A stretch of 64,000 nucleotides of DNA, from assembly GCF_026130545.1 (NCBI RefSeq), contig NZ_JAMOIM010000007.1, forward strand, positions 186,001 through 250,000. Reading direction: 5' to 3'. The stretch comes from Lichenifustis flavocetrariae. GTDB lineage: Bacteria; Pseudomonadota; Alphaproteobacteria; Rhizobiales; Beijerinckiaceae. A program made the translations under genes and the position numbers. The notes below the pieces were generated by a model that worked only from the letters and a program-made list of their open reading frames with translations, was not told the DNA's origin and ran no database searches. Shown piece by piece: positions 1 to 64,000 of this stretch. Each line of letters opens with the position of its first letter. Position 1 is the stretch's first letter.

Positions 1-3000
1 AGCGACCCGGATCCCCCTCATCCGATCCGGCTTTGCCGGGCCACCTTCTCCCGTGGAACGGGAGAAGGGAAGCACTGGGCCTCCCTTCACTTCACCCCGC
101 CGCTCCCCCCCGCCAACGACAACCCTCCCCCACAGCCCGATCAGGCCTCCCTCCTGCGCCGCCTCGCCTGTGCCGCGCCGGGCCGTGTCTGGATCGCGGC
201 CACCATGACCTATGGGCCTGCCATGCGGGCTGGGCTCGCGGCGCGGCGGGCGCTGGCCCGTGCCACAGGCCTCCCGCTGCTCGCCACGAACGACGTGCTG
301 ATGCACGCGCCCGAACGGCGCCAACTCGCCGATGTCCTGGTCTGTATCCGGACGGGCATTCCGATCGATCGGGCCGGGCGGCGGCTCGAAGCCAATGCCG
401 AGCGGCATCTGAAGTCCGGCCCGGAGATGGCGCGCCTGTTCACCGAAGCGCCGGAAGCCGTGCCTGAAACCTTGCGGTTCCTCGAAGGCATCCGGTTTTC
501 GCTCGATGAACTCAAGTACAATTATCCCGACGAGCTGCGGGCCGGCTACGACACCGAACAGGAGGCCCTCCGGGCCTTTGCCGAAGCCGGTACGCGCTGG
601 CGCTACCCCACAGGTGTCCCGGACGAGGTGCAACGGCAGTTGAACCACGAGCTCGCACTCGTCGCCGAGCTCGACTATGCGGCCTATTTCCTGACCGTCT
701 ACGATGTCGTCCAGTTCGCCCGTCGCGAAGGCATTCTGTGCCAGGGACGCGGCTCGGCCGCGAATTCGACGCTCTGCTACTGCCTCGGCATCACGGAAAT
801 CGACCCCGTGCATCACGCCATGCTGTTCGAGCGCTTCATCTCGAAGAACCGCAACGAGCCGCCCGATATCGACGTCGATTTCGAGCACGAGCGGCGTGAA
901 GCCGTGATGCAATATATCTACGAACATTACGGCCGCGCCCATGCCGGGCTGGTCGCCACCGTGATCACTTACCGGACGCGCTCCGCCCTGCGCGATGTCG
1001 GCAAGGCTTTCGGCCTGTCCGACGACACGGTGTCGGCGCTCAGCGGCACCGTCTGGGGCTATTGGTCGAGCGGCATCGATCCCAAGGAAGCGCGGCGCAT
1101 CGGGCTCGACCCGGACGAGCATCGTCTCAAGCTGATGCTGACGCTGGCCGATGAGCTCGCCGGCTTCCCGCGCCATCTGTCCCAACATACGGGCGGCTTC
1201 GTGATCACGCGCACGCGGCTCGACGAGGTGGTGCCGATCAGCAATGCCGCCATGGACGACCGCACCGTCGTCGAATGGGACAAGGACGACCTCGACGCGC
1301 TCGGCATGATCAAGATCGACGTGTTGGCGCTCGGGATGCTGACTTGCCTCAAGAAGGGCTTCGACCTCCTGGAACAGCATTACGGCCAGACGCTGACCCT
1401 CGACGACGTGCTGAAACGGGATCAGGTCGAATCCTGTGTCTACGACATGATCTGCCGGGCCGACACGATCGGCGTGTTCCAGATCGAGAGCCGGGCTCAG
1501 ATGACGATGCTGCCGCGCCTCAAGCCGCGGGAATTCTACGATCTCGTGATCGAGGTCGCCATCGTGCGCCCGGGGCCGATCCAGGGTGACATGGTGCATC
1601 CCTACCTGCGCCGCCGGCAGGGACTGGAGCCTGTCATCTACCCTTCGGATGAATTGCGCGAGGTGCTGCAACGGACGCTGGGCGTGCCGCTGTTCCAGGA
1701 ACACGCCATGAAGATCGCCATCGTGGCGGCCGGTTTCACGCCTGACGAGGCGGATCAGCTCCGTCGCGCCATGGCGACCTTCAAGAAGGTCGGAACCATC
1801 GGCACGTTCCGGGATAAGATGGTCAACGGCATGGTGGCGAAAGGCTATCCGGCCGATTTCGCGGAACGCTGCTTCAAGCAGATCGAAGGCTTCGGCACCT
1901 ATGGCTTTCCCGAGAGCCATGCGGCGTCCTTCGCGCTGCTCGTCTATACCTCGGCCTGGCTCAAGTGCCGCTACCCGGACGTCTTCGCCTGCGCGCTGCT
2001 CAATGCGCAGCCCATGGGGTTTTACGCCCCCGCCCAAATCATCCGCGACGCCCGCGACCATGGCGTGCCGGTGCAGCCCGTCGACATCAATGCCTCGACC
2101 TGGGACCACAGTTTAGAGGATCCCTTCTCCCAGGCGAACGGGAGAAGGCGGCACGGCGAAGCCGAGACGGATGAGGGAACTCCTGGCGCCGCGTTTCCCC
2201 TCACCCGACCTCACTTCGAAAGGCCACCTTCTCCCGCTCACGCAGGGGAAGGAAAGGCATGCCTGCATCCACGTCACGCCACCATGCGCGACGACATTCT
2301 CGGCGACAAGGCGCTCCGCCTCGGCTTTCGCCAGGTCAAGGGCCTCGGCCAGGCCGACATGGACCGGCTCGTGGCCCGGCGCGGCCAGGGTTACGATTCC
2401 ATTCGCGATCTCTGGCTGCGAGCGGAGCTGACGCTCGCCACGCTCGAAGATCTCGCCGAGGCCGATGCCTTCCGGTCGATCGGCCTCGACCGGCGTGATG
2501 CGCTCTGGGCCGTGCGCGGCTTGAACCGCGCCGGCGACAAGGACGACCTGCCGCTGTTCGCGTCCGCCTCGTCCGTCCCGCATGAGCCCGACGCCGCCCT
2601 GCCCCCGATGGCGCTCGGCGAGCATGTGGTGGAAGACTACCGCCATATCTCGCTGTCGTTGAAGGCGCATCCGGTCCGTTTCGTACGATCCGAGCTGGCA
2701 GCGCGGCGCATCGTGCCGAATGTCGAGCTCGGTCCGGCCCGCAACGGCCGGCGCGTCACCGTGGCCGGGCTCGTGCTGGTGCGGCAGCGGCCCGGGTCGG
2801 CCAGCGGCACGATCTTTCTGACGATCGAAGACGAGACGGGCGTGGCCAACATCATCGTCTGGCCCAAGGTGTTCGAAGTGAACCGGGCGGCCGTGATCGC
2901 GGCGCGGTTTCTGGCCGTCACCGGTCTTCTGCAGCACGAAAGCGGTGTCACCCATGTGGTGGCCGAGCGCTTCGAGGATCTGACCGCCATGCTCACGCAA

Positions 3001-3213
3001 CTGTCGCGGCGCGGCGCCGAGATCGAGGACCTCGCCCGGGCCGACGAGGTGAAGCGGCCGCAGACCTTCGAAGGGAAAAAGCGCGGGCTCGGCGCCGAAC
3101 TCGCTGCGAAGATCGGTTTTCCGCTTGCGACCGACACCCGCAGGCCGAAGTCCGCGCCGGAGACCGGACCGCACTTACATGACGCGTTGCCGAAAGGCCG
3201 AAACTTCCATTGA
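1..3213 (+). CDS. dnaE2: Error-prone DNA polymerase DnaE2/ImuC, 5' end outside window
   Basis: The frame is open from base 1 to the TGA at 3211-3213, giving 1070 residues of a C-family DNA polymerase alpha subunit of the DnaE2 (ImuC) type. This family does mutagenic lesion bypass, usually with ImuA and ImuB. Palm-domain catalytic aspartates lie in PDIDVDF at about 862-882. The KIDVLALGML segment near 1312-1344 carries the third acidic residue. A C-terminal OB-fold region begins near 2755. The N-terminal PHP domain must lie upstream of the window. Two stretches do not look like polymerase: codons at about 1-110 and 2118-2285 are copies of a palindromic repeat read in frame. They add roughly 35 and 50 residues rich in R, P and G. 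Whether the enzyme still works cannot be told from sequence. Confidence 0.9.
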   Translation, partial: SDPDPPHPIRLCRATFSRGTGEGKHWASLHFTPPLPPANDNPPPQPDQASLLRRLACAAPGRVWIAATMTYGPAMRAGLAARRALARATGLPLLATNDVLMHAPERRQLADVLVCIRTGIPIDRAGRRLEANAERHLKSGPEMARLFTEAPEAVPETLRFLEGIRFSLDELKYNYPDELRAGYDTEQEALRAFAEAGTRWRYPTGVPDEVQRQLNHELALVAELDYAAYFLTVYDVVQFARREGILCQGRGSAANSTLCYCLGITEIDPVHHAMLFERFISKNRNEPPDIDVDFEHERREAVMQYIYEHYGRAHAGLVATVITYRTRSALRDVGKAFGLSDDTVSALSGTVWGYWSSGIDPKEARRIGLDPDEHRLKLMLTLADELAGFPRHLSQHTGGFVITRTRLDEVVPISNAAMDDRTVVEWDKDDLDALGMIKIDVLALGMLTCLKKGFDLLEQHYGQTLTLDDVLKRDQVESCVYDMICRADTIGVFQIESRAQMTMLPRLKPREFYDLVIEVAIVRPGPIQGDMVHPYLRRRQGLEPVIYPSDELREVLQRTLGVPLFQEHAMKIAIVAAGFTPDEADQLRRAMATFKKVGTIGTFRDKMVNGMVAKGYPADFAERCFKQIEGFGTYGFPESHAASFALLVYTSAWLKCRYPDVFACALLNAQPMGFYAPAQIIRDARDHGVPVQPVDINASTWDHSLEDPFSQANGRRRHGEAETDEGTPGAAFPLTRPHFERPPSPAHAGEGKACLHPRHATMRDDILGDKALRLGFRQVKGLGQADMDRLVARRGQGYDSIRDLWLRAELTLATLEDLAEADAFRSIGLDRRDALWAVRGLNRAGDKDDLPLFASASSVPHEPDAALPPMALGEHVVEDYRHISLSLKAHPVRFVRSELAARRIVPNVELGPARNGRRVTVAGLVLVRQRPGSASGTIFLTIEDETGVANIIVWPKVFEVNRAAVIAARFLAVTGLLQHESGVTHVVAERFEDLTAMLTQLSRRGAEIEDLARADEVKRPQTFEGKKRGLGAELAAKIGFPLATDTRRPKSAPETGPHLHDALPKGRNFH
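15..68. repeat. Right half of palindromic element, copy A, inside dnaE2
   Basis: CCCTCATCCG at 15-24 is followed by a GC-rich hairpin and by CCTTCTCCCG (44-53) pairing with CGGGAGAAGG (59-68). The same modules occur in copies at 2123-2252 and 32386-32510. The left half would lie before base 1. The element is translated in frame as part of the polymerase. Confidence 0.75.
2123..2252. repeat. Palindromic element, copy B, in frame inside dnaE2
   Basis: CCTTCTCCC (2123-2131) pairs with CGGGAGAAGG (2139-2148). CGGATGAGGG (2168-2177) is matched by a near-complement CCCTCACCCG (2198-2207). CCTTCTCCC (2227-2235) pairs with GGGGAAGG (2245-2252). The whole unit is about 130 bp and interrupts the polymerase between DINASTWDHSLE and KALRLGFRQVKGL, which are normally close together. 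The frame stays open across it. Confidence 0.8.
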
Positions 3214-3274
3214 CGCACCGCTTATTCAGGCGCGCTACTTGCTTGCCATGGACACTTGGCACCGGAGACCATCC

Positions 3275-4189
3275 ATGGCGTCCGACGATATCCCCTTCGA
3301 CCGCGCGCTCGACGCCAAGCCCGACCAGGTTGTGCGCATGTCGCCGCTGGTCCGGCGCGTGATCGCCAACAATGGCGGGCCCTTCACGTTTACGGGCACC
3401 TGCACCTATCTGGTGGGCGACCAGGACGTCACCGTGATCGATCCGGGGCCAGCCGACCCCCGGCACAGCGACGCTCTGATGAAGGCGATCGGCACCGCGC
3501 GGGTTGCGCAGATCCTCGTGACGCACAGCCACAAGGATCACGCGCCCGGCGCCGCCGCCCTGAAAGCCGCGACAGGCGCGCCGATCCTCGGCTGCGCCCC
3601 CTACCACGCCTCCCTGCCGCCGCTCGGGGCGGCCCGGACCATGGACGCGAGCCACGATCTCACCTACACGCCCGATACGGTGCTCAACGAAGGCGATGCG
3701 GTCGAGGCGCCCGGCTATCGTCTCACGACACTCGCCACCCCCGGTCACGCCGCCAATCACCTCGCCTTCGCGTTGGAACCGGAGGGCACCCTGTTTTCAG
3801 GCGATCACGTCATGGCATGGTCCACCACCGTGGTGGCTCCGCCGGACGGGTCGATGCGAGCCTATCTGGCCTCGCTGGCCAAGCTGCAAGACCGGAGCGA
3901 CACGCTCTATTGGCCCGGCCATGGCGGACCGGTAAAGAACCCGCAGCGTTTCGTGCGCGCCCTCGCGGCGCACCGGCGCCAGCGCGAACAGGCCATCCTG
4001 CAGCGGCTCGCGTCCGGCGACCGCACGATCGACGCCATCGTGCGCAACATCTACGAGCATCTGGCACCTTCCCTGAAAGGCGCCGCCGCCTTGTCGGTCC
4101 TGGGCCATCTCATCGACCTCGGCGAGCGCGGCCTGGTGGAAGCCGGGGACGGATTCACGCTCGACGCGCAATTCAGGCCATTGCCGTGA
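3275..4189 (+). CDS. Metallo-beta-lactamase-fold hydrolase with C-terminal winged helix
   Basis: A 304-residue MBL-fold enzyme of the LACTB2/glyoxalase II-like group. The zinc motif THSHKDHAPGA lies near residue 85. Further metal ligands are in TPGHAANH and FSGDHVM, and WPGHGGPV marks the late conserved segment. The last 70 residues resemble the winged-helix tail of the LACTB2 type. The start at 3275 has GGAG about nine bases upstream; an upstream in-frame ATG at 3248 is less well placed. It lies 61 bases after dnaE2 on the same strand. The substrate is unknown: thioesters, lactones and RNA are all possible for this fold. Confidence 0.85.
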   Translation: MASDDIPFDRALDAKPDQVVRMSPLVRRVIANNGGPFTFTGTCTYLVGDQDVTVIDPGPADPRHSDALMKAIGTARVAQILVTHSHKDHAPGAAALKAATGAPILGCAPYHASLPPLGAARTMDASHDLTYTPDTVLNEGDAVEAPGYRLTTLATPGHAANHLAFALEPEGTLFSGDHVMAWSTTVVAPPDGSMRAYLASLAKLQDRSDTLYWPGHGGPVKNPQRFVRALAAHRRQREQAILQRLASGDRTIDAIVRNIYEHLAPSLKGAAALSVLGHLIDLGERGLVEAGDGFTLDAQFRPLP

Positions 4190-4327
4190 GGCCTACCTCG
4201 CCCACCTGAGAGGGGCTTCCGCTACCCACGATAGTCTGGACAACGGATGCGCCCATCAATCTCCATCGGCGCAGAGACAAGCAGAGCGGTCCATGAGCGC
4301 TACCGCGGCCATCGGAAACCATTCCTC

Positions 4328-6259
4328 TCAGAATTCTTGCCAGCTCGCTTCATCGACACTCGTCTCGGGTTTCCGTGCCGCACCTCCGCGACCCGCCGTC
4401 TTCAGAGCCACATGGGCCGCGCGGGGCGGTTTGGCGGGAGCCCGGCGGGTATTCCTTTGCTCCGCCTCGTAGCCGAGTTGGAACTGGCCAATCCGTCGAG
4501 CCAATTCTTCCGCCTCCTGGGAGAGGCTGTGGCTGGCAGCGGTCGACTGCTCGACCATGGCGGCGTTCTGCTGCGTGACCTGGTCCATCTGGTTGACGGC
4601 CGTGTTGACCTGATCGAGACCGGTCGCCTGTTCCTGGGCCGAGGACGCGATCTCGGACACGTTGGCGTTGATCTCGGTCACTTGTGAAACGATACGTTCA
4701 AGCAACTTCCCGGTCTCACCGACGAGGCTGACGCCGCGCCCTACCTGCTCGGTCGACGTCGAAATCAGCGCCTTGATTTCCTTGGCGGCTTCGGCTGAGC
4801 GCTGGGCCAAGGCCCGCACTTCCGAGGCGACCACCGCAAAACCGCGACCCGCCTCACCGGCACGTGCCGCCTCGACACCCGCGTTGAGGGCCAGCAGATT
4901 GGTCTGGAAAGCGATCTCGTCGATGACACCAATAATCTGGCTCACCTGCTGTGATGACTTCTCGATCGCCGTCATGGCCTGAACGGCTTGGCCAACGACC
5001 TCGCCGGAATGCTCTGCATCGGCTTTGGCGGTCGAGACAACCTGCCGGGCGTGATTTGCACCGTCGGACGTCTTCTTCACTGTTGCGGTGATTTCATCGA
5101 GGGCCGCGGCGGTTTCTTCGAGAGAGGCGGCCTGCTGTTCCGTCCGCTTCGACAGATCATCCGCCGCGGTCGCGATCTCGGTTGAGCCCGATCTGATCGC
5201 GGCCGTATTGGCTGCCACAACTTTCATTGTGTCCTGCAGCTTGTCCATGGCGCCGTTGAAGTCCGCTCGCAGCTTCTCGTACTCGTCCGCAAACCGATGC
5301 TGGAGCCGGAACACGAGATCACCATCGGCCAATTTCTCGAGACCTGTGGCGATGCCGTCGACCACCGCCGACTGCTGCTCGGCAGCCTTGGCGCGAGCAG
5401 CCTCGTTTCGAGCCCGCTCGTCGGTCGCGATGCGCCTCGCCTCGACAGCCTCGGCTTCAAGACGGAGTTTTTCAATCGCGGCATCTTTGAAGGTTTGCAC
5501 GGCGCCCGCCATTGCGCCAATCTCGTCTTTCTGACCGACCGCCGGAATTGCAACGGTCGTGTCGCCCGATGCGAGTCGTCGCATGGCCTCGGTCATGGAG
5601 CCGATCGGCCGCGTGATTTGCCAGCGAACGAGAAGAAGAGCCCCGATGATCGTGAAGGCAAGTCCGATCAGTCCCACGACCACCATTCTGACCAGCGTGT
5701 TTTGCGACAAGTTTTGGACGTCGGTGCCTGCCGTATGCATGTCGCGCAATTGTTTCGATTGCAGATCTTGCACAATCCCGTCGAGTTTGACGAAGACGTC
5801 ACTCGTTTCTCCCTGCAGTTGATCCTCGGCTGCGGACCGATTTCCTGCCGTTTGGAACGTGTAACTCTTTAATTCCGCAGATCGGTAGCGATCCGTGAGC
5901 GGCTTCAGTTGATCATACAGCGTGAAGTCGGTGTCATCCAAAACCGGCTTCATCTCGACTAGCGTCTTCTCCAGATCATCGGCCGCTGCGATGAAAGCCT
6001 TCTGGAGCTCACCCCATCGGATGGTATCTGTCTCAACGAGGACTTCGAAGGCGCGCTGGTGCATGTGCGACGATTTTTCGTGCGCCGCCGCAGCAAGATA
6101 AAGGGCTTGTGTCTGATTGGTCAGGACGTCCTGGACGAAAACGTCATTTGCGCGAATACCGGACGCGGCGATGCCGACCAGACCGACGCAAAGCAGGGAA
6201 AAACCGAAGACCACGAGACCGATTTTCGCTGCTATTGACCGATTTTTTATGCTGAGCAC
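4328..6259 (-). CDS. Methyl-accepting chemotaxis protein
   Basis: A 643-residue transmembrane chemoreceptor. A first membrane helix spans about residues 9-35, followed by a four-helix periplasmic sensor. A second helix lies near 192-212, then HAMP segments (RPIGSMTEAMRRLASGD and a second one), then the signalling hairpin with LLALNAGVEAARAGEAGRGF. The C-terminus is WQEF, resembling the C-terminal tether that binds CheR in some receptors. The GTG start at 6259 follows GAGGA at good spacing, so the 19 codons upstream of it are probably untranslated. No other chemotaxis genes are nearby. The ligand is unknown. Confidence 0.93.
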   Translation of the reverse strand: MLSIKNRSIAAKIGLVVFGFSLLCVGLVGIAASGIRANDVFVQDVLTNQTQALYLAAAAHEKSSHMHQRAFEVLVETDTIRWGELQKAFIAAADDLEKTLVEMKPVLDDTDFTLYDQLKPLTDRYRSAELKSYTFQTAGNRSAAEDQLQGETSDVFVKLDGIVQDLQSKQLRDMHTAGTDVQNLSQNTLVRMVVVGLIGLAFTIIGALLLVRWQITRPIGSMTEAMRRLASGDTTVAIPAVGQKDEIGAMAGAVQTFKDAAIEKLRLEAEAVEARRIATDERARNEAARAKAAEQQSAVVDGIATGLEKLADGDLVFRLQHRFADEYEKLRADFNGAMDKLQDTMKVVAANTAAIRSGSTEIATAADDLSKRTEQQAASLEETAAALDEITATVKKTSDGANHARQVVSTAKADAEHSGEVVGQAVQAMTAIEKSSQQVSQIIGVIDEIAFQTNLLALNAGVEAARAGEAGRGFAVVASEVRALAQRSAEAAKEIKALISTSTEQVGRGVSLVGETGKLLERIVSQVTEINANVSEIASSAQEQATGLDQVNTAVNQMDQVTQQNAAMVEQSTAASHSLSQEAEELARRIGQFQLGYEAEQRNTRRAPAKPPRAAHVALKTAGRGGAARKPETSVDEASWQEF

Positions 6260-6566
6260 GAGCAATTCCTCGTCACCGTAAAAGACGATCAAGGATGCCG
6301 GACCACCATTTAACATTCCTATGTTTCCACCTTGGACTTCACATGGTGGTGAACAAATCGGGTGCTTACACAGGAGCAGCGAGAAAGATCGGTCTGAAGC
6401 TGTGCGGAAGGAGACAGCCGGTTTTATTCAAACCTATACGAGCCTGCATAAGTAGAGGCCGGATGATGTGGCGTCTCGTTGCCAATCGCTCAGGCTTGCT
6501 CGGTTATTTTTTCAGGCAGTTAACTACGGTTCGGAGGCCGAGCTCAACGGAGATCGCCACCGCGCG

Positions 6567-7307
6567 TCACTCGTCGTCCGCGGCCTCCAAGGCGGTCGCA
6601 AGCTGGCGAATAGTGGCTTGGCTTTCTCCGAAATCGTAGAAGCCGAGCCGCGCAGCCGAGAGAATGTCGACGCGCGTCTGACCAGCGAGCGGGCTGATAC
6701 GGATCGCGAGGTCCTGCGGCAGATGCAATATCGGCGAATACGTCACGGCGTCGATATGGCCGAGCCCCAGCCGGCCTCCCGGCGGAACGGAATCCGCTAT
6801 ACGCCAGTGCAGCTCGGCGAGAAGCTTGCTCAGGGCCGCATAGGTCTCGGTGGGTTCGAGATCGAGCACCACGGGCTTCTCGAAGACCTCGGGTCTCTGG
6901 GGGCCGAGCCAGCCGCGGAGCGCGAAGGCTCTGGCGGATCGGGAGAAGCGAAGCGGCGTCGTACCGTCGGTCGTCGCCAAGGCGCTTAAGGGATGCCCAA
7001 CCGCGACAGCGGCCAGATATCCAGGATAGGCAAGGGTCAAGACCGCCAGAAGAAGACCGAACAGGACCGACCCGACACCGCTTTCCCCCGTGCGCCAGAT
7101 GCGGCCCAAGGCCTTGATGCCGCTCGACACGGCAAAGACCGCGCAGACCAGGCCGGTGGCGAGGATCGCCAGCACCTCGATGGGGGTACTCAGCGGATGA
7201 TGGGCCCAGACGACCGCTACGGCCGCCAGAACGGAGCCGAGCACCGCCAGACGCCGCGTGACTCTCGTTCCGCGCGCTGGCGTGTCGAAGCGCGGGATCG
7301 GGCGCAT
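6567..7307 (-). CDS. DUF1499-family membrane protein
   Basis: A 246-residue protein with three hydrophobic segments in the first 110 residues, then a soluble DUF1499-like domain from about residue 115 to the end. The soluble part includes VDILSAARLGFYDFGESQ, close to the RxxSRxGxxDxGxN signature of the family. It starts five bases after the stop of the HAD phosphatase gene, so the two are probably cotranscribed. The molecular function of DUF1499 proteins is not established. Confidence 0.75.
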   Translation of the reverse strand: MRPIPRFDTPARGTRVTRRLAVLGSVLAAVAVVWAHHPLSTPIEVLAILATGLVCAVFAVSSGIKALGRIWRTGESGVGSVLFGLLLAVLTLAYPGYLAAVAVGHPLSALATTDGTTPLRFSRSARAFALRGWLGPQRPEVFEKPVVLDLEPTETYAALSKLLAELHWRIADSVPPGGRLGLGHIDAVTYSPILHLPQDLAIRISPLAGQTRVDILSAARLGFYDFGESQATIRQLATALEAADDE

Positions 7308-7312
7308 GGCAC

Positions 7313-8029
7313 TCAGGTCCGGGCGAGCATGTCGACCAGCGCCGGCAGGTCTTCGATCCCGTCGAGAACGTGGTCGGCCTCCGACAAAAGGTCCTCGCGG
7401 GTCGCCGGTCCGGTCAGCACCGCGACCGCCACTGCGCCGGCCGCGCGGGCCGCCGTCATGTCGTGACGGGAATCGCCCACCATGGCGATACTTTCCGGCG
7501 GGACGCCGAGATAGGCCGCGAAGGCCAGCACCATGCCGGGGTCGGGCTTGGCGCCATGGCCGCTGTCATAGCCTGCCAGAAATTCCATGTGGGCGTCGAG
7601 CCCAAGGGCCGCCACCTGGGCGCGCCCGCTCGCTTCCGAATCGTTGGTGGCGAGCCCAAGCCGCAAACCGCGCCTCTGCAGGGCCGCCATCACGTCGCTC
7701 GGGCGGCCGATCGGCGTCAGGGCGCGCAGGGTTTCGTCGGCGAAACGGCGGTTCATTTCCTCGATCAGGGCCGGATCGTGCCGGCGGCGGAGCGCTTCGG
7801 CCCAGAGATGCGCATAATCCTTCGTGGCGCCCGCGATGAGGGGCGACGTGGGGCGGAAGCGGCGGGTCCCGAGATCGTAATGCATCGCGGCGGCGATCCG
7901 GTCGAGGGCGGCCCCATCGTCGCCGCTCATCAGCCGCATCACATCATAGGTGGCCGCGCCCCAGGTCGCGTCAAAATCGACGAACGTGCCGTCCTTGTCG
8001 AACAGTATGCCGGCCAGACCCATCCGCAT
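7313..8029 (-). CDS. HAD-superfamily phosphatase, phosphoglycolate-phosphatase-like
   Basis: A 238-residue haloacid dehalogenase-fold hydrolase. Motif I is FDKDGTF near residue 10, with the nucleophile and acid/base aspartates. Motif II is the T of LATND, motif III the K of AKPDPGM, and motif IV is VGDSRHDM. A helical cap lies between motifs I and II, as in Gph-type phosphatases. It probably removes phosphate from a small molecule. It is the first gene of a two-gene unit with the DUF1499 gene. Confidence 0.88.
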   Translation of the reverse strand: MRMGLAGILFDKDGTFVDFDATWGAATYDVMRLMSGDDGAALDRIAAAMHYDLGTRRFRPTSPLIAGATKDYAHLWAEALRRRHDPALIEEMNRRFADETLRALTPIGRPSDVMAALQRRGLRLGLATNDSEASGRAQVAALGLDAHMEFLAGYDSGHGAKPDPGMVLAFAAYLGVPPESIAMVGDSRHDMTAARAAGAVAVAVLTGPATREDLLSEADHVLDGIEDLPALVDMLART

Positions 8030-8177
8030 GCCCCGATCATCCCTGCCTCATACGCCCCGGATTGAGACGCCCTTCGGCCGACCTGCTTAGCCCTTTTTTA
8101 AAACGCACCGATCAGTGTTGACACATCATTCACCAAGCCGGCGCGTCGTCCGGTTTTCGCCATCGAGAAGGTTTACC

Positions 8178-8375
8178 ATGACGCCAGGACAACCGCGCGA
8201 CCCGCAATCGCGCAAGATCGAGCACGCGCGTGACCTGCAGGCCAAGCTCTACCGCGAAATCGGCATCTCGGCCGTCGCCGCGGCACTCCGCTTCACCACG
8301 CAGCCCGACAACATTGTGCCAGCCGCCCAGGCGGCGGCGAGCCGCCCACATCCCGGCCGCGACATCGCAGCCTGA
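8178..8375 (+). CDS. Small conserved-looking hypothetical protein (65 aa)
   Basis: A soluble 65-residue protein with a charged central helix around residues 11-30 (RKIEHARDLQAKLYREIG) followed by ISAVAAALRF. The ATG at 8178 is preceded by GAGAAGG, a good ribosome site. That choice removes 21 upstream codons rich in R and S. It sits alone between the divergent HAD gene and the metallophosphoesterase. I do not recognise a named family. The good ribosome site and clean helix suggest it is real. Confidence 0.6.
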   Translation: MTPGQPRDPQSRKIEHARDLQAKLYREIGISAVAAALRFTTQPDNIVPAAQAAASRPHPGRDIAA

Positions 8376-8438
8376 GCTCCGGCCGGCCGCCACAGGACAG
8401 ACGCGGTCGTTTGATCATTCCTCGCGACACCCGGTCCG

Positions 8439-9338
8439 ATGATCGACCGGCGTCAGTTTTTGCTCGGCACCGGCGGTTTTGCGGCCGGCCTCGCGGGTTT
8501 GGCGGGCTATGGCGTGGCGATCGAGCCCGCGATGACGCCTGCCGTGCGACGCTACACCTTGCAGCCGGACGGCTGGCCTGAAAACCTTTCGCTGCGCCTC
8601 GGCGTGATCGCCGACATTCATGCCTGCGAGCCCTGGATGTCCGCCGAGCGGGTGCATGGCATCGTCGAACAGGTCAATGCCCTGGAGCCTGATCTCGTCC
8701 TGCTGCTGGGCGACTTCTATGCCGGACACCGCTTCGTGACGGGTCCGGTCATGCCGGGCGCCTGGGGCGAGGCGCTGAAGTTCCTGCGGCCGCCTCTCGG
8801 GACCGTCGCCATCCTGGGCAACCACGATTGGTGGCACGGACCCATTCCCGGCCTGGCGGGGGGCCCGGCCGAGATCCGCAAGACCCTCCGGGACCGCAAC
8901 ATCACTCTGCTTGAGAATGCGGTTCTACCCATCAGCAAGGATGGAACCGTGTTCTGGATCGCCGGATTGGCCGACCAGATGGCCCATCGCTTGGCGCGCG
9001 GGGGCACACGGGGCGCGGATGACCTCCACGGCACGCTGGCCCAGATTGCCGGCGAGGCGCCCATCATCCTATTGGCTCACGAGCCCTTCATCTTTCCTCT
9101 CGTTCCCCGCCGCGTGACCCTGACGCTCTGCGGGCATACCCACGGCGGTCAGATCAACCTGCCAATCATCGGGGCGCCCCTGACGCCGACGCGGCGTTAC
9201 CGCTACGGGCATGTCGTCGAACGCGGCCGCCACCTGATCGTGTCCGGAGGCTTGGGCGAATCCGGATTTCCGATCCGGATCGGCGTACCGCCCGAGCTCC
9301 TCTTGATCGAGCTCGGCACGAACGCCCTGACGGTGTGA
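8439..9338 (+). CDS. Exported calcineurin-like metallophosphoesterase
   Basis: A 299-residue binuclear-metal phosphoesterase of the YaeI-like type. Metal and catalytic motifs appear in order: ADIHACEPW (about residue 51), LLGDFYAG, LGNHDWW, LAHEPF and CGHTHGGQ. The N-terminus begins DRRQFLLG and then turns hydrophobic, which fits a twin-arginine signal with only a partial consensus, so export is likely but not certain. Family members act on phosphodiesters, including lipid A precursors; the substrate here is not known. It converges on the L,D-transpeptidase gene. Confidence 0.85.
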   Translation: MIDRRQFLLGTGGFAAGLAGLAGYGVAIEPAMTPAVRRYTLQPDGWPENLSLRLGVIADIHACEPWMSAERVHGIVEQVNALEPDLVLLLGDFYAGHRFVTGPVMPGAWGEALKFLRPPLGTVAILGNHDWWHGPIPGLAGGPAEIRKTLRDRNITLLENAVLPISKDGTVFWIAGLADQMAHRLARGGTRGADDLHGTLAQIAGEAPIILLAHEPFIFPLVPRRVTLTLCGHTHGGQINLPIIGAPLTPTRRYRYGHVVERGRHLIVSGGLGESGFPIRIGVPPELLLIELGTNALTV

Positions 9339-9345
9339 TCCGAAG

Positions 9346-9954
9346 TTACAGCACGATCACGGTCGCGCCGACTTTCACGCGGTTGTACAGATCGATGACG
9401 TCGATGTTGCGCATGCGGATACAGCCGGAGGATGCTCCGTGGCCGATCGTTTCCGGCTCATTGGTGCCATGGATACGGTAGAGCGTGTCCTTGCCGGTTT
9501 CGTCATAGAGGTAGAGGGCCCGGGCCCCGAGCGGGTTCTCCGGGCCACCCTTGAGCCCTCCCATATCGACCACGGGCTTCAGATGCGGCCACCGCTTCAG
9601 CATGTCGGCCGGCGGCATCCAGCTCGGCCATTCGGCCATGCGCTTGATCGTGGCCTTCCCGGTCCAGCCATAGGCTTCCTTGCCGGTGGACACGCCGTAC
9701 CGGATGGCCTTCTTGTTCGGCAGAACGAAGTAAAGAAGGCTGTCATGCGTGTCGACCACGACCGTACCGGGCGGCTGGCCCGTCACGTCGTCGACCTGAT
9801 AGCGTTCGTAATTGAGGCCGCTGCTGGCCGCTGCTGGCACCATGGAGATGTATTCGGCATCGCGCGCCGACAGCGTCGGATCCGGGGTCGAGGAATATTC
9901 GCAACCGGCCAGCATCAATGCCGCGACCGCGATCGACCCTGCCCTGCGAATCAT
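9346..9954 (-). CDS. L,D-transpeptidase lipoprotein (YkuD fold)
   Basis: A 202-residue cell-wall enzyme with a lipoprotein signal (lipobox LAGC, acylated Cys near residue 17). A YkuD catalytic domain has HGTNEPETIGHGASSGCIRM near the C-terminus, with the catalytic Cys in SSGCIR. This family forms 3-3 peptidoglycan cross-links or attaches proteins to the wall. The start at 9954 is chosen because it gives a clean signal peptide; 43 upstream codons are open but unlike a signal. It converges with the phosphoesterase gene with only 7 bases between them. Confidence 0.9.
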   Translation of the reverse strand: MIRRAGSIAVAALMLAGCEYSSTPDPTLSARDAEYISMVPAAASSGLNYERYQVDDVTGQPPGTVVVDTHDSLLYFVLPNKKAIRYGVSTGKEAYGWTGKATIKRMAEWPSWMPPADMLKRWPHLKPVVDMGGLKGGPENPLGARALYLYDETGKDTLYRIHGTNEPETIGHGASSGCIRMRNIDVIDLYNRVKVGATVIVL

Positions 9955-10123
9955 CGTTTCCGTCCCGCCTAATTTCATCCAGGCCATGTTCCGGCGTGGA
10001 AGATGACCCATGTAACGGATGAAATCAAAATGCCGTGACATCTCATCACGACAACGCTGCACATTGCCAAGGGGCGTGACCAAGATGCGACAGCGACATG
10101 GCTAAGCTTGAGCATGGTGGGCT

Positions 10124-11068
10124 ATGACCACGCTTCTCTTCAGCCACCCCGATGTCTATCTTCATGAGATGGGCGAAGGACACCCTGAGCGTCCTGACCG
10201 CATCCGGGCCATCATGCGCCGGCTGGACGCACCGCAATTCGCCGCGCTGGTGCGCAGGGAGGCGCCGGAGGTCAGCCGGGAGGCCGTGGAGCGCGCGCAC
10301 CCCGCCGCCTATCTCGACATGCTGCTGGATCATCGGCCGCCGGCCGGGACCTTCGTGCGGATCGACGGCGATACGGTGATGAACGACGGCACCTGGCCGG
10401 CGGTCAGCCGTGCCGCGGGAGGCGCCGTGGCGGCGGTCGATGCCGTTGTCAGACGAGAGTGCGCCAATGCCTTCGTGGCGACGCGGCCGCCCGGCCATCA
10501 TGCCGAGCGCATGCGCGCCATGGGCTTCTGCTTTCTCAATAATGTGGCCATCGCGGCGCGCCATGCCGGCGCTGCGCATGGGATCGACCGGGTCGCCATC
10601 ATCGATTTCGATGTCCATCACGGCAATGGAACGCAGGACATTTTCTGGAACGACCCGAATGTCCTGTATTGCTCGACACATCAGATGCCGCTCTTCCCCG
10701 GCACGGGGGCTGCGAGTGAACGGGGCCAGCATGGCACCATCGTCAACGTGCCGCTGCCCTCCGGTGCGGACGGTCGCCTGTTCCGCGCGGCGGTCGACGA
10801 TGCGATCGTGCCGAATGTCGAAGCCTTCGCACCCGGTCTGATCATCCTGTCCGCCGGCTTCGATGCCCATCGGCGCGACCCCCTCGCCTCGCTGGCTTTG
10901 GTGGAGGCGGATTTCGCCTGGGTCACGCGCCGCTTCCTGGATCTCGCCGAACGTCATTCAGGCGGGCGACTGGTGTCGGTCCTGGAGGGCGGCTACGATC
11001 TCGAGGGCCTCTCGGCCTCGGTCGCGGCACATGTGACAGAGCTCATGGGCGGCTCAACCGGCACCTGA
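10124..11068 (+). CDS. Histone-deacetylase-family amidohydrolase
   Basis: A 314-residue zinc amidohydrolase of the HDAC/AcuC/acetylpolyamine-amidohydrolase superfamily. The catalytic His pair is in RPPGHHAERM (about residue 125). Zinc ligands are in DFDVHHGNGTQ (about residue 165) and SAGFDAHRRDPL (about residue 245). It probably deacetylates proteins or polyamines in the cytoplasm. It is transcribed divergently from the L,D-transpeptidase gene and converges with the riboflavin-fusion gene. Confidence 0.9.
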   Translation: MTTLLFSHPDVYLHEMGEGHPERPDRIRAIMRRLDAPQFAALVRREAPEVSREAVERAHPAAYLDMLLDHRPPAGTFVRIDGDTVMNDGTWPAVSRAAGGAVAAVDAVVRRECANAFVATRPPGHHAERMRAMGFCFLNNVAIAARHAGAAHGIDRVAIIDFDVHHGNGTQDIFWNDPNVLYCSTHQMPLFPGTGAASERGQHGTIVNVPLPSGADGRLFRAAVDDAIVPNVEAFAPGLIILSAGFDAHRRDPLASLALVEADFAWVTRRFLDLAERHSGGRLVSVLEGGYDLEGLSASVAAHVTELMGGSTGT

Positions 11069-11083
11069 CGCCAGCAGCAGCGG

Positions 11084-12385
11084 TCAGGCCGGCGGGTCGA
11101 GCGACTCAGTCGACGCGATCTCGATGCCGAAGCCCGACAAGCCGACATAGACCCGCTCGCTCGACGACAGCAATTTGATCGAAGACACTCCGAGGTCGCG
11201 CAGGATCTGGGCTCCCACGCCCACCTCACGCCATTCCGATGTCCTGGCAGAGTCTGAGTCGATGGCTTGGCCCGGCAGCGCGGCGACCGGCACGCCCGCG
11301 GCACCGTCACGCAAATAGACCAGGATGCCACGGCCCTCCTGCTTGAAGCGCGCAAGTGCGCCATTGATGGCCGAGCGATCGCCGAAGACGTCGTTGAGGA
11401 TGTCGACGCGATGCAACCGGGTTGGGACATCACGGCCGTCGCCGATCCGGCCGTGCACGAAGGCGAAATGCTGCACGGGATCGAAGGGCGTGCGGAACGC
11501 ATAGCCGGTCACCTGGCCGATCGCGGTCTTCACCGGAAATGTGGCGACGCGCTCGATCAGTTTTTCGCGCGACTGCCGGTAGGCGATGAGGTCGGCGACC
11601 GAGATCCGTTTGAGGTCGTGCTTGCGCGCAAACCCTTCGATCTGCTCGCCCACCATGACGGTGCCGTCATCGTTGGCGAGTTCGCAGATGACGGCAACCG
11701 GGGGCAGACCCGCAAGACGGCACAAATCGACCGCCGCCTCCGTGTGTCCGGAGCGCATCAGCACGCCGCCCTCGCGCGCGATCAGAGGGAAGACATGGCC
11801 GGGGCGGACGAAGTCGCTCGCCCCCATATTTCCATTGGCGAGCGCCCGCACGGTATTGGAGCGCTGCTCCGCCGAGATCCCGGTCGTGAGGCCGTGCCGC
11901 ACATCGACCGACACCGTGAAAGCCGTGCCAAGCGGCGCATCGTTGGCCGCCACCATCGGGGCAAGATTGAGCCGCCGGGCCTCATCGGCGGTCATCGGGG
12001 TACAAACGATGCCACAGCAGTTGCGGATGATGAAGGCCATCATCTCGACCGTGCAATGGCCGGCGGCACAGACGAGATCGCCCTCGTTCTCGCGATCGTC
12101 ATCATCGGTTACGACCACGATCTGCCCGCGCGCCATGGCGTCGATGGCCTCAGTCACGGATTGGTGGTTGTTCATCGGAAAAGTCCAGGTCGAGGGGGCG
12201 TCGAGGAGGTCGTTGGGCGTGACCGCACCGCCGGTGGCACGCAGGATTGCTTCCGCGGTGTCGCGCGACATCCAGGCGTTGGGACCGTTGCAGATCTGGG
12301 TCACAGCACCCGGTGTAACGCCGATGCGTCGTGCAAAGTCACCCCGCTTGACCTTGCCGGCTTTCAGCCAGTCACTCAGTTTCAT
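11084..12385 (-). CDS. ribB: HTH - DHBP synthase (RibB) - degenerate RibA-like fusion
   Basis: A 433-residue three-part protein. Residues 1-65 form a Cro/XRE-type helix-turn-helix (DFARRIGVTPGAVTQICNG). Residues 71-275 are a 3,4-dihydroxy-2-butanone-4-phosphate synthase with the catalytic acidic stretch DDDDRENEGDLV and the motif RSGHTEAAVDLCRLAG. DHBP synthase makes the four-carbon riboflavin precursor from ribulose 5-phosphate. Residues 280-425 resemble GTP cyclohydrolase II but lack its three zinc cysteines, so that half is probably inactive. An internal ATG at 12175 before the RibB part lacks a clear ribosome site. The first start at 12385 also lacks one. It lies 72 bases downstream of aroC. 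The HTH suggests DNA binding. Confidence 0.85.
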   Translation of the reverse strand: MKLSDWLKAGKVKRGDFARRIGVTPGAVTQICNGPNAWMSRDTAEAILRATGGAVTPNDLLDAPSTWTFPMNNHQSVTEAIDAMARGQIVVVTDDDDRENEGDLVCAAGHCTVEMMAFIIRNCCGIVCTPMTADEARRLNLAPMVAANDAPLGTAFTVSVDVRHGLTTGISAEQRSNTVRALANGNMGASDFVRPGHVFPLIAREGGVLMRSGHTEAAVDLCRLAGLPPVAVICELANDDGTVMVGEQIEGFARKHDLKRISVADLIAYRQSREKLIERVATFPVKTAIGQVTGYAFRTPFDPVQHFAFVHGRIGDGRDVPTRLHRVDILNDVFGDRSAINGALARFKQEGRGILVYLRDGAAGVPVAALPGQAIDSDSARTSEWREVGVGAQILRDLGVSSIKLLSSSERVYVGLSGFGIEIASTESLDPPA

Positions 12386-12411
12386 GCGCAGAGCTTAGCC
12401 GGGCGCCTGAG

Positions 12412-12426
12412 TTTAGCCAAGCTGAA
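12412..12426 (-). promoter_or_regulatory. Imperfect copy of the same palindrome, candidate operator 2
   Basis: TTTAG, a 5-base spacer and CTGAA repeat the half-sites and spacing of the palindrome centred at 12446, with one mismatch. The two centres are 27 bp apart. A further lone CTTAG half-site is at 12394-12398. Confidence 0.4.
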
Positions 12427-12437
12427 TAACGGAGGAA

Positions 12438-12454
12438 ATTTAGCAAAACTAAAT
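12438..12454 (-). promoter_or_regulatory. Perfect 17-bp palindrome, candidate operator 1
   Basis: ATTTAG and CTAAAT flank a 5-base spacer, giving a perfect 6-bp inverted repeat in the 72-bp gap between aroC and the HTH-RibB gene. Its centre is about 61 bases before the start codon. Cro-type regulators commonly bind palindromes of this size. Confidence 0.5.
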
Positions 12455-12457
12455 CGT

Positions 12458-13546
12458 TTACCGCCCTGTTTGTCCCCGATGGCGCAGAAAGTGATCGGCC
12501 AGAACGCAAGCCACCATGGCTTCACCCACCGGCACGGCACGAATGCCGACGCAGGGATCGTGACGCCCCTTGGTGAGGAGGTCCGTTTCGGCGCCACTGC
12601 GGTCGACCGTCTGCCGCGGCGTCAGGATGGACGAGGTCGGCTTGACGGCGAAGCGCGCCACCACGGGTTGCCCGGACGAGATGCCGCCCAGGATGCCGCC
12701 GGCGTGGTTTGCCAGGAAGCGCGGTCCGGCGTTGCCCTGCCGCATCTCGTCGGCATTGGCTTCGCCGGTCAGTTCGGCGACCGCGAAGCCGTCGCCGATC
12801 TCGACGCCCTTCACCGCATTGATGCTCATCAGCGCCGCCGCGAGGTCGGCGTCGAGCTTGCCGTAGACCGGCGCTCCCCAGCCGGCCGGTACACCCTCCG
12901 CCACCACCTCGATCACGGCACCGACCGAAGAGCCCGCCTTCCGAATGCCGTCGAGATAATCGGCCCAGAGCACCGCGGCCTCCGGGTCGGGGCAGAAGAA
13001 CGGGTTCTGATCGACCTGGGCCCAGTCCCAGCGGCTCCGGTCAATGCGGTGCGGTCCGACCTGCACGAGCGCGCCACGCACGCTCACGCCGGGGATCACC
13101 TTGCGGGCGACGCCGCCAGCCGCGACACGCGCCGCCGTCTCGCGGGCGGAGGAACGGCCGCCGCCGCGGTAATCGCGGATGCCGTATTTGGCCTCATAGG
13201 TGAAGTCCGCGTGACCCGGGCGGTACTTGTCCTTGATGTCTCCGTAGTCCTTGGAACGCTGGTCGACATTCTCGATCATCAGCGCGATCGGTGTGCCGGT
13301 GGTGAGTTGCGGCGCGTCAGGCCCGTCGGCGAAGACGCCTGACAGGATCTTCACCCGATCCGGTTCCTGGCGCTGCGTGGTGAAGCGGGATTGGCCGGGC
13401 CGGCGGCGATCGAGAAACCCCTGAATGTCATCCGCATCGAGCGCCAGACCCGGCGGGCAACCATCCACCACGCAGCCGAGTGCCGGCCCATGGCTTTCGC
13501 CGAAGGTCGTGACACGGAACAAATGGCCGAAGCTGTTGTGGGACAT
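12458..13546 (-). CDS. aroC: Chorismate synthase
   Basis: A 362-residue enzyme that converts EPSP to chorismate with reduced FMN, the last step of the shikimate pathway. Signatures are [18 protein letters not shown] near residue 17, RRRPGQS near 48, [11 protein letters not shown] near 125, and the C-terminal [13 protein letters not shown]. Length is normal. It is upstream of the riboflavin fusion gene on the same strand; AroC needs reduced flavin, which makes the pairing sensible. It is divergent from clpB. Confidence 0.97.
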
Positions 13547-13731
13547 GGGATCGCTTGGTTCGAAGCAGGCCGACGCCGAACACGGGTCATCAGCAAGATG
13601 CGGCCTTTCCGGGCAACGCTATAGCGGGCTGCCCGAGAGGTGGGAAGCGGAGCGGTCCAACGAACGGCTGACCTCCGGTCGGACAGACTCGATCGATGTT
13701 GCAAAAAGGCATCATCGGCCGCCTTCCCCCT

Positions 13732-13760
13732 CTTCCGCAATCTCGGCCCCCACCCCATCT
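13732..13760 (+). promoter_or_regulatory. Candidate heat-shock (sigma-32 type) promoter for clpB
   Basis: CTTCCG at 13732-13737, a 15-base spacer and CCCCATCT at 13753-13760 resemble the heat-shock consensus CTTGAA / CCCCATNT. The -10 part matches fully; only CTT matches in the -35 part. It lies about 90 bases upstream of the clpB start. Confidence 0.4.
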
Positions 13761-13846
13761 CTGGCTCGATCGGTGGCCCTGCGGCACCGGACCACTATCG
13801 CAAGTTTGCGTCGCTTCGGGACGCGAACGGCTTTTGGAGGAAGACC

Positions 13847-16474
<2,628 letters not shown>

Positions 16475-16575
16475 GGGGCACGAACCATCGATCAAGCCGC
16501 TTGTAGGCTCGGTGGAGGGTGCCTCCGTAAGAGGTTGCCGTCTCAGAGGCCCTGTGATGGAGGCGCCCGCGGCGT

Positions 16576-17397
16576 TCAAAACGTCCGGCGCGGATCGAGC
16601 CGATCCCGCAGCCCGTCGCCCAGCAAGTTGAAGCCGAGCACCGCGAGGGCGATTGCCAGACCTGGCGCGATGGCCATCCACGGAGCCTGGCCGAGGTAGG
16701 TCTGGGCTTCGTTCAGCATCCGGCCCCAACTCGGGGCTGGCGGCGGCAGGCTCAGGCCGAGGAAACTCAGGCCTGCCTCGACCAGGATCGCGAGGCCAAG
16801 CTGTACGGCGGCCTGCACCGCGAGCGTGCCGGCAATGTTGGGCAGGATATGGTCGCGGGTGATGCCGAAGCGGCTCTGTCCCGCCATGGTGGCGGCAAGA
16901 CAGAAATCCCGCGCCCAGACGGTCACGGCAGCGGAATAGGAAACACGCGCGAAGACCGGAACAGCGAAAACGGCGATCGCCAGGATGGCCGTCCCGGCGC
17001 CAGGTCCGATCAGGGCCGCGATCATCAGCCCCGAGACGAGCGCCGGGAACGCGAACAGAAGGTCGGCGACGCGCATCAGAGTTTGGCCGAGCCAGCCGCG
17101 CATCGCGGCGGCCGTGGTGCCGAGCAGAACCCCGACGATCAGGGCGAGCGCAATCGACGCGCCGGCGATCGTCAGCGAGTTCCAGGCCCCCGCCATCAGC
17201 AGGGACACGATGTCGTGGCCGAGCGCATCCGTGCCGGCGAGACCCGAGGCGAGCGGCGGCTTCAGGCGCAAGGCGATCCGCATGCGGGTCGGCGGTTCAG
17301 GGGTCCAGATCCGCGACAGGATGGCGATCCCGACGAAGGTGCCGGTGATCAGGGCGCCGGGCAGCAGGCCCGAGCGCCACGCGGTCACGCGCCTCAT
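16576..17397 (-). CDS. ABC transporter permease, DppC/OppC type
   Basis: A 273-residue inner-membrane permease of peptide/nickel-type importers, with about six hydrophobic segments. The EAA-like loop is VEAGLSFLGLSLPPPAPSWGRML near residue 215, typical of DppC. The ATG at 17397 overlaps the stop of the DppB-type gene as ATGA, so the two are translationally coupled; upstream open codons in this frame are shadow. No ATPase or binding-protein gene accompanies the pair in this window. Confidence 0.9.
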   Translation of the reverse strand: MRRVTAWRSGLLPGALITGTFVGIAILSRIWTPEPPTRMRIALRLKPPLASGLAGTDALGHDIVSLLMAGAWNSLTIAGASIALALIVGVLLGTTAAAMRGWLGQTLMRVADLLFAFPALVSGLMIAALIGPGAGTAILAIAVFAVPVFARVSYSAAVTVWARDFCLAATMAGQSRFGITRDHILPNIAGTLAVQAAVQLGLAILVEAGLSFLGLSLPPPAPSWGRMLNEAQTYLGQAPWMAIAPGLAIALAVLGFNLLGDGLRDRLDPRRTF

Positions 17398-18335
17398 CCG
17401 CGTCGAAGACGCGGATCGAGCCAGGGCTGCGCGAGGTCGACCAGCATATTGACGCCGATCACCAGGGCCGCGAACAGGAACGCGACGCTCCGCATGACGA
17501 CGAGGTCGCGCTGAGCCAGCGCCTGATAGGCGAGCCGCCCCAGGCCGGGCAGGTTGAACACGGTCTCGACCAGCACGGCGCCGGCGATCAGGAACGATAC
17601 CTGCAGGCCGACGATCGTCAGCACCGGCATGATGGCGACCGGGAGCGCGTGACGCCACAGGACGCGCCCTGCGCTCACGCCCTTGGCCCGAGCGGTCCGG
17701 ATGAAATCCTCCGTCAGAACCTCCAGCACGGCCGCCCGTGTGACGCGGCTCAGCACCGCCGCCTGCGGCAGCGCCAGCGCGACCGCCGGTAGCAGAAGCG
17801 ATCGGACGCCTGCGGCCGGATCGTCCCAGCCGCCGAAGCCGCCGGCCGAAAACCAGCGGAGCGTGGTTGAGAAAACGAGGATCAGCATGATGCCGATCCA
17901 AAAATCGGGCACCGCCATGCCGAGTTGTGCCGCCGTGGAGGCAGCCCGGTCGGGCCATCGATGCGCCCGGCCGGCCGCGAGAACCCCCAACGTCACGCCG
18001 ATCGACACCGCCAGCGTGAGCGCGATGGCGGCAAGCGGAAGCGTCACGGCAAGGCGCTCCAGGATGAGCCCGCGCACCGGCACGCCATAGGCGGCGGAGT
18101 AGCCGAGATCGCCCGAGACAGCTCCCGCAATCCAGCTGCCGTAGCGCAGGTAAGCGGGGCGGTCGAGGCCGAGTTGATGGGCCATGGCGGCCATCGTGTC
18201 GGGCCGCGCCGCGGTCCCGAGCAGGATCGCGGCGGCATTGCCGGGGAGCACGTCAAGCACCGCGAAGACCGCCAGGGACGCGCCGAACAGCGTCACGGCC
18301 GCGGACAACAGCCGACGCCCGAGAATGCGCGGCAA
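17394..18335 (-). CDS. ABC transporter permease, DppB/OppB type
   Basis: A 313-residue permease. The N-terminal helix (LLSAAVTLFGASLAVFAVL) and the late segment ETVFNLPGLGRLAYQALAQRD, close to the DppB signature, identify the family. TARAKGVSAGRVLWRHALP is the ATPase-contact loop. It is the first gene of a two-gene unit with the DppC-type permease. The 220 bases upstream hold no partner gene; the neighbour is a divergent secreted-protein gene. Confidence 0.9.
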   Translation of the reverse strand: MPRILGRRLLSAAVTLFGASLAVFAVLDVLPGNAAAILLGTAARPDTMAAMAHQLGLDRPAYLRYGSWIAGAVSGDLGYSAAYGVPVRGLILERLAVTLPLAAIALTLAVSIGVTLGVLAAGRAHRWPDRAASTAAQLGMAVPDFWIGIMLILVFSTTLRWFSAGGFGGWDDPAAGVRSLLLPAVALALPQAAVLSRVTRAAVLEVLTEDFIRTARAKGVSAGRVLWRHALPVAIMPVLTIVGLQVSFLIAGAVLVETVFNLPGLGRLAYQALAQRDLVVMRSVAFLFAALVIGVNMLVDLAQPWLDPRLRRG

Positions 18336-18556
18336 CGAGGACGGCTGGGTTCCGGGCGACAGGCGCGGATCTCCGGGTGCGAAAGCGTCGGCGCTTTATC
18401 GGTCGGCGGATCGGCTCTGTCCATCCAAGTACGGCATTGAAACGTCTCAGGGCGGATCGAGGACACGCCTGTCCGGTCCGTCAACGATTGGGAAACCTTG
18501 TTTGTGCGACTGTGCGGGTGCCGGCCAAACCGGCATTGCCGCATGAGGATTTACGG

Positions 18557-18946
18557 GTGAAACGCAGCGCGCTTTCCGGTGCCGTCGCGGCTTTTGTCGC
18601 GCTTCAGAGCGTCCCGGCACGGGCGCAGTGGTTCGATGACGAGGGCGGCTGGTCGATCTTCTCGTTCCATCGTTACGGCGGCGACGTGAACCGCCCGGGG
18701 TCGAGCCCGGACCGCCCCTATTGGCACGGTGATGACGCCGTGCCGCTCGGTCTCAGATGGCGGGACCTTGAAGAAGCCAAGGCCGAGGCGGCCGCGCAGG
18801 ACGCGGCGGCAGTGTCGGCCTCGGTGGCAATCGCGGTGGCGGCGCCCCCTCGCCACGCGCGCCGACACCATACTGTCGCTCGTCGACGGATCGCGCCTCG
18901 TGTGGCCGCCAAAGACTGTATCCCGGTCGTGGTGCCGAAGCCCTGA
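18557..18946 (+). CDS. Small secreted protein of unknown function
   Basis: A 129-residue protein. The GTG at 18557 follows GAGG and gives a typical signal peptide with cleavage expected after ARA (near residue 22). The mature part starts QWFDDEGGWSIFSFHRYGGD. It then has an Ala-rich helix and a basic tail with repeated R and H before IPVVVPKP. One Cys remains near the end. I recognise no domain. It is probably periplasmic and stands alone between divergent and convergent neighbours. Confidence 0.65.
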   Translation: MKRSALSGAVAAFVALQSVPARAQWFDDEGGWSIFSFHRYGGDVNRPGSSPDRPYWHGDDAVPLGLRWRDLEEAKAEAAAQDAAAVSASVAIAVAAPPRHARRHHTVARRRIAPRVAAKDCIPVVVPKP

Positions 18947-18959
18947 ACCAGCCCGCCTA

Positions 18960-18988
18960 CGGCCGACGACCTGTTGACGTGTCGGCCG
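18960..18988. repeat. Inverted repeat between convergent genes
   Basis: CGGCCGAC (18960-18967) and GTCGGCCG (18981-18988) form a perfect 8-bp stem with a 13-base loop, 14 bases after the secreted-protein gene. There is no T run, so any terminator role is uncertain. Confidence 0.35.
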
Positions 18989-19079
18989 AAGTCCGGGCGG
19001 AAGGAGCCGAGCCGCCGCAGGCCTCACTGTCTTCCGAAATGTTCCACGCCATCGCGACTGCGGCGGCGGTCGAAGCCCG

Positions 19080-19952
19080 TCACAGCAGGGCCGGCGTCCA
19101 GGGCATGTCCACCTTGGCATAACCATTGCCGCGCCGCTCGATCGTCATGAAGCCCGGCATGTTCAGATGCATGCCGGCGATCAACAGCCGGTCACTCGCC
19201 GCCTGATCCAGCACCTTCATGCGGGTGGCTCGCGCCTGATCGGGATCGACATCGAAGCCGATCGTCACCTCGGGCCGGGCAACCTGGATATCGGCCATGT
19301 GGACGATGTCGGTCCAGATCAGCAGGTTGTCCTTGCCGGACGAAATGTGGAAACCGGAATGTCCCGGCGTGTGACCGGGGAGCGGCACGAGCGAGATGCC
19401 GGGCACGACCTCGCCGCCCGACACCGGCCGCAATCGGCTCTCATAGGCGTCGAAGGCCGTGCGGGCCGCGACGAAGAAGGGTTTCGCGTCCTCGCCAACC
19501 GAATTCATGATCGTGTCGTCGCGCCAGAACTTAAGCTCGGTGTCGTTGACCACGACATCGGCGTTCTTGAACAAGGGTTGCCCATACAGCGTCAGACCGC
19601 CGACATGGTCGACATGGCCGTGACTGATCAGAATCGTGTCGACGCTGTCGGGTTCGACCCCGGCCGCCGCGAGAGCGACCGGGAAACGCCCGCCCCAGCC
19701 GGAAAACCCGCCGGTCCCGGAGTCGATCAGGATGGTGCGCCCTCCGCCCTGCACGACGAAGCTGGCGATAGAAATGTGGGGGAGCGGGGGCCGGTGAGCG
19801 GCTTCGAGCATGCTGGCGGCATCATGGGCGTCGATTCCCTGGAGGTAGGAGAATGAGCCGTCGAGGAAGCCGTCGCTCAAATAGGTCACGACGAAATCGC
19901 CAACCTTGCGGCGGTTGAGTGAAGGAGCTTGAACGTCGGGTTGGTCTGTCAT
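19080..19952 (-). CDS. Metallo-beta-lactamase-fold hydrolase (AHL-lactonase/MPH-like)
   Basis: A 290-residue MBL-fold enzyme. The metal motif ISHGHVDHVGG is near residue 108. Other ligands are in PLPGHTPGHSGFH and LIWTDIVH, with a late His in AGMHLNM. The arrangement is that of the methyl-parathion-hydrolase/AHL-lactonase branch of the fold. The start at 19952 has GGAG eight bases upstream. It lies 81 bases after the efflux operon on the same strand, so it may be read with it. Quorum-signal lactonase activity is possible but unproven. Confidence 0.85.
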   Translation of the reverse strand: MTDQPDVQAPSLNRRKVGDFVVTYLSDGFLDGSFSYLQGIDAHDAASMLEAAHRPPLPHISIASFVVQGGGRTILIDSGTGGFSGWGGRFPVALAAAGVEPDSVDTILISHGHVDHVGGLTLYGQPLFKNADVVVNDTELKFWRDDTIMNSVGEDAKPFFVAARTAFDAYESRLRPVSGGEVVPGISLVPLPGHTPGHSGFHISSGKDNLLIWTDIVHMADIQVARPEVTIGFDVDPDQARATRMKVLDQAASDRLLIAGMHLNMPGFMTIERRGNGYAKVDMPWTPALL

Positions 19953-20033
19953 CGGGGACTCCAAGAAGATTATGCAGGGACAGAGATTGGTGCGGCCTAC
20001 CTGCCCGAACACATGTAGCCCCCGCTGCGCCCG

Positions 20034-21647
20034 CTAGTTCACGGACGGCGCTTGGGGATTGGCGGATGGCAGCTGCGGCACGAACAGCGCATCCGTCGGT
20101 TGCAATGGGGGCAGGGACTTGCCGCCCTCCGGGAAGGCGTTTTCCCAGCCTCCCCCGAGCGCCTTGTAAAGTGCCACAAGATCGGTCGAGATGCCGGTGG
20201 TGGCCTGCGACAGATTCGTCTGCGCCTGCAGCAACGTCTGCGAGTTCTGCAGAACGGTCGTGAAATTGTCGACGCCCTGGGTGTAGCGGGACCGCGCGAG
20301 TGAGAGCGCCTGCTGGGCATCGGCGACCTGCCTTTGCAAGAGTGCCCTGCGGCCCTGGTCGCCCTTGAGGCTGGCCAGCGCGTTGACGACATCGTGCCAG
20401 GCCTGGAGCACGGCCTTTTGATACGTCACGGCGGCCTCCTGCTGGCGAGCCTCCTGCAGCACGAGGTTGGATTTCAGCCGGCCTCCCTCGAAGATCGGGA
20501 TCGACACGCTCGGCCCCACATTCATGTACTGGAGCGAGCTCGCCTTGAAGACGTTCCCGGGGTCGAGCGCATTGAACTGAGGGCTCCCGGTGATGGTCAC
20601 GGTCGGGAAGAACTGGGCCACCGCGACGCCGATCTGCGCCACAGCCGCGTGAAGCTCGGCTTCCGCGCGCCGGATGTCCGGCCGGCGCCGAAGGAGATCG
20701 GACGGGACGCCGATCGGCACGCGGGGCGGCGACGGCGGCACCGCGCGATCGGCAATCAGCTCCTGAGACAGAGCGAGCGGCGGCTGGCCCAGCAGCAGGC
20801 TGATGGCGTTGATCTGCTGGATCTCCTGCTGCTGCAATTGCGGCAGCTGCGCCTGGATCGCTTCCACCTGCTGGGCGGCGCTCGATGTATCCAGGCCCGT
20901 GACGAGGCCGCGCTGCTGGCGCGTCCGCACGACGTCCAGGATCTCCTGGTTCACCTTGATGTTGGCCCGCGCGATGCGGATCATGTCCTGCGTGCCGCGC
21001 AGTTGCACATAGTCGCGCGCAAGCTCGGCGAGGTTCGAGACGAGGGTGTCGCGGCGCGCCTCGGCCGAGGCATCGACCTCCGCCCCCGCGGCCTCGACCG
21101 AGCGGCGCACGCGGCCCCAGAGGTCGAGCTCCCAGGAGGCGTCGAACCCGGCCGTGTAGCTCTCGAACGGCGTTCCGAGGCCCTGCGTCAGGCTTGCCGG
21201 GACAGCGCCGCTGTCGGTGACCTTACTGACGATCCCGTTCTGGCTGTATTGCTGACGGTAGATATTGGCGACACCATTGACGGTCGGCAGGGCCGCCGCC
21301 GCCGCGGTGCCGAGTTGCGCCCGGCTTTCCGCGAGCCGGAAGGTCGCCGTGCGGACGTCGAGGTTCTGATCCGCCACGCGGGCTTCGAGCCGCGTCAGGA
21401 TCGGGTCGCGGAACACGCGCCACCAATCGACGTCGGGGGGCGCCGAAGTCGTGCCCTTGAGCACCGGGAGCGGCGTACGCACGGGCGTGCCCGTGTCCAG
21501 GAAGGTGCGGCTTTCGGCCATCTGGGGCAACGGCGCCACGAAATCCGGGCCGACGGTGCAGCCTGGCAGCGCGGGACCAAGAATAGCCAGTCCCAAAAGT
21601 GCGGTAGACGCGCGCCACGAACGCATGGATCGAAAAGACTTCATCAT
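20034..21647 (-). CDS. Outer-membrane efflux lipoprotein (NodT/OprM type)
   Basis: A 537-residue outer-membrane factor with a lipoprotein signal (LPGCTVGPDF, Cys near residue 29) and two OEP-type repeats rich in Gln and Ala coiled coil. Typical segments are WELDLWGRVRR and PSDLLRRRPDIRRAEAEL. It should form the trimeric exit duct for the pump encoded just upstream. Its ATG is one base beyond the pump's TGA, so it is coupled. Two adjacent ATG codons (21647 and 21644) are both possible starts. Confidence 0.92.
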   Translation of the reverse strand: MMKSFRSMRSWRASTALLGLAILGPALPGCTVGPDFVAPLPQMAESRTFLDTGTPVRTPLPVLKGTTSAPPDVDWWRVFRDPILTRLEARVADQNLDVRTATFRLAESRAQLGTAAAAALPTVNGVANIYRQQYSQNGIVSKVTDSGAVPASLTQGLGTPFESYTAGFDASWELDLWGRVRRSVEAAGAEVDASAEARRDTLVSNLAELARDYVQLRGTQDMIRIARANIKVNQEILDVVRTRQQRGLVTGLDTSSAAQQVEAIQAQLPQLQQQEIQQINAISLLLGQPPLALSQELIADRAVPPSPPRVPIGVPSDLLRRRPDIRRAEAELHAAVAQIGVAVAQFFPTVTITGSPQFNALDPGNVFKASSLQYMNVGPSVSIPIFEGGRLKSNLVLQEARQQEAAVTYQKAVLQAWHDVVNALASLKGDQGRRALLQRQVADAQQALSLARSRYTQGVDNFTTVLQNSQTLLQAQTNLSQATTGISTDLVALYKALGGGWENAFPEGGKSLPPLQPTDALFVPQLPSANPQAPSVN

Positions 21648-21648
21648 C

Positions 21649-23226
21649 TCAGTGTCCGCCCCCGCCGCCTTCGGCCTTCTTGGCGGAAATGAAGAAACAC
21701 AGGGGCACAACCAGAGCCGCGATGACGGCCGTGTATTGGAACACATTGCCATAGGCGAGGATCGCGGCCTGGGTTTGATACGTCTGGTAGGTGTGCGACA
21801 CGGCGGCGTCGTGCACCCCGGCGGCCGCCCGGCCGAGTGTCCGCAGGGTCTGTTCGCTCTTGGCGATGTAGTCGTTGTAGCCCTGGTGCAGGGGCGTCAT
21901 GAAACCTGAGAGGTGAGCTTGGTCGCTCTGCCGGCGCTCGACAACGGCGGCCGACGAGAGCGAGATGCCGACCGAACCCGAGACGTTGCGAAACATCGAG
22001 AACAGCGCCGCGCCGTCGCTGCGAAAACGTTGCGGCAAGGTGAGATAGGCGATGGTGGAGATGGGCACGAAAAGAAATCCGAGCGCCGCTGTTTGCAAGG
22101 CTCGCATGAAGACCAGCGTGCCGAAATCGACATAGGGCGTGAGAAAACTCGAATACATCAGCGCGAATGCCATGAGGGCGAAGCCGAACATGACGATGAA
22201 GCGCGTCTGGATGAATTTCATCAGCCGCCCCACAATGGGGATCAGGATGATCACCACGATGCCGCCCGGCGACAGGATCAGCCCCGCGTTGATGGCCGGA
22301 TAGCCGAGTGTTCCCTCCGCGAATTGCGGGATGAGCACCGCGCTGGCGTAAAGGATGCCGCCCATGGCACCGATCAGCACGCAGCCCATGGTGAAGTTCT
22401 TGTCCTTGAACACGTCGAGGTTGATGATCGGGTGCTTGGCGGTGAGCAGCCAGCAGATCGCGCCAAAGATGCCGATGAAGGCAAAGATCGCCAAGGTGAC
22501 GATAAGGGGCGAGCCGAACCAGCCATCGTCCTCGCCGCGATCGATCATGAACTGCATCGAGCCCAGCCCCAGCACGATGAGCGACAAGCCGATATAATCG
22601 ATGCCCCTTTTGGGCCTGCTGGTCTTCTCCTTCTCCCACGGCGGGTCTTCGACCATGAGCCCGTTGAGGAAGACGGCCAGGATACCTACCGGGATGTTGA
22701 CGAAGAAGATCCAGCGCCATGTCGAGTGTTCAACGATATAGCCCCCGAGTGTCGGTCCGAGCACCGGCGCCACGATGGTGGCGATGGCCGTGACCGCGAA
22801 GGCGGCGCCGCGCTTGGCTGCGGGAAACGTGTCGAGAATGATGGCTTGCTGGCTCGGCTGCAGGCCGCCGCCGAAAAACCCCTGGAGGAGGCGGAACACC
22901 ACGATCTGCCCGAGGCTCTGTGAAATGCCGCACAGGAACGACGTGACCGTGAACATCGCGATGCAGATGATGAAGTAGCGCTTGCGTCCGATCGTATCGC
23001 TGAGCCAGCCCGACACCGTGAGCACGATCCCGTTCGCCACGAGATATGAGGTCAGCGCGTAGTTCGCCTCGTCGTTCGAGGCCGCGAGCGTGCCGGCGAT
23101 ATAGGGCAGCGCCACATTGACGATGGTGGTGTCGAGAATTTCCATGAAGGCCGCCATCGTCACGACGACGGCGATCAGCCACGGGTTGAAGCGTGGGGTC
23201 CAGGCGGCCGCCGCTGCGCTGCTCAC
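21649..23226 (-). CDS. DHA2-family MFS efflux pump (EmrB-like)
   Basis: A 525-residue, 14-helix drug/proton antiporter. MEILDTTIVNVALPYIAGTL near residue 27 carries the conserved Asp of helix 1, and GWLSDTIGRKRYF near residue 73 is motif A. GPTLGGYIVEHSTWRWIFFVNIPVG is the motif C/helix 5-6 region of DHA2 pumps. It pairs with the HlyD adaptor gene, sharing a GTGA overlap at 23223-23226, and with the outer-membrane factor to form an EmrAB-TolC-like system. The GTG start is fixed by that overlap. Confidence 0.95.
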   Translation of the reverse strand: MSSAAAAAWTPRFNPWLIAVVVTMAAFMEILDTTIVNVALPYIAGTLAASNDEANYALTSYLVANGIVLTVSGWLSDTIGRKRYFIICIAMFTVTSFLCGISQSLGQIVVFRLLQGFFGGGLQPSQQAIILDTFPAAKRGAAFAVTAIATIVAPVLGPTLGGYIVEHSTWRWIFFVNIPVGILAVFLNGLMVEDPPWEKEKTSRPKRGIDYIGLSLIVLGLGSMQFMIDRGEDDGWFGSPLIVTLAIFAFIGIFGAICWLLTAKHPIINLDVFKDKNFTMGCVLIGAMGGILYASAVLIPQFAEGTLGYPAINAGLILSPGGIVVIILIPIVGRLMKFIQTRFIVMFGFALMAFALMYSSFLTPYVDFGTLVFMRALQTAALGFLFVPISTIAYLTLPQRFRSDGAALFSMFRNVSGSVGISLSSAAVVERRQSDQAHLSGFMTPLHQGYNDYIAKSEQTLRTLGRAAAGVHDAAVSHTYQTYQTQAAILAYGNVFQYTAVIAALVVPLCFFISAKKAEGGGGGH

Positions 23227-24704
23227 TTCAGCATCACGGTTGGAACGACGCTGATGCCGAGCGGCAGCGGTTCGTCCGGCTTCAGGCCGCTATCGATCAC
23301 GATCTTGACCGGCACGCGCTGCACGATCTTGATGAAATTGCCGGTCGCGTTCTCGGCCGGGAAAGCCGAAAATTTCGAGCCCGATCCGTGCTGGATCGAG
23401 TCGACATGGCCGCGCAGATCGAGATCCGGATAGGCGTCGACCGAGATCGTGACCTGCTGCCCGGGGCGCATGCCGTCGAGTTCGGTTTCCTTGTAATTGG
23501 CTGTGACCCACACATCCGTGGTGACGAGCGACATGATCTGGGTGCCGGAGGTCACATAATTGCCGGTGTTCACATTGCGCCGGGTCACCCAGCCATCCTG
23601 GGGCGCCCGCACGACGGACCATTCGACGTTGAGGTTCGCCTGGTCGAGGCGCCCCTTGGCCTGTTCGGCCTGGCCGCGCAGCTGGCTCACCTGCTCCTGC
23701 GACTGGCCGATGTTCTGCTGCACGGGCTCGGCTTGCACGACACGCGCCTCGGCCTGGTCGACCTGGGCCTGGGCCTGCTGGTAGTTCGAGGTCGCGGTGT
23801 CGACCTCCTGCTGCGTCGTGGCCTGTCTGGGCAGGCTCTTCTGGCGGTCGTAGTTGGACTTCTGCAGCAGAAGATTGGCTTGCGCCGATTCGAGATTGGC
23901 TTTCGCCAACTGCAGGCTAGCCGGGAAATTCTTCTTCGCGATCTCGACGCCGAGCTGCTGGTTGGCGATCTGCGCATTGTTGGAATCGAGCGTGCCCTGC
24001 GCCTGTTCACGGTCGTAGTTGAATTGGCGCGGATCGATCCGGATCAGCACGTCGCCCTTGTGAACGAACTGATTGTCGTTCACTTCGAGCGCTACGACCA
24101 AGCCCGACACCTGCGGCGCGATCGAGACCGTGTTGCCGTCCGTGTAGGCATCGTCGGTGCCGACCTTGAAACGGTGGGAAAACCAATAGTAGACGCCGCC
24201 CAAGATCCCCAGCAGGGCCACCACGGCGACCAGACCGATGATGAGAGGTCTGCGCTTGCGCCGGCTCTCCTGCGCGGCCGCGGCCTCATCTTGGCCTGAC
24301 TTGTCTTTGTCCTTCGATCCTTTGTCGGCCGATCCTTTGTCGGCATCGGACGTCGCCTCGCCATGCTTGGTGTCGCGGCTCGATGCGGAGCTGTCTTCGG
24401 TCTTCCTTCCCTCGGAACGCCGATCGTCGTCTCGCTCGTCCCGATGGTCGCGGCTGTCATCGCGATCATCGTTGTCCCGCCGTCTTGATTCGCCTCGGCG
24501 TTGACGGTCGTCGCTGCGGGTACCCCGATCGGCGCGCGGCTCAGCGCGGTCGTCGGCATCATCCTCATCGGAATCGTCGCGATAGCGACCGCTGCGCCGC
24601 CCTCTGTCGTCCCCTTTGCCGAGATCGATGACGTCGCGCCCGCGCCGGCCACGACGCGTGTTTGGTTCATCCCCCTCGTCATCGCGATCGGCATTATTCG
24701 CCAT
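23223..24704 (-). CDS. HlyD-family efflux adaptor with long charged cytoplasmic tail
   Basis: A 493-residue membrane-fusion protein of the EmrA type. A single membrane helix lies at about residues 153-174. A beta-barrel/lipoyl part starts at DDAYTDGNTVSIAPQVSGLV, then come a long Gln/Ala coiled-coil hairpin (about 225-350) and a closing barrel. It should bridge the DHA2 pump and the outer-membrane duct. The first 150 residues are almost entirely D, R, E, K, S and G, a disordered cytoplasmic tail far longer than the short tail usual for EmrA. It is the first gene of the operon and divergent from the TetR gene. Confidence 0.92.
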   Translation of the reverse strand: MANNADRDDEGDEPNTRRGRRGRDVIDLGKGDDRGRRSGRYRDDSDEDDADDRAEPRADRGTRSDDRQRRGESRRRDNDDRDDSRDHRDERDDDRRSEGRKTEDSSASSRDTKHGEATSDADKGSADKGSKDKDKSGQDEAAAAQESRRKRRPLIIGLVAVVALLGILGGVYYWFSHRFKVGTDDAYTDGNTVSIAPQVSGLVVALEVNDNQFVHKGDVLIRIDPRQFNYDREQAQGTLDSNNAQIANQQLGVEIAKKNFPASLQLAKANLESAQANLLLQKSNYDRQKSLPRQATTQQEVDTATSNYQQAQAQVDQAEARVVQAEPVQQNIGQSQEQVSQLRGQAEQAKGRLDQANLNVEWSVVRAPQDGWVTRRNVNTGNYVTSGTQIMSLVTTDVWVTANYKETELDGMRPGQQVTISVDAYPDLDLRGHVDSIQHGSGSKFSAFPAENATGNFIKIVQRVPVKIVIDSGLKPDEPLPLGISVVPTVMLK

Positions 24705-24773
24705 GCAGGATCATCCGGGACTTGCTGCGACTTCGAGAAGGCGGCACACTATTACCCGTACCGCCCAGTTCGG

Positions 24774-24788
24774 TTAATGAATTGTTAA
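24774..24788. promoter_or_regulatory. CtrA-like box TTAA-N7-TTAA in the efflux/TetR gap
   Basis: TTAA at 24774-24777 and TTAA at 24785-24788 have the 7-base spacing of CtrA sites; the base after the second half is G rather than C. It lies just before the TetR ribosome site. An ACCG/CGGT inverted repeat with a 7-base spacer (24760-24774) sits beside it and could be a TetR operator. Confidence 0.3.
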
Positions 24789-24796
24789 GGGTGTTG

Positions 24797-25441
24797 GTGT
24801 CAAGAGACGTTGACGATCGTCCACAATTTGACGCCTCACCCGTAGCACGCGGTGAACGCCGGCGACGCGAGATCGTGGTCGTGGCGGAACGGGTTTTCCT
24901 CATGCGTGGTTTCGGAGCCACGACCATGCAGGTCGTCGCCGCCGAGGCCGGCGCCTCGAAGGAAACCCTCTACCGCCACTTCGGCAGCAAGGGAGACCTC
25001 TTCGCCGAGGTGGTCGGAAACCGGGCGAGACTGCTGCGCGAGAAGCTCGACGCCGACTTCGACCGGCCGCATGCCATGGCCGAGGTGTTGCGCGATCTCG
25101 GCACGAACCTTCTCACCCATATGAGCGGGCCTGAGGTGATGTGCCTCCTACGGATCGTCATTTCCGAGGCACCGCGCGACCCGGATCTCGGACGCATCTT
25201 CTTCGCGTCCGGGCCCGAAAGGACACGCAAGCGCCTCGCCGAATATTTGGAGGCGGCCCGCGCGCGCGGCGAGTTTCATGGCCGGAGCGCGGCGCTTGCG
25301 GCCAACATATTTTTGGCGGCGGTGGTGGGTTCGCTGCATATGGTGAACCTCACGCTGCACGACCCGCCTGTTCTCACTCCCGCCGAGATCCGCGAGAGGG
25401 TGGACGAAGCCGTGGCGATGTTCCTCAACTACTACGGTTGA
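24797..25441 (+). CDS. TetR-family transcriptional regulator
   Basis: A 214-residue repressor. The N-terminal HTH is ATTMQVVAAEAGASKETLYRHFGSKGDLF at about residues 37-66. The C-terminal ligand domain resembles AcrR/TetR_C types. The GTG at 24797 follows TAAGG; another GTG lies six bases upstream. It is divergent from the three-gene efflux operon, the usual position of a repressor of such a pump, and an inducing efflux substrate is likely. Confidence 0.92.
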   Translation: MSRDVDDRPQFDASPVARGERRRREIVVVAERVFLMRGFGATTMQVVAAEAGASKETLYRHFGSKGDLFAEVVGNRARLLREKLDADFDRPHAMAEVLRDLGTNLLTHMSGPEVMCLLRIVISEAPRDPDLGRIFFASGPERTRKRLAEYLEAARARGEFHGRSAALAANIFLAAVVGSLHMVNLTLHDPPVLTPAEIRERVDEAVAMFLNYYG

Positions 25442-25535
25442 TCGGCGTCGACCGCCCAAAGTCCGCTTCGCCACCCTCCCGAGGGTCGCGGCTGTCCGAC
25501 ACTTTGGTCCGTGTTGGGCCCGCGAGAGGCCGCGC

Positions 25536-25928
25536 TCACGGCCTGTGACAAACGGCTTCGATCCTGTTGCCGTCAGGATCCAACAGGAACGCCGCATAAT
25601 ACGCGCCATGATATTGCGGCCGCAGGCCCGGCGGTCCGTTGTCGGCCCCGCCGTTGGCCAGGCCGGCATGCCAGAACGTATCGACCGCCTGGCGCGTGCT
25701 GGCCTTGAAGCACCAATGACGCCGAGGCGCATCGTCGGGCTTCGGTCCCAGCCGGATGGACAGATAGGTTCGGTCCGGATGCCCGGCATCACAACGTTCT
25801 CCATAGCCGATCCAGGCGTCCGCATGGTCCGACCCGACCTTGCTGACGCCGAGCGCGAGCAAGACCGCATCGTAGAAACGTTCGGCTTCGGAGAGATCCG
25901 AGACCGTGATGGAAACATGGTCGAGCAT
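25536..25928 (-). CDS. VOC-family (glyoxalase/bleomycin-resistance fold) protein
   Basis: A 130-residue single-domain VOC protein. It begins MLDHVSITVSDLSEAERFYDAVL and ends with YAAFLLDPDGNRIEAVCH, with metal-type His and Glu at the usual first and last strands. The start at 25928 is set by an AAGGAGGAA ribosome site ten bases upstream; 46 open codons before it are not needed. It probably acts as a dimer on a small molecule. It converges with the TetR gene. Confidence 0.88.
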   Translation of the reverse strand: MLDHVSITVSDLSEAERFYDAVLLALGVSKVGSDHADAWIGYGERCDAGHPDRTYLSIRLGPKPDDAPRRHWCFKASTRQAVDTFWHAGLANGGADNGPPGLRPQYHGAYYAAFLLDPDGNRIEAVCHRP

Positions 25929-26199
25929 GAGGCGTTTCCTCCTTGTGATCGAGGGCCATTTCGGGGTCGCAACGATGAGGTGAGAAAAGCCCAACCAGGA
26001 ACCTGAGTGATACCCGCTTGGTTTCCCGATCTCGTGACATGGCTTACCGTGGTGCGACACGCTCACATTGCCCTGAGGCTCTTCAATTTACCGCGCCCCG
26101 CGCTGTCCCTCGGCGATGCGATGGGTGGGGCGGCTTGGCTTGCGGGCCAGCCTGGGCTAACCTAGCATCAGGCTGGCTACGGGAGGTGATGGCGTCATC

Positions 26200-26403
26200 G
26201 TGAGAGTCGCTCCAAATGATCCCTCCCGGGATTTCGCGCGCACCAGCTCGATCGACTGCCCTGCACCCCGAAAACGCGGCGACGTGAGAGTGTTGCGCGA
26301 CGCCGCAGTCTACGCGTCGCAACTCACAGATATCCTCGCTCTTCAAGACGAGCGGCCCGTTCCGCTTCGTGACCTCGAACCGGCCTCCTGCCCCTTTTGC
26401 TGA
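26200..26403 (+). CDS. Possible small ORF coupled to the glycosyltransferase
   Basis: A 67-codon frame from GTG at 26200, preceded by GGAGGTGAT, an unusually strong ribosome site. It ends in TGA at 26401-26403, whose last base is the A of the next gene's ATG (TGATG). The peptide is Arg/Asp-rich and ends CPFC. I recognise no family. The coupling and ribosome site argue for translation. The glycosyltransferase itself has a poor ribosome site, so this may be a leader ORF. Confidence 0.4.
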   Translation: MRVAPNDPSRDFARTSSIDCPAPRKRGDVRVLRDAAVYASQLTDILALQDERPVPLRDLEPASCPFC

Positions 26404-27515
26404 TGTCCCACACCGGCCCCAAGCTTTTGATGACAGCCGATGCCGTCGGCGGCATCTGGACCTATGCGCTCGACCTCGGACGTGAACTCGCGCGACAAGG
26501 CGTGGGCGTCCATATCGCCGTGCTGGGCCCGGCGCTCGACGCCACCCGACATGCCTCGGCCACCGAAGCCGGTCTGACGGTGACGGATCTCGGCCACGCG
26601 CCCGAATGGCTCGCCAAGGATGCGGGCGAGCTGGCACGGGCCGGCGAGGCTTTGGCGGCCCTGGCCCGCCGCGAGGCGGTTGATCTGGTTCATCTCAATC
26701 ATCCCGCACTGGCCGCCGACGTGACATTCGACCAGCCTGTGATCGGCATCTGTCATTCCTGCACGGCGACGTGGTGGCAGGCCGTGAAAGGAACGCCGCT
26801 TCCGGCGGAATTAGCGTGGCAGAAGGAAGCGGTTTCCCGTGGCTACCGGGCCGCGGGCCTGCTGGTCGCCCCCAGCCGAGCCTTCGCCGAAACGACACAG
26901 GCGACCTACGGGCTCGACCATCTGCCCGAGGTCATCCACAACGGCCGTGCCCCGGTGCGCGAGGAGACCTCCGCCTCCGCCCCCGTCGAGGCGGTCTTCA
27001 CCGCAGGCCGGCTGTGGGACGAGGGCAAAAACATCGCGATCCTCGACCGCGTCGCGGCCCTGACCACCGCGCCGTTCCGGGCCGCCGGCCCGACCGAGGC
27101 CCCGTCGGCGGGATCGATCGATCTCAAATATCTCGAAAACCTAGGCTCATTGCCGGAACCGGAGATCCGCCGCAACCTGGCTGAGCGCCCCATCTATGTC
27201 TCGGCGGCTCTTTACGAGCCGTTTGGATTGTCGGTGCTGGAAGCCGCGCAGGCGGGCTGTGCCCTCGTCCTCGGTGACATTCCGAGCTTGCGCGAGATGT
27301 GGAGCGACGCGGCCCTGTTCGTGGACCCACATGATGCCGAGGCTTTCGCTGCGGCGATCGGGCGCCTCCTGTCCGACGAGGTGCTCCGGGCCGACATGGC
27401 GGTCGCGGCCGAGAACAGGTCGCGAGTCTTCGGCCTCGAGGCATTCGTGGCCGATACGATGGCGCTCTACCGCACCCAATCCCGCGCCTTCCTGGACCGA
27501 GGCCGCGCGGCCTGA
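26403..27515 (+). CDS. Family 4 glycosyltransferase
   Basis: A 370-residue GT-B-fold enzyme. The N-terminal domain starts LLMTADAVGGIWTYALDLGREL with the usual Gly-rich loop. The C-terminal donor domain has FTAGRLWDEGKN near residue 197 and YEPFGLSVLEAAQAGCALV near 275, the E-x7-E motif of GT4. It should move a sugar from a nucleotide donor to an unknown acceptor. The ATG overlaps the stop of a small upstream ORF. No polysaccharide genes adjoin it. Confidence 0.87.
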   Translation: MSHTGPKLLMTADAVGGIWTYALDLGRELARQGVGVHIAVLGPALDATRHASATEAGLTVTDLGHAPEWLAKDAGELARAGEALAALARREAVDLVHLNHPALAADVTFDQPVIGICHSCTATWWQAVKGTPLPAELAWQKEAVSRGYRAAGLLVAPSRAFAETTQATYGLDHLPEVIHNGRAPVREETSASAPVEAVFTAGRLWDEGKNIAILDRVAALTTAPFRAAGPTEAPSAGSIDLKYLENLGSLPEPEIRRNLAERPIYVSAALYEPFGLSVLEAAQAGCALVLGDIPSLREMWSDAALFVDPHDAEAFAAAIGRLLSDEVLRADMAVAAENRSRVFGLEAFVADTMALYRTQSRAFLDRGRAA

Positions 27516-28084
27516 CCTTGGCGTCGCGCGCGACCTCGATAACTGAAAGCGGCCACTGGCGTCGCGTGGCCGGCGACCGGCAGGCCGCATTATGCCTTGC
27601 TAGGTTTAATGCTCGCTCGACGACGACAGCGTCTACTGACCTGCATGAGGCTCGACGGGTGCCGTGTCCCTTCGCCCCGCAAGCGACTATCGAATCCACA
27701 CATTGTCAAAAGCCTGGTGCGGTTTTCTCCCCTCCCTTGTGGAGAGGGGTTGGGGGGTGAGGGTCGCGACGAACGCGCGGTTTCCTTCAGGAAGCCAAGC
27801 TTTCTCCCATTGCGACCCTCACCCCTAACCGCTTGCCACAAGGGAGAGGGGAATTCCGGGAAGCTCGCTAAGATGTGGGAATGCCGCAGCCGCAAGCGGG
27901 GCGAAGGGTCAAAACCCGATATCCGGCCAGGGCGACCCGTCGAAACTCATGCAGCTTGGTCTTATTCCCGTGACTGCACGCGATCCCGAGCATCGTTCAC
28001 GGTCCGGTAAAGCCTTGCGTCACATTTTATCTGCCTTTCCCCGGCAGATCCTGCCGGTCCCGCGGTTCTGCAGGTGGTTGGCCA
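27516..28084. other. 569-bp gene-free stretch
   Basis: No convincing gene is seen. It contains a long inverted repeat (27729-27851) and a GC hairpin CCGGCAG/CTGCCGG with a 3-base loop (28041-28057) in the leader of the next gene. Confidence 0.6.
27729..27851. repeat. Long palindromic intergenic element, copy D (different type)
   Basis: Arms 27729-27769 and 27812-27851 are imperfect inverted copies: CCCCTCCCTTGTGG against CCACAAGGGAGAGGGG, and GTGAGGGTCGC against GCGACCCTCACCCC. The loop is about 42 bases. It resembles rhizobial intergenic palindromes and is not the GGAGAAGG type found in dnaE2. Confidence 0.75.
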
Positions 28085-28849
28085 TTGATCGATGTTCTGA
28101 AGAAAGGTTGGGCGAAGTTGCTCTCGGCGGCGCTGCTCATGCTGCTCGTCGCGGGCTGCGCCGCCGAGATGGAGCAGGTCAAGACCGGCACGGTCTACCC
28201 GCAAACGCTGGCCCTCATGGAGTCCATGAACATGGACCGTGGGGCGCCGATCTTCGTCCGCATCTACAAGCAGGAGAGCACACTGGAGGTCTGGAAGCAG
28301 GACCGCGGCGGAGCCTTCCGGCTACTCAAGAGCTATGCCATCTGCCATTTCTCGGGCGCGATCGGACCCAAGAAGGCCGAAGGCGATCATCAGGCACCTG
28401 AGGGATTCTACGAAATCGGTCCCGGCCAGATGAACCCGCATTCGCGCGAGTATCTCTCCTTTAATCTCGGCTACCCCAACGCCTTCGACCGCTCGTATGG
28501 CCGTACGGGCGACTCGCTGATGGTGCACGGTGGCTGCCGGTCTGTCGGCTGCTACGCCATGACCAACGAGCAGATGGAAGAAATCTACGGCCTCGCCTAC
28601 GAGGCGTTCCACGCCGGACAGGATCGCTTCCAGGTCCAGGCCCTGCCGTTCCGCATGACGGCCGACAATCTCGACCGCGCGCGCACGGATGCCAATGCGC
28701 CGTTCTGGGAAAACCTCAAGGAAGGGACCGACTACTTCGACCGCAACCTGCAGCCGCCGGACGTGTCGGCTTGCAACGGCCGCTACGTGTTCGATGCGCA
28801 GACGGCAATGACACATTTGAGCGGCGGAGGGAGTTGTACGCGGCTGTGA
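28085..28849 (+). CDS. YafK-type L,D-transpeptidase lipoprotein
   Basis: A 254-residue wall enzyme. The signal has lipobox LVAGC (Cys near residue 25). The YkuD domain has FYEIGPGQMNPHS and the catalytic HGGCRSVGCYAMT near residue 150, the YafK-type pattern. It may cross-link peptidoglycan or release wall-bound lipoprotein. The TTG at 28085 has AGGTGG eight bases upstream and gives a complete signal; no ATG does so. A stable hairpin lies 28 bases before the start. Confidence 0.85.
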   Translation: MIDVLKKGWAKLLSAALLMLLVAGCAAEMEQVKTGTVYPQTLALMESMNMDRGAPIFVRIYKQESTLEVWKQDRGGAFRLLKSYAICHFSGAIGPKKAEGDHQAPEGFYEIGPGQMNPHSREYLSFNLGYPNAFDRSYGRTGDSLMVHGGCRSVGCYAMTNEQMEEIYGLAYEAFHAGQDRFQVQALPFRMTADNLDRARTDANAPFWENLKEGTDYFDRNLQPPDVSACNGRYVFDAQTAMTHLSGGGSCTRL

Positions 28850-28956
28850 GGACACTCCGGTCGAAACGCGCCAACGGGCCGGATGCGTGACAGGAGAGAT
28901 GTCAGCGGCGTGCCCGCCAGTCAGGTGATCATACGAGAATGGAGGCCAGTCCGGGA

Positions 28957-29319
28957 TCACGCGGCTCGGGCCTTCTCAAAAGCACGAGCGACAGCTTCAG
29001 GCTCATGAGCAATCGTCGCGAGGTAGGCCAGGGCCATGCTGTCCGGTACATGCCGACCCTGTTCCCAATCGCGCAAGCGGGTCACCGCTATGCCATAGGT
29101 CTCAGCGAAGGCGGCTTGCGTCATGCCGCGCGATGCCCGCACGGCGCGCACAGCCCTGGCGGTCTGCATCCGTTTCAACTCGGCATTGGTCAGCGGAGGA
29201 TTGTCGGGGTCGCTTTCGGCGTTTTGCTCAATCAGATTGGGCGTGAGCGCGTCGAGAGCGGTCAACTGCTCCGACGTCAGTCGCGGAGGGTTGGCCGGAT
29301 CAAACCGCAGGCGTCCCAT
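28957..29319 (-). CDS. HTH antitoxin-like protein (partner of BrnT-like toxin)
   Basis: A 120-residue protein with an XRE-type helix-turn-helix in the second half (MTQAAFAETYGIAVTRLRDWEQG, about residues 65-90). Its N-terminal half is Pro/Asn-rich. The gene overlaps the BrnT-like toxin gene by 20 bases and follows it, the toxin-first order usual for this type. It should bind the toxin and repress the pair. It differs from classical BrnA, which is a ribbon-helix-helix protein. Confidence 0.8.
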   Translation of the reverse strand: MGRLRFDPANPPRLTSEQLTALDALTPNLIEQNAESDPDNPPLTNAELKRMQTARAVRAVRASRGMTQAAFAETYGIAVTRLRDWEQGRHVPDSMALAYLATIAHEPEAVARAFEKARAA

Positions 29320-29494
29320 AGGTCCGCTTTTCTTTTACATTCGAACGCCGGGCGGAAATAAGCCTGCATATTCCATCCCGCATCGTGAACACGACAGTGA
29401 ACAGGCGGTCGTCGATCAATCCGACAACCTTCCAACGCTTTTCCTCATCAGCATTACGTGCGGCGTTTTCGAACTCGGTCCCTGTCAGCATCAT
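29300..29494 (-). CDS. Short BrnT-like toxin, possibly truncated
   Basis: A 64-residue protein whose body RLFTVVFTMRDGICRLISARRSNVKEKRTYG matches the C-terminal two thirds of BrnT ribonuclease toxins. The family is about 90 residues and normally begins with a segment containing NxxKHG, absent here. An in-frame TGA lies four codons before the ATG, so the missing part cannot be recovered upstream. It is either a minimal form or a decayed toxin. The adjoining HTH gene overlaps its end. Confidence 0.7.
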   Translation of the reverse strand: MMLTGTEFENAARNADEEKRWKVVGLIDDRLFTVVFTMRDGICRLISARRSNVKEKRTYGTPAV

Positions 29495-29539
29495 AGAAAC
29501 TACGGGTCACCCGTACATACTCAAAGATCGCATCTAAAT

Positions 29540-30607
<1,068 letters not shown>

Positions 30608-30613
30608 GGCCCC

Positions 30614-31441
30614 TTATCCTTTCACCGCGCCGGCCGTGAGGCCCTGCACGAGATAGCGCTGGATGAAGAAGAAGAAGACGCAGACGGGAATGAGCGCCAG
30701 CACGCCCGCCGCCATCATCTGCCCGAAATCGACGGAAAACTTCGACACGAAGGCCAGCAATCCGACCGGAAAGGTGCTGGCCGCCGTCGAGGAATTCAAC
30801 ATGAGGGCGAAAAGCAGCTCGCTCCAGGCCGCCGTGAACACGAAGCCAAGCGTCGCGGCGATCCCGGGCAGGGTCAGGGGAAAGATGATCTGAAGCAGGG
30901 CCTGAAAGCGGCTCGCGCCATCCATCATGGCGGCTTCCTCCAACTCCTTCGGGATGCCATCGAAGAAGCTCTGCATCAGGAACACGGCGAACGGCACGTT
31001 GAAGGCCGTGTAGACGATGACGAGACCCGTCAGGCTGTTGGTCAGGCCCAGCGGCGCCAGAAGGCGGAAGATCGGGGCGACGATCATCACCAGTGGGAAC
31101 ATCTGCGTGACGAGCAGAAGCCCGACGATCCACAGCTTGCCGCCGAAGGTGAAGCGCGAGAAGGCATAACCGCCCGCCGCCGCGAAGATCGTCGAGAAAA
31201 AAGCCGTCAAGGTGGAGACGATCACGCTATTGCGAAAGAACAGCGGGAAATCCGAATGGCGGAGAACCGCCCCGTAATGGTCGAAGCTCATGCGCGACGG
31301 CCAGATCCGGACCCCTTCGCTGTACAGGAGGTCGTTCGGGGTGATCGAGACCTTGAAGAGCCAGAACAGCGGGAACAGCGCGAAGACGACGAAGAGCGCC
31401 AGCAGCCCGTAATGAAAGATCCAGTAGCCGGGATTGCGCAT
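30614..31441 (-). CDS. CUT1 ABC permease, MalG/UgpE type
   Basis: A 275-residue permease with about six membrane helices. The EAA loop is IPKELEEAAMMDGASRFQALLQIIFPLTLPG near residue 182. The ATG at 31441 overlaps the stop of the first permease as TGATG; open codons upstream in this frame are shadow. It pairs with the MalF-type permease to form the channel. Confidence 0.92.
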   Translation of the reverse strand: MRNPGYWIFHYGLLALFVVFALFPLFWLFKVSITPNDLLYSEGVRIWPSRMSFDHYGAVLRHSDFPLFFRNSVIVSTLTAFFSTIFAAAGGYAFSRFTFGGKLWIVGLLLVTQMFPLVMIVAPIFRLLAPLGLTNSLTGLVIVYTAFNVPFAVFLMQSFFDGIPKELEEAAMMDGASRFQALLQIIFPLTLPGIAATLGFVFTAAWSELLFALMLNSSTAASTFPVGLLAFVSKFSVDFGQMMAAGVLALIPVCVFFFFIQRYLVQGLTAGAVKG

Positions 31442-32373
31442 CAGTGCCGCGCCAGCAAGGTCTGGCGCACGGCAACGAGCGCCATCGCATAGGCGAGCAG
31501 CAGCACGAGCATCACGGCCGCCAGCGCCGAGGCGTAGCCGAAATCGAGCCGCTGGAAGGCCTGTGTGAAGATGTAGCTCGCGAGGATCTGGGTCGAATCG
31601 GCGGGGCCGCCATGCGTCATCACCACGATCAGGTCGGCCGAATTGGCGATCCACACGGTGCGCAGCAACACCGTGATGGCCATGGTGGGGGCCAGGAACG
31701 GCAGGGTGATGGAGCGAAACCGCTCCACCGCGCCGGCCCCGTCGATGGCGGCGGCCTCGTAGATGTCCTTCGGGATGGATTGCAGGGCGGCCAGCAGCGT
31801 GATGGCGAAGAACGGGATGCCCCACCAGACCATGGCGATGATCGGCCCCCAGATCGCATGGTCGGGGCTCGACAGGATGTTATCGGGCGTTTGCATCAAG
31901 CCGAGCGCCTGGAACACGTAGGGCAACGGTCCGATCACGGGGTTGAACATCCAGGCCCAGTTGAGGCCCGATAGAAAACTCGGCACCGCCCAGGGCAGGA
32001 AGACCAGCGCCTGGATCAGGCCACGGCCCCGGAAGGGCTGGTTGAGCAGCAGCGCCAACGTCAGCCCAAGGCCGAACTGCAGCGCGACGCAAACGATCGT
32101 CCAGATGGCGGTGTTCTGCAGCGCATTCCAAAAATTCGCATCCGCCCAGATCTCGCCGAAATGCGTGAGGCCGATGTAATCGCCGCTCGCCGGGTCGAGC
32201 AGGACAAGATCGCGGAACGCATAGGAGAGCCCGACGATCAGCGGCACCAGCATGATGGCGGCGATGAGAAACAGGGCCGGAAAGCAATAGAGATAGGGCT
32301 CGGCCTTCAGGACGATGCGGCGCAGCAGCGCGTGAGGTGGGGCGGGCGAGGCGGAGAGGTCGAGGGTGGTCAT
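31441..32373 (-). CDS. CUT1 ABC permease, MalF/UgpA type
   Basis: A 310-residue permease with a first helix near residue 28. The EAA loop is IPKDIYEAAAIDGAGAVERFRSITLPFLAP near residue 205. WAWMFNPVIGPLPYVFQALGL matches UgpA/MalF proteins. It is separated from the binding-protein gene by a 150-base gap filled with a palindromic element. Confidence 0.92.
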   Translation of the reverse strand: MTTLDLSASPAPPHALLRRIVLKAEPYLYCFPALFLIAAIMLVPLIVGLSYAFRDLVLLDPASGDYIGLTHFGEIWADANFWNALQNTAIWTIVCVALQFGLGLTLALLLNQPFRGRGLIQALVFLPWAVPSFLSGLNWAWMFNPVIGPLPYVFQALGLMQTPDNILSSPDHAIWGPIIAMVWWGIPFFAITLLAALQSIPKDIYEAAAIDGAGAVERFRSITLPFLAPTMAITVLLRTVWIANSADLIVVMTHGGPADSTQILASYIFTQAFQRLDFGYASALAAVMLVLLLAYAMALVAVRQTLLARH

Positions 32374-32385
32374 AGAGAAGTGCTC

Positions 32386-32510
32386 CCTTCTCCCGTGCGA
32401 ACGGGAGAAGGTGTCGCGGCGAAGCAGTGACGGATGAGGGTCGGCTCGGCGTCTGAGGTCGCCCTCATCCGCCCCTCCGGGGCACCTTCTCCCGCTCGCG
32501 TGGGAGAAGG
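32386..32510. repeat. Palindromic element, copy C, between binding protein and permease genes
   Basis: CCTTCTCCCG (32386-32395) pairs with CGGGAGAAGG (32402-32411). CGGATGAGGG (32431-32440) pairs with CCCTCATCCG (32462-32471). CCTTCTCCC (32485-32493) pairs with GGGAGAAGG (32502-32510). It is the same element as in dnaE2, here in a non-coding position. Confidence 0.85.
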
Positions 32511-32524
32511 AAAGACGAGACCTC

Positions 32525-33787
32525 TCACTTCTTCGCCATGTCCTTCTTCTTCGCCTTGGTCAGCGCATCGGCCCATTGGGTGTTCAACTGCTCGGGCGTG
32601 ATCTGGCCGAGCAACGCCTGCTGGCTCGTCTTGACCGCGATTGAATCGGCGAAATACGCGAAGCCCGACAGGTAGGTCGGCATCACCAGCGGATGCACGT
32701 CCTTGTCGGCAAGTTCGTTGAACCAACCCTTGAACTGCTCGCCCGCGTAGAACGGGTCGGTCTCGGCCGCCTTATAGATCGGCAAGGCGCCCGTGCGCTT
32801 GTTCCAGGCGATGTTGCCTTCCGGCCCGTCGAGCGCCGCGATCAGCTTCCAGGAGAGATCCTTGTTCTTCGAGTCCGCGAACATCGACCAGCCCGCATAG
32901 CCGATGGTGGGGTAGGCCTTGCCGCTCGGGCCCTTCGGCATGGTGGTGACGCCGAATTCGTCCGGCTTCATGCGCTCCGCGATCGCGATCAGGGCATCCG
33001 GGTCCTGATCCAGCATGGCGCAGGTGCCGGAATAGAAGCCCGAGACGATCTCGTTGAAGCCCCAGTTGACGCTGTCCTTCGGGGCCGCGCCGCTCTTGTA
33101 GAGATCCACCAGCACGGCCGAGCCCTTGACCCAATCGGGCTCACTCATCGTCGAGGTGCCGTCGGGTTTGAAGAACTCGTCCGAGCCCGCCATCGTGGCG
33201 CCGAACATCATCCAGCCGTTCAGGCCGCCGGGGCCGCCGCGAAGGCAATAGCCGGACTTGCCCGGGATCGTCGCGATCTTCTTGGCGTCGGCCACGAAGT
33301 CGTCGACCGTCTTGGGCGGCGTCTCGATGCCGGCCTGCTTGAACAGCACCTTGTTGTAGAACAGGGCGCGCAGATAGAAGCCGTAGGGGAGCATGTAAGC
33401 CGTCTTGTCGACGAAGCGGCCCATTTCCAGCGCGCGATCGTTCAGGCCCTTGGTGTTGTCCCACTTGGCCAGATAGGGCTCTAGGTTCTCAAGCCGCTTC
33501 GAGCCCACGTAGAGGGCGAGCCACCGGTCGGGCATTTCCATGACGTCCGGCGTGTCGCCGGCCGACACCATGGTGGCGAATTTCTCGAAGGCTTGACCCC
33601 AGGGCAGCGAGGTGATCTCGACATGGGTGCCCGGATTGGCTTTCTCGAAGCCGGCGACGATCTCCTTCAGGGTCTCGGTCCGCTCGGGGCTGGTGATGAC
33701 CTCGACAAGCTTCAGCGTCGTGTCGGCGGCGGCCGGCGCGAGCCCGACGAGTGTCAGGGCGGTGGTCACGAGCAGGCGTTTCAACAT
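32525..33787 (-). CDS. Extracellular solute-binding protein, family 1
   Basis: A 420-residue periplasmic binding protein with a signal peptide cleaved after AAA near residue 21. Typical segments are VVEVITSP-like start, GFEKANPGTHVEITSLPWGQAFEKF near residue 45, and KAYPTIGYAGWSMFADSKNKDLSWK near 300. It captures the substrate for the downstream CUT1 permeases. Sugars or sugar-like compounds are usual for the family; the linked PLP enzyme hints at something amino-acid-like. The stop is followed by the repeat element. Confidence 0.92.
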   Translation of the reverse strand: MLKRLLVTTALTLVGLAPAAADTTLKLVEVITSPERTETLKEIVAGFEKANPGTHVEITSLPWGQAFEKFATMVSAGDTPDVMEMPDRWLALYVGSKRLENLEPYLAKWDNTKGLNDRALEMGRFVDKTAYMLPYGFYLRALFYNKVLFKQAGIETPPKTVDDFVADAKKIATIPGKSGYCLRGGPGGLNGWMMFGATMAGSDEFFKPDGTSTMSEPDWVKGSAVLVDLYKSGAAPKDSVNWGFNEIVSGFYSGTCAMLDQDPDALIAIAERMKPDEFGVTTMPKGPSGKAYPTIGYAGWSMFADSKNKDLSWKLIAALDGPEGNIAWNKRTGALPIYKAAETDPFYAGEQFKGWFNELADKDVHPLVMPTYLSGFAYFADSIAVKTSQQALLGQITPEQLNTQWADALTKAKKKDMAKK

Positions 33788-33797
33788 CGCGTTTCCC

Positions 33798-34961
33798 CTA
33801 TCGTTTGGCGGTCTCGAAGGCCGCGGTGAGGTCCGACCAGAGGGCGTTGGTTCCCTCCAAACCGACGTGGAGGCGCACCATGCGCTCCGGCACGCCGAAA
33901 TCCACCGCCGAGTTTGGACCCGCGGCCTGAACGCGCGTGACGAGGGCCGGCACCACGAGGCTCTCGTGACCGCCCCAGCTCACACCGATCTTGAAGAGCT
34001 TCAGCGCATCGCAGAAGACCGGGATGTCGAGGCTTTCATGCGCCTCGAAGGAGAACAAGCCGGTTGTTCCGAGAAGGCCGGGCGGCAGGCGATTGGCGAG
34101 GCCGGGGTGATGCACGGCCGTGACCAATGGATGCGCAACCAGATGCCGCGCCAGTGTGAGCGCCGAGGCCTCGTGAGCCCGCACCCTCTCGGGCAGCGTG
34201 CGCAGCCCACGCAACAGCAGCCACGCCTCGAAGGGGGCGAGCTTCGCCCCGATATACGGGCAGATGGTGCGGCGGATGTGGTCGACGAGTTCGTGCCGCC
34301 CCGCCACGACGCCGGCCACCACATCGCTGTGGCCGCCGATATATTTCGACGCCGAGTGGATCACGAGGTCGACGCCGAGCGTGGCCGGCTGCTGGAAGAC
34401 CGGCGTCGCCCAGGAATTGTCGATCATCGTCATCACGCCGTGCCGTCGGGCGAGCGCCGCCAGCGTCCCGACGTCATGTGCCTCCATCATCCAGCTATTG
34501 GGGCTTTCGAGGTAGAGCAGCTTCGCGCCGGGCAGCACCGCAGCGATGGCGTCGGGGTCGCCTCCGTCCACATAGACGGTCGATACGTCCCAGCCCTTCA
34601 ACAGGCCTTCGAAGAGCCTATACGCATCCGGATAGACATGCCGCACGCAGACGATGCGGTCGCCAGGCTTGATGAAGGCAAGGATCGCTCCCGAGATCGC
34701 GGCCATGCCGCTCGGAAACCCGATCGCGTCATCGGTCTGCTCAAGCGCCGCCATCTTTTCCTCGAAGGCGCTTACGGTCGGGTTGCCGACCCGCGAGTAG
34801 ACCGGCCGGCTCTTCCGGCCCGCATAGGTCTCGACCATGTCGGCCATGCTCGGGAAGGTGAACAGCGAGGTCTGCACGATCGGCGGCACGACGGCGTCGA
34901 AGGCGTGGGCGCCATCATGCGCGACGATGAGCCGAGCGCGTTCGGCGGGATCGATCGTCAT
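33798..34961 (-). CDS. Cys/Met-metabolism PLP-dependent enzyme (gamma-family lyase)
   Basis: A 387-residue enzyme of the cystathionine beta/gamma-lyase and methionine gamma-lyase family. PLP-stacking and phosphate segments are SRVGNPTVSAFEEKMAALE and GFPSGMAAISG. The cofactor lysine is in HSASKYIGGHSDV near residue 200, and RMVRLHVGLEG is the C-terminal carboxylate-binding part. It should cleave or exchange a C-S or similar bond at an amino-acid side chain. Its ATG overlaps the regulator's stop as ATGA, and the binding-protein gene follows after 10 bases. The substrate is not predictable from sequence. Confidence 0.9.
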   Translation of the reverse strand: MTIDPAERARLIVAHDGAHAFDAVVPPIVQTSLFTFPSMADMVETYAGRKSRPVYSRVGNPTVSAFEEKMAALEQTDDAIGFPSGMAAISGAILAFIKPGDRIVCVRHVYPDAYRLFEGLLKGWDVSTVYVDGGDPDAIAAVLPGAKLLYLESPNSWMMEAHDVGTLAALARRHGVMTMIDNSWATPVFQQPATLGVDLVIHSASKYIGGHSDVVAGVVAGRHELVDHIRRTICPYIGAKLAPFEAWLLLRGLRTLPERVRAHEASALTLARHLVAHPLVTAVHHPGLANRLPPGLLGTTGLFSFEAHESLDIPVFCDALKLFKIGVSWGGHESLVVPALVTRVQAAGPNSAVDFGVPERMVRLHVGLEGTNALWSDLTAAFETAKR

Positions 34962-35698
34962 CGTGCCATGGCCCTGATGTCCTCTTCGACGATCGCCAGG
35001 ATGGCCTTCGTCTTGCGCCGCGCCTTTTTCTCGTCCCCCTTGTGGATCGCCTCGAAGAGCTCGCGATGGAAGGGGAACGAGCGGCGCGCGAAATCGGGCC
35101 TGTCGAACGGCTTGTCGAAAAAGTGTTCGAAGCCTTCCCGGATCCCCTCCAGCAATTGCCGGAACAGCGGGTTGCCGGTGGCGTCATAGATGGCGAGATG
35201 GAACGCCAGGTCCTCACGCCCCGCCGTGCCCCTGGCCAGATGTACCAGTTCCATGGCGTCGAGCTTTTCCTCGATGATGCGCAGATCTTTCGCCGTGGCG
35301 TGGCGCGCCGCGATCGCACTGGCTTCGACCTCCAAGCCGCGCCGGACCTCCAAGGTCTGCAGCAGTCGGTCCCGCAACGCCCCGGGCTCGATGGTCAGCG
35401 GGACATGGATGGCATCGGCCGACGCCACCCTCCGCAGATAGGTGCCGCTGCCTTTGCGCGCTTCGACGATCCCGAGCGCCTGGAACTGGCGAATGACCTC
35501 GCGGACCGTGGAGCGGCCGACCGCCAACGACCTCATCAGATCCCGCTCTGCAGGAATGCGATCGCCCGGTCGAAGTGCGGCCTGACCGATGTAATCCGAC
35601 AGCGCCCGGGACACGCTCTCCACACGATCGCTGCGCGGCAGCGGCGCGAGTCCGGGAGGCATCTGGACTGGGGCGGCTCTGGCGGGGGTAGAGGCCAC
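34958..35698 (-). CDS. FadR-subfamily GntR regulator
   Basis: A 246-residue regulator. The winged helix at about residues 30-92 includes IPAERDLMRSLAVGRSTVREVIRQF. The C-terminal all-helical FCD domain has metal-type residues in LAFHLAIYDATGNPLF and FHRELFEAI. It is the first gene of the PLP-enzyme/CUT1 operon and probably controls it in response to the imported compound. Confidence 0.92.
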   Translation of the reverse strand: MASTPARAAPVQMPPGLAPLPRSDRVESVSRALSDYIGQAALRPGDRIPAERDLMRSLAVGRSTVREVIRQFQALGIVEARKGSGTYLRRVASADAIHVPLTIEPGALRDRLLQTLEVRRGLEVEASAIAARHATAKDLRIIEEKLDAMELVHLARGTAGREDLAFHLAIYDATGNPLFRQLLEGIREGFEHFFDKPFDRPDFARRSFPFHRELFEAIHKGDEKKARRKTKAILAIVEEDIRAMAR

Positions 35699-35711
35699 GT
35701 TGTACCCGAAT

Positions 35712-35722
35712 TGGTCTGACGT
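35712..35722 (-). promoter_or_regulatory. Candidate FadR/GntR operator
   Basis: TGGTCTGACGT resembles the FadR-subfamily pattern TNGTNNNACNA with one mismatch. It lies 14 bases before the regulator start, fitting autoregulation of the operon. Confidence 0.35.
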
Positions 35723-35849
35723 CTGATGTTCTACGCACGTCTCGGTTAAGTCAAGACGCTGGATCCTGTCGATGGAACTTGTTCATCGCCAGGTGACCAT
35801 CGCCGCTTCGACACGCCTTAGGCAGTTCGGGCTGCGGCGACGAAGACAC

Positions 35850-35874
35850 GGAACGGTGAGGACTATCAAACGTT
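35850..35874 (+). promoter_or_regulatory. General-stress (EcfG-type) promoter GGAAC-N16-CGTT
   Basis: GGAAC at 35850-35854, exactly 16 bases, then CGTT at 35871-35874. This is a full match to the alphaproteobacterial EcfG consensus. Transcription should begin near 35881 and read the Pmp3-type gene at 35931. Confidence 0.7.
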
Positions 35875-35886
35875 ATGTCCACATAC

Positions 35887-35910
35887 GTGGATCAGTCTGT
35901 CCTGATCCAC
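35887..35910 (+). promoter_or_regulatory. 5'-leader hairpin before the Pmp3-type gene
   Basis: GTGGATCAG (35887-35895) and CTGATCCAC (35902-35910) form a perfect 9-bp stem with a 6-base loop, ending three bases before the AAGGAG ribosome site. TCCAC at 35878-35882 could pair instead with GTGGA at 35887-35891, if it is transcribed. Confidence 0.55.
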
Positions 35911-35930
35911 CCCAAGGAGCATCTATCGCC

Positions 35931-36095
35931 GTGGTCATGATCCTCATCTGCTTCATCGCACCCTGGCTCGCGATGTTCCTGCGAGGGCACATCATTCAAG
36001 GCATTTTGTGCATCATCCTGCACATCACCTTGATCGGCTGGATCCCAGCGACGATTTGGGCCTTGGTGGTCACGCAGCGCGAGAGTGCGGCTTAG
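35931..36095 (+). CDS. UPF0057/Pmp3-family small membrane protein
   Basis: A 54-residue protein with two membrane helices (ICFIAPWLAMFL and ILCIILHITLIGWIPATIWALVV). The GWIPATIWA segment matches the Pmp3/YqaE family. Members are linked to osmotic and salt stress and membrane potential, without a fixed mechanism. The GTG at 35931 follows GGAG by 11 bases; an ATG six bases later is also possible. A general-stress promoter lies upstream. Confidence 0.8.
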   Translation: MVMILICFIAPWLAMFLRGHIIQGILCIILHITLIGWIPATIWALVVTQRESAA

Positions 36096-36561
36096 GTCTG
36101 GATCGGATCCTGCAGGCGTTTTTTGGAAAGCTCCACGCCCTTGGCCTAGGTCCAATAAGCCGCGAGGATCCATTCTTGTCGCCAGCTGGAGACATGGTGT
36201 CGCTGGAGCTGTCGAAAGCGTTCTGGCGCGCGGCCAATCACGGCTCGTAGCTACCGTCATAGCCGACCACACTGGCCATCAGCATCGCGATCACGCTGTC
36301 GTGGTCGTGCATGCCAGCCCGATGCGTGGCCGCGATGGCCTCGGTCCTCGACTTGGTGGCGGCAGCTGCCGCGAGGTTCACGGTCAGCTTAGTTGATACG
36401 CTTTCGGTTGCCGGCTTTCAAAAGAGGCTGGCCGGCTTAGAACATCACATATTTTCGGGATGCATGTCTAAATTCTTGAGGAGCCGGGGCTTCTCAAAAG
36501 GCCTGGAGATGCAGGCTCATCGCTCCGAACGCCCGATATGTCGCCGGTGTCAGCCGAAGCG
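36096..36561. other. 466-bp gene-free stretch with a possible gene remnant
   Basis: No clear gene. On the minus strand, 36417-36238 is open and reads like the helical C-terminus of a protein (TEAIAATHRAGMHDHD, then MLMASVVGYDGSYEP and a stop). It has no credible start, so it may be a relic. No T-run terminator is visible after atpC. Confidence 0.45.
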
Positions 36562-36969
36562 TTAGACGCCCGGCATCGTCATCTGCAGGGATTTCAGTTG
36601 ATCGACACGCTCCGATGCGATCCGACGGCTGTCCTCAGTCTTGGAGGCCGCGAGAACCTCGTTCGCGTCCTGGAGCTCGATTTCGAGTTTGGCCGCGTCG
36701 AATTCTTCGACCGGCATGGCCGATTCGGCCAGGATGGTCAGGCCGTTCGGCGCTACATCGGCGAAGCCGCCGCGCACGAAAAGGCGCGTGCGCTTGCCGC
36801 CGGCTTCACCGATCGTGACCACACCCGGGCGAAGTGTCGTCATCAGCGGCGCGTGGTCCTTGAGCACCGTCAGGTCGCCCTCGACACCCGGTACGACGAC
36901 TTCTTCGACCTCACCGGAAAACAGGAGGCGCTCGGGGGAGACGAGTTCGAACGGGAAAGGGGCGGCCAT
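36562..36969 (-). CDS. atpC: F1 ATP synthase epsilon subunit
   Basis: A 135-residue subunit of the F1 central stalk. FELVSPERLLFSGEVEEVVVPGVEGDLTVLKDHAP is the canonical N-terminal beta-sandwich, and a C-terminal helical part follows from about residue 90. It couples rotation to catalysis and can inhibit ATP hydrolysis. It is the last gene of the F1 operon, 200 bases after atpD. Confidence 0.97.
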   Translation of the reverse strand: MAAPFPFELVSPERLLFSGEVEEVVVPGVEGDLTVLKDHAPLMTTLRPGVVTIGEAGGKRTRLFVRGGFADVAPNGLTILAESAMPVEEFDAAKLEIELQDANEVLAASKTEDSRRIASERVDQLKSLQMTMPGV

Positions 36970-37169
36970 GCTAGTCCTGATCCTTCATCGAGATGTCGAC
37001 GCGGTTCCGTCGACCATCATGGCCGGGTTCGACCCAACCATGACCAAAAGCACTTCCCACCCATTGCCACAGCACGTCGACACCGATGTACTGACTGGCC
37101 AGACACCCGGCATCGCATCAACCGGCCGTTCGGGCCTGTGGTCCGGGCGGGCGCCCGCTCTGAACCCTG

Positions 37170-38615
<1,446 letters not shown>

Positions 38616-38669
38616 CTACTGGCTGCGGCGCGGAGCGCCTGACTGATTTCAAGTGAACCGAACATGGCG

Positions 38670-39545
38670 TCAGAGCGCCTCTGCGCCCGAGATGATCTCG
38701 ATGAGTTCCTTCGTGATCATCGCCTGACGCGACCGGTTGTATTTCATGGTCTGCTTCTTGATCATCTCGCCCGCATTGCGGGTGGCACTGTCCATGGCGC
38801 TCATCCGCGCACCCTGTTCGGAAGCGGCATTTTCGAGGAGCGCCCGGAAGATTTGGATCGAAATGTTCTGCGGCAAAAGCGACGCCAGGATCGTCTCTTC
38901 GTCCGGCTCGTATTCATAGATCACGCCGTTGCCGGTGGCGGGTGTGTCGGACGCAGGCAGTTCCGCCGGGATCAGCCGCAGCGCCGTCGGCACCTGGGCG
39001 ATCACGGAGCGGAAGCGCGAGAAGAACAGGGTACAGACGTCGAATTCGCCCGCCTCGAACATTGCGATGATGCGCTTGCCGATCGGATCGGCATGCTCGT
39101 AGCCAAGCCGCTTCACGGCACGAAGGTCGACGACATCAATGATCTGACCACCGAACTGCCGCCGCAGGATGTCTGCGCCCTTCTTGCCGATGCAGAGGAT
39201 TTTGACAGTCTTGCCCTGCCCCATGAGCCGGACCGCATGGTCACGGGCGAGACGCGAGATCGACGAGTTGAAGGCCCCGCAAAGGCCTCGCTCGGCGGTG
39301 GCGACGACCAGAAGATGCACCTGGTCCTTGCCGTTGCCGGCCAGCAGAGCCGGGCCACCGGATCCGACGCCGGCCGCGAGGTTAGCCAGCACTTTTTCCA
39401 TCCGCTCGGCGAAGGGACGTGCCGCCTCGGCCGCCATTTGGGCGCGGCGCAATTTCGCAGCCGCGACCATCTGCATGGCCTTGGTGATCTTCTGCGTGGC
39501 CTTGACCGAGGAGATCCGGTTCCGGAGGTCCTTCAACGAGGGCAT
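38670..39545 (-). CDS. atpG: F1 ATP synthase gamma subunit
   Basis: A 291-residue rotor subunit. The N-terminal coiled-coil helix ([30 protein letters not shown]) and the C-terminal signature [21 protein letters not shown] are both intact, as is the middle segment [12 protein letters not shown]. It lies between atpA (32 bases upstream) and atpD (66 bases downstream). Confidence 0.98.
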
Positions 39546-39577
39546 GGGTTAACCTGTCCTTGATCTGGTTCCGGGTC

Positions 39578-41107
39578 TCAGGCGAAGGACTTTGCGTAAT
39601 TCTCGACCGTGCTCTTCAGCGTGCTGGCCGAGGCATCCGACAGGTCCTTGGAGGTACGAATGTCGTTCAGGAGGCCCGATTGCTGGTTCCGCAGGATCGA
39701 AAGGAGACCGTCCTCGAAAGCACGGACCCGGTTGACCGGCAGGGCATCGAGATAGCCGTTGACGCCCGCATAGATCACGCAGACCTGCTCTTCCATCTTC
39801 AGCGGCGAGAACTGCGGCTGCTTCAGGAGTTCGGTCAGGCGCGAGCCGCGGTTGAGCAGCTTCTGCGTGGTGGCGTCGAGATCCGAGCCGAACTGCGCGA
39901 AGGCCGCCATTTCGCGGTACTGCGCGAGCTCGCCCTTGATCTTGCCCGCGACCTTCTTCATGGCCTTGGTCTGCGCCGAGGAGCCGACGCGCGACACCGA
40001 AAGACCCACGTTCACGGCAGGCCGGATACCCTGGTAGAACAGGTCGGTTTCCAGGAAGATCTGACCGTCGGTGATCGAGATCACGTTGGTCGGGATATAG
40101 GCCGACACGTCATTGGCCTGGGTCTCGATGATCGGCAAGGCCGTCAGCGAGCCGCTGCCGTTGGCTTCGTTGAGCTTGGCCGAACGCTCCAGCAGGCGCG
40201 AGTGGAGGTAGAACACGTCGCCCGGATAGGCTTCGCGGCCTGGCGGGCGGCGCAGCAGGAGCGACATCTGGCGATAGGCCACGGCCTGCTTCGACAGATC
40301 GTCGTAGGTGATCAGCGCGTGCATGCCGTTGTCACGGAAATACTCGCCCATGGCGCAACCCGCGAAGGGCGCCAGGAACTGCATCGGCGCCGGATCGGAT
40401 GCCGTGGCGGCCACGATGATCGAGTAGTCGAGAGCACCGTTCTCTTCGAGCACCTTCACGAACTGAGCAACCGTCGAGCGCTTCTGGCCGATCGCGACAT
40501 AGACGCAATAAAGCTTGGCGCTTTCGTCCGTGCCTTCGTTGACCGACTTCTGGTTCAGCATCGCGTCGAGGGCGATCGCGGTCTTGCCTGTCTGACGGTC
40601 GCCGATGATCAGCTCGCGTTGGCCACGGCCGACCGGGATCAGCGCATCCACGGCCTTGAGGCCGGTCGACATCGGCTCGTTCACCGACTTGCGCGGAATG
40701 ATGCCGGGCGCCTTGACGTCGACGCGGGCGCGCCGGGTGGCGTTGATCGGACCCTTGCCGTCGATCGGGTTGCCCAGCGCGTCGACGACGCGGCCGAGCA
40801 ACTCCTTGCCGATCGGCACGTCCACGATGGCGCCGGTGCGCTTGACCGTCTGGCCTTCCTTGATGTCGCGGTCGGTGCCGAAGATCACGATACCGACATT
40901 GTCGGTTTCGAGATTGAGCGCCATGCCGCGCACACCCGTCTCGAACTCGACCATCTCGCCGGCCTGAACGTTGTCCAAGCCGTAGACGCGGGCGATGCCG
41001 TCACCGACCGACAGAACCTGGCCGACTTCCGTGACCTCGGCTTCGGTGCCGAAATTCTCGATCTCGCGCTTGAGGATGTCGGAAATTTCAGCCGCGCGGA
41101 TATCCAT
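39578..41107 (-). CDS. atpA: F1 ATP synthase alpha subunit
   Basis: A 509-residue nucleotide-binding, non-catalytic subunit. Walker A is [13 protein letters not shown] near residue 169. [24 protein letters not shown] is the conserved arginine-finger region. The ATG at 41107 overlaps the atpH stop (TGATG) and has GAGG nine bases upstream, so sixty open codons further upstream are shadow. Confidence 0.98.
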
Positions 41108-41694
41108 CAACCGACCTCTTTCATGCGGGTGCGTAGGGAATTGAGCTTCGTGCGAAGCGACGAATCGATCATGCGGCTGCCGAGTTTGACCACCATGCCG
41201 CCGAGCAGATCGGGATCGATGAAGACGTCCATAGCAACGGACTTGGCCCCGCTGATCGTCGAAAGCGAGTCCTGCAGTTCCGACCATTGCTGGTTGGACA
41301 GCGGCTCGGCGACGGTCACGTGCGCCCGAGTGACACCTTTGTCATTGTCGTTGAGCGCGGCGAAATCCCGGATCATGTTCTCAACGGCGAAAAGCCGACG
41401 CTTCGATGCGACGAGCTTGAGGAAGCGGGCCGTGAGATCGCTCACCCCCGCCCGCTCCAGCACGGCACCGAGGGCCCGAACCTGATCTTCGGCCGAAAAG
41501 GCGGGACTGCGCACGAGACGGCGCAGATCGTCGCTCTCGTTCACCATCTTCAAGAAGCCATCGAGGTCTTCGGCGACCCGGTCGATCGAACGCGAGTCGC
41601 GAGCCAACGCAAACAAGGCGGACGCATAGCGCCCCGCCATTCCCGTCGCGATGGTCTCCTCGTTGGCCACGTGTCCTCGCTCTTGTTGTGACAT
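41107..41694 (-). CDS. atpH: F1 ATP synthase delta subunit
   Basis: A 195-residue peripheral-stalk subunit joining F1 to the b subunits. [13 protein letters not shown] near residue 21 and the C-terminal [29 protein letters not shown] are diagnostic. It heads the atpHAGDC operon. The ATG at 41694 has GCGAGG directly against it; a GTG at 41670 with AGGA is an alternative start. Confidence 0.96.
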
Positions 41695-41920
41695 CCTCGC
41701 CGCGGACGCATGCTGTTCACAGCATGCTCACCCGGTTCCGGTCAAGGATTGGTCATAGATCTGCTGCTGTTTCAGGCACAGCCGCGTCTCAGGAAGCGGC
41801 GGTTGCGTACCATACAGGTTGGGGGGGACACAAGCGTATGTGACAGGCGACCGGGGTAAGACGACCCGGAAAACCGATTGGCGATCATGGCCGAGAGTGG
41901 TCAGGATTGCGGCAGACACG

Positions 41921-43030
41921 TCAGCGCGGCCTGCGTCGCCAGGCCGCTGCAAGCAGTTTTTTTCCGAAACTGCGAAAGCGGCGGCGCATCCGCTCCATTC
42001 GGCCGGCGGCACGAAAGGTGGGTGGAAAACCACCTCTCTGCCCCACCAGCAGGTCCACCACATTGATCCGACCCGGCCAAAGCCGATCGATCATCGCATG
42101 ATCCGGGATGGCGCAGGAATCGGTGAGGATCATCTCGCGATCTTCCAATTGTATGCGACCGATGGCGTCCGCGAGATGGAGACCAGGCGATAACCGGGCA
42201 CTGGCCTCGTCATAGGCGGTTTTCCAGAAATAGGCCCGAGACTGGCTTCGCAGCACGATACCGGCTGCAACCGGACGACCGTCGACAACGAGCCGGTCGA
42301 TACGGCAGCTGCCGGAAACCGCCAACTCCAGCACCATGCTCCGCACGAAGCGAGCGAGACAGGCGGATTGCACCAATGCTGTACCGCGTCGACCCTTCCA
42401 GCCTTCGGCCTCGAGGCGTAGAAAATCGTCGAGCGCTTCCCCCATCGCGGTCTCTGGCGACCCGATGCTTTCGATCCAGGCACCCTGCTCGGCGAGGCGG
42501 CGCGCCTGGCGCCGAAACTCCTTTCCGGCCGGGCTCGGCAAAGGGTCGCCGGCCCGCAGAACGGCTCGGCTGCGCCGTTCGATCTCCATCGTGTCCCAGT
42601 GGGGAAGTGTACGAAACAAGCGAGCCGTCTCGGCATCGGCCGGCACCCCTTGCACCAGAAAGCCCGGGAGGCGCCACGGGCGCCGCCGCGTCCAATCCAG
42701 CAAGGCTGCGAGCGCCCGAGGTGCTTCGACCTTGTCGAGCAGCGGAAAGGCGGCGGTCGCTTGAGGGTGAAGCCAAGCCGCGACCGGCCAGAAGGGGACC
42801 GGCTCGAGGATGCAGCAAAGGCCGATCAGTCGGACGGGGTCGCTCTCGTCCCACGCCAAGAGGAACCGTGGACGGCGGCGGCTTGGAATGAAGCGCGCGG
42901 CCGGCAATGCGAAACCCGGTTCATTGAAGACGCTCGGTTCGAGGCATCGACGCGAGAGGTCGGCCCAGGCCTGCACATGCGCCGCTACCTCGGTGGCATC
43001 GAGACACGCGACCCGGATCGCCTCCCTCAA
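41921..43030 (-). CDS. GNAT-fold acyltransferase (BioF2-like domain)
   Basis: A protein of about 369 residues resembling the acetyltransferase group with the BioF2-like GNAT domain. Typical segments are FRRQARRLAEQGAW, EAEGWKGRRGTAL, FVRSMVLELAVSGSCRI and AAGIVLRSQSRAYFWKTAYDEASARLSPGLHL. The C-terminus is strongly basic. It may acylate a wall or lipid precursor. The start is uncertain: in-frame TTG at 43030 overlaps the acyl-CoA synthetase stop, and no better start with a ribosome site is visible. Confidence 0.78.
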   Translation of the reverse strand: MREAIRVACLDATEVAAHVQAWADLSRRCLEPSVFNEPGFALPAARFIPSRRRPRFLLAWDESDPVRLIGLCCILEPVPFWPVAAWLHPQATAAFPLLDKVEAPRALAALLDWTRRRPWRLPGFLVQGVPADAETARLFRTLPHWDTMEIERRSRAVLRAGDPLPSPAGKEFRRQARRLAEQGAWIESIGSPETAMGEALDDFLRLEAEGWKGRRGTALVQSACLARFVRSMVLELAVSGSCRIDRLVVDGRPVAAGIVLRSQSRAYFWKTAYDEASARLSPGLHLADAIGRIQLEDREMILTDSCAIPDHAMIDRLWPGRINVVDLLVGQRGGFPPTFRAAGRMERMRRRFRSFGKKLLAAAWRRRPR

Positions 43031-44832
43031 AGCCGGATCGCGCCCGCGATGATGCGCCCGTAGGTCTCTGGATCGATGCGGTCGAAGGTCTTGGCGCCGT
43101 GATTGACCACGAAGATCGGGTCGTCCGTGCGGGCGGGGTCGAAGCCCTCCGCTACGAGTTCCACCTTGCGTTGCTTGAAGGTGCCCGTGATGTCGAGGGC
43201 CTGAGGAAACCGAACGAAGGCCGGCCGCGCGTAATCGGCCAGAAGCGTCGCACAATGGGCGTAGAAGGCCTTCGCGTCGAAGCTCGCCACATCGGCGACC
43301 ACCAGCGACGCCATGCCGACCTTGCCGTCGATCCCGGGAACCGCGACGCCGTAGACGGTCGCCTCCCGGACACCGGGGAACGATGTCAGCTGCTCCGCGA
43401 CCTCGGATGTGGCGACATTCTCGCCCTTGCGCCGGAATGTATCGCCGACACGGTCGACGAAGAAGTAATAGCCGAGCCGGTCCTTGCGCAGCAGGTCGCC
43501 GGTGCGAAACCAGATATCGCCGGGCTCGAAGACATCCCGCAGGATCTTCTTCTCGGTCGCGGTGCGGTCGGCATAGCCTTCGAAACGATTGGCTGGGCGC
43601 TCGGGGTCGTTCAGGATCTGGCCGATTGCCTCGCCAGGCTCGTCGGGCGCGCAGATGATGCAGCGCCCCTTGGCGTCACGCACCGGCGCCTCGGCCTCGA
43701 CGTCGAACTTGATGATGCGGATCGGGAATTTCTTCTCCGCCCAACCCGGAATACGGCCGACCGCGCCGGGGGTCGAGTCGAAGTTGAACAGGGTCGAGTT
43801 TCCCTCCGTGGCGCCGTAGAATTCGACGATGCGCGGGATGCGGAAGCGATCGCGGAAGGGCAGCCAGACGTCGGGCCGCAGGCCATTGCCGAAGCAGAGA
43901 CGGATGTGGTGGCGACGCTCATCGGGGTGAGGCGGGGAATTGACGAGGTATCGGCAGAGCTCGCCGATATAGATGAACATCGTGCATTCATGGCGGACGA
44001 TGTCGGACCAGAACTCGCGGGCCGAAAAGCGCTCGCGGATCACGCAGGTGCCGCCGACGGCCAGCACGGAGCCGGGGGCCAGAACGCCCCCGTTGGTGTG
44101 ATACATCGGCAGGCAGGTGTAGAGGCGATCGCTGGCCTTGGCGCCCGAGACGCCCGCGAAGGCCTGCATGGCGAGCAGGACGCGATAGTGGTTGATATTG
44201 GCGGCCTTCGGCAGCCCGGTGGTACCGGACGTGTAGACGTAGACGCATCTGTCATCGATCGTCAGCGGCACGCGGGCCTCCGGCGGCAGGTCGTCTTCGC
44301 CAAACGCCTTGACGGCCTCGTCGACGCGAGGAAGCCGGTCTTCACCCGCGCCATAGACATGCACGTCGACGAGTTGTCCGAAGCCGGCCTCGCTGGTCCG
44401 GAAGGCCGGCATCAGACTTGCCTCGACGATAGCCCAGCGGGCGCCGACCACTTTGACGGAATGCGCCAGGGCTGCACCGGTCTGGTTGGTATTGATGAGC
44501 GCGGTCGCGCCTCCCGCCTTGGCGATCCCCAGCCAGATCGCGAGAAAGTCCGGACGGTTCGTCAGCATCAGGGCGACCACGTCCCCGTGTCCGATCCCCT
44601 GCTGTTTCGCCCAACGGGCATAGCGGTTCGCGAGCGCGTTGAGGCCCCGGTAGGTGAGCGTGCCGCGATCCGATACCAGCGCCGGCCGATCGCCGAATTT
44701 CTGGGCGATCTCCTCGATGAAATCCCGCACCGTGCGGGTGGGTGTCTTGGCGATCGGGGTGGCGCGGCGCAGGGTCCGCAGAGCGCCCCGCAGATAGAGC
44801 AGTTCGTTCGTCGCGCGTTGGATAATCGACAC
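43027..44832 (-). CDS. Very-long-chain/FATP-type acyl-CoA synthetase
   Basis: A 601-residue adenylate-forming enzyme. The AMP/phosphate loop is VYVYTSGTTGLPKAA near residue 203, the adenine region is VEFYGATEGNSTLF near 335, and WFRTGDLLRKDRLGYYFFVDRVGDTFRRKGENV near 460 is the hinge. FATP-like features favour a long- or very-long-chain fatty acid. The GTG at 44832 follows AGGTGAGG and gives the VSIIQR start; the frame is open 20 codons further upstream. Confidence 0.9.
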   Translation of the reverse strand: MSIIQRATNELLYLRGALRTLRRATPIAKTPTRTVRDFIEEIAQKFGDRPALVSDRGTLTYRGLNALANRYARWAKQQGIGHGDVVALMLTNRPDFLAIWLGIAKAGGATALINTNQTGAALAHSVKVVGARWAIVEASLMPAFRTSEAGFGQLVDVHVYGAGEDRLPRVDEAVKAFGEDDLPPEARVPLTIDDRCVYVYTSGTTGLPKAANINHYRVLLAMQAFAGVSGAKASDRLYTCLPMYHTNGGVLAPGSVLAVGGTCVIRERFSAREFWSDIVRHECTMFIYIGELCRYLVNSPPHPDERRHHIRLCFGNGLRPDVWLPFRDRFRIPRIVEFYGATEGNSTLFNFDSTPGAVGRIPGWAEKKFPIRIIKFDVEAEAPVRDAKGRCIICAPDEPGEAIGQILNDPERPANRFEGYADRTATEKKILRDVFEPGDIWFRTGDLLRKDRLGYYFFVDRVGDTFRRKGENVATSEVAEQLTSFPGVREATVYGVAVPGIDGKVGMASLVVADVASFDAKAFYAHCATLLADYARPAFVRFPQALDITGTFKQRKVELVAEGFDPARTDDPIFVVNHGAKTFDRIDPETYGRIIAGAIRL

Positions 44833-45107
44833 CGGCCTCACCTGACTCAAGTCAGCGCCGACTTCTCGGGGTCGGCTCAAGGACACATACACAAAAATGC
44901 GAGCTGACGTCAGCGGGGAGCACGCTTGGGAGCGCAGTCACTTTAACGCGTTGCCTCACGCCGGCCGGCTTTCAGCGGGTCAGCTCCTATTTGGAGCCAT
45001 CCACTTCGTGATCGCGGGAGCCAGCGGCTTCCACGCCATGAGACTCGAAAGATGTGGAAGCGCTTCGGTCTGGACGCGCCCAGGAAGGCCATATAGCGCT
45101 CGTAGAT

Positions 45108-45563
45108 ATGCCTGATGAATCATTGGCGAACATCATGTGGGATGGTGCGGCTTTCACAGGTGCGAAAATCGCCCTTCTGCACGAATCCAGCCTCGTCGCC
45201 TACCTGCGTGACAACAAACCCAGTATTCCCTTCCCGGGTTTGTGGGATTTGCCGGGTGGAGGACGAGAAGGGGACGAATCTCCGATCGCGTGTGTTTGCC
45301 GCGAGGTCGAGGAGGAGTTCGGCATCGCTCTCGATCCGGCTACCTTTCTATGGACCAGGCGTTACCCGAGCCAATCTGAGAGTCGGCCAGGGAGCTATTT
45401 TTTTGTTGCTCCGATCACCTCGGAACAGTTGGCCGCCGTCAAATTCGGCAGCGAAGGGCAGCGTTGGGTCCTGATGCCGATCTGTTCGTTCTTCGAGCAC
45501 GCGGAAGTGGTCGGGCATTTCAAGGATCGCCTCCGAGACTACCTCGACCGGGATGAGCACTGA
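45108..45563 (+). CDS. NUDIX hydrolase
   Basis: A protein of about 151 residues with a full Nudix box from GGGREGD to REVEEEFGI near residue 51, including the metal-binding EE pair. FPGLWDLPGGGREGD precedes it. It should hydrolyse a nucleoside diphosphate linked to another group. No ribosome site picks out a start: ATG at 45108, ATG at 45135 and GTG at 45054 all remain possible. It stands alone, convergent with the G3E gene. Confidence 0.85.
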   Translation: MPDESLANIMWDGAAFTGAKIALLHESSLVAYLRDNKPSIPFPGLWDLPGGGREGDESPIACVCREVEEEFGIALDPATFLWTRRYPSQSESRPGSYFFVAPITSEQLAAVKFGSEGQRWVLMPICSFFEHAEVVGHFKDRLRDYLDRDEH

Positions 45564-45653
45564 CCGACTCCTGCTCAGCGCTCGATCGCCACGCAAGTCA
45601 GGCCCTTCACAGCATCGGGCGAACGCCTTGGGTCTGACCGGAGCCGGCGATCA

Positions 45654-46823
45654 TCAGGCCAGGAGCCCGCCCGCGCTATCTCTCGTGCTTTCCATCATCG
45701 CCGCCGCATCCGGCCTGTCGGGCGCCAACGGCCCGAAGAAGGCGAGCCACAGGCGTTCAATGACGATCGGGTCGAGATCGCGCAGAATGAACACGAGGCG
45801 GGAGCGGTGGTCCGCGTCCGGCCAGCCGTCGAGGCGGTGGGGCGGGTGGAAGAAATGCTGCACGCCGTGAATGACCAGCGGATGGTCAGGATCGTCGGTC
45901 GGCGCGACGAGGCCTTTCACACGCAAGAGCTTCGCCCCGTGCGTGCCGCGCACGAGATCGACGAACCGCCCGAAGGCGATCGGGTCGAGCGGACCGTCGC
46001 TGGTCACGCAGGTCGAAGCGATCCCGTCGTGATGATGATGCGCGCCCGGCGCATGGTCGTGACCGTCATGCTCATGATGGTCATGCGGCGCCCTGTAGAC
46101 GTCCGGATCGAGCCAGCGGCGCGGACGGCCCGGCCCCTCGTCGAGGGCGTAGAGCCCGGCTTGAAGAACGGACTCGGCCGTCGCCTCGCCTCGCGCAGCA
46201 TCCAGCAGGCGGGCCACGGGATTGAGGTCGCGCAGCCGTGCCAGCAGGATCGCAGCCGCCTCAGATTCAGGGACGAGATCCGTCTTGGTGAGCACGAATG
46301 TATCGGCCACGGCGGCTTGGCTCCGCGCCTCCGCATGGGCGTCGAGTGTCGCCGCGCCATGCAGCGCATCGACGACGGTCACGACCGCGTCGATGCGATA
46401 GCGCATCGGCAGATAGGGATGCAGCATCAGGGTGTTGAGGATCGGCGCCGGGTCGGCGAGGCCCGTGGTTTCGATGACCAGCCGGTTGAACGGCGTCACG
46501 TGGCCATTGTCGCGGCGGCGGATCAGGTCTTCGAGCGTCGCCATCAGGTCGCCGCGCACCGAGCAGCAGAGGCAGCCCGATGACAGGGTCAACATCGTGC
46601 CTTCGGCCTTTTCGACCAGGAGATGGTCGATGCCGATCTCACCAAACTCGTTGATGATGACGGCGGCATCCGCGAAGGCGCCGGATTGGATCCAGCCATT
46701 GAGGAGCGTCGTCTTTCCGGCGCCCAGGAAGCCCGTCAGAACCAGGATCGGGATCGGCGGCGGCGGTCGCCGCTGCAGCCGCGTGGCCTCCGCTGTCACT
46801 TCACGGCCGTCTTGCCGCGTCAC
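45654..46823 (-). CDS. G3E-family GTPase/metallochaperone (COG0523, CobW-like)
   Basis: A 389-residue metal-insertion GTPase. Walker A is GFLGAGKTTLLN near residue 32, the metal motif GCLCC lies near 83, and the NKxD-like TKTD is near 181. A histidine-rich stretch (HDHHEHDGHDHAPGAHHHH) lies near 245, and a CobW_C domain follows. It probably handles zinc or another divalent metal. The GTG at 46823 overlaps the D,D-carboxypeptidase stop as GTGA, so the two are coupled. No Zur site was seen between them. Confidence 0.92.
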   Translation of the reverse strand: MTRQDGREVTAEATRLQRRPPPPIPILVLTGFLGAGKTTLLNGWIQSGAFADAAVIINEFGEIGIDHLLVEKAEGTMLTLSSGCLCCSVRGDLMATLEDLIRRRDNGHVTPFNRLVIETTGLADPAPILNTLMLHPYLPMRYRIDAVVTVVDALHGAATLDAHAEARSQAAVADTFVLTKTDLVPESEAAAILLARLRDLNPVARLLDAARGEATAESVLQAGLYALDEGPGRPRRWLDPDVYRAPHDHHEHDGHDHAPGAHHHHDGIASTCVTSDGPLDPIAFGRFVDLVRGTHGAKLLRVKGLVAPTDDPDHPLVIHGVQHFFHPPHRLDGWPDADHRSRLVFILRDLDPIVIERLWLAFFGPLAPDRPDAAAMMESTRDSAGGLLA

Positions 46824-48310
46824 TTCGCGGCCGTCTTGCCGCCCACCGGGTGCTTGGCCACGGCCTTATGCGGTTTGGCCGCGGCCTTATGCGGTTTGGC
46901 CGCGGGGGCGGCGGCTTTCGCGGGGCCCGGGGTTTTTGCCAATATACTGATCGTCTTGGTCGGGGGGAGTTTTGCGGCCCGCTTCAGCGGATGCGGCCGG
47001 TGCTTCGGTGTCGCCACCGCCAAACTGAGGCTCTTGGTCTTGCGCACGAAGGCGTTGGCGGCCGCGGCGGCTGGCGGTGGCGCCACCGCGCCAACGAGCG
47101 CCAACGGCGCTGGAGCCGGCGATTCGGTCGGGCCGCTCAGCGGGGGCATGGGCGCCAGCGAGGCGGCCTGGCTGCGGGCCGTGGCACTGGCCACGCTCAC
47201 GGGCGGCAGGGCCATATCCTTCGCCTTGGCGATCGGCCCTGTCCATCCGTCAACCGGACCGACGAAGACGCGGACGGGCGTGAAGGCCATGCGCGGCAGC
47301 GACATGACACTCGGGCCGGCCGTCACCGGTGATGTCCCGACCCGCTCCACCGCGCCCGAGGCGTCCCCGCTCCCGGCCACGGTGGCGGCATCCTCGGCCT
47401 CGGCCTCGGCAATGGCGCTCGCGCGACCCCGCCCGCAGATGGTGGGGCGCAGATCCGGCGGCGCGGTCGGCGGACCGGATGCGAGGCTCGATAATTGACC
47501 TTGGTCGCTCGACGTGTCGGCGAAGTAACGGTCGAACAGCATGGCGGCCCGTTGGGTGCGCGTCAGGGTCGAAGGAGCCCCTAGCACAACGGTGATCAGG
47601 CGCCTGCCGTCGCGTTCGGCACTCAGGACCACATTGTAGCCGGCCGAGCAGGTGTAGCCGGTCTTCATCCCGTCGACGCCCGGGTAGCGCCCCAGCATCC
47701 CGTTGTGATTGTTGATCATCTGGTTGCCGAAGGCCAGCACGCCAATGTTGAAGAGGCCGCGTTCCTCGGGGAATTCCCGGAGCAGCGCCCGCGCGATCAA
47801 CGCCATGTCGCGTGCCGAGGAATAATGGTTCGGGTCGGGTAGCCCGTTGGGATTGACGAAATGCGATTCATGCAACCCGAGCCGGGCCGCGGACGTGTTC
47901 ATCAGCTCGGCGAAATCCTCAACCGAACCGCCGATGCCTTCCGCGATCGTCACCGCGATGTCGTTGGGCGATTTCACCATCAGCATCTTGAGCGCATTGT
48001 CGAGCGTCACGAGCGTGCCGGGCCGGAACCCCATCTTGGATGGGGCCTGGCTCGCTGCCCGCGGCGACACCATCAACGGCGTATCCATCGTGATCCGGCC
48101 TTCGCGCACCGCGCTCAATGCCACATAGGTCGTCATCAGCTTCGTCAACGAAGCCGGGAACCAGGGGGCGGTTCCCTGCGTCTCATACAGGACGCGCCCC
48201 GAGTCGACATCGACCACGAGGGCCGGGTTGGCCTGTGCGTGTGTGACAGCGGCGACGCACAATGCGACTGCAGTCAGGGCCGCGCGCCGGCCGACATTCA
48301 GAACCCTCAT
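46820..48310 (-). CDS. D-alanyl-D-alanine carboxypeptidase (DacA/DacF type) with repetitive tail
   Basis: A 496-residue penicillin-binding protein. After a signal peptide ending near THA, the S11 peptidase motifs are SLTK (in PASLTKLM), SPN (in VKSPNDIAV) and KTG (in DGMKTGYTCSAGY). It trims stem peptides in the periplasm. After about residue 265 there is no membrane-anchoring domain; instead a long Ala/Pro-rich tail ends in Lys/His repeats (KPHKAAAKPHKAVAK). The start at 48310 has AGGGCGGG upstream; 48337 is an alternative. Confidence 0.9.
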   Translation of the reverse strand: MRVLNVGRRAALTAVALCVAAVTHAQANPALVVDVDSGRVLYETQGTAPWFPASLTKLMTTYVALSAVREGRITMDTPLMVSPRAASQAPSKMGFRPGTLVTLDNALKMLMVKSPNDIAVTIAEGIGGSVEDFAELMNTSAARLGLHESHFVNPNGLPDPNHYSSARDMALIARALLREFPEERGLFNIGVLAFGNQMINNHNGMLGRYPGVDGMKTGYTCSAGYNVVLSAERDGRRLITVVLGAPSTLTRTQRAAMLFDRYFADTSSDQGQLSSLASGPPTAPPDLRPTICGRGRASAIAEAEAEDAATVAGSGDASGAVERVGTSPVTAGPSVMSLPRMAFTPVRVFVGPVDGWTGPIAKAKDMALPPVSVASATARSQAASLAPMPPLSGPTESPAPAPLALVGAVAPPPAAAAANAFVRKTKSLSLAVATPKHRPHPLKRAAKLPPTKTISILAKTPGPAKAAAPAAKPHKAAAKPHKAVAKHPVGGKTAAK

Positions 48311-48380
48311 CCGCACCCGCCCTGCTCGCCGGCTCATAGAGCGGCGAAAGAAAGTTTCACAAAAGTCTTAACGCGCGGTT

Positions 48381-48401
48381 CGGTTAATGGAAAGTTAACC
48401 G
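48381..48401. promoter_or_regulatory. CtrA box TTAA-N7-TTAAC in a perfect palindrome
   Basis: TTAA at 48384-48387, seven bases, then TTAAC at 48395-48399, matching the CtrA consensus fully. The outer bases extend it to CGGTTAA and TTAACCG, a perfect 7-bp inverted repeat. It lies in the divergent gap between the D,D-carboxypeptidase gene and comF. Confidence 0.55.
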
Positions 48402-48463
48402 CCGCGGCTGTCCAGCCACTTCCGTAGCTTTTCTACGGGGCAAATTGATGACGGAGTCGACGC

Positions 48464-49297
48464 ATGGCTGATGACGGCGTCGGACAGATCTATGTGCCGG
48501 TTGCCGGGCCTGTCGCTTTGCCGAGCCGGCGCGCAGCCGACCGTGTCGGCAAGAGTTTGGCGCAGGCACCTCTTTCTTTTGGCCGCGCCCTGCTGGATCT
48601 CGTCTATCCGCCAGGATGCATGGCTTGTTCCGGGCCCACCGCTGCCTCGGGCGGCCTCTGTGCCGCTTGCTGGACACGACTCAGGTTCGTGACCCCGCCC
48701 GTGTGCGACCGGCTTGGTACCCCCCTGCCGGTCGATCTCGGCCCGGGCCTTCTATCTCCGGAGGCGCTTGCGAACCCCCCGGTGTATCGGCGAGCCCGCG
48801 CGGTCGCGTGTTTCGACGAGGGGCCGGCCCAGGCTCTCGTTCACCGGCTGAAATATGGCGATCGCCCGGATTATGCGCGGGTGCTGGGCCTGTGGATGGC
48901 GCAGGCCGGCGCGAGCCTTCTCGACGAGGCCGATGTGGTCGTGCCGATCCCCCTGCATGCCCGCCGCCTGTGGCGGAGACGCTTCAATCAGGCGGCGCAA
49001 CTGGCGCGGAGCGTGAGCCGCGCCGCGAAAAAACCGCTCGATCTCGATGGGCTCGTGCGCGTGAAGGCAACGCTCAGCCAGGTCGGCATGACCCGGGCGC
49101 AGCGCGCCGAAAACATCCAGGGCGCCTTCCGGGTCGCGCCTGCCGCAGCCGGACGGTTCCGAGGCCGCCGGGTTGTGCTTGTCGACGATGTGCTCACCAC
49201 GGGCGCGACCGTCAACGCCGCGTCCCGCGTCCTGCTGCGGGACGGAGCCGCCACCGTCGATGTTCTTGTGTTCGCCCGGGTTGTGACAGCCGGTTGA
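48464..49297 (+). CDS. comF: ComF-family phosphoribosyltransferase-like protein
   Basis: A 277-residue protein. An N-terminal zinc-finger-like CMAC...CAAC pair lies near residues 52-70. A type I phosphoribosyltransferase domain has RRRFNQAAQLAR and the PRPP loop VVLVDDVLTTGATV near 243. ComF proteins are tied to DNA uptake and recombination, and their enzymatic role is unclear. It starts a likely operon with grxC and the DUF1178 gene. Confidence 0.92.
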   Translation: MADDGVGQIYVPVAGPVALPSRRAADRVGKSLAQAPLSFGRALLDLVYPPGCMACSGPTAASGGLCAACWTRLRFVTPPVCDRLGTPLPVDLGPGLLSPEALANPPVYRRARAVACFDEGPAQALVHRLKYGDRPDYARVLGLWMAQAGASLLDEADVVVPIPLHARRLWRRRFNQAAQLARSVSRAAKKPLDLDGLVRVKATLSQVGMTRAQRAENIQGAFRVAPAAAGRFRGRRVVLVDDVLTTGATVNAASRVLLRDGAATVDVLVFARVVTAG

Positions 49298-49339
49298 CGA
49301 TGCCACTATAAGGTCTACCACTTCGATAGGCCGGATTTC

Positions 49340-49597
49340 ATGGACCCCGTCACGATCTACACCACCTCGACCTGCCCATATTGCCACGCCGCGAAAGACC
49401 TGTTGCGGAAGAAGAACGTGGCCTTCACGGAAATCGATGTGACCGGCAAGCCGGCGGAGCGAAGAGCCATGACCGAGCGGTCCGATGGCCGCACCAGCGT
49501 GCCCCAGATCTTCATCGGGACGCACCATGTCGGCGGATGCGACGACCTTTACGAGCTCGATCGGGCCGGACGTCTCGACCAGCTTCTCGCGGCCTGA
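49340..49597 (+). CDS. grxC: Glutaredoxin 3
   Basis: An 85-residue thioredoxin-fold protein with the dithiol active site CPYC at residues 12-15, the TSVPQIFIG cis-Pro loop and the GGCDDL glutathione-binding end. It reduces glutathione-mixed disulfides in the cytoplasm. It follows comF by 42 bases. Confidence 0.97.
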   Translation: MDPVTIYTTSTCPYCHAAKDLLRKKNVAFTEIDVTGKPAERRAMTERSDGRTSVPQIFIGTHHVGGCDDLYELDRAGRLDQLLAA

Positions 49598-49613
49598 GGT
49601 TAGCACCCATCTT

Positions 49614-50090
49614 ATGATTCGTTATTCCCTCCGATGCGACAGCGACCACGATTTCGAGAGCTGGTTTCGAGACAGCCAAGCCTTTGACGACCAGAGCCTG
49701 GCCGGGCTTGTCAGCTGCCCGATCTGCGGCTCGGTCTCGGTCTCCAAGAGCCTGATGGCGCCCTCGGTCGTCACCAGCCGCCGCAAGTCAACCGATATGG
49801 TTCCCGCCCCCACGGTCGAGCCGACCGCGAGTGTCGACACGGCGCCCGTCGCCCTCCTCGATGAAAAGGCGCAGAAGTTGCGTGCCTTGATGCGCGAGTT
49901 CCGCGACCATGTGGTGAAGAACTCCCAGGATGTGGGTCAGGCCTTCCCGGAAGAGGCGCGCAAGATGCACGAGGGGGCGATCGAACAGCGAGCGATCCGC
50001 GGCGAGGCTTCGCCGGAGGATGTCCGCGCCCTGATCGAGGATGGCATCGACATCATGCCGCTGCCGAACCTGCCCGACGACAGGAACTGA
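49614..50090 (+). CDS. DUF1178-family protein
   Basis: A 158-residue protein. The N-terminus MIRYSLRCDSDHDFESWFRDSQAFDDQ with CPICGS near residue 36 is a zinc-ribbon-like start typical of DUF1178. The C-terminal part ends in DIMPLPNLPDDRN. The start at 49614 is 17 bases after grxC; further upstream codons overlap grxC. Its function is unknown. Confidence 0.9.
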   Translation: MIRYSLRCDSDHDFESWFRDSQAFDDQSLAGLVSCPICGSVSVSKSLMAPSVVTSRRKSTDMVPAPTVEPTASVDTAPVALLDEKAQKLRALMREFRDHVVKNSQDVGQAFPEEARKMHEGAIEQRAIRGEASPEDVRALIEDGIDIMPLPNLPDDRN

Positions 50091-50102
50091 CACCTCGCGT
50101 CC

Positions 50103-50133
50103 GGCTCGACCCGCTTAACAGCTACGTCGAGCC
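50103..50133. terminator. Possible hairpin terminator between convergent genes
   Basis: GGCTCGAC (50103-50110) and GTCGAGCC (50126-50133) form a perfect 8-bp stem with a 15-base loop between the DUF1178 gene and the convergent BrkB-type gene. It has no T run and includes the last codons of the latter. Confidence 0.3.
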
Positions 50134-51249
50134 AGCCGCTTGGCCCGCGACCCTGTCGGCCATGGTGGCGCCACGGGTTCCAAGAGGCTTGCCACCGCCC
50201 GTCGTGCTGTCCTTCGCGGTCTGATGTTCCATTTCGGCGTTGATCTCGGCACCGAGCAGGACGATCGTGCTGGAGATCCAGATCCAGGTCATGAACCCCA
50301 CCGCCGCCCCGAGCGATCCGTAGGTCTCGTTGTATGTGCCGAATTTACTGACGTACCAGGAGAACAACATCGAGCCGACCAGCCATGCGATTGCGGCGAA
50401 ACCGCTTCCCCAGGTCACCCAGCGCCATTGTGGCTTCGTCCGGCTTGGTCCGAAGCGATAGAGTATCGCCAGGGCACCGGCGATGATCAGGAGGAGAACG
50501 GGCCAGCGCGCCACGCTGATCAGCGTCTCCACTGTCGAGCCCAATCCGACGAAGTTGAGGACGACCGGGATCACCACGACCGCGCCGAGCGCCACGAGGA
50601 GAATGGCCAGCGCTCCGATCGTGAACAGGAGAGAAGTGGCGTTCAATTGAATGAAGCCGCGCTTCTCCTTTTCCTTGTAGACGATGTTGAGGGCATCGAA
50701 CACAGCCTTGACACCGGCATTGGCGCTCCAGAGGGCGACCAGGAGCCCGGCCAGAAAGCCGAAGCCCAGTGAGCCATGCGGTTTCGACGAGATCCTCTTG
50801 ATCTGCTCGCCGATCACCTCCAGAGCGCCGCTCGGGAGAAAGTTCGAAAGCGTATCGAGCTGCTTGGCGATCGTCGCCGGATCGGAAAAAAGGCCATAGA
50901 GCGAGACGAGAGCCGCAATGGCCGGAAACAGCGCCAACAAGGCATAGAAGGTGACGCTGGCCGCGACCGCGAGCACGCGGTCGTCGGCGATCTCTCCATA
51001 CACACGCCAAAGAATGTCGCGCCAGCTCCGCGCCGTGAACTGCGAGGGTGTGTCGGCCATGCGACCCGAGGCATCCTCGGGACTGCCGGCATTCGGTCGA
51101 AGCGCCCGTCGTGGCTCCCCGGTCCCGACCGCGACCCCGCGTTGCCGCACCGGCCGCTTGGCGAGAACCGCCACTGCAACGCCGAACATCACCGCCGCCC
51201 ACCAGGGCGTTGCGGCACCTTGCGGCGCTTTGCCGGGGCTATTGGCCAT
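50122..51249 (-). CDS. YihY/BrkB-family inner-membrane protein
   Basis: A 375-residue protein. A short hydrophobic segment is followed by an R/P-rich linker to about residue 70. The YihY domain then has six membrane helices, with VLAVAASVTFYALLALFPAIAALVSLYG and YGSLGAAVGFMTWIWISSTIVLLGAEINAE as the family signatures. The transported or bound partner is unknown. The start at 51249 follows GGAG. The N-terminal extension is longer than usual. Confidence 0.9.
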   Translation of the reverse strand: MANSPGKAPQGAATPWWAAVMFGVAVAVLAKRPVRQRGVAVGTGEPRRALRPNAGSPEDASGRMADTPSQFTARSWRDILWRVYGEIADDRVLAVAASVTFYALLALFPAIAALVSLYGLFSDPATIAKQLDTLSNFLPSGALEVIGEQIKRISSKPHGSLGFGFLAGLLVALWSANAGVKAVFDALNIVYKEKEKRGFIQLNATSLLFTIGALAILLVALGAVVVIPVVLNFVGLGSTVETLISVARWPVLLLIIAGALAILYRFGPSRTKPQWRWVTWGSGFAAIAWLVGSMLFSWYVSKFGTYNETYGSLGAAVGFMTWIWISSTIVLLGAEINAEMEHQTAKDSTTGGGKPLGTRGATMADRVAGQAAGST

Positions 51250-51417
51250 CGAGATCTCCAGGTCGAAGAAGCACCTCGACAATCGCTGATGCTCTCAGGC
51301 GTTCCGGCTCGCGTGGGATTGTTGTCGCGGCGGCCTGGACGGGACGGCAGCCGACGGAATGAACCGGCTCCTCCGGCAAGCCCGTCGACGCCAGGAGCAC
51401 TCCGCCCCTCCGGGCCG

Positions 51418-51930
51418 TCACGGGATGGGTAGGTTGGAGCCTTGCGCGTTGATGTAGGCGATGACGTCGGCCCGGTCCCGTGCGTCGGGCAAGCCTGCGA
51501 ATGACATGCTGGTGCTCGGGACGACCTTGCGCGGATGTGCCAGCCAGGCATCCATTCTGCCGAAATCCCATATGCCTCCGGTTTGACGGAGGGCCGCCGT
51601 GTAGGCGTATCGACTGCGGCGGCGCCCGACCGGGCCGCCGAGGACGCCATAGAGGTTGGGTCCGTCGAGGTCCGGACCGCCACGGCCAATGGAGTGGCAG
51701 GCCGCACATTGTCCGAAGATGCGGGCGCCATGAGCGGGATCGGCCGTCCGAAGCAGCACCGACACATCAGGCACGCCACCTACCTCCCGGTCTGCCGCGG
51801 CATCCGCCCCGGAAGCCTGACGGCCGGGGGGTGTGGCGATCACATCATGTAGGCCGACCAAGACATAGATTGCAGCCGCAAGGCTCGCGGCGACCAGACA
51901 GGCCACAAGACCCTTTGCCCCGACGTTCAT
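51418..51930 (-). CDS. Class I cytochrome c, signal-anchored or secreted
   Basis: A 170-residue c-type cytochrome. An N-terminal hydrophobic helix (residues 8-28) acts as a signal or anchor. The heme site CAACH lies near residue 75. MSFAGL near 144 supplies the likely axial Met. Spacing fits the mitochondrial-like c2 group. It probably shuttles electrons in the periplasm. It lies 168 bases downstream of the start of the BrkB-type gene, in the same direction. Confidence 0.9.
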   Translation of the reverse strand: MNVGAKGLVACLVAASLAAAIYVLVGLHDVIATPPGRQASGADAAADREVGGVPDVSVLLRTADPAHGARIFGQCAACHSIGRGGPDLDGPNLYGVLGGPVGRRRSRYAYTAALRQTGGIWDFGRMDAWLAHPRKVVPSTSMSFAGLPDARDRADVIAYINAQGSNLPIP

Positions 51931-51975
51931 CGGTGCGCTTCGAACATTGCGCGCCCCATATGGACTGCGACGGAC

Positions 51976-52161
51976 TCAGGCCCGGCGAAGGTTGGCCCAT
52001 AGGACCATCACGATGCCGACGACCGCGGTGATGACGCCGATGATCAGCCATTGCCGCTCACCGGTCATGAAGCTACCGCCCACCACTCCCAAGCCCTGGA
52101 ACGCCCACAAGGCGCCGATCAGAAACAGAATAATGCCGACGATCTTCAAGGTCTTGGCCAT
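51976..52161 (-). CDS. Small two-helix membrane protein
   Basis: A 61-residue protein with two membrane segments (IVGIILFLIGALWAFQGLGVV and WLIIGVITAVVGIVMVLWANL) around GGSFMTGERQ. This pattern recurs as an uncharacterised small protein in proteobacteria. The start at 52161 lacks a strong ribosome site; an earlier ATG at 52200 is less natural. It lies 46 bases upstream of the cytochrome gene and may be cotranscribed with it. Confidence 0.75.
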   Translation of the reverse strand: MAKTLKIVGIILFLIGALWAFQGLGVVGGSFMTGERQWLIIGVITAVVGIVMVLWANLRRA

Positions 52162-52345
52162 GGTGTTCGGTTCTCGCGGCGTTCCGACAGCATCGCCCAC
52201 GCGTATCGGACAAGATCGACGCGAGTGGATCTGCAGGAGTCCAGGCGTTCAAAGTGAGTGATTTGAGGCGGCCCGCAAGCCGCACATGGTCGCGCTCCGG
52301 TCCGGCCTTGACCGCACCAACCCGCTCTCGTCCTGCGCGCCCGCT

Positions 52346-53140
52346 TCAGGACACATCGTCGAAGACGGCTTCGAGCGCGGGGTAGAGCGCTGGGGGACCG
52401 GCGATCAGGCGATTTCCGTTCCACAGGCCGTCATTCTCCAGAAAGTCGGAGATCTGCCCTCCGGCGCCCTGGATGACCGCGAGAGCCCCGAGGCAATCCC
52501 ACGAATTGATGTGGGGCTCGACATAGCCGATCAACCGGCCGCAGGCGACGGAGCAGAGCGTCAGAGCACCGGATCCTTCACGATAGAACATGGCGCCGGC
52601 CCGGAGCAGCCGGCCGAACATGGGAAGGAAGTCGTCGGGACGCACCCGCGGCGAATACCCGACCCCGACGATGCCCTCGGTCAGCTTGCCGGCGCCGCTC
52701 ACCCGGATGGGCCTGCCGTTCAAGGTCGCGCCGTGCCCTCGGCGGCCGATGAAAACTTCGCCCCGCGCCGGGCTCGCCACGAACCCCATCTCGATCTCGC
52801 CCTCGGCCACGAAGGCGATCGACACGCACCAGCCGCTCATGCCGCTGATGAAAGGCTGGGTCCCGTCGATCGGGTCGACCACCCAGATGCCGCGGGCGCC
52901 GACGAGATCGCCGCGACCCGTCTCCTCGCCGAGGAAATCGTCCTCGGGAAACTCGGCCTTCAGGCGGTCCCTGATCAGGATCTCGGTATTGAGATCCGCC
53001 TCGCTCGCCATGTCCTGCTGGCCCTTGCTCTTGACCACCAGCGTGTCCAGCCGGGCGAAATAGCCCATGGCCAGGGCACCGGCTTCCGCGATCAGGCGCG
53101 ATCCGAAGTCGAACCGGCGCTGGAGGGAGATCTCATCCAT
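52346..53140 (-). CDS. Inositol-monophosphatase-family phosphatase
   Basis: A 264-residue metal-dependent sugar phosphatase. Motifs are GEETGRGD near residue 70, WVVDPIDGTQPF near 84 (canonical DPIDGTxNF with N to P change), and INSWDCLGALAVIQGAGG near 205. Substrates of related enzymes include inositol phosphate, histidinol phosphate and fructose bisphosphate. It starts 35 bases after the ROK kinase gene, so a kinase/phosphatase pair acts together. Confidence 0.88.
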   Translation of the reverse strand: MDEISLQRRFDFGSRLIAEAGALAMGYFARLDTLVVKSKGQQDMASEADLNTEILIRDRLKAEFPEDDFLGEETGRGDLVGARGIWVVDPIDGTQPFISGMSGWCVSIAFVAEGEIEMGFVASPARGEVFIGRRGHGATLNGRPIRVSGAGKLTEGIVGVGYSPRVRPDDFLPMFGRLLRAGAMFYREGSGALTLCSVACGRLIGYVEPHINSWDCLGALAVIQGAGGQISDFLENDGLWNGNRLIAGPPALYPALEAVFDDVS

Positions 53141-53175
53141 GGCTGGCTCCTCGTTGCTTTGTCGTTGCCGCCCGC

Positions 53176-54075
53176 TCATGGCTCTTTCCACAGCCAGGCG
53201 GCGCCGCGTACGCCGCTCGAATCGCCATGGACGGCCTTGCGGATCGGGGTCTCGAAGACCGGGGAGAAGGTGTATTTGGCGAGAGCGACCGGCAGGTCGA
53301 CATAGATCTCGTCGACATTCGACATGCCGCCGCCCATCACGAATACGTCGGGATCGAGCGTGTTGACCACGACCGACAGGCCGCGTGCGGCACGGTCCAC
53401 GTAGCGGCTCCAGAGGAGACGCGCGAGGTGATCGCCCCGGCGCATGAGCGCCAGGATCTCCGACGCCTTCAGGCTTGTATTGGTATGCCGGGTATATTCG
53501 GCCTCGAAGGCGCGCCCCGAGAACCAGGTCTCGTTGCAGCCGGTCTTGCCGCAATAGCATGGCAGACCCGGGATCTCGCTGACAGTCGGATAGGGCAAAG
53601 GATTGTGCCCCCAATCGCCCGCGCTGTTGTTCGGGCCATGATGGGCGCGGCCGCCGACCGCGATCCCGGCCCCGACGCCGCTGCCCAGGATCACGGCGAA
53701 CACCACGTTGAACCCCGCCCCGGCGCCGTCGACCGCCTCCGAGGCAGCCAGGCAATCCGCGTCATTCTCGACCCGGATCTCGCGGCCGAGAGCCTCGCGC
53801 AGATCCCGTTCGACAGGCTGGCCGAGCAGCCAGGTCGAACTCGCCCCCTTGCCCAGGCGCGAACGGGGTTCGAGTGACCCCGGAATGCCGATCCCGATAC
53901 TGCCCGTCTGGCCCGCCTCCCGCTCGATGCGGGCGATTAAGTCGCGAATGAGACGGATGCACCCCTGATAATCGTGCCGGGGGGTGTCTTCGCGAACCCG
54001 CACCAATTCGCGGCCATCCCGGTCGAGCGCGACACCTTCGATCTTGGTGCCACCCCAGTCTATACCGATCAGCAT
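53176..54075 (-). CDS. ROK-family sugar kinase (fructokinase-like)
   Basis: A 299-residue kinase. The ATP motif is IGIDWGGTKIEG at residue 3, the catalytic Asp lies in ENDADCLAASEA, and the ROK zinc motif is CYCGKTGCNETWFSG near residue 172. Fructose or another hexose is the usual substrate. The ATG at 54075 follows GGGGGGAAC. It is divergent from the class III PLP gene and upstream of the IMPase gene. Confidence 0.92.
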   Translation of the reverse strand: MLIGIDWGGTKIEGVALDRDGRELVRVREDTPRHDYQGCIRLIRDLIARIEREAGQTGSIGIGIPGSLEPRSRLGKGASSTWLLGQPVERDLREALGREIRVENDADCLAASEAVDGAGAGFNVVFAVILGSGVGAGIAVGGRAHHGPNNSAGDWGHNPLPYPTVSEIPGLPCYCGKTGCNETWFSGRAFEAEYTRHTNTSLKASEILALMRRGDHLARLLWSRYVDRAARGLSVVVNTLDPDVFVMGGGMSNVDEIYVDLPVALAKYTFSPVFETPIRKAVHGDSSGVRGAAWLWKEP

Positions 54076-54273
54076 CGTGTTCCCCCCAGCATCCGTGGTC
54101 GTGAACCGACCATCTTTGGCGTCAGGCCTCGTCAGTACCGGGAGGCGGCCGCGTGTCAATCGCCCAACTGTCTTCGGGCGACGAGGATCCGTTCACCGCC
54201 CCGGTTGATCGATGTCACGTTTGAGTCATGCTCGCCTGCTCTTTGCCCGAGCCTGTCTCACCGAGGTCGCAGG

Positions 54274-55638
54274 ATGCCTGAGCTTCGTAACTCTGCCACC
54301 GCGACTGAACCGGCGGCGGGCGATCCCGCGTCGAGCGAAGGAGATGTCAACCGATCGCCACGGCGCGCGGCCTGGCGGGCGCAGCTCGACGCGGAGACGC
54401 AAGCCCTCCTCGACGCGGACGAGCGCTGGTTCCTCCATCAGTCTCTATCGACACCCTGCCTCGATGTGATCGAGCGCGCGGAGGGCGCCTGGCTGACGGA
54501 TGTCGAAGGACGCCGCATTCTCGATTTCCACGGCAACAGTGTGCATCAGCTCGGCCACGGCCATCCGCGCGTGGTCGCGGCCGTCAAGGCGGCGCTCGAC
54601 ACGCTGCCGTTTTGTCCGCGGCGCTACACCAATCGTGCGGCCATCGACCTCGCGCAGCGGCTGGCCGGTCTCGCCCCGGGCGGCCTCGAAAAAGTGCTGT
54701 TCGCGCCGAGCGGCGCCGCCGCCATCGGCATGGCCCTGAAACTCGCACGTTATGCGACCGGGCGGCACAAGACCTTGTCGTTCTGGGACGCCTTTCACGG
54801 TGCGAACCTCGACACGATCGGGATCGGCGGCGAAGCGCTGTTCCGCCGCGACCTCGGGCCGATGATGCCGGGTGCCGAACACCTGCCGCCGCTGCACCTC
54901 GCGGCCCGCCTGTTCGGCGACGACCGGCCGTTCGAGCGGCTTGCCGATTATGTCGATTATACCCTGGCCATCCAGGGCGATGTCGCGGCTCTGATCGCCG
55001 AGCCGATGCGCTGGACCACGGTCGAGCCGCCACCGCCAGGCTTCTGGCCCCGTGTTCGCGACAGTTGCACCCGCCATGGCGCATTGCTCATCTTCGATGA
55101 AATCCCAAGCTGCCTCGCCCGCACCGGCACGATGTTCGCTTGCGAACAGGCAGGCGCCACGCCGGACGTTCTAGTCATCGGCAAGGGCTTGGGGGGCGGC
55201 GTAATGCCCATGGCGGCCATCATGGCGGATGCGCGCCTCGATTGCGCCCCGCAGGCGGCGCTGGGTCATTACACGCATGAAAAAAGCCCGGTCGGCTGCG
55301 CGGCCGCGCTCGCGACGCTCGACGTGATCGCGGAGGAAAATCTGGTCGCCCGCGCCCGCGAACTGGGCCGCGTGGGGCTCGACCTGCTGGAGGATTTGAA
55401 AGGCCGCCATGCCGGCGTGCGCGACGTCCGCGGGTTCGGCTGCTATTTCGGGCTGGAGATCGGCGGGCCGGACGCCGAGGCCCGCGCCGATCGGCTGCTT
55501 TACGCCTGCCTGACGAGGGGACTCAGTTTCAAATTGGGTGGCGGCACGGTTGTCACCCTATGTCCGCCGTTGACCATCACGGACGACGAATTCGCGCAAG
55601 CCTTCACGATCCTGGGTCATGCCCTGGGGGAGGTCTGA
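54274..55638 (+). CDS. Class III aminotransferase-fold PLP enzyme, PbfA-like
   Basis: A 454-residue PLP enzyme. The cofactor lysine is in VIGKGLGGGVMP near residue 306, with DEIPSCLARTG before it. The segments FHGNSVHQLGHGHPRV and LPFCPRRYTNRAA are like those of PbfA, a 1-hydroxy-2-aminoethylphosphonate ammonia-lyase; this is recalled from sequence and needs checking. No phosphonate genes adjoin it. The start at 54274 follows GAGG. Confidence 0.75.
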   Translation: MPELRNSATATEPAAGDPASSEGDVNRSPRRAAWRAQLDAETQALLDADERWFLHQSLSTPCLDVIERAEGAWLTDVEGRRILDFHGNSVHQLGHGHPRVVAAVKAALDTLPFCPRRYTNRAAIDLAQRLAGLAPGGLEKVLFAPSGAAAIGMALKLARYATGRHKTLSFWDAFHGANLDTIGIGGEALFRRDLGPMMPGAEHLPPLHLAARLFGDDRPFERLADYVDYTLAIQGDVAALIAEPMRWTTVEPPPPGFWPRVRDSCTRHGALLIFDEIPSCLARTGTMFACEQAGATPDVLVIGKGLGGGVMPMAAIMADARLDCAPQAALGHYTHEKSPVGCAAALATLDVIAEENLVARARELGRVGLDLLEDLKGRHAGVRDVRGFGCYFGLEIGGPDAEARADRLLYACLTRGLSFKLGGGTVVTLCPPLTITDDEFAQAFTILGHALGEV

Positions 55639-55760
55639 GGAAGCCTCTCATGGCATGAGCCCGAAACGACGTGCCCTGTCAGTAATCATTGTGCTTTCTG
55701 GATAGAAGGTCTTCCCCGTTTCTTCATCGCTCTGTCATTCAGAACGTGTAGAGAGAATCG

Positions 55761-56633
55761 ATGGATGACGTCGTGTTCAGCTATGCCGATCCTGCTTCGC
55801 CGCGGTTGAAGCGGGGCCTCATCAATGTGGTCGAGGCCGCCACCGGCCGACGCGCCCTCAAGCGTCTCTATCGCGATCATTTCGCGCATATGCCTGTCGG
55901 CGTCAGCTTCTGGCAGTCAGCTATCAGACTGCTCGATCTCGACGTGCAGTTCGACCGCGCCGCGCTTGCCCGAATCCCGCGCACCGGTCCTGTCGTCATC
56001 GTCGCCAACCACCCCTATGGCGTGCTTGACGGGGTGGTGATCTCCTGGCTCGTGGAGCAGGTGCGGCCCGACTTCAAGGTGCTGACCCATTCGTTGCTGT
56101 TGCGGGCGCCCGGAGCGCGCCCCAATCTGCTGCCGGTCGATTTCTCTGAAACGCCCGAGGCGCAAAAGACGAATCTTGCCTCGCGCGCTGCGGCGCGCCA
56201 GCATTTGGCCGAAGGCGGCTGCGTCGTCGTGTTTCCGGCAGGCGGGATCTCGACCACCCCGGACCGGCTGGGCCGTCGCCGCGCGGTCGACGCACCCTGG
56301 CAGCCTTTCACGGCGCAGCTCATTCAGCGCTCCGGCGCCACGGTGGTTCCGATCCACTTCGCGGGGCAGAACGGCCGCCTGTTTCAAATGGCCAGCCACA
56401 TCAGCCTGACGCTGCGCCTGTCTCTCATCTTTCACGAAGTGAAGACCAAGATCGGCACCGTACTTCCCGTGACGATCGGCGACCCGATCCCCTTCGAGCG
56501 GCTGGAACCGATCCAGGATCGTCACATGATGACCGACGTCCTGCGGGCCTGTGTGGACCGGCTGGGCGTGGTCGGCGCTTCGGCGAAGCCTCTGAAGAGC
56601 CGCAAGCTGGGCCGGCCTCTCCCGGCGAAGTAA
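55761..56633 (+). CDS. PlsC-type lysophospholipid acyltransferase
   Basis: A 290-residue acyltransferase. The catalytic motif NHPYGVLDG (H-x4-D) lies near residue 77, GGCVVVFPAGG near 150 is the fourth motif, and PIHFAGQNGRLF follows. It probably transfers an acyl chain to a lysophospholipid or related acceptor at the inner membrane. The C-terminus is basic. It follows the PLP enzyme gene by 122 bases on the same strand. Confidence 0.88.
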   Translation: MDDVVFSYADPASPRLKRGLINVVEAATGRRALKRLYRDHFAHMPVGVSFWQSAIRLLDLDVQFDRAALARIPRTGPVVIVANHPYGVLDGVVISWLVEQVRPDFKVLTHSLLLRAPGARPNLLPVDFSETPEAQKTNLASRAAARQHLAEGGCVVVFPAGGISTTPDRLGRRRAVDAPWQPFTAQLIQRSGATVVPIHFAGQNGRLFQMASHISLTLRLSLIFHEVKTKIGTVLPVTIGDPIPFERLEPIQDRHMMTDVLRACVDRLGVVGASAKPLKSRKLGRPLPAK

Positions 56634-56779
56634 AATCGCTGGCGGTTGTTTGAACTCGGCGGCGACGAGGATCGCTTACGCATTCAACGTCACGATGAGA
56701 CCAACCTCGCCGATCACGGCTCATAATGAACCGCCTGTAGCCTGCGACCAAGACTTGAGCTAATCAAAGATCTACAAGA

Positions 56780-57022
56780 CTAGTCCCAGTCTTTCGGCCG
56801 GTTGATCAGCAGGAAGTCGCTGGCCTCCAAGGCATGTTCCAGAACCCAGGCTTTCGCAGCATCCGAAAGACGCTCGACCTTGTCGGCCTTATAGGACTTG
56901 TGGGTCTTATCGAGCTGGAGCGTCGTGATGATCACCAAAATCCGGCCTACAGGTCCGACTGTGCCGCTTGTTTCCCATACCTTGGCGTCTCGAGCGAGCG
57001 GATGGTTGAAAGCGCTCGTCAT
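56780..57022 (-). CDS. Small hypothetical protein (80 aa)
   Basis: An 80-residue soluble protein. The start at 57022 is picked by GAGG six bases upstream. A central GRILVIITTLQLDKTHKSYKADKVERL and a Trp/Leu-rich end (LINRPKDWD) suggest a small folded domain, but I recognise no family. It is separated from neighbours by about 140 bases on each side. Confidence 0.5.
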   Translation of the reverse strand: MTSAFNHPLARDAKVWETSGTVGPVGRILVIITTLQLDKTHKSYKADKVERLSDAAKAWVLEHALEASDFLLINRPKDWD

Positions 57023-57160
57023 GCAGATCCTCTTCGTTTCGTTTGATCGCGGCACCTGCCTTCATGTCTTTGTCACAATCAACCCATCCACGCTCAAATG
57101 ATAGGTTTCGAGGCAGACGCTTCCATCTCACGGCCTTTTCATGTGGCGGCGGCCCGTACG

Positions 57161-57616
57161 TCAGAACTTGGCGATCAAAGCGATCCCGCTGACCATCAGA
57201 ACGGCGCCGAGCATCCGCCACCCCCCGAGCGGATGCACCTCGGTGCCGAACCAGCCGTACTTGTCGATAATGAGCGACATCAGGATATTGGCCGTGATGG
57301 TGAGGCCCGCGAAGGCGCCCGCTCCCACCTTGTCGACGAACATCAGCCCCGCAACCACCGCGAACGCTCCGACCAGACCGCCAAGCGGCGCCCACCATGG
57401 CATCCCACTGATGCCTTCAAGTGTCGGTAGCGGGCGCGGCGCGCAAAACATCAGGACGACCAGAAAAGCGACGATCGGCAGGAACGACACGAGGCTCGCG
57501 AGCCAGGGGTTGCTCAGCGCATTGCGCAAGACACCGTTCATTGGCGGGCCCCAGGCCTGGAGGGCCCCGGCCACGAGGATGATGGGATAGAGCCAGGCGG
57601 CGCTGATGTTCTGCAT
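57161..57616 (-). CDS. DMT-superfamily transporter, DUF606/YdcZ type
   Basis: A 151-residue membrane protein with five hydrophobic segments. GLMFVDKVGAGAFAGLTITANILMSLIIDKYGWFG is the DUF606 signature. Family members are half-size relatives of drug/metabolite transporters; the substrate is unknown. It starts 22 bases after the ArsB-type gene and is probably cotranscribed with it. Confidence 0.9.
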   Translation of the reverse strand: MQNISAAWLYPIILVAGALQAWGPPMNGVLRNALSNPWLASLVSFLPIVAFLVVLMFCAPRPLPTLEGISGMPWWAPLGGLVGAFAVVAGLMFVDKVGAGAFAGLTITANILMSLIIDKYGWFGTEVHPLGGWRMLGAVLMVSGIALIAKF

Positions 57617-57638
57617 GGAAAGGCTTCTCCGTTCGGGA

Positions 57639-58889
57639 TCAGACGAGGACGGCGGCGGCGATCGCCAGCAGAAGGGCGGGTGGCATGACGAAACAGCCGA
57701 GCTTCAGGAAGGTGCCGGCGCTGACATTCTGACCCTCGCGGCGCAATGCGGTGAGCCAGAGGATCGTGGCGAGAGACCCGGTGACCGAGAGGTTCGGCCC
57801 GAGATCGACACCGATCAGAACGGCACTTGTAACCTGCTCGGGCACATGGGCGGTCTGGACGGCACTGCCGGCGATGAGGCCGGCCGGCAGGTTGTTCATC
57901 AGGTTCGTGGCGACGGCGAGAATCACGCCAGCGCCCCAGGCGGTCTCGTTTGCCGATGCCTGGGCCGCATCATGGAGAAGCTGGCTCAGACGCGCGATCA
58001 AACCGGTCCGGTCGAGCGCCTCGACGAGCACGAAAAGGCCGGCGACGAGGGGCAGGACACCCCATGAGATATCCTTCACGGTGGTCCAGGGCGATGTCCT
58101 TTGGGAGATGAGAACGACCGCGGCGGTCACGGCCCCGGCAATCGCGGTCGGAAGACCTAATTGGATGTCGAAGGCGGATGAGACGATGAGCACAATCGCC
58201 GTCGCCACGATCCCGAACCCCGCGGTCTTTCCGCCGCCCGAAAGTTCGGGCACCGGCACGTCGGCTTCAATCGTTTGTTGCAGCGCATCGCGCTGGGTCC
58301 AGCGCAGCACGAAATAAGTTGCCGCGATCGACAAAACCGAGGGCAAGAGGTAGCGCGGCAGCCATTGCAGCAAGGGAGGCATATGACTGCCGTAAATCAC
58401 GAGATTGGCGGGATTTGAGATCGGCAGCACGAACGACGCCGCGTTGGCGATGAAGGCGCAGATCAGCAGATAGGGCAGTGGCTGATCGGCCTTGGCGGTC
58501 TTGACGGCCGCCGCGACGGCGGGTGTCAGCACCACCGCGGTGGCGTCATTCGACAGGAACGTCGTGACGATGGTTCCGACCGCGTAGATCAGCAGAAACA
58601 GGCGCGTGGCCGAGCCCTTTGCCTTTCGGGTGGCAACGGCGGCAAGCCAATCGAACAGGCCCTCCTGGCGGGCGATCTCAGCCAGCAGCATCATGCCGAT
58701 GAGGAATAGATAGACGTCCGTGCCCTTGGCGATCCCCGACAGCGCGTCGCCCGGCGAAAGCAGCTTGAGCGCCACGAGAAGACAGGCGCCGGCGACGGCC
58801 CAGACGGCCTCGGGCCAGTTGAACGGACGCAAGATGACGCCCGCCGTGGCCACGGCGGCGATAATCCAAGTCAGAATGGGGGGCGACAT
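57639..58889 (-). CDS. ArsB-type anion permease
   Basis: A 416-residue protein with about eleven membrane helices of the ArsB/NhaD superfamily. FLSNDATAVVLTP near residue 113 and NPANLVIYGSHMP near 163 are ArsB-like, as is NLMNNLPAGLIAG near 336. It may export arsenite, but no arsR or arsC lies nearby, so another anion is possible. It is followed by the DUF606 gene. Confidence 0.85.
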   Translation of the reverse strand: MSPPILTWIIAAVATAGVILRPFNWPEAVWAVAGACLLVALKLLSPGDALSGIAKGTDVYLFLIGMMLLAEIARQEGLFDWLAAVATRKAKGSATRLFLLIYAVGTIVTTFLSNDATAVVLTPAVAAAVKTAKADQPLPYLLICAFIANAASFVLPISNPANLVIYGSHMPPLLQWLPRYLLPSVLSIAATYFVLRWTQRDALQQTIEADVPVPELSGGGKTAGFGIVATAIVLIVSSAFDIQLGLPTAIAGAVTAAVVLISQRTSPWTTVKDISWGVLPLVAGLFVLVEALDRTGLIARLSQLLHDAAQASANETAWGAGVILAVATNLMNNLPAGLIAGSAVQTAHVPEQVTSAVLIGVDLGPNLSVTGSLATILWLTALRREGQNVSAGTFLKLGCFVMPPALLLAIAAAVLV

Positions 58890-58925
58890 AATCCACTTTC
58901 AAAGGGAAGGGGTTTAGCGGGTCGG

Positions 58926-60062
58926 TCAGGAACTGGCTGCGCCGTTCCGATTGGGCCCGAGCTGCGTGCCGAAAATGCCGTTCTCGGGCCAGGCACCGAT
59001 CGAGGCGGCGTCGCTCCCCAGACGAGCCCGGGTGGGCGCGCTATAGGAGGTCGTGGCGGCCCGGATGGCATGCTGGCCCGGACGGCCGGTCGCGTCGACG
59101 GCCTGGACCTCGATGGTCACCAGCCGATCCGTCGGAATCGCGAGTTCCGCGGTCCATACCCGCTCGCCTGACGCCTGGCTCATGGCGATCCAAGACCCAT
59201 CCTCGGTACGGCAGGACACGCTTCGGATCGCTTCGCGGCCGATCACCAAGGCCCGCACCGTGCAGCTCCGATCGAGCAAACCGTTTCCCTCCCGCAGCAG
59301 ACGATGGTCCGCGGGGGCCGTTATGATGACGAAGGGAAATGCGTCGTCGAGCGGCTTGAAGCGCCAGCTGACTTGGCCGGCGTCAAGCGTCGCGATCGAA
59401 TAACCGACCGGCCCCTCTTCGATCTGGCCGGTCGAGCGTGTGGCGGCGAAGACGGTCCGCCCATCGTTGGCGAGCTCGTTATAATGCGTGTGACCAAGGT
59501 CCACGAGCGCGACATCATAGCCGGCCAAAAGGCCGTTCATCGCCTCCGTCTCGCCTTCGCCTCGCAGATCGTCCGGGTAGGTATGGGTGAACACGACACT
59601 CGTCTGCTGCCGCAGTTTTGCATCCCTCAGTTCGCGTTCGAGCCAGGCGAGCTGGTCGCTCCCCAACCTAAAATCCGGTCCGCCTCCCCCAGGTCCGCTG
59701 ATATCGAGGAACAGGCAGCGGGTGCCTTGAACGGTCACGGCTTTTGGCAATGGATCGCTGCCGAGGCCGGCGTAGAAAGCCGTGAGACTGCCCTGTTCCA
59801 TGTCATGGTCGCCGGGAATGACATGAACCGGGAGACTCAACATCTTGAGGGCGGTTGCCGCGAGCGCGTATTGGCTGGGCAAGCCGTTGTCGGCGTTGTC
59901 ACCAGGCAGGACGACGAAGTCCAAGCTCGCCCCGCACTGCGTCTCGATCTGCGCGACGATCGACAGAAAGTCGGTGAAGTTGCGCTGCTTCGCGTCCGTC
60001 AGATGCAAATCGCCGATGTGTGCGAAGGCGAGGACACCCGCGGTCATGGGTTTCTCGCTCAT
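58926..60062 (-). CDS. Cytoplasmic calcineurin-like metallophosphoesterase
   Basis: A 378-residue phosphoesterase. Motifs in order are HIGDLHLTD near residue 15, LPGDNADNG, VIPGDHDMEQG, FTHTYPDD and LGHTHYNE near 195. The fold ends near residue 235. The remaining 140 residues form a beta-rich C-terminal domain (IEVQAVDATGRPGQHAIRA) like those of secreted relatives, though no signal is present. The ATG at 60062 overlaps the MFS gene stop as ATGA. The substrate is unknown. Confidence 0.87.
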   Translation of the reverse strand: MSEKPMTAGVLAFAHIGDLHLTDAKQRNFTDFLSIVAQIETQCGASLDFVVLPGDNADNGLPSQYALAATALKMLSLPVHVIPGDHDMEQGSLTAFYAGLGSDPLPKAVTVQGTRCLFLDISGPGGGGPDFRLGSDQLAWLERELRDAKLRQQTSVVFTHTYPDDLRGEGETEAMNGLLAGYDVALVDLGHTHYNELANDGRTVFAATRSTGQIEEGPVGYSIATLDAGQVSWRFKPLDDAFPFVIITAPADHRLLREGNGLLDRSCTVRALVIGREAIRSVSCRTEDGSWIAMSQASGERVWTAELAIPTDRLVTIEVQAVDATGRPGQHAIRAATTSYSAPTRARLGSDAASIGAWPENGIFGTQLGPNRNGAASS

Positions 60063-61339
60063 GCCGAAGCCCCTGCGGGTGCGGCGGTTGGCATCCCGTC
60101 GTCCGGCGTTCCGGCACAGGCAGGCTTCAGGGTGGAGGCAAAGCCCACCCAAAGCGCGATCGAAACGAGCGCAAAGCTCCCCAGAATGGTGAACATCGGG
60201 CCATAGCCGATCTCTTGTGCCATCCAACCACCGATGGCGGGGCTGAGCGAGGCACCGAGCCCCTGCACGGTCATCACCGCCCCCTGGCCGACATTCACCC
60301 GACCGGTCCCGTTAAGGATGCGGGCGACGAGACCTGGGACCGCGACACTCTGAAGCCCGGCGCCGATGCCATCGAGCATCTGCACCGGATACACGCCCCA
60401 ATGGCTATCCATATGGGCCGCGATCAGACCACGGAGCGGGAGTGCCAGGAACGAGATCAACAGGACAAGCCAATAGCCCTCTTTCTCCGCCATCCGCATC
60501 GCCAAGAGCGACACCACGACCATCGTGGCCTGCGCGATCACGATGGTGATCGCCACGAAGCTCGCTGGATTGGCCTGTTTGGAGGCGGCCGCCGCCAGTC
60601 CATAGAGCGGCAGCATGGCGCCGTTGCCGAGATGGAAGCAGGCCAGCGCCCCCGCGAGAATCAGCAGCGGCTTGCATTCGAGAAGCACGCGAAAGCCGCT
60701 GGCCTGACCCTTGTCGGCGTCGTCCGTGCTGCCCCGTTTCAGTCCCCGCGCTTCGTCATTGTCGATCGAATCGGCGGGAATGAGCAGGACCGACACGATC
60801 GAAATCGCACCGAAGAGAGCGGCGAGCCAAAACACGGCCGCGAAACCGAATTTCCACCCGAGGTAACCGGACAGGCCGGCACCCACCATATTGCCGGCGT
60901 GGTTGAAGGCTTGGTTGCGGCCGTTTTGTCCATTGAAGCCGGCCTGACGCACCATACCGAGCGTGATGCCCGTAACGGCTGGCCCGATGGCGGCCCCCGC
61001 GATGGCGGTCGCGACCTGGGATGCGGCGACGAGCCAGAAGCTTTGGGAGAGCAGAATGATGGTGGAGGCCAGGACCGTACAGATGCCGGGCACGATCACA
61101 TAGAGGCGCTTATGGCTCGTCGAATCGACGAGTGCGCCGGCGGGTGCCGTCATGATCATGCCGGCCACGCCGCCAATGGTCATCACCGAGCCGATCAGGC
61201 CACTCTGCCAGCCATGAGCCAGAAGAAACACGCCGAGGAACGGCCCGATTCCGGCCTGCATGTCGGCCATGAAGAAGTTCAGCGATTGAAGCGGCCATAA
61301 TCCGCTTTGCCTCGGGCTCGCTGCAGCTGAGGTCGGCAT
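60059..61339 (-). CDS. MFS transporter
   Basis: A 426-residue, 12-helix transporter. GAVLD-like motif A appears as APAGALVDSTSHKRLYV near residue 67, with LYGLAAAASKQANPASFVAITIVI in the second half. It has a short Lys/Asp-rich central loop. The start is the ATG at 61339; the longer frame begins with TTG. It is coupled to the metallophosphoesterase gene, so the phosphatase may act on what the transporter moves. Confidence 0.88.
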   Translation of the reverse strand: MPTSAAASPRQSGLWPLQSLNFFMADMQAGIGPFLGVFLLAHGWQSGLIGSVMTIGGVAGMIMTAPAGALVDSTSHKRLYVIVPGICTVLASTIILLSQSFWLVAASQVATAIAGAAIGPAVTGITLGMVRQAGFNGQNGRNQAFNHAGNMVGAGLSGYLGWKFGFAAVFWLAALFGAISIVSVLLIPADSIDNDEARGLKRGSTDDADKGQASGFRVLLECKPLLILAGALACFHLGNGAMLPLYGLAAAASKQANPASFVAITIVIAQATMVVVSLLAMRMAEKEGYWLVLLISFLALPLRGLIAAHMDSHWGVYPVQMLDGIGAGLQSVAVPGLVARILNGTGRVNVGQGAVMTVQGLGASLSPAIGGWMAQEIGYGPMFTILGSFALVSIALWVGFASTLKPACAGTPDDGMPTAAPAGASA

Positions 61340-61634
61340 TGCATTCTCGTAAGGAACAAAGGATTTGTCCAAATACGCCGCAGCCCTAACTTATGTTTCC
61401 CCTGGATCGAGAAATTCTCAACCTTCAAGAAGGAACCGACGCCGTCAACTGATTGACCTTTCAAGGAATCTCGTAGCCCCTTTCCCGAAGGAGCATCGCG
61501 GTCTCGGCCTGTTGAACGGAAGGAGGTCTTCGAAACAGTCGTGGACGGTCGCCGATCGAGGCTGGCGCGCCCTCCGCGTCCAACCGATCATTGCAGCGCT
61601 CCGCAAGACCCCATCAGCCGCGAGAAAGTCGAGA

Positions 61635-62213
61635 ATGGCTTACATTTGCACCACCATGGCCTCGCTGGTCGGATGGCTGAAGCTCGTGGCCAGTGACAAG
61701 GGATTGGCCGCCGTCTTGTGGACTCGCGACAACCCGCGCCGGGTGCCGCTCGGCGCGGCGTTGGAGAATGACGATCATCCTGTTCTGCGGGAGGCCGTCC
61801 ATCAACTGCAGGAATATTTCAGTGGCACTCGGAGGTCCTTCCAACTGGAGCTCGATCCCAGGGGAACAGCGTTCCAGAAGGAGGTTTGGGCCGCGCTGCT
61901 GCGGATCCCCTACGGTCAAACCCGGACCTATGGCGAGATCGCACGCGAAATCGGCCGTCCCAACGCGGTGCGGGCGGTCGGGGCCGCGAATGGCCGGAAC
62001 CCGCTGTCGATCGTCGCGCCCTGTCACCGCGTGATCGGCGCCACAGGTGGGTTGACGGGGTTTGCGGGTGGGCTCGAGGCCAAAGTCAAGTTATTGTCGA
62101 TCGAGGGACATGATTACGGCGCGGACGTCGGCCCGAGGTCGAAGAGTGCCGGCGCTGGACGTCAATTGTGTCGGTCCGCGATACCCGACACACCCGATCT
62201 GTTCGGACTCTGA
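61635..62213 (+). CDS. ogt: Methylated-DNA-protein cysteine methyltransferase
   Basis: A 192-residue DNA-repair protein that takes an alkyl group from O6-alkylguanine onto a cysteine. The active site IVAPCHRVIGATG lies near residue 132, and the HTH-like RTYGEIAREIGRPNAVRAVG precedes it near 105. A tail of about 30 residues after the family's usual end finishes PDTPDLFGL. The start at 61635 is supported by GAGAAAG upstream. It is divergent from the MFS gene. Confidence 0.93.
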   Translation: MAYICTTMASLVGWLKLVASDKGLAAVLWTRDNPRRVPLGAALENDDHPVLREAVHQLQEYFSGTRRSFQLELDPRGTAFQKEVWAALLRIPYGQTRTYGEIAREIGRPNAVRAVGAANGRNPLSIVAPCHRVIGATGGLTGFAGGLEAKVKLLSIEGHDYGADVGPRSKSAGAGRQLCRSAIPDTPDLFGL

Positions 62214-62273
62214 GCCGCGTCCAAAGATACGTCGAGAAACTCGTCCGGAGCGTTTTCCTCGGCGCCACTCGAC

Positions 62274-62939
62274 TTATGGATGAAGTACGGCGCGCAAGAC
62301 GGTCGTGGCCCCGTTCAAGGTGATTTGCGTCCCGATGCATAGCAACAGGAATGCAAAAAGGCGGGACAGGACCCGGACACGTCCAACTCCCAGCCAGTCC
62401 AGCAGGCTGTCGGCCGATCGGTAGCTGACCCAGACCAGGATCGCGACCGCGAGGGCCGCGACGGAGGCTCCGATCACGTAGGCGACCTGCCGGGTCGTAT
62501 CTCCCGGCACGTTCGAGCCGAGCGCGATCGCGACCGAGATCGTGCCGGGTCCGGTCGTGAACGGCATGGTGAGCGGGAAAAAGGCAAGGTCGTCCGTGTT
62601 CGATGTCTCCGCCGCCTCAACTTGCTTGCGTGCCTCGTTGCGCTCCGGTTGTGACAGAAGTTCCCAGGCCCGGACCGCCACCACGAGGCCGCCTGCGATC
62701 CGCAGCGCATCAACCGTGATTCCGAAGAAGCGCAGCACATAGACGCCGCCCCACAGCGCCACCAGCATCACGGCGGCGGCATAGACGGCCACCTGCCGCG
62801 CGAGGATCTGGCGCTGCACGTGCGATCGGTCGGCTGTCACTTGACCGAAGATGAAAGCCGAGCCGGGCGGATTGACGATGGAGAACAAGGCCGAAAAGGC
62901 GAGGAGGAAGTCCTGTAGGATGGTCCAAGGCTCGAACAT
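62274..62939 (-). CDS. MarC-family inner-membrane protein
   Basis: A 221-residue protein with six membrane segments. ALFSIVNPPGSAFIFGQVTA near residue 17 and PLTMPFTTGPGTISVAIALG near 127 are the MarC signatures. The function is unknown despite the historical antibiotic-resistance link. The start at 62939 is preferred over an ATG 11 codons upstream. It lies convergent with ogt. Confidence 0.92.
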   Translation of the reverse strand: MFEPWTILQDFLLAFSALFSIVNPPGSAFIFGQVTADRSHVQRQILARQVAVYAAAVMLVALWGGVYVLRFFGITVDALRIAGGLVVAVRAWELLSQPERNEARKQVEAAETSNTDDLAFFPLTMPFTTGPGTISVAIALGSNVPGDTTRQVAYVIGASVAALAVAILVWVSYRSADSLLDWLGVGRVRVLSRLFAFLLLCIGTQITLNGATTVLRAVLHP

Positions 62940-63014
62940 TCCCAAGGCGGCTCCAGTGTGACTGGCAAGCATTGGACGGCAACTAGACCTTGGTCAAATC
63001 GACGACGGGCCAAT

Positions 63015-63335
63015 CTAGCGCCGACGACCGAACCAGCCGCTCGCACCGGCGCCCGTCGGATTCGCACTGAGGCGGTCGCGATGCGGCACCATCGATTTGA
63101 AACAGAGGCCGATCTCCGTGCCTCGACGCCAAACGATCCGGCTCGATATGGTCGAAGCAAAGATCGACGACGTCAAAGTGCACGTGTCCAGGAGGAACGC
63201 ACAGGAGGTCAGACGAACGCGGGCGCCGCTTGCAGACACATCGAGCACAATTCCGGAGACTTTCGCTCGACCGCTCTCAACCGTCGCCGGCACGGAAACA
63301 CTCCGCCGGGACTTCTCGCGTCTTTCCGAGATCAT
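63015..63335 (-). CDS. PilZ-domain protein
   Basis: A 106-residue single-domain protein. RRSVSVPATVES and IVLDVSASGARVRL are the PilZ pattern (RxxxR then D/NxSxxG); only part of the first Arg motif is canonical, so c-di-GMP binding is likely but not certain. The C-terminal quarter is Gly/Arg-rich. The start at 63335 has GGGGG seven bases upstream. Confidence 0.85.
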   Translation of the reverse strand: MISERREKSRRSVSVPATVESGRAKVSGIVLDVSASGARVRLTSCAFLLDTCTLTSSIFASTISSRIVWRRGTEIGLCFKSMVPHRDRLSANPTGAGASGWFGRRR

Positions 63336-63493
63336 GAAACGCCCCCAAGCGTTGTTAGTCATGACCTAACGTTAATCGATAGAACTGAAGCGATCGTTGA
63401 TGGCGGCGGAGCCTGGTTGCTGATCAAGGATTGGACCGTAACCCCTCGCTCGGCGCAGCTTTGCATTGCGTCCGTGAGCCTCATAGGCCGGAC

Positions 63494-63517
63494 AAAAAAG
63501 AGCCGCCCGAAGGCGGC
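63494..63517 (-). terminator. Rho-independent terminator with UUCG loop
   Basis: On the minus strand GCCGCC, loop TTCG, GGCGGC, then TC and T6 (63494-63499). The stem is a perfect 6 bp. It serves a minus-strand transcript from about 63568. Confidence 0.8.
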
Positions 63518-63568
63518 CCAAGTCTAGGGAGGAAACGCCCAAGAAGGGCATGTAGCGCGAGCGCTACG
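63494..63568 (-). ncRNA. Candidate small RNA with anti-ribosome-site motif
   Basis: On the minus strand, GTAGCG/CGCTAC (63552-63567) and GCCC/GGGC (63537-63549) form two hairpins. They are followed by an unpaired GTTTCCTCCC (63527-63536) and a terminator hairpin with a T6 tail. The length is about 75 nt. CCTCCC is complementary to ribosome binding sites, as in several alphaproteobacterial sRNAs. No coding frame runs through it. Confidence 0.65.
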
Positions 63569-63574
63569 GTCACA

Positions 63575-63602
63575 AAGGTATCATGCATTGCAGCATGGTC
63601 AA
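63575..63602 (-). promoter_or_regulatory. Candidate promoter for the small RNA
   Basis: TTGACC at 63602-63597 and TACCTT at 63580-63575 on the minus strand, separated by 16 bases, resemble housekeeping -35 and -10 boxes. They place the start about seven bases before the first hairpin. Confidence 0.5.
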
Positions 63603-63845
63603 GATCAGTGCCCCGCCTTCGGTGGAGTGCTGCGATCAGGTGTCGATTATGTCACAGGCGTCGACACGGCATGTGAGCCTCGCAAGAGGGCGCCCCCCGG
63701 TTGATTTCCTTTTGGCCTTTACCGGGGCGCATCCGGCATTCCAAGGGCTTGCCGGAGCAAAGGCTGCGTCATCAAGCGCCTGCCCGACTCCGTCCTACGA
63801 TGAAACAGAGTGGCAACGCTTGCGTTGTCGGCGCGGAGCTACTGC

Positions 63846-64000
63846 ATGGGTCTCGTCCTCTACGCGCTGAAATATCGAATTTCGTTTTACGTCATTTCGC
63901 TGCTCGTTCTGTTTGGCGGCATAGGCGCGAGCGTCGTCACGCCAAAAGACGTTCTGCCGAACGTCAACATTCCGGTCGTCGTCGTGGTGTGGACCTACAA
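63846..64000 (+). CDS. RND-family efflux permease, 3' end outside window
   Basis: The first 51 residues only. The ATG at 63846 follows GGAG by nine bases. ALKYRISFYVISLLVLFGGI is the first membrane helix. VVTPKDVLPNVNIPVVVVVWTY matches the start of the AcrB/MdtB-type porter domain, usually written as xPxDxxPNxxxPxVxV. The rest lies beyond the window. Confidence 0.85.
   Translation, partial: MGLVLYALKYRISFYVISLLVLFGGIGASVVTPKDVLPNVNIPVVVVVWTY

Follow-up and report, generated by a model that had tools for sequence, protein, structure and literature searches.

In-frame palindromic repeat pairs in the error-prone polymerase DnaE2 of Lichenifustis flavocetrariae, and other repeats at the same sites in further lineages

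Introduction

REP elements are short palindromic repeats, often arranged as head-to-head dimers and mostly intergenic. According to the accessible part of a report from 2013 (PMC3733652), they had by then been seen in frame inside DnaE2 and inside uvr and rec genes. That part of the report also notes repair genes as recurrent REP hosts and speculates on an effect on mutation rates. Within one functional category the REPs it describes occupied different sites of their host genes, except in recB of two Xanthomonas.

The Rickettsia palindromic elements (RPE), as portrayed in the available part of a review (PMC2229807), measure about 105-146 bp, form long stem-loops and occur between genes as well as in frame inside protein genes. 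A count of 19 Rickettsia reading frames hit by RPE is cited there, and a guanylate kinase carrying such an insert is described as translated and active. The RPE of R. conorii end in CGTC, as mentioned in the accessible text of PMC3733652. In-frame insertion of a repeat is therefore known in kind, from REPs in DnaE2 and from the Rickettsia precedent.

Here we analyse a palindromic element found in a stretch of 64,000 nucleotides of the L. flavocetrariae genome, called the window (C158:186001-250000; window position equals contig position minus 186000), and compare its insertions in dnaE2 with those in other DnaE2 proteins.

Results

Two element pairs in dnaE2

The window begins inside dnaE2 (Table 1), the product of which matched the error-prone DNA polymerase family NF004225 of NCBIfam with 1377 bits at a cut-off of 939. 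The gene starts at window -539, downstream of imuB, a name that rests on likeness and position, and its frame, counted between stops, has 1253 codons (C158:185452-189213; window -548 to 3213). Pfam matches to the catalytic, finger, HhH and OB domains exceeded their cut-offs, while the PHP match stayed below. D221, D223 and D372, which are invariant across 36 DnaE2 and which we take to be the catalytic aspartates, are retained. The closest named relatives by DnaE2 are Beijerinckiaceae, e.g. Methylocapsa and Methylocella, with best segments 65-67% identical.

Table 1. Positions of dnaE2, its two inserts and the element copies of the window (window numbering unless a contig is given)
Feature	Position	Strand	Basis
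dnaE2 (imuC, error-prone DNA polymerase III alpha), 3' part	1..3213	+	NCBIfam NF004225 and ORF
Insert 1 (site S1, PHP region), 95 codons	-140..144	+	Missing in congeners; low codon score
Head-to-head partner of copy 15-68	C158:185938-185993 (window -62 to -7)		R1 match, 47.6 bits
Element copy in insert 1, forward	15..68	+	R1 match, 65.2 bits
Insert 2 (site S2, before HhH domain), 46 codons	2119..2256	+	Missing in congeners; low-confidence model stretch
Element copy in insert 2, reverse	2123..2177	-	R1 match, 70 bits
Element copy in insert 2, forward, more diverged	2198..2252	+	R1 match, 62 bits
Intergenic element copy, reverse half of pair	32386..32440	-	R1 match, 76.3 bits
Intergenic element copy, forward half of pair	32462..32510	+	R1 match, 66.1 bits

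The initial annotation had placed copies of a palindromic element in this gene at 15-68 and 2123-2252 and had stated that the frame stays open through both. R1, a profile of the element described below, recovered these copies, the second stretch as two oppositely oriented units, and the frame is indeed open across both inserts. Insert 1 is an element pair straddling the window edge with one half before window base 1, and insert 2 is a pair with one unit diverged. The codon-usage score was 0.33-0.45 in the flanks as against -0.10 over the 95 codons of insert 1 and -0.29 over the 46 codons of insert 2. Both inserts had a more stable fold than shuffled sequences (z -5.19 and -2.68). The S2 region is covered by an AlphaFold2 model (1002 residues, mean pLDDT 73.7), the PHP site S1 falling beyond the modelled part. 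Residues 644-683 of this model had a pLDDT below 50 and are flanked by short strands (636-638 and 703-705) ahead of the HhH domain. The alignment of the dnaE2 product with E. coli Pol III alpha was interrupted at residues 825-830. The presence of two in-frame palindromic repeat insertions in dnaE2 is thus confirmed.

Had the two segments been ordinary conserved sequence, related DnaE2 should have shared them. Both inserts are missing from all five congeners (L014, L015, L016, L022 and L181), and no strain sharing the two was found. L014 has a segment of 72-73 residues at S1, which is not palindromic (z -0.3). In L022 (congener G001; reverse complement 816-976) an element pair is located between imuB and dnaE2, while dnaE2 itself is without both inserts.

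Architecture of the element

The element is a head-to-head pair of units of about 55 bp, each with two hairpins. A full unit of 46-67 bp opens with CCCTCATCCG and a hairpin that varies in length, followed by CCTTCTCCCG, a loop and a closing arm, e.g. CGGGAGAAGG. The unit alignment used the 49 of 63 strict copies that have a closing arm and omitted the other 14; all 49 full-length units start with an invariant CCCTCATCCG and contain both hairpin modules. Pairs span 96-185 bp with a median of 126 bp, and 34 of the 37 measured pairs fall in the range of 105-146 bp. The strict pattern matched the genome 62 times and a reversed-pattern control not once, an excess well above what chance would give. 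R1, which was built from these 49 units, found 101 matches (E <= 0.01). The RNAalifold consensus of the units comprised five base pairs only, in our opinion because the length of the first hairpin varies. R1 is therefore mostly a sequence profile.

Element pairs were open in a mean of 2.65 of six frames; shuffled sequences gave 2.41 and randomly drawn window segments 3.07. Pair lengths showed no bias to multiples of three (15, 12 and 10 of 37). The element does not appear to be built for read-through, so its survival in frame would imply a filter.

The genome was searched for a transposase of the element with Y1_Tnp (PF01797). There was one match, on a contig without an element match at E <= 0.01, and no transposase was found that could be assigned to the element.

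The element in the genome of L. flavocetrariae and beyond

The 7.5-Mb draft genome of 180 contigs was surveyed with 91 of the 101 R1 matches and five further strict copies. Of the ten matches omitted, six overlapped counted copies and four were half-copies elsewhere, all intergenic on a later check. The resulting 96 copies occupy 55 places, 41 with two copies at most 120 bases apart and 14 with a single one. By the gene calls of a codon-score script, used instead of a standard gene caller, 48 of the 55 places are intergenic, three overlap a gene end and four are inside a called gene. The intergenic places lie mostly between genes of the same direction (43 of 48), with four between convergent genes and one between divergent genes. 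The copy reported earlier at 32386 belongs to this class and turned out to be one half of a pair.

Only two of the 55 places are clearly internal to a gene, and both are in dnaE2. The remaining two candidates were set aside: C180:219663 lies past the domain of a VWA/CoxE-like gene, close to the 3' end, and C93:7929 lies ahead of the domain of a DUF4054 gene, at the start selected for that gene. Long ORFs over some intergenic copies were taken as wrong-strand shadow ORFs, judged by coding score and by eye. The initial annotation had proposed that the element spreads and is tolerated in coding DNA. As history, the spread is borne out by the dispersal of the copies; tolerance in coding DNA was put too generally.

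R1 was also run against ten other genomes with at most 150 candidates scored in each, and nine had matches at E <= 0.001. The five congeners had 86, 13, 45, 0 and 5 matches; the others were G031 with 101, G009 with 13, G014 with 82, G050 with 2 and Sinorhizobium meliloti 4H41 with 40. The distribution of the element is patchy, even inside the genus.

Comparison with described repeats

With the REPs described in the accessible part of PMC3733652 the element shares the head-to-head palindromic arrangement, the mostly intergenic location and the occurrence in frame in DnaE2. Yet REP families are tagged GTAG or CGTC there, and the L. flavocetrariae element has neither as a fixed tag. A GTAG/CGTC REP is a tagged palindrome of 20-40 bp, in contrast to the units of 46-67 bp with two hairpins found here, and no counterpart of the RAYT transposase with which GTAG families associate was found for this element.

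The likeness to RPE pointed out in the initial annotation holds in the sense of working alike, both being palindromic repeats that sit in frame within a coding gene. The pairs agree in size and fold with the RPE of the available part of PMC2229807 (105-146 bp, long stem-loops), and the dnaE2 inserts are open frames fused in frame to a protein gene. However, RPE hit 19 reading frames, whereas dnaE2 alone is clearly hit among the 55 places here. The element has no fixed end corresponding to the CGTC of R. conorii RPE (PMC3733652, accessible part), and this likeness is one of description only.

The element was also compared, by description only, with another rhizobial repeat, RIME; R1 had its 40 matches in S. 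meliloti 4H41. RIME, which reportedly go back to Osteras 1995, are said to be Rhizobium-specific intergenic mosaic elements named for lying between genes. RIME are thus intergenic by name, and the present element is so at 48 of 55 places, with two clearly inside a gene. A literature search by words of the element sequence returned unrelated titles only among the matches listed.

Palindromic inserts recur at the same DnaE2 sites

The comparison took in 107 distinct DnaE2 proteins, including a few fragments. Insertions of at least 15 residues accumulated at S1 (19) and S2 (14), with three or fewer at every other site. The set was enlarged to 127 by 20 loci, and being composed of the best-scoring loci and 20 picked from the rest it is a non-random sample. 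It had 20 insertions at S1, 15 at S2 and 8 at consensus column 92, the last common to eight lineages and none of them palindromic. Internal inserts were scored for fold stability, except in the 30 columns at the start and the 35 at the end of the consensus. At a cut of z <= -2.5, which was set after the first fold z-scores were seen, 16 of 64 inserts were palindromic, distributed over 13 of the 127 proteins; the other 114 had none by this cut. All 16 are at three sites, five at S1, nine at S2 and two at S3. Few S1 inserts being palindromic, most S1 segments are ordinary loops. The insert of L093 failed the cut (z -0.85) although it is a repeat of its own genome.

The inserts or their families were dispersed in their own genome in all 12 other genomes tested (eight, then four more), among the matches listed; for G068 the family was recognised, among the matches listed, via the sister insert of L318. 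Four inserts, those of L013, L020, L083 and L117, were outside this test. The repeat families differ between genomes. The L033 insert (G009:C34:29854-29946) is one of the 13 R1 matches of its genome, and L012 carries an element of the same kind as the L. flavocetrariae window. The insert of L087 belongs to a family with CATGGCCGGGCTTGACCCGGCCA, that of L094 to one with TCATCCCAGGGCTTG, and L089 has an element of the CCTCCCC type, about 146 bp long. When the rows were placed on a FastTree tree, at least six state changes were required for the nine at S2 (still six with L093 as a tenth row), five for the five at S1 and two for the two at S3, counts that do not distinguish gain from loss. This contrasts with the REPs in the accessible part of PMC3733652, which take different sites within a functional category, as different families recur here at the same DnaE2 sites. 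In the literature searched, which did not extend to supplements or to most subscription journals, we saw no earlier account of inserts recurring at one DnaE2 site, and the recurrent occupation of DnaE2 loops by different repeats appears to be new.

ImuB, DnaE1 and LigD

ImuB proteins of the same loci, some of them partial, and DnaE1 were scored with exclusion of the first 10 and last 12 consensus columns. A palindromic insert was present in 1 of 118 ImuB versus 13 of 127 DnaE2 (Fisher p 0.0015), although ImuB has 35 internal inserts of at least 15 residues; the single positive, in L098, passes the cut and is not repeat-like by eye. The excess of DnaE2 over DnaE1 (1 of 40) was not significant (p 0.19), and the one DnaE1 case, a palindromic insert of 45 residues in L183 (z -7.02), is at the loop equivalent to S2.

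In the genome of Methylocystis sp. Sn-Cys (L089) 34 of 40 copies among the matches listed were intergenic, four partial and two inside genes, namely dnaE2 and ligD. The ligD copy (L241:2501-2638) is in frame in the linker between the phosphoesterase and ligase domains, and among 26 LigD proteins compared the repeat-derived linker segment was seen only in L241, the source of the query. Similar insert translations occur in ORFs of 867-878 residues, probably ligD, in three other genomes of the genus. None of 26 sampled further repeat copies in the L091 genome was inside a gene. Because the L089 and L091 genomes were chosen for their dnaE2 insert, dnaE2 as a host there is no evidence of bias.

Selection in Methylocystis

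Among 39 genomes searched of the genus of Methylocystis sp. Sn-Cys, 14 fetched loci had DnaE2 of the same clade (at least 82% identical), and in a fifteenth genome DnaE2 was in pieces. A long S2 insert was present in ten of the 14, all except L322-L325. These inserts show five or more arrangements and, as judged by eye, come from two unrelated families. More distant DnaE2 (65-67% identical) made up the remaining 16 fetched loci, and among the nine with readable S2 only L327 had a long segment.

One S2 insert is common to four genomes (L312, L313, L314 and L321), with no frameshift and a single length difference of two codons. Its dN/dS was 0.45-0.84 compared with 0.07-0.11 in the flanks (five of six pairs computed), and a second insert shared by one pair gave 0.94 compared with 0.15; the insert ratios are rough because inserts have only 50-56 synonymous sites. 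Thus, in this related genus, the polymerase was kept under strong purifying selection with the insert present, while the insert itself is relaxed. Yet between L312 and L321 paired bases of the insert differed at 9 of 126 positions and four-fold sites of the gene at 64 of 297 (p 0.0002), so the insert is not simply neutral. The low change at paired bases hints at constraint or at copy-to-copy homogenisation of the palindromes.

Discussion

We favor the view, with a probability of about 0.68, that non-autonomous repeats persist in coding DNA at places where a disordered loop can accommodate them. A palindromic pair of two-hairpin units without a transposase of its own would have dispersed, mostly between genes, and two pairs, of lengths and frames compatible with an open reading frame, would have entered two loops of dnaE2. 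Insertions into genes elsewhere were presumably purged. The inserts of L. flavocetrariae would be translated as disordered linkers, probably exposed, and the polymerase would remain functional. DnaE2 is needed mainly under DNA damage, and its inserts may persist owing to this limited need and to structurally permissive loops. The data suggest that DnaE2 has loops tolerating extra DNA. Yet DnaE2 is far above ImuB despite the 35 inserts of the latter, so loop tolerance alone may not suffice; that ligD, the other internal host, in Methylocystis, is also a DNA repair gene argues in the same direction.

Selection for the inserts themselves, e.g. because they alter the polymerase or the position it takes in the mutasome and shift damage-induced mutation up or down, would agree with the same sites being occupied again and again across many lineages and with the recurrence of DNA repair genes as hosts (dnaE2 and ligD here, others in the accessible part of PMC3733652). 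We consider it rather unlikely, as related genomes differ in sequence, length and repeat family of the insert, its dN/dS is 0.45-0.94 against 0.07-0.15 in the flanks, and 114 of 127 DnaE2 have no palindromic insert. Insertion could instead be targeted to the imu operon or to repair genes, by mobility at times of damage or via transcribed single-stranded DNA. The element pair between imuB and dnaE2 of a congener, the preponderance of DnaE2 over ImuB and the choice of ligD as other host in one genome point that way. However, ImuB of the same operon is nearly free of palindromic inserts, and DnaE1, for which we know of no SOS induction, has such an insert in one of 40 proteins, in the loop corresponding to S2, with p 0.19 for DnaE2 versus DnaE1; targeting therefore seems improbable to us. 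It is unlikely, too, that the DnaE2 loops are true hot spots of integration or retention that tie repeat mobility to the damage response and alter damage-induced mutation.

The dnaE2 gene is dispensable in unstressed cells, and two inserts in a single gene of this kind might mark it as dying in L. flavocetrariae. A frame open over 1253 codons with matched polymerase domains, the retained D221, D223 and D372, the high coding score on either side of each insert and the purifying selection seen with an insert in another genus make decay a distinctly poor explanation. An artefact of sequencing or assembly, conceivable in a draft of 180 contigs, has hardly any probability, given that many independent genomes have like inserts at these sites, one of the inserts being of identical length in three genomes. 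Compared with the initial annotation, survival in tolerant loops keeps the Rickettsia analogy and the spread as history and gives up a general tolerance in coding DNA.

A conserved enzyme with the same loops refilled by different repeats amounts to a natural series on new protein segments, in which the neutrality of repeat-derived segments can be tested. The older speculation that repeats in repair genes alter mutation rates (PMC3733652, accessible part) becomes testable as well. For gene callers and users of structures, such segments are to be expected in Hyphomicrobiales DnaE2.

Further observations

The lone PF01797 match of the L. flavocetrariae genome (L150) is a small Y1 transposase with an open frame of 142 residues beside a tnpB-like gene, together of IS200/IS605 type by appearance. 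The sole Rfam match in the dnaE2 region, mir-337, reached 20.2 bits at a gathering score of 80 and was taken as chance. The palindromic DnaE2 inserts of L013 and L020 are at the third site, after ADMERLVARR, and L013 has 242 additional residues at S1. Finally, eight element places are crowded into about 12 kb at G000:C180:207624-219788, and several of them represent a subtype with a shorter loop in the second hairpin.
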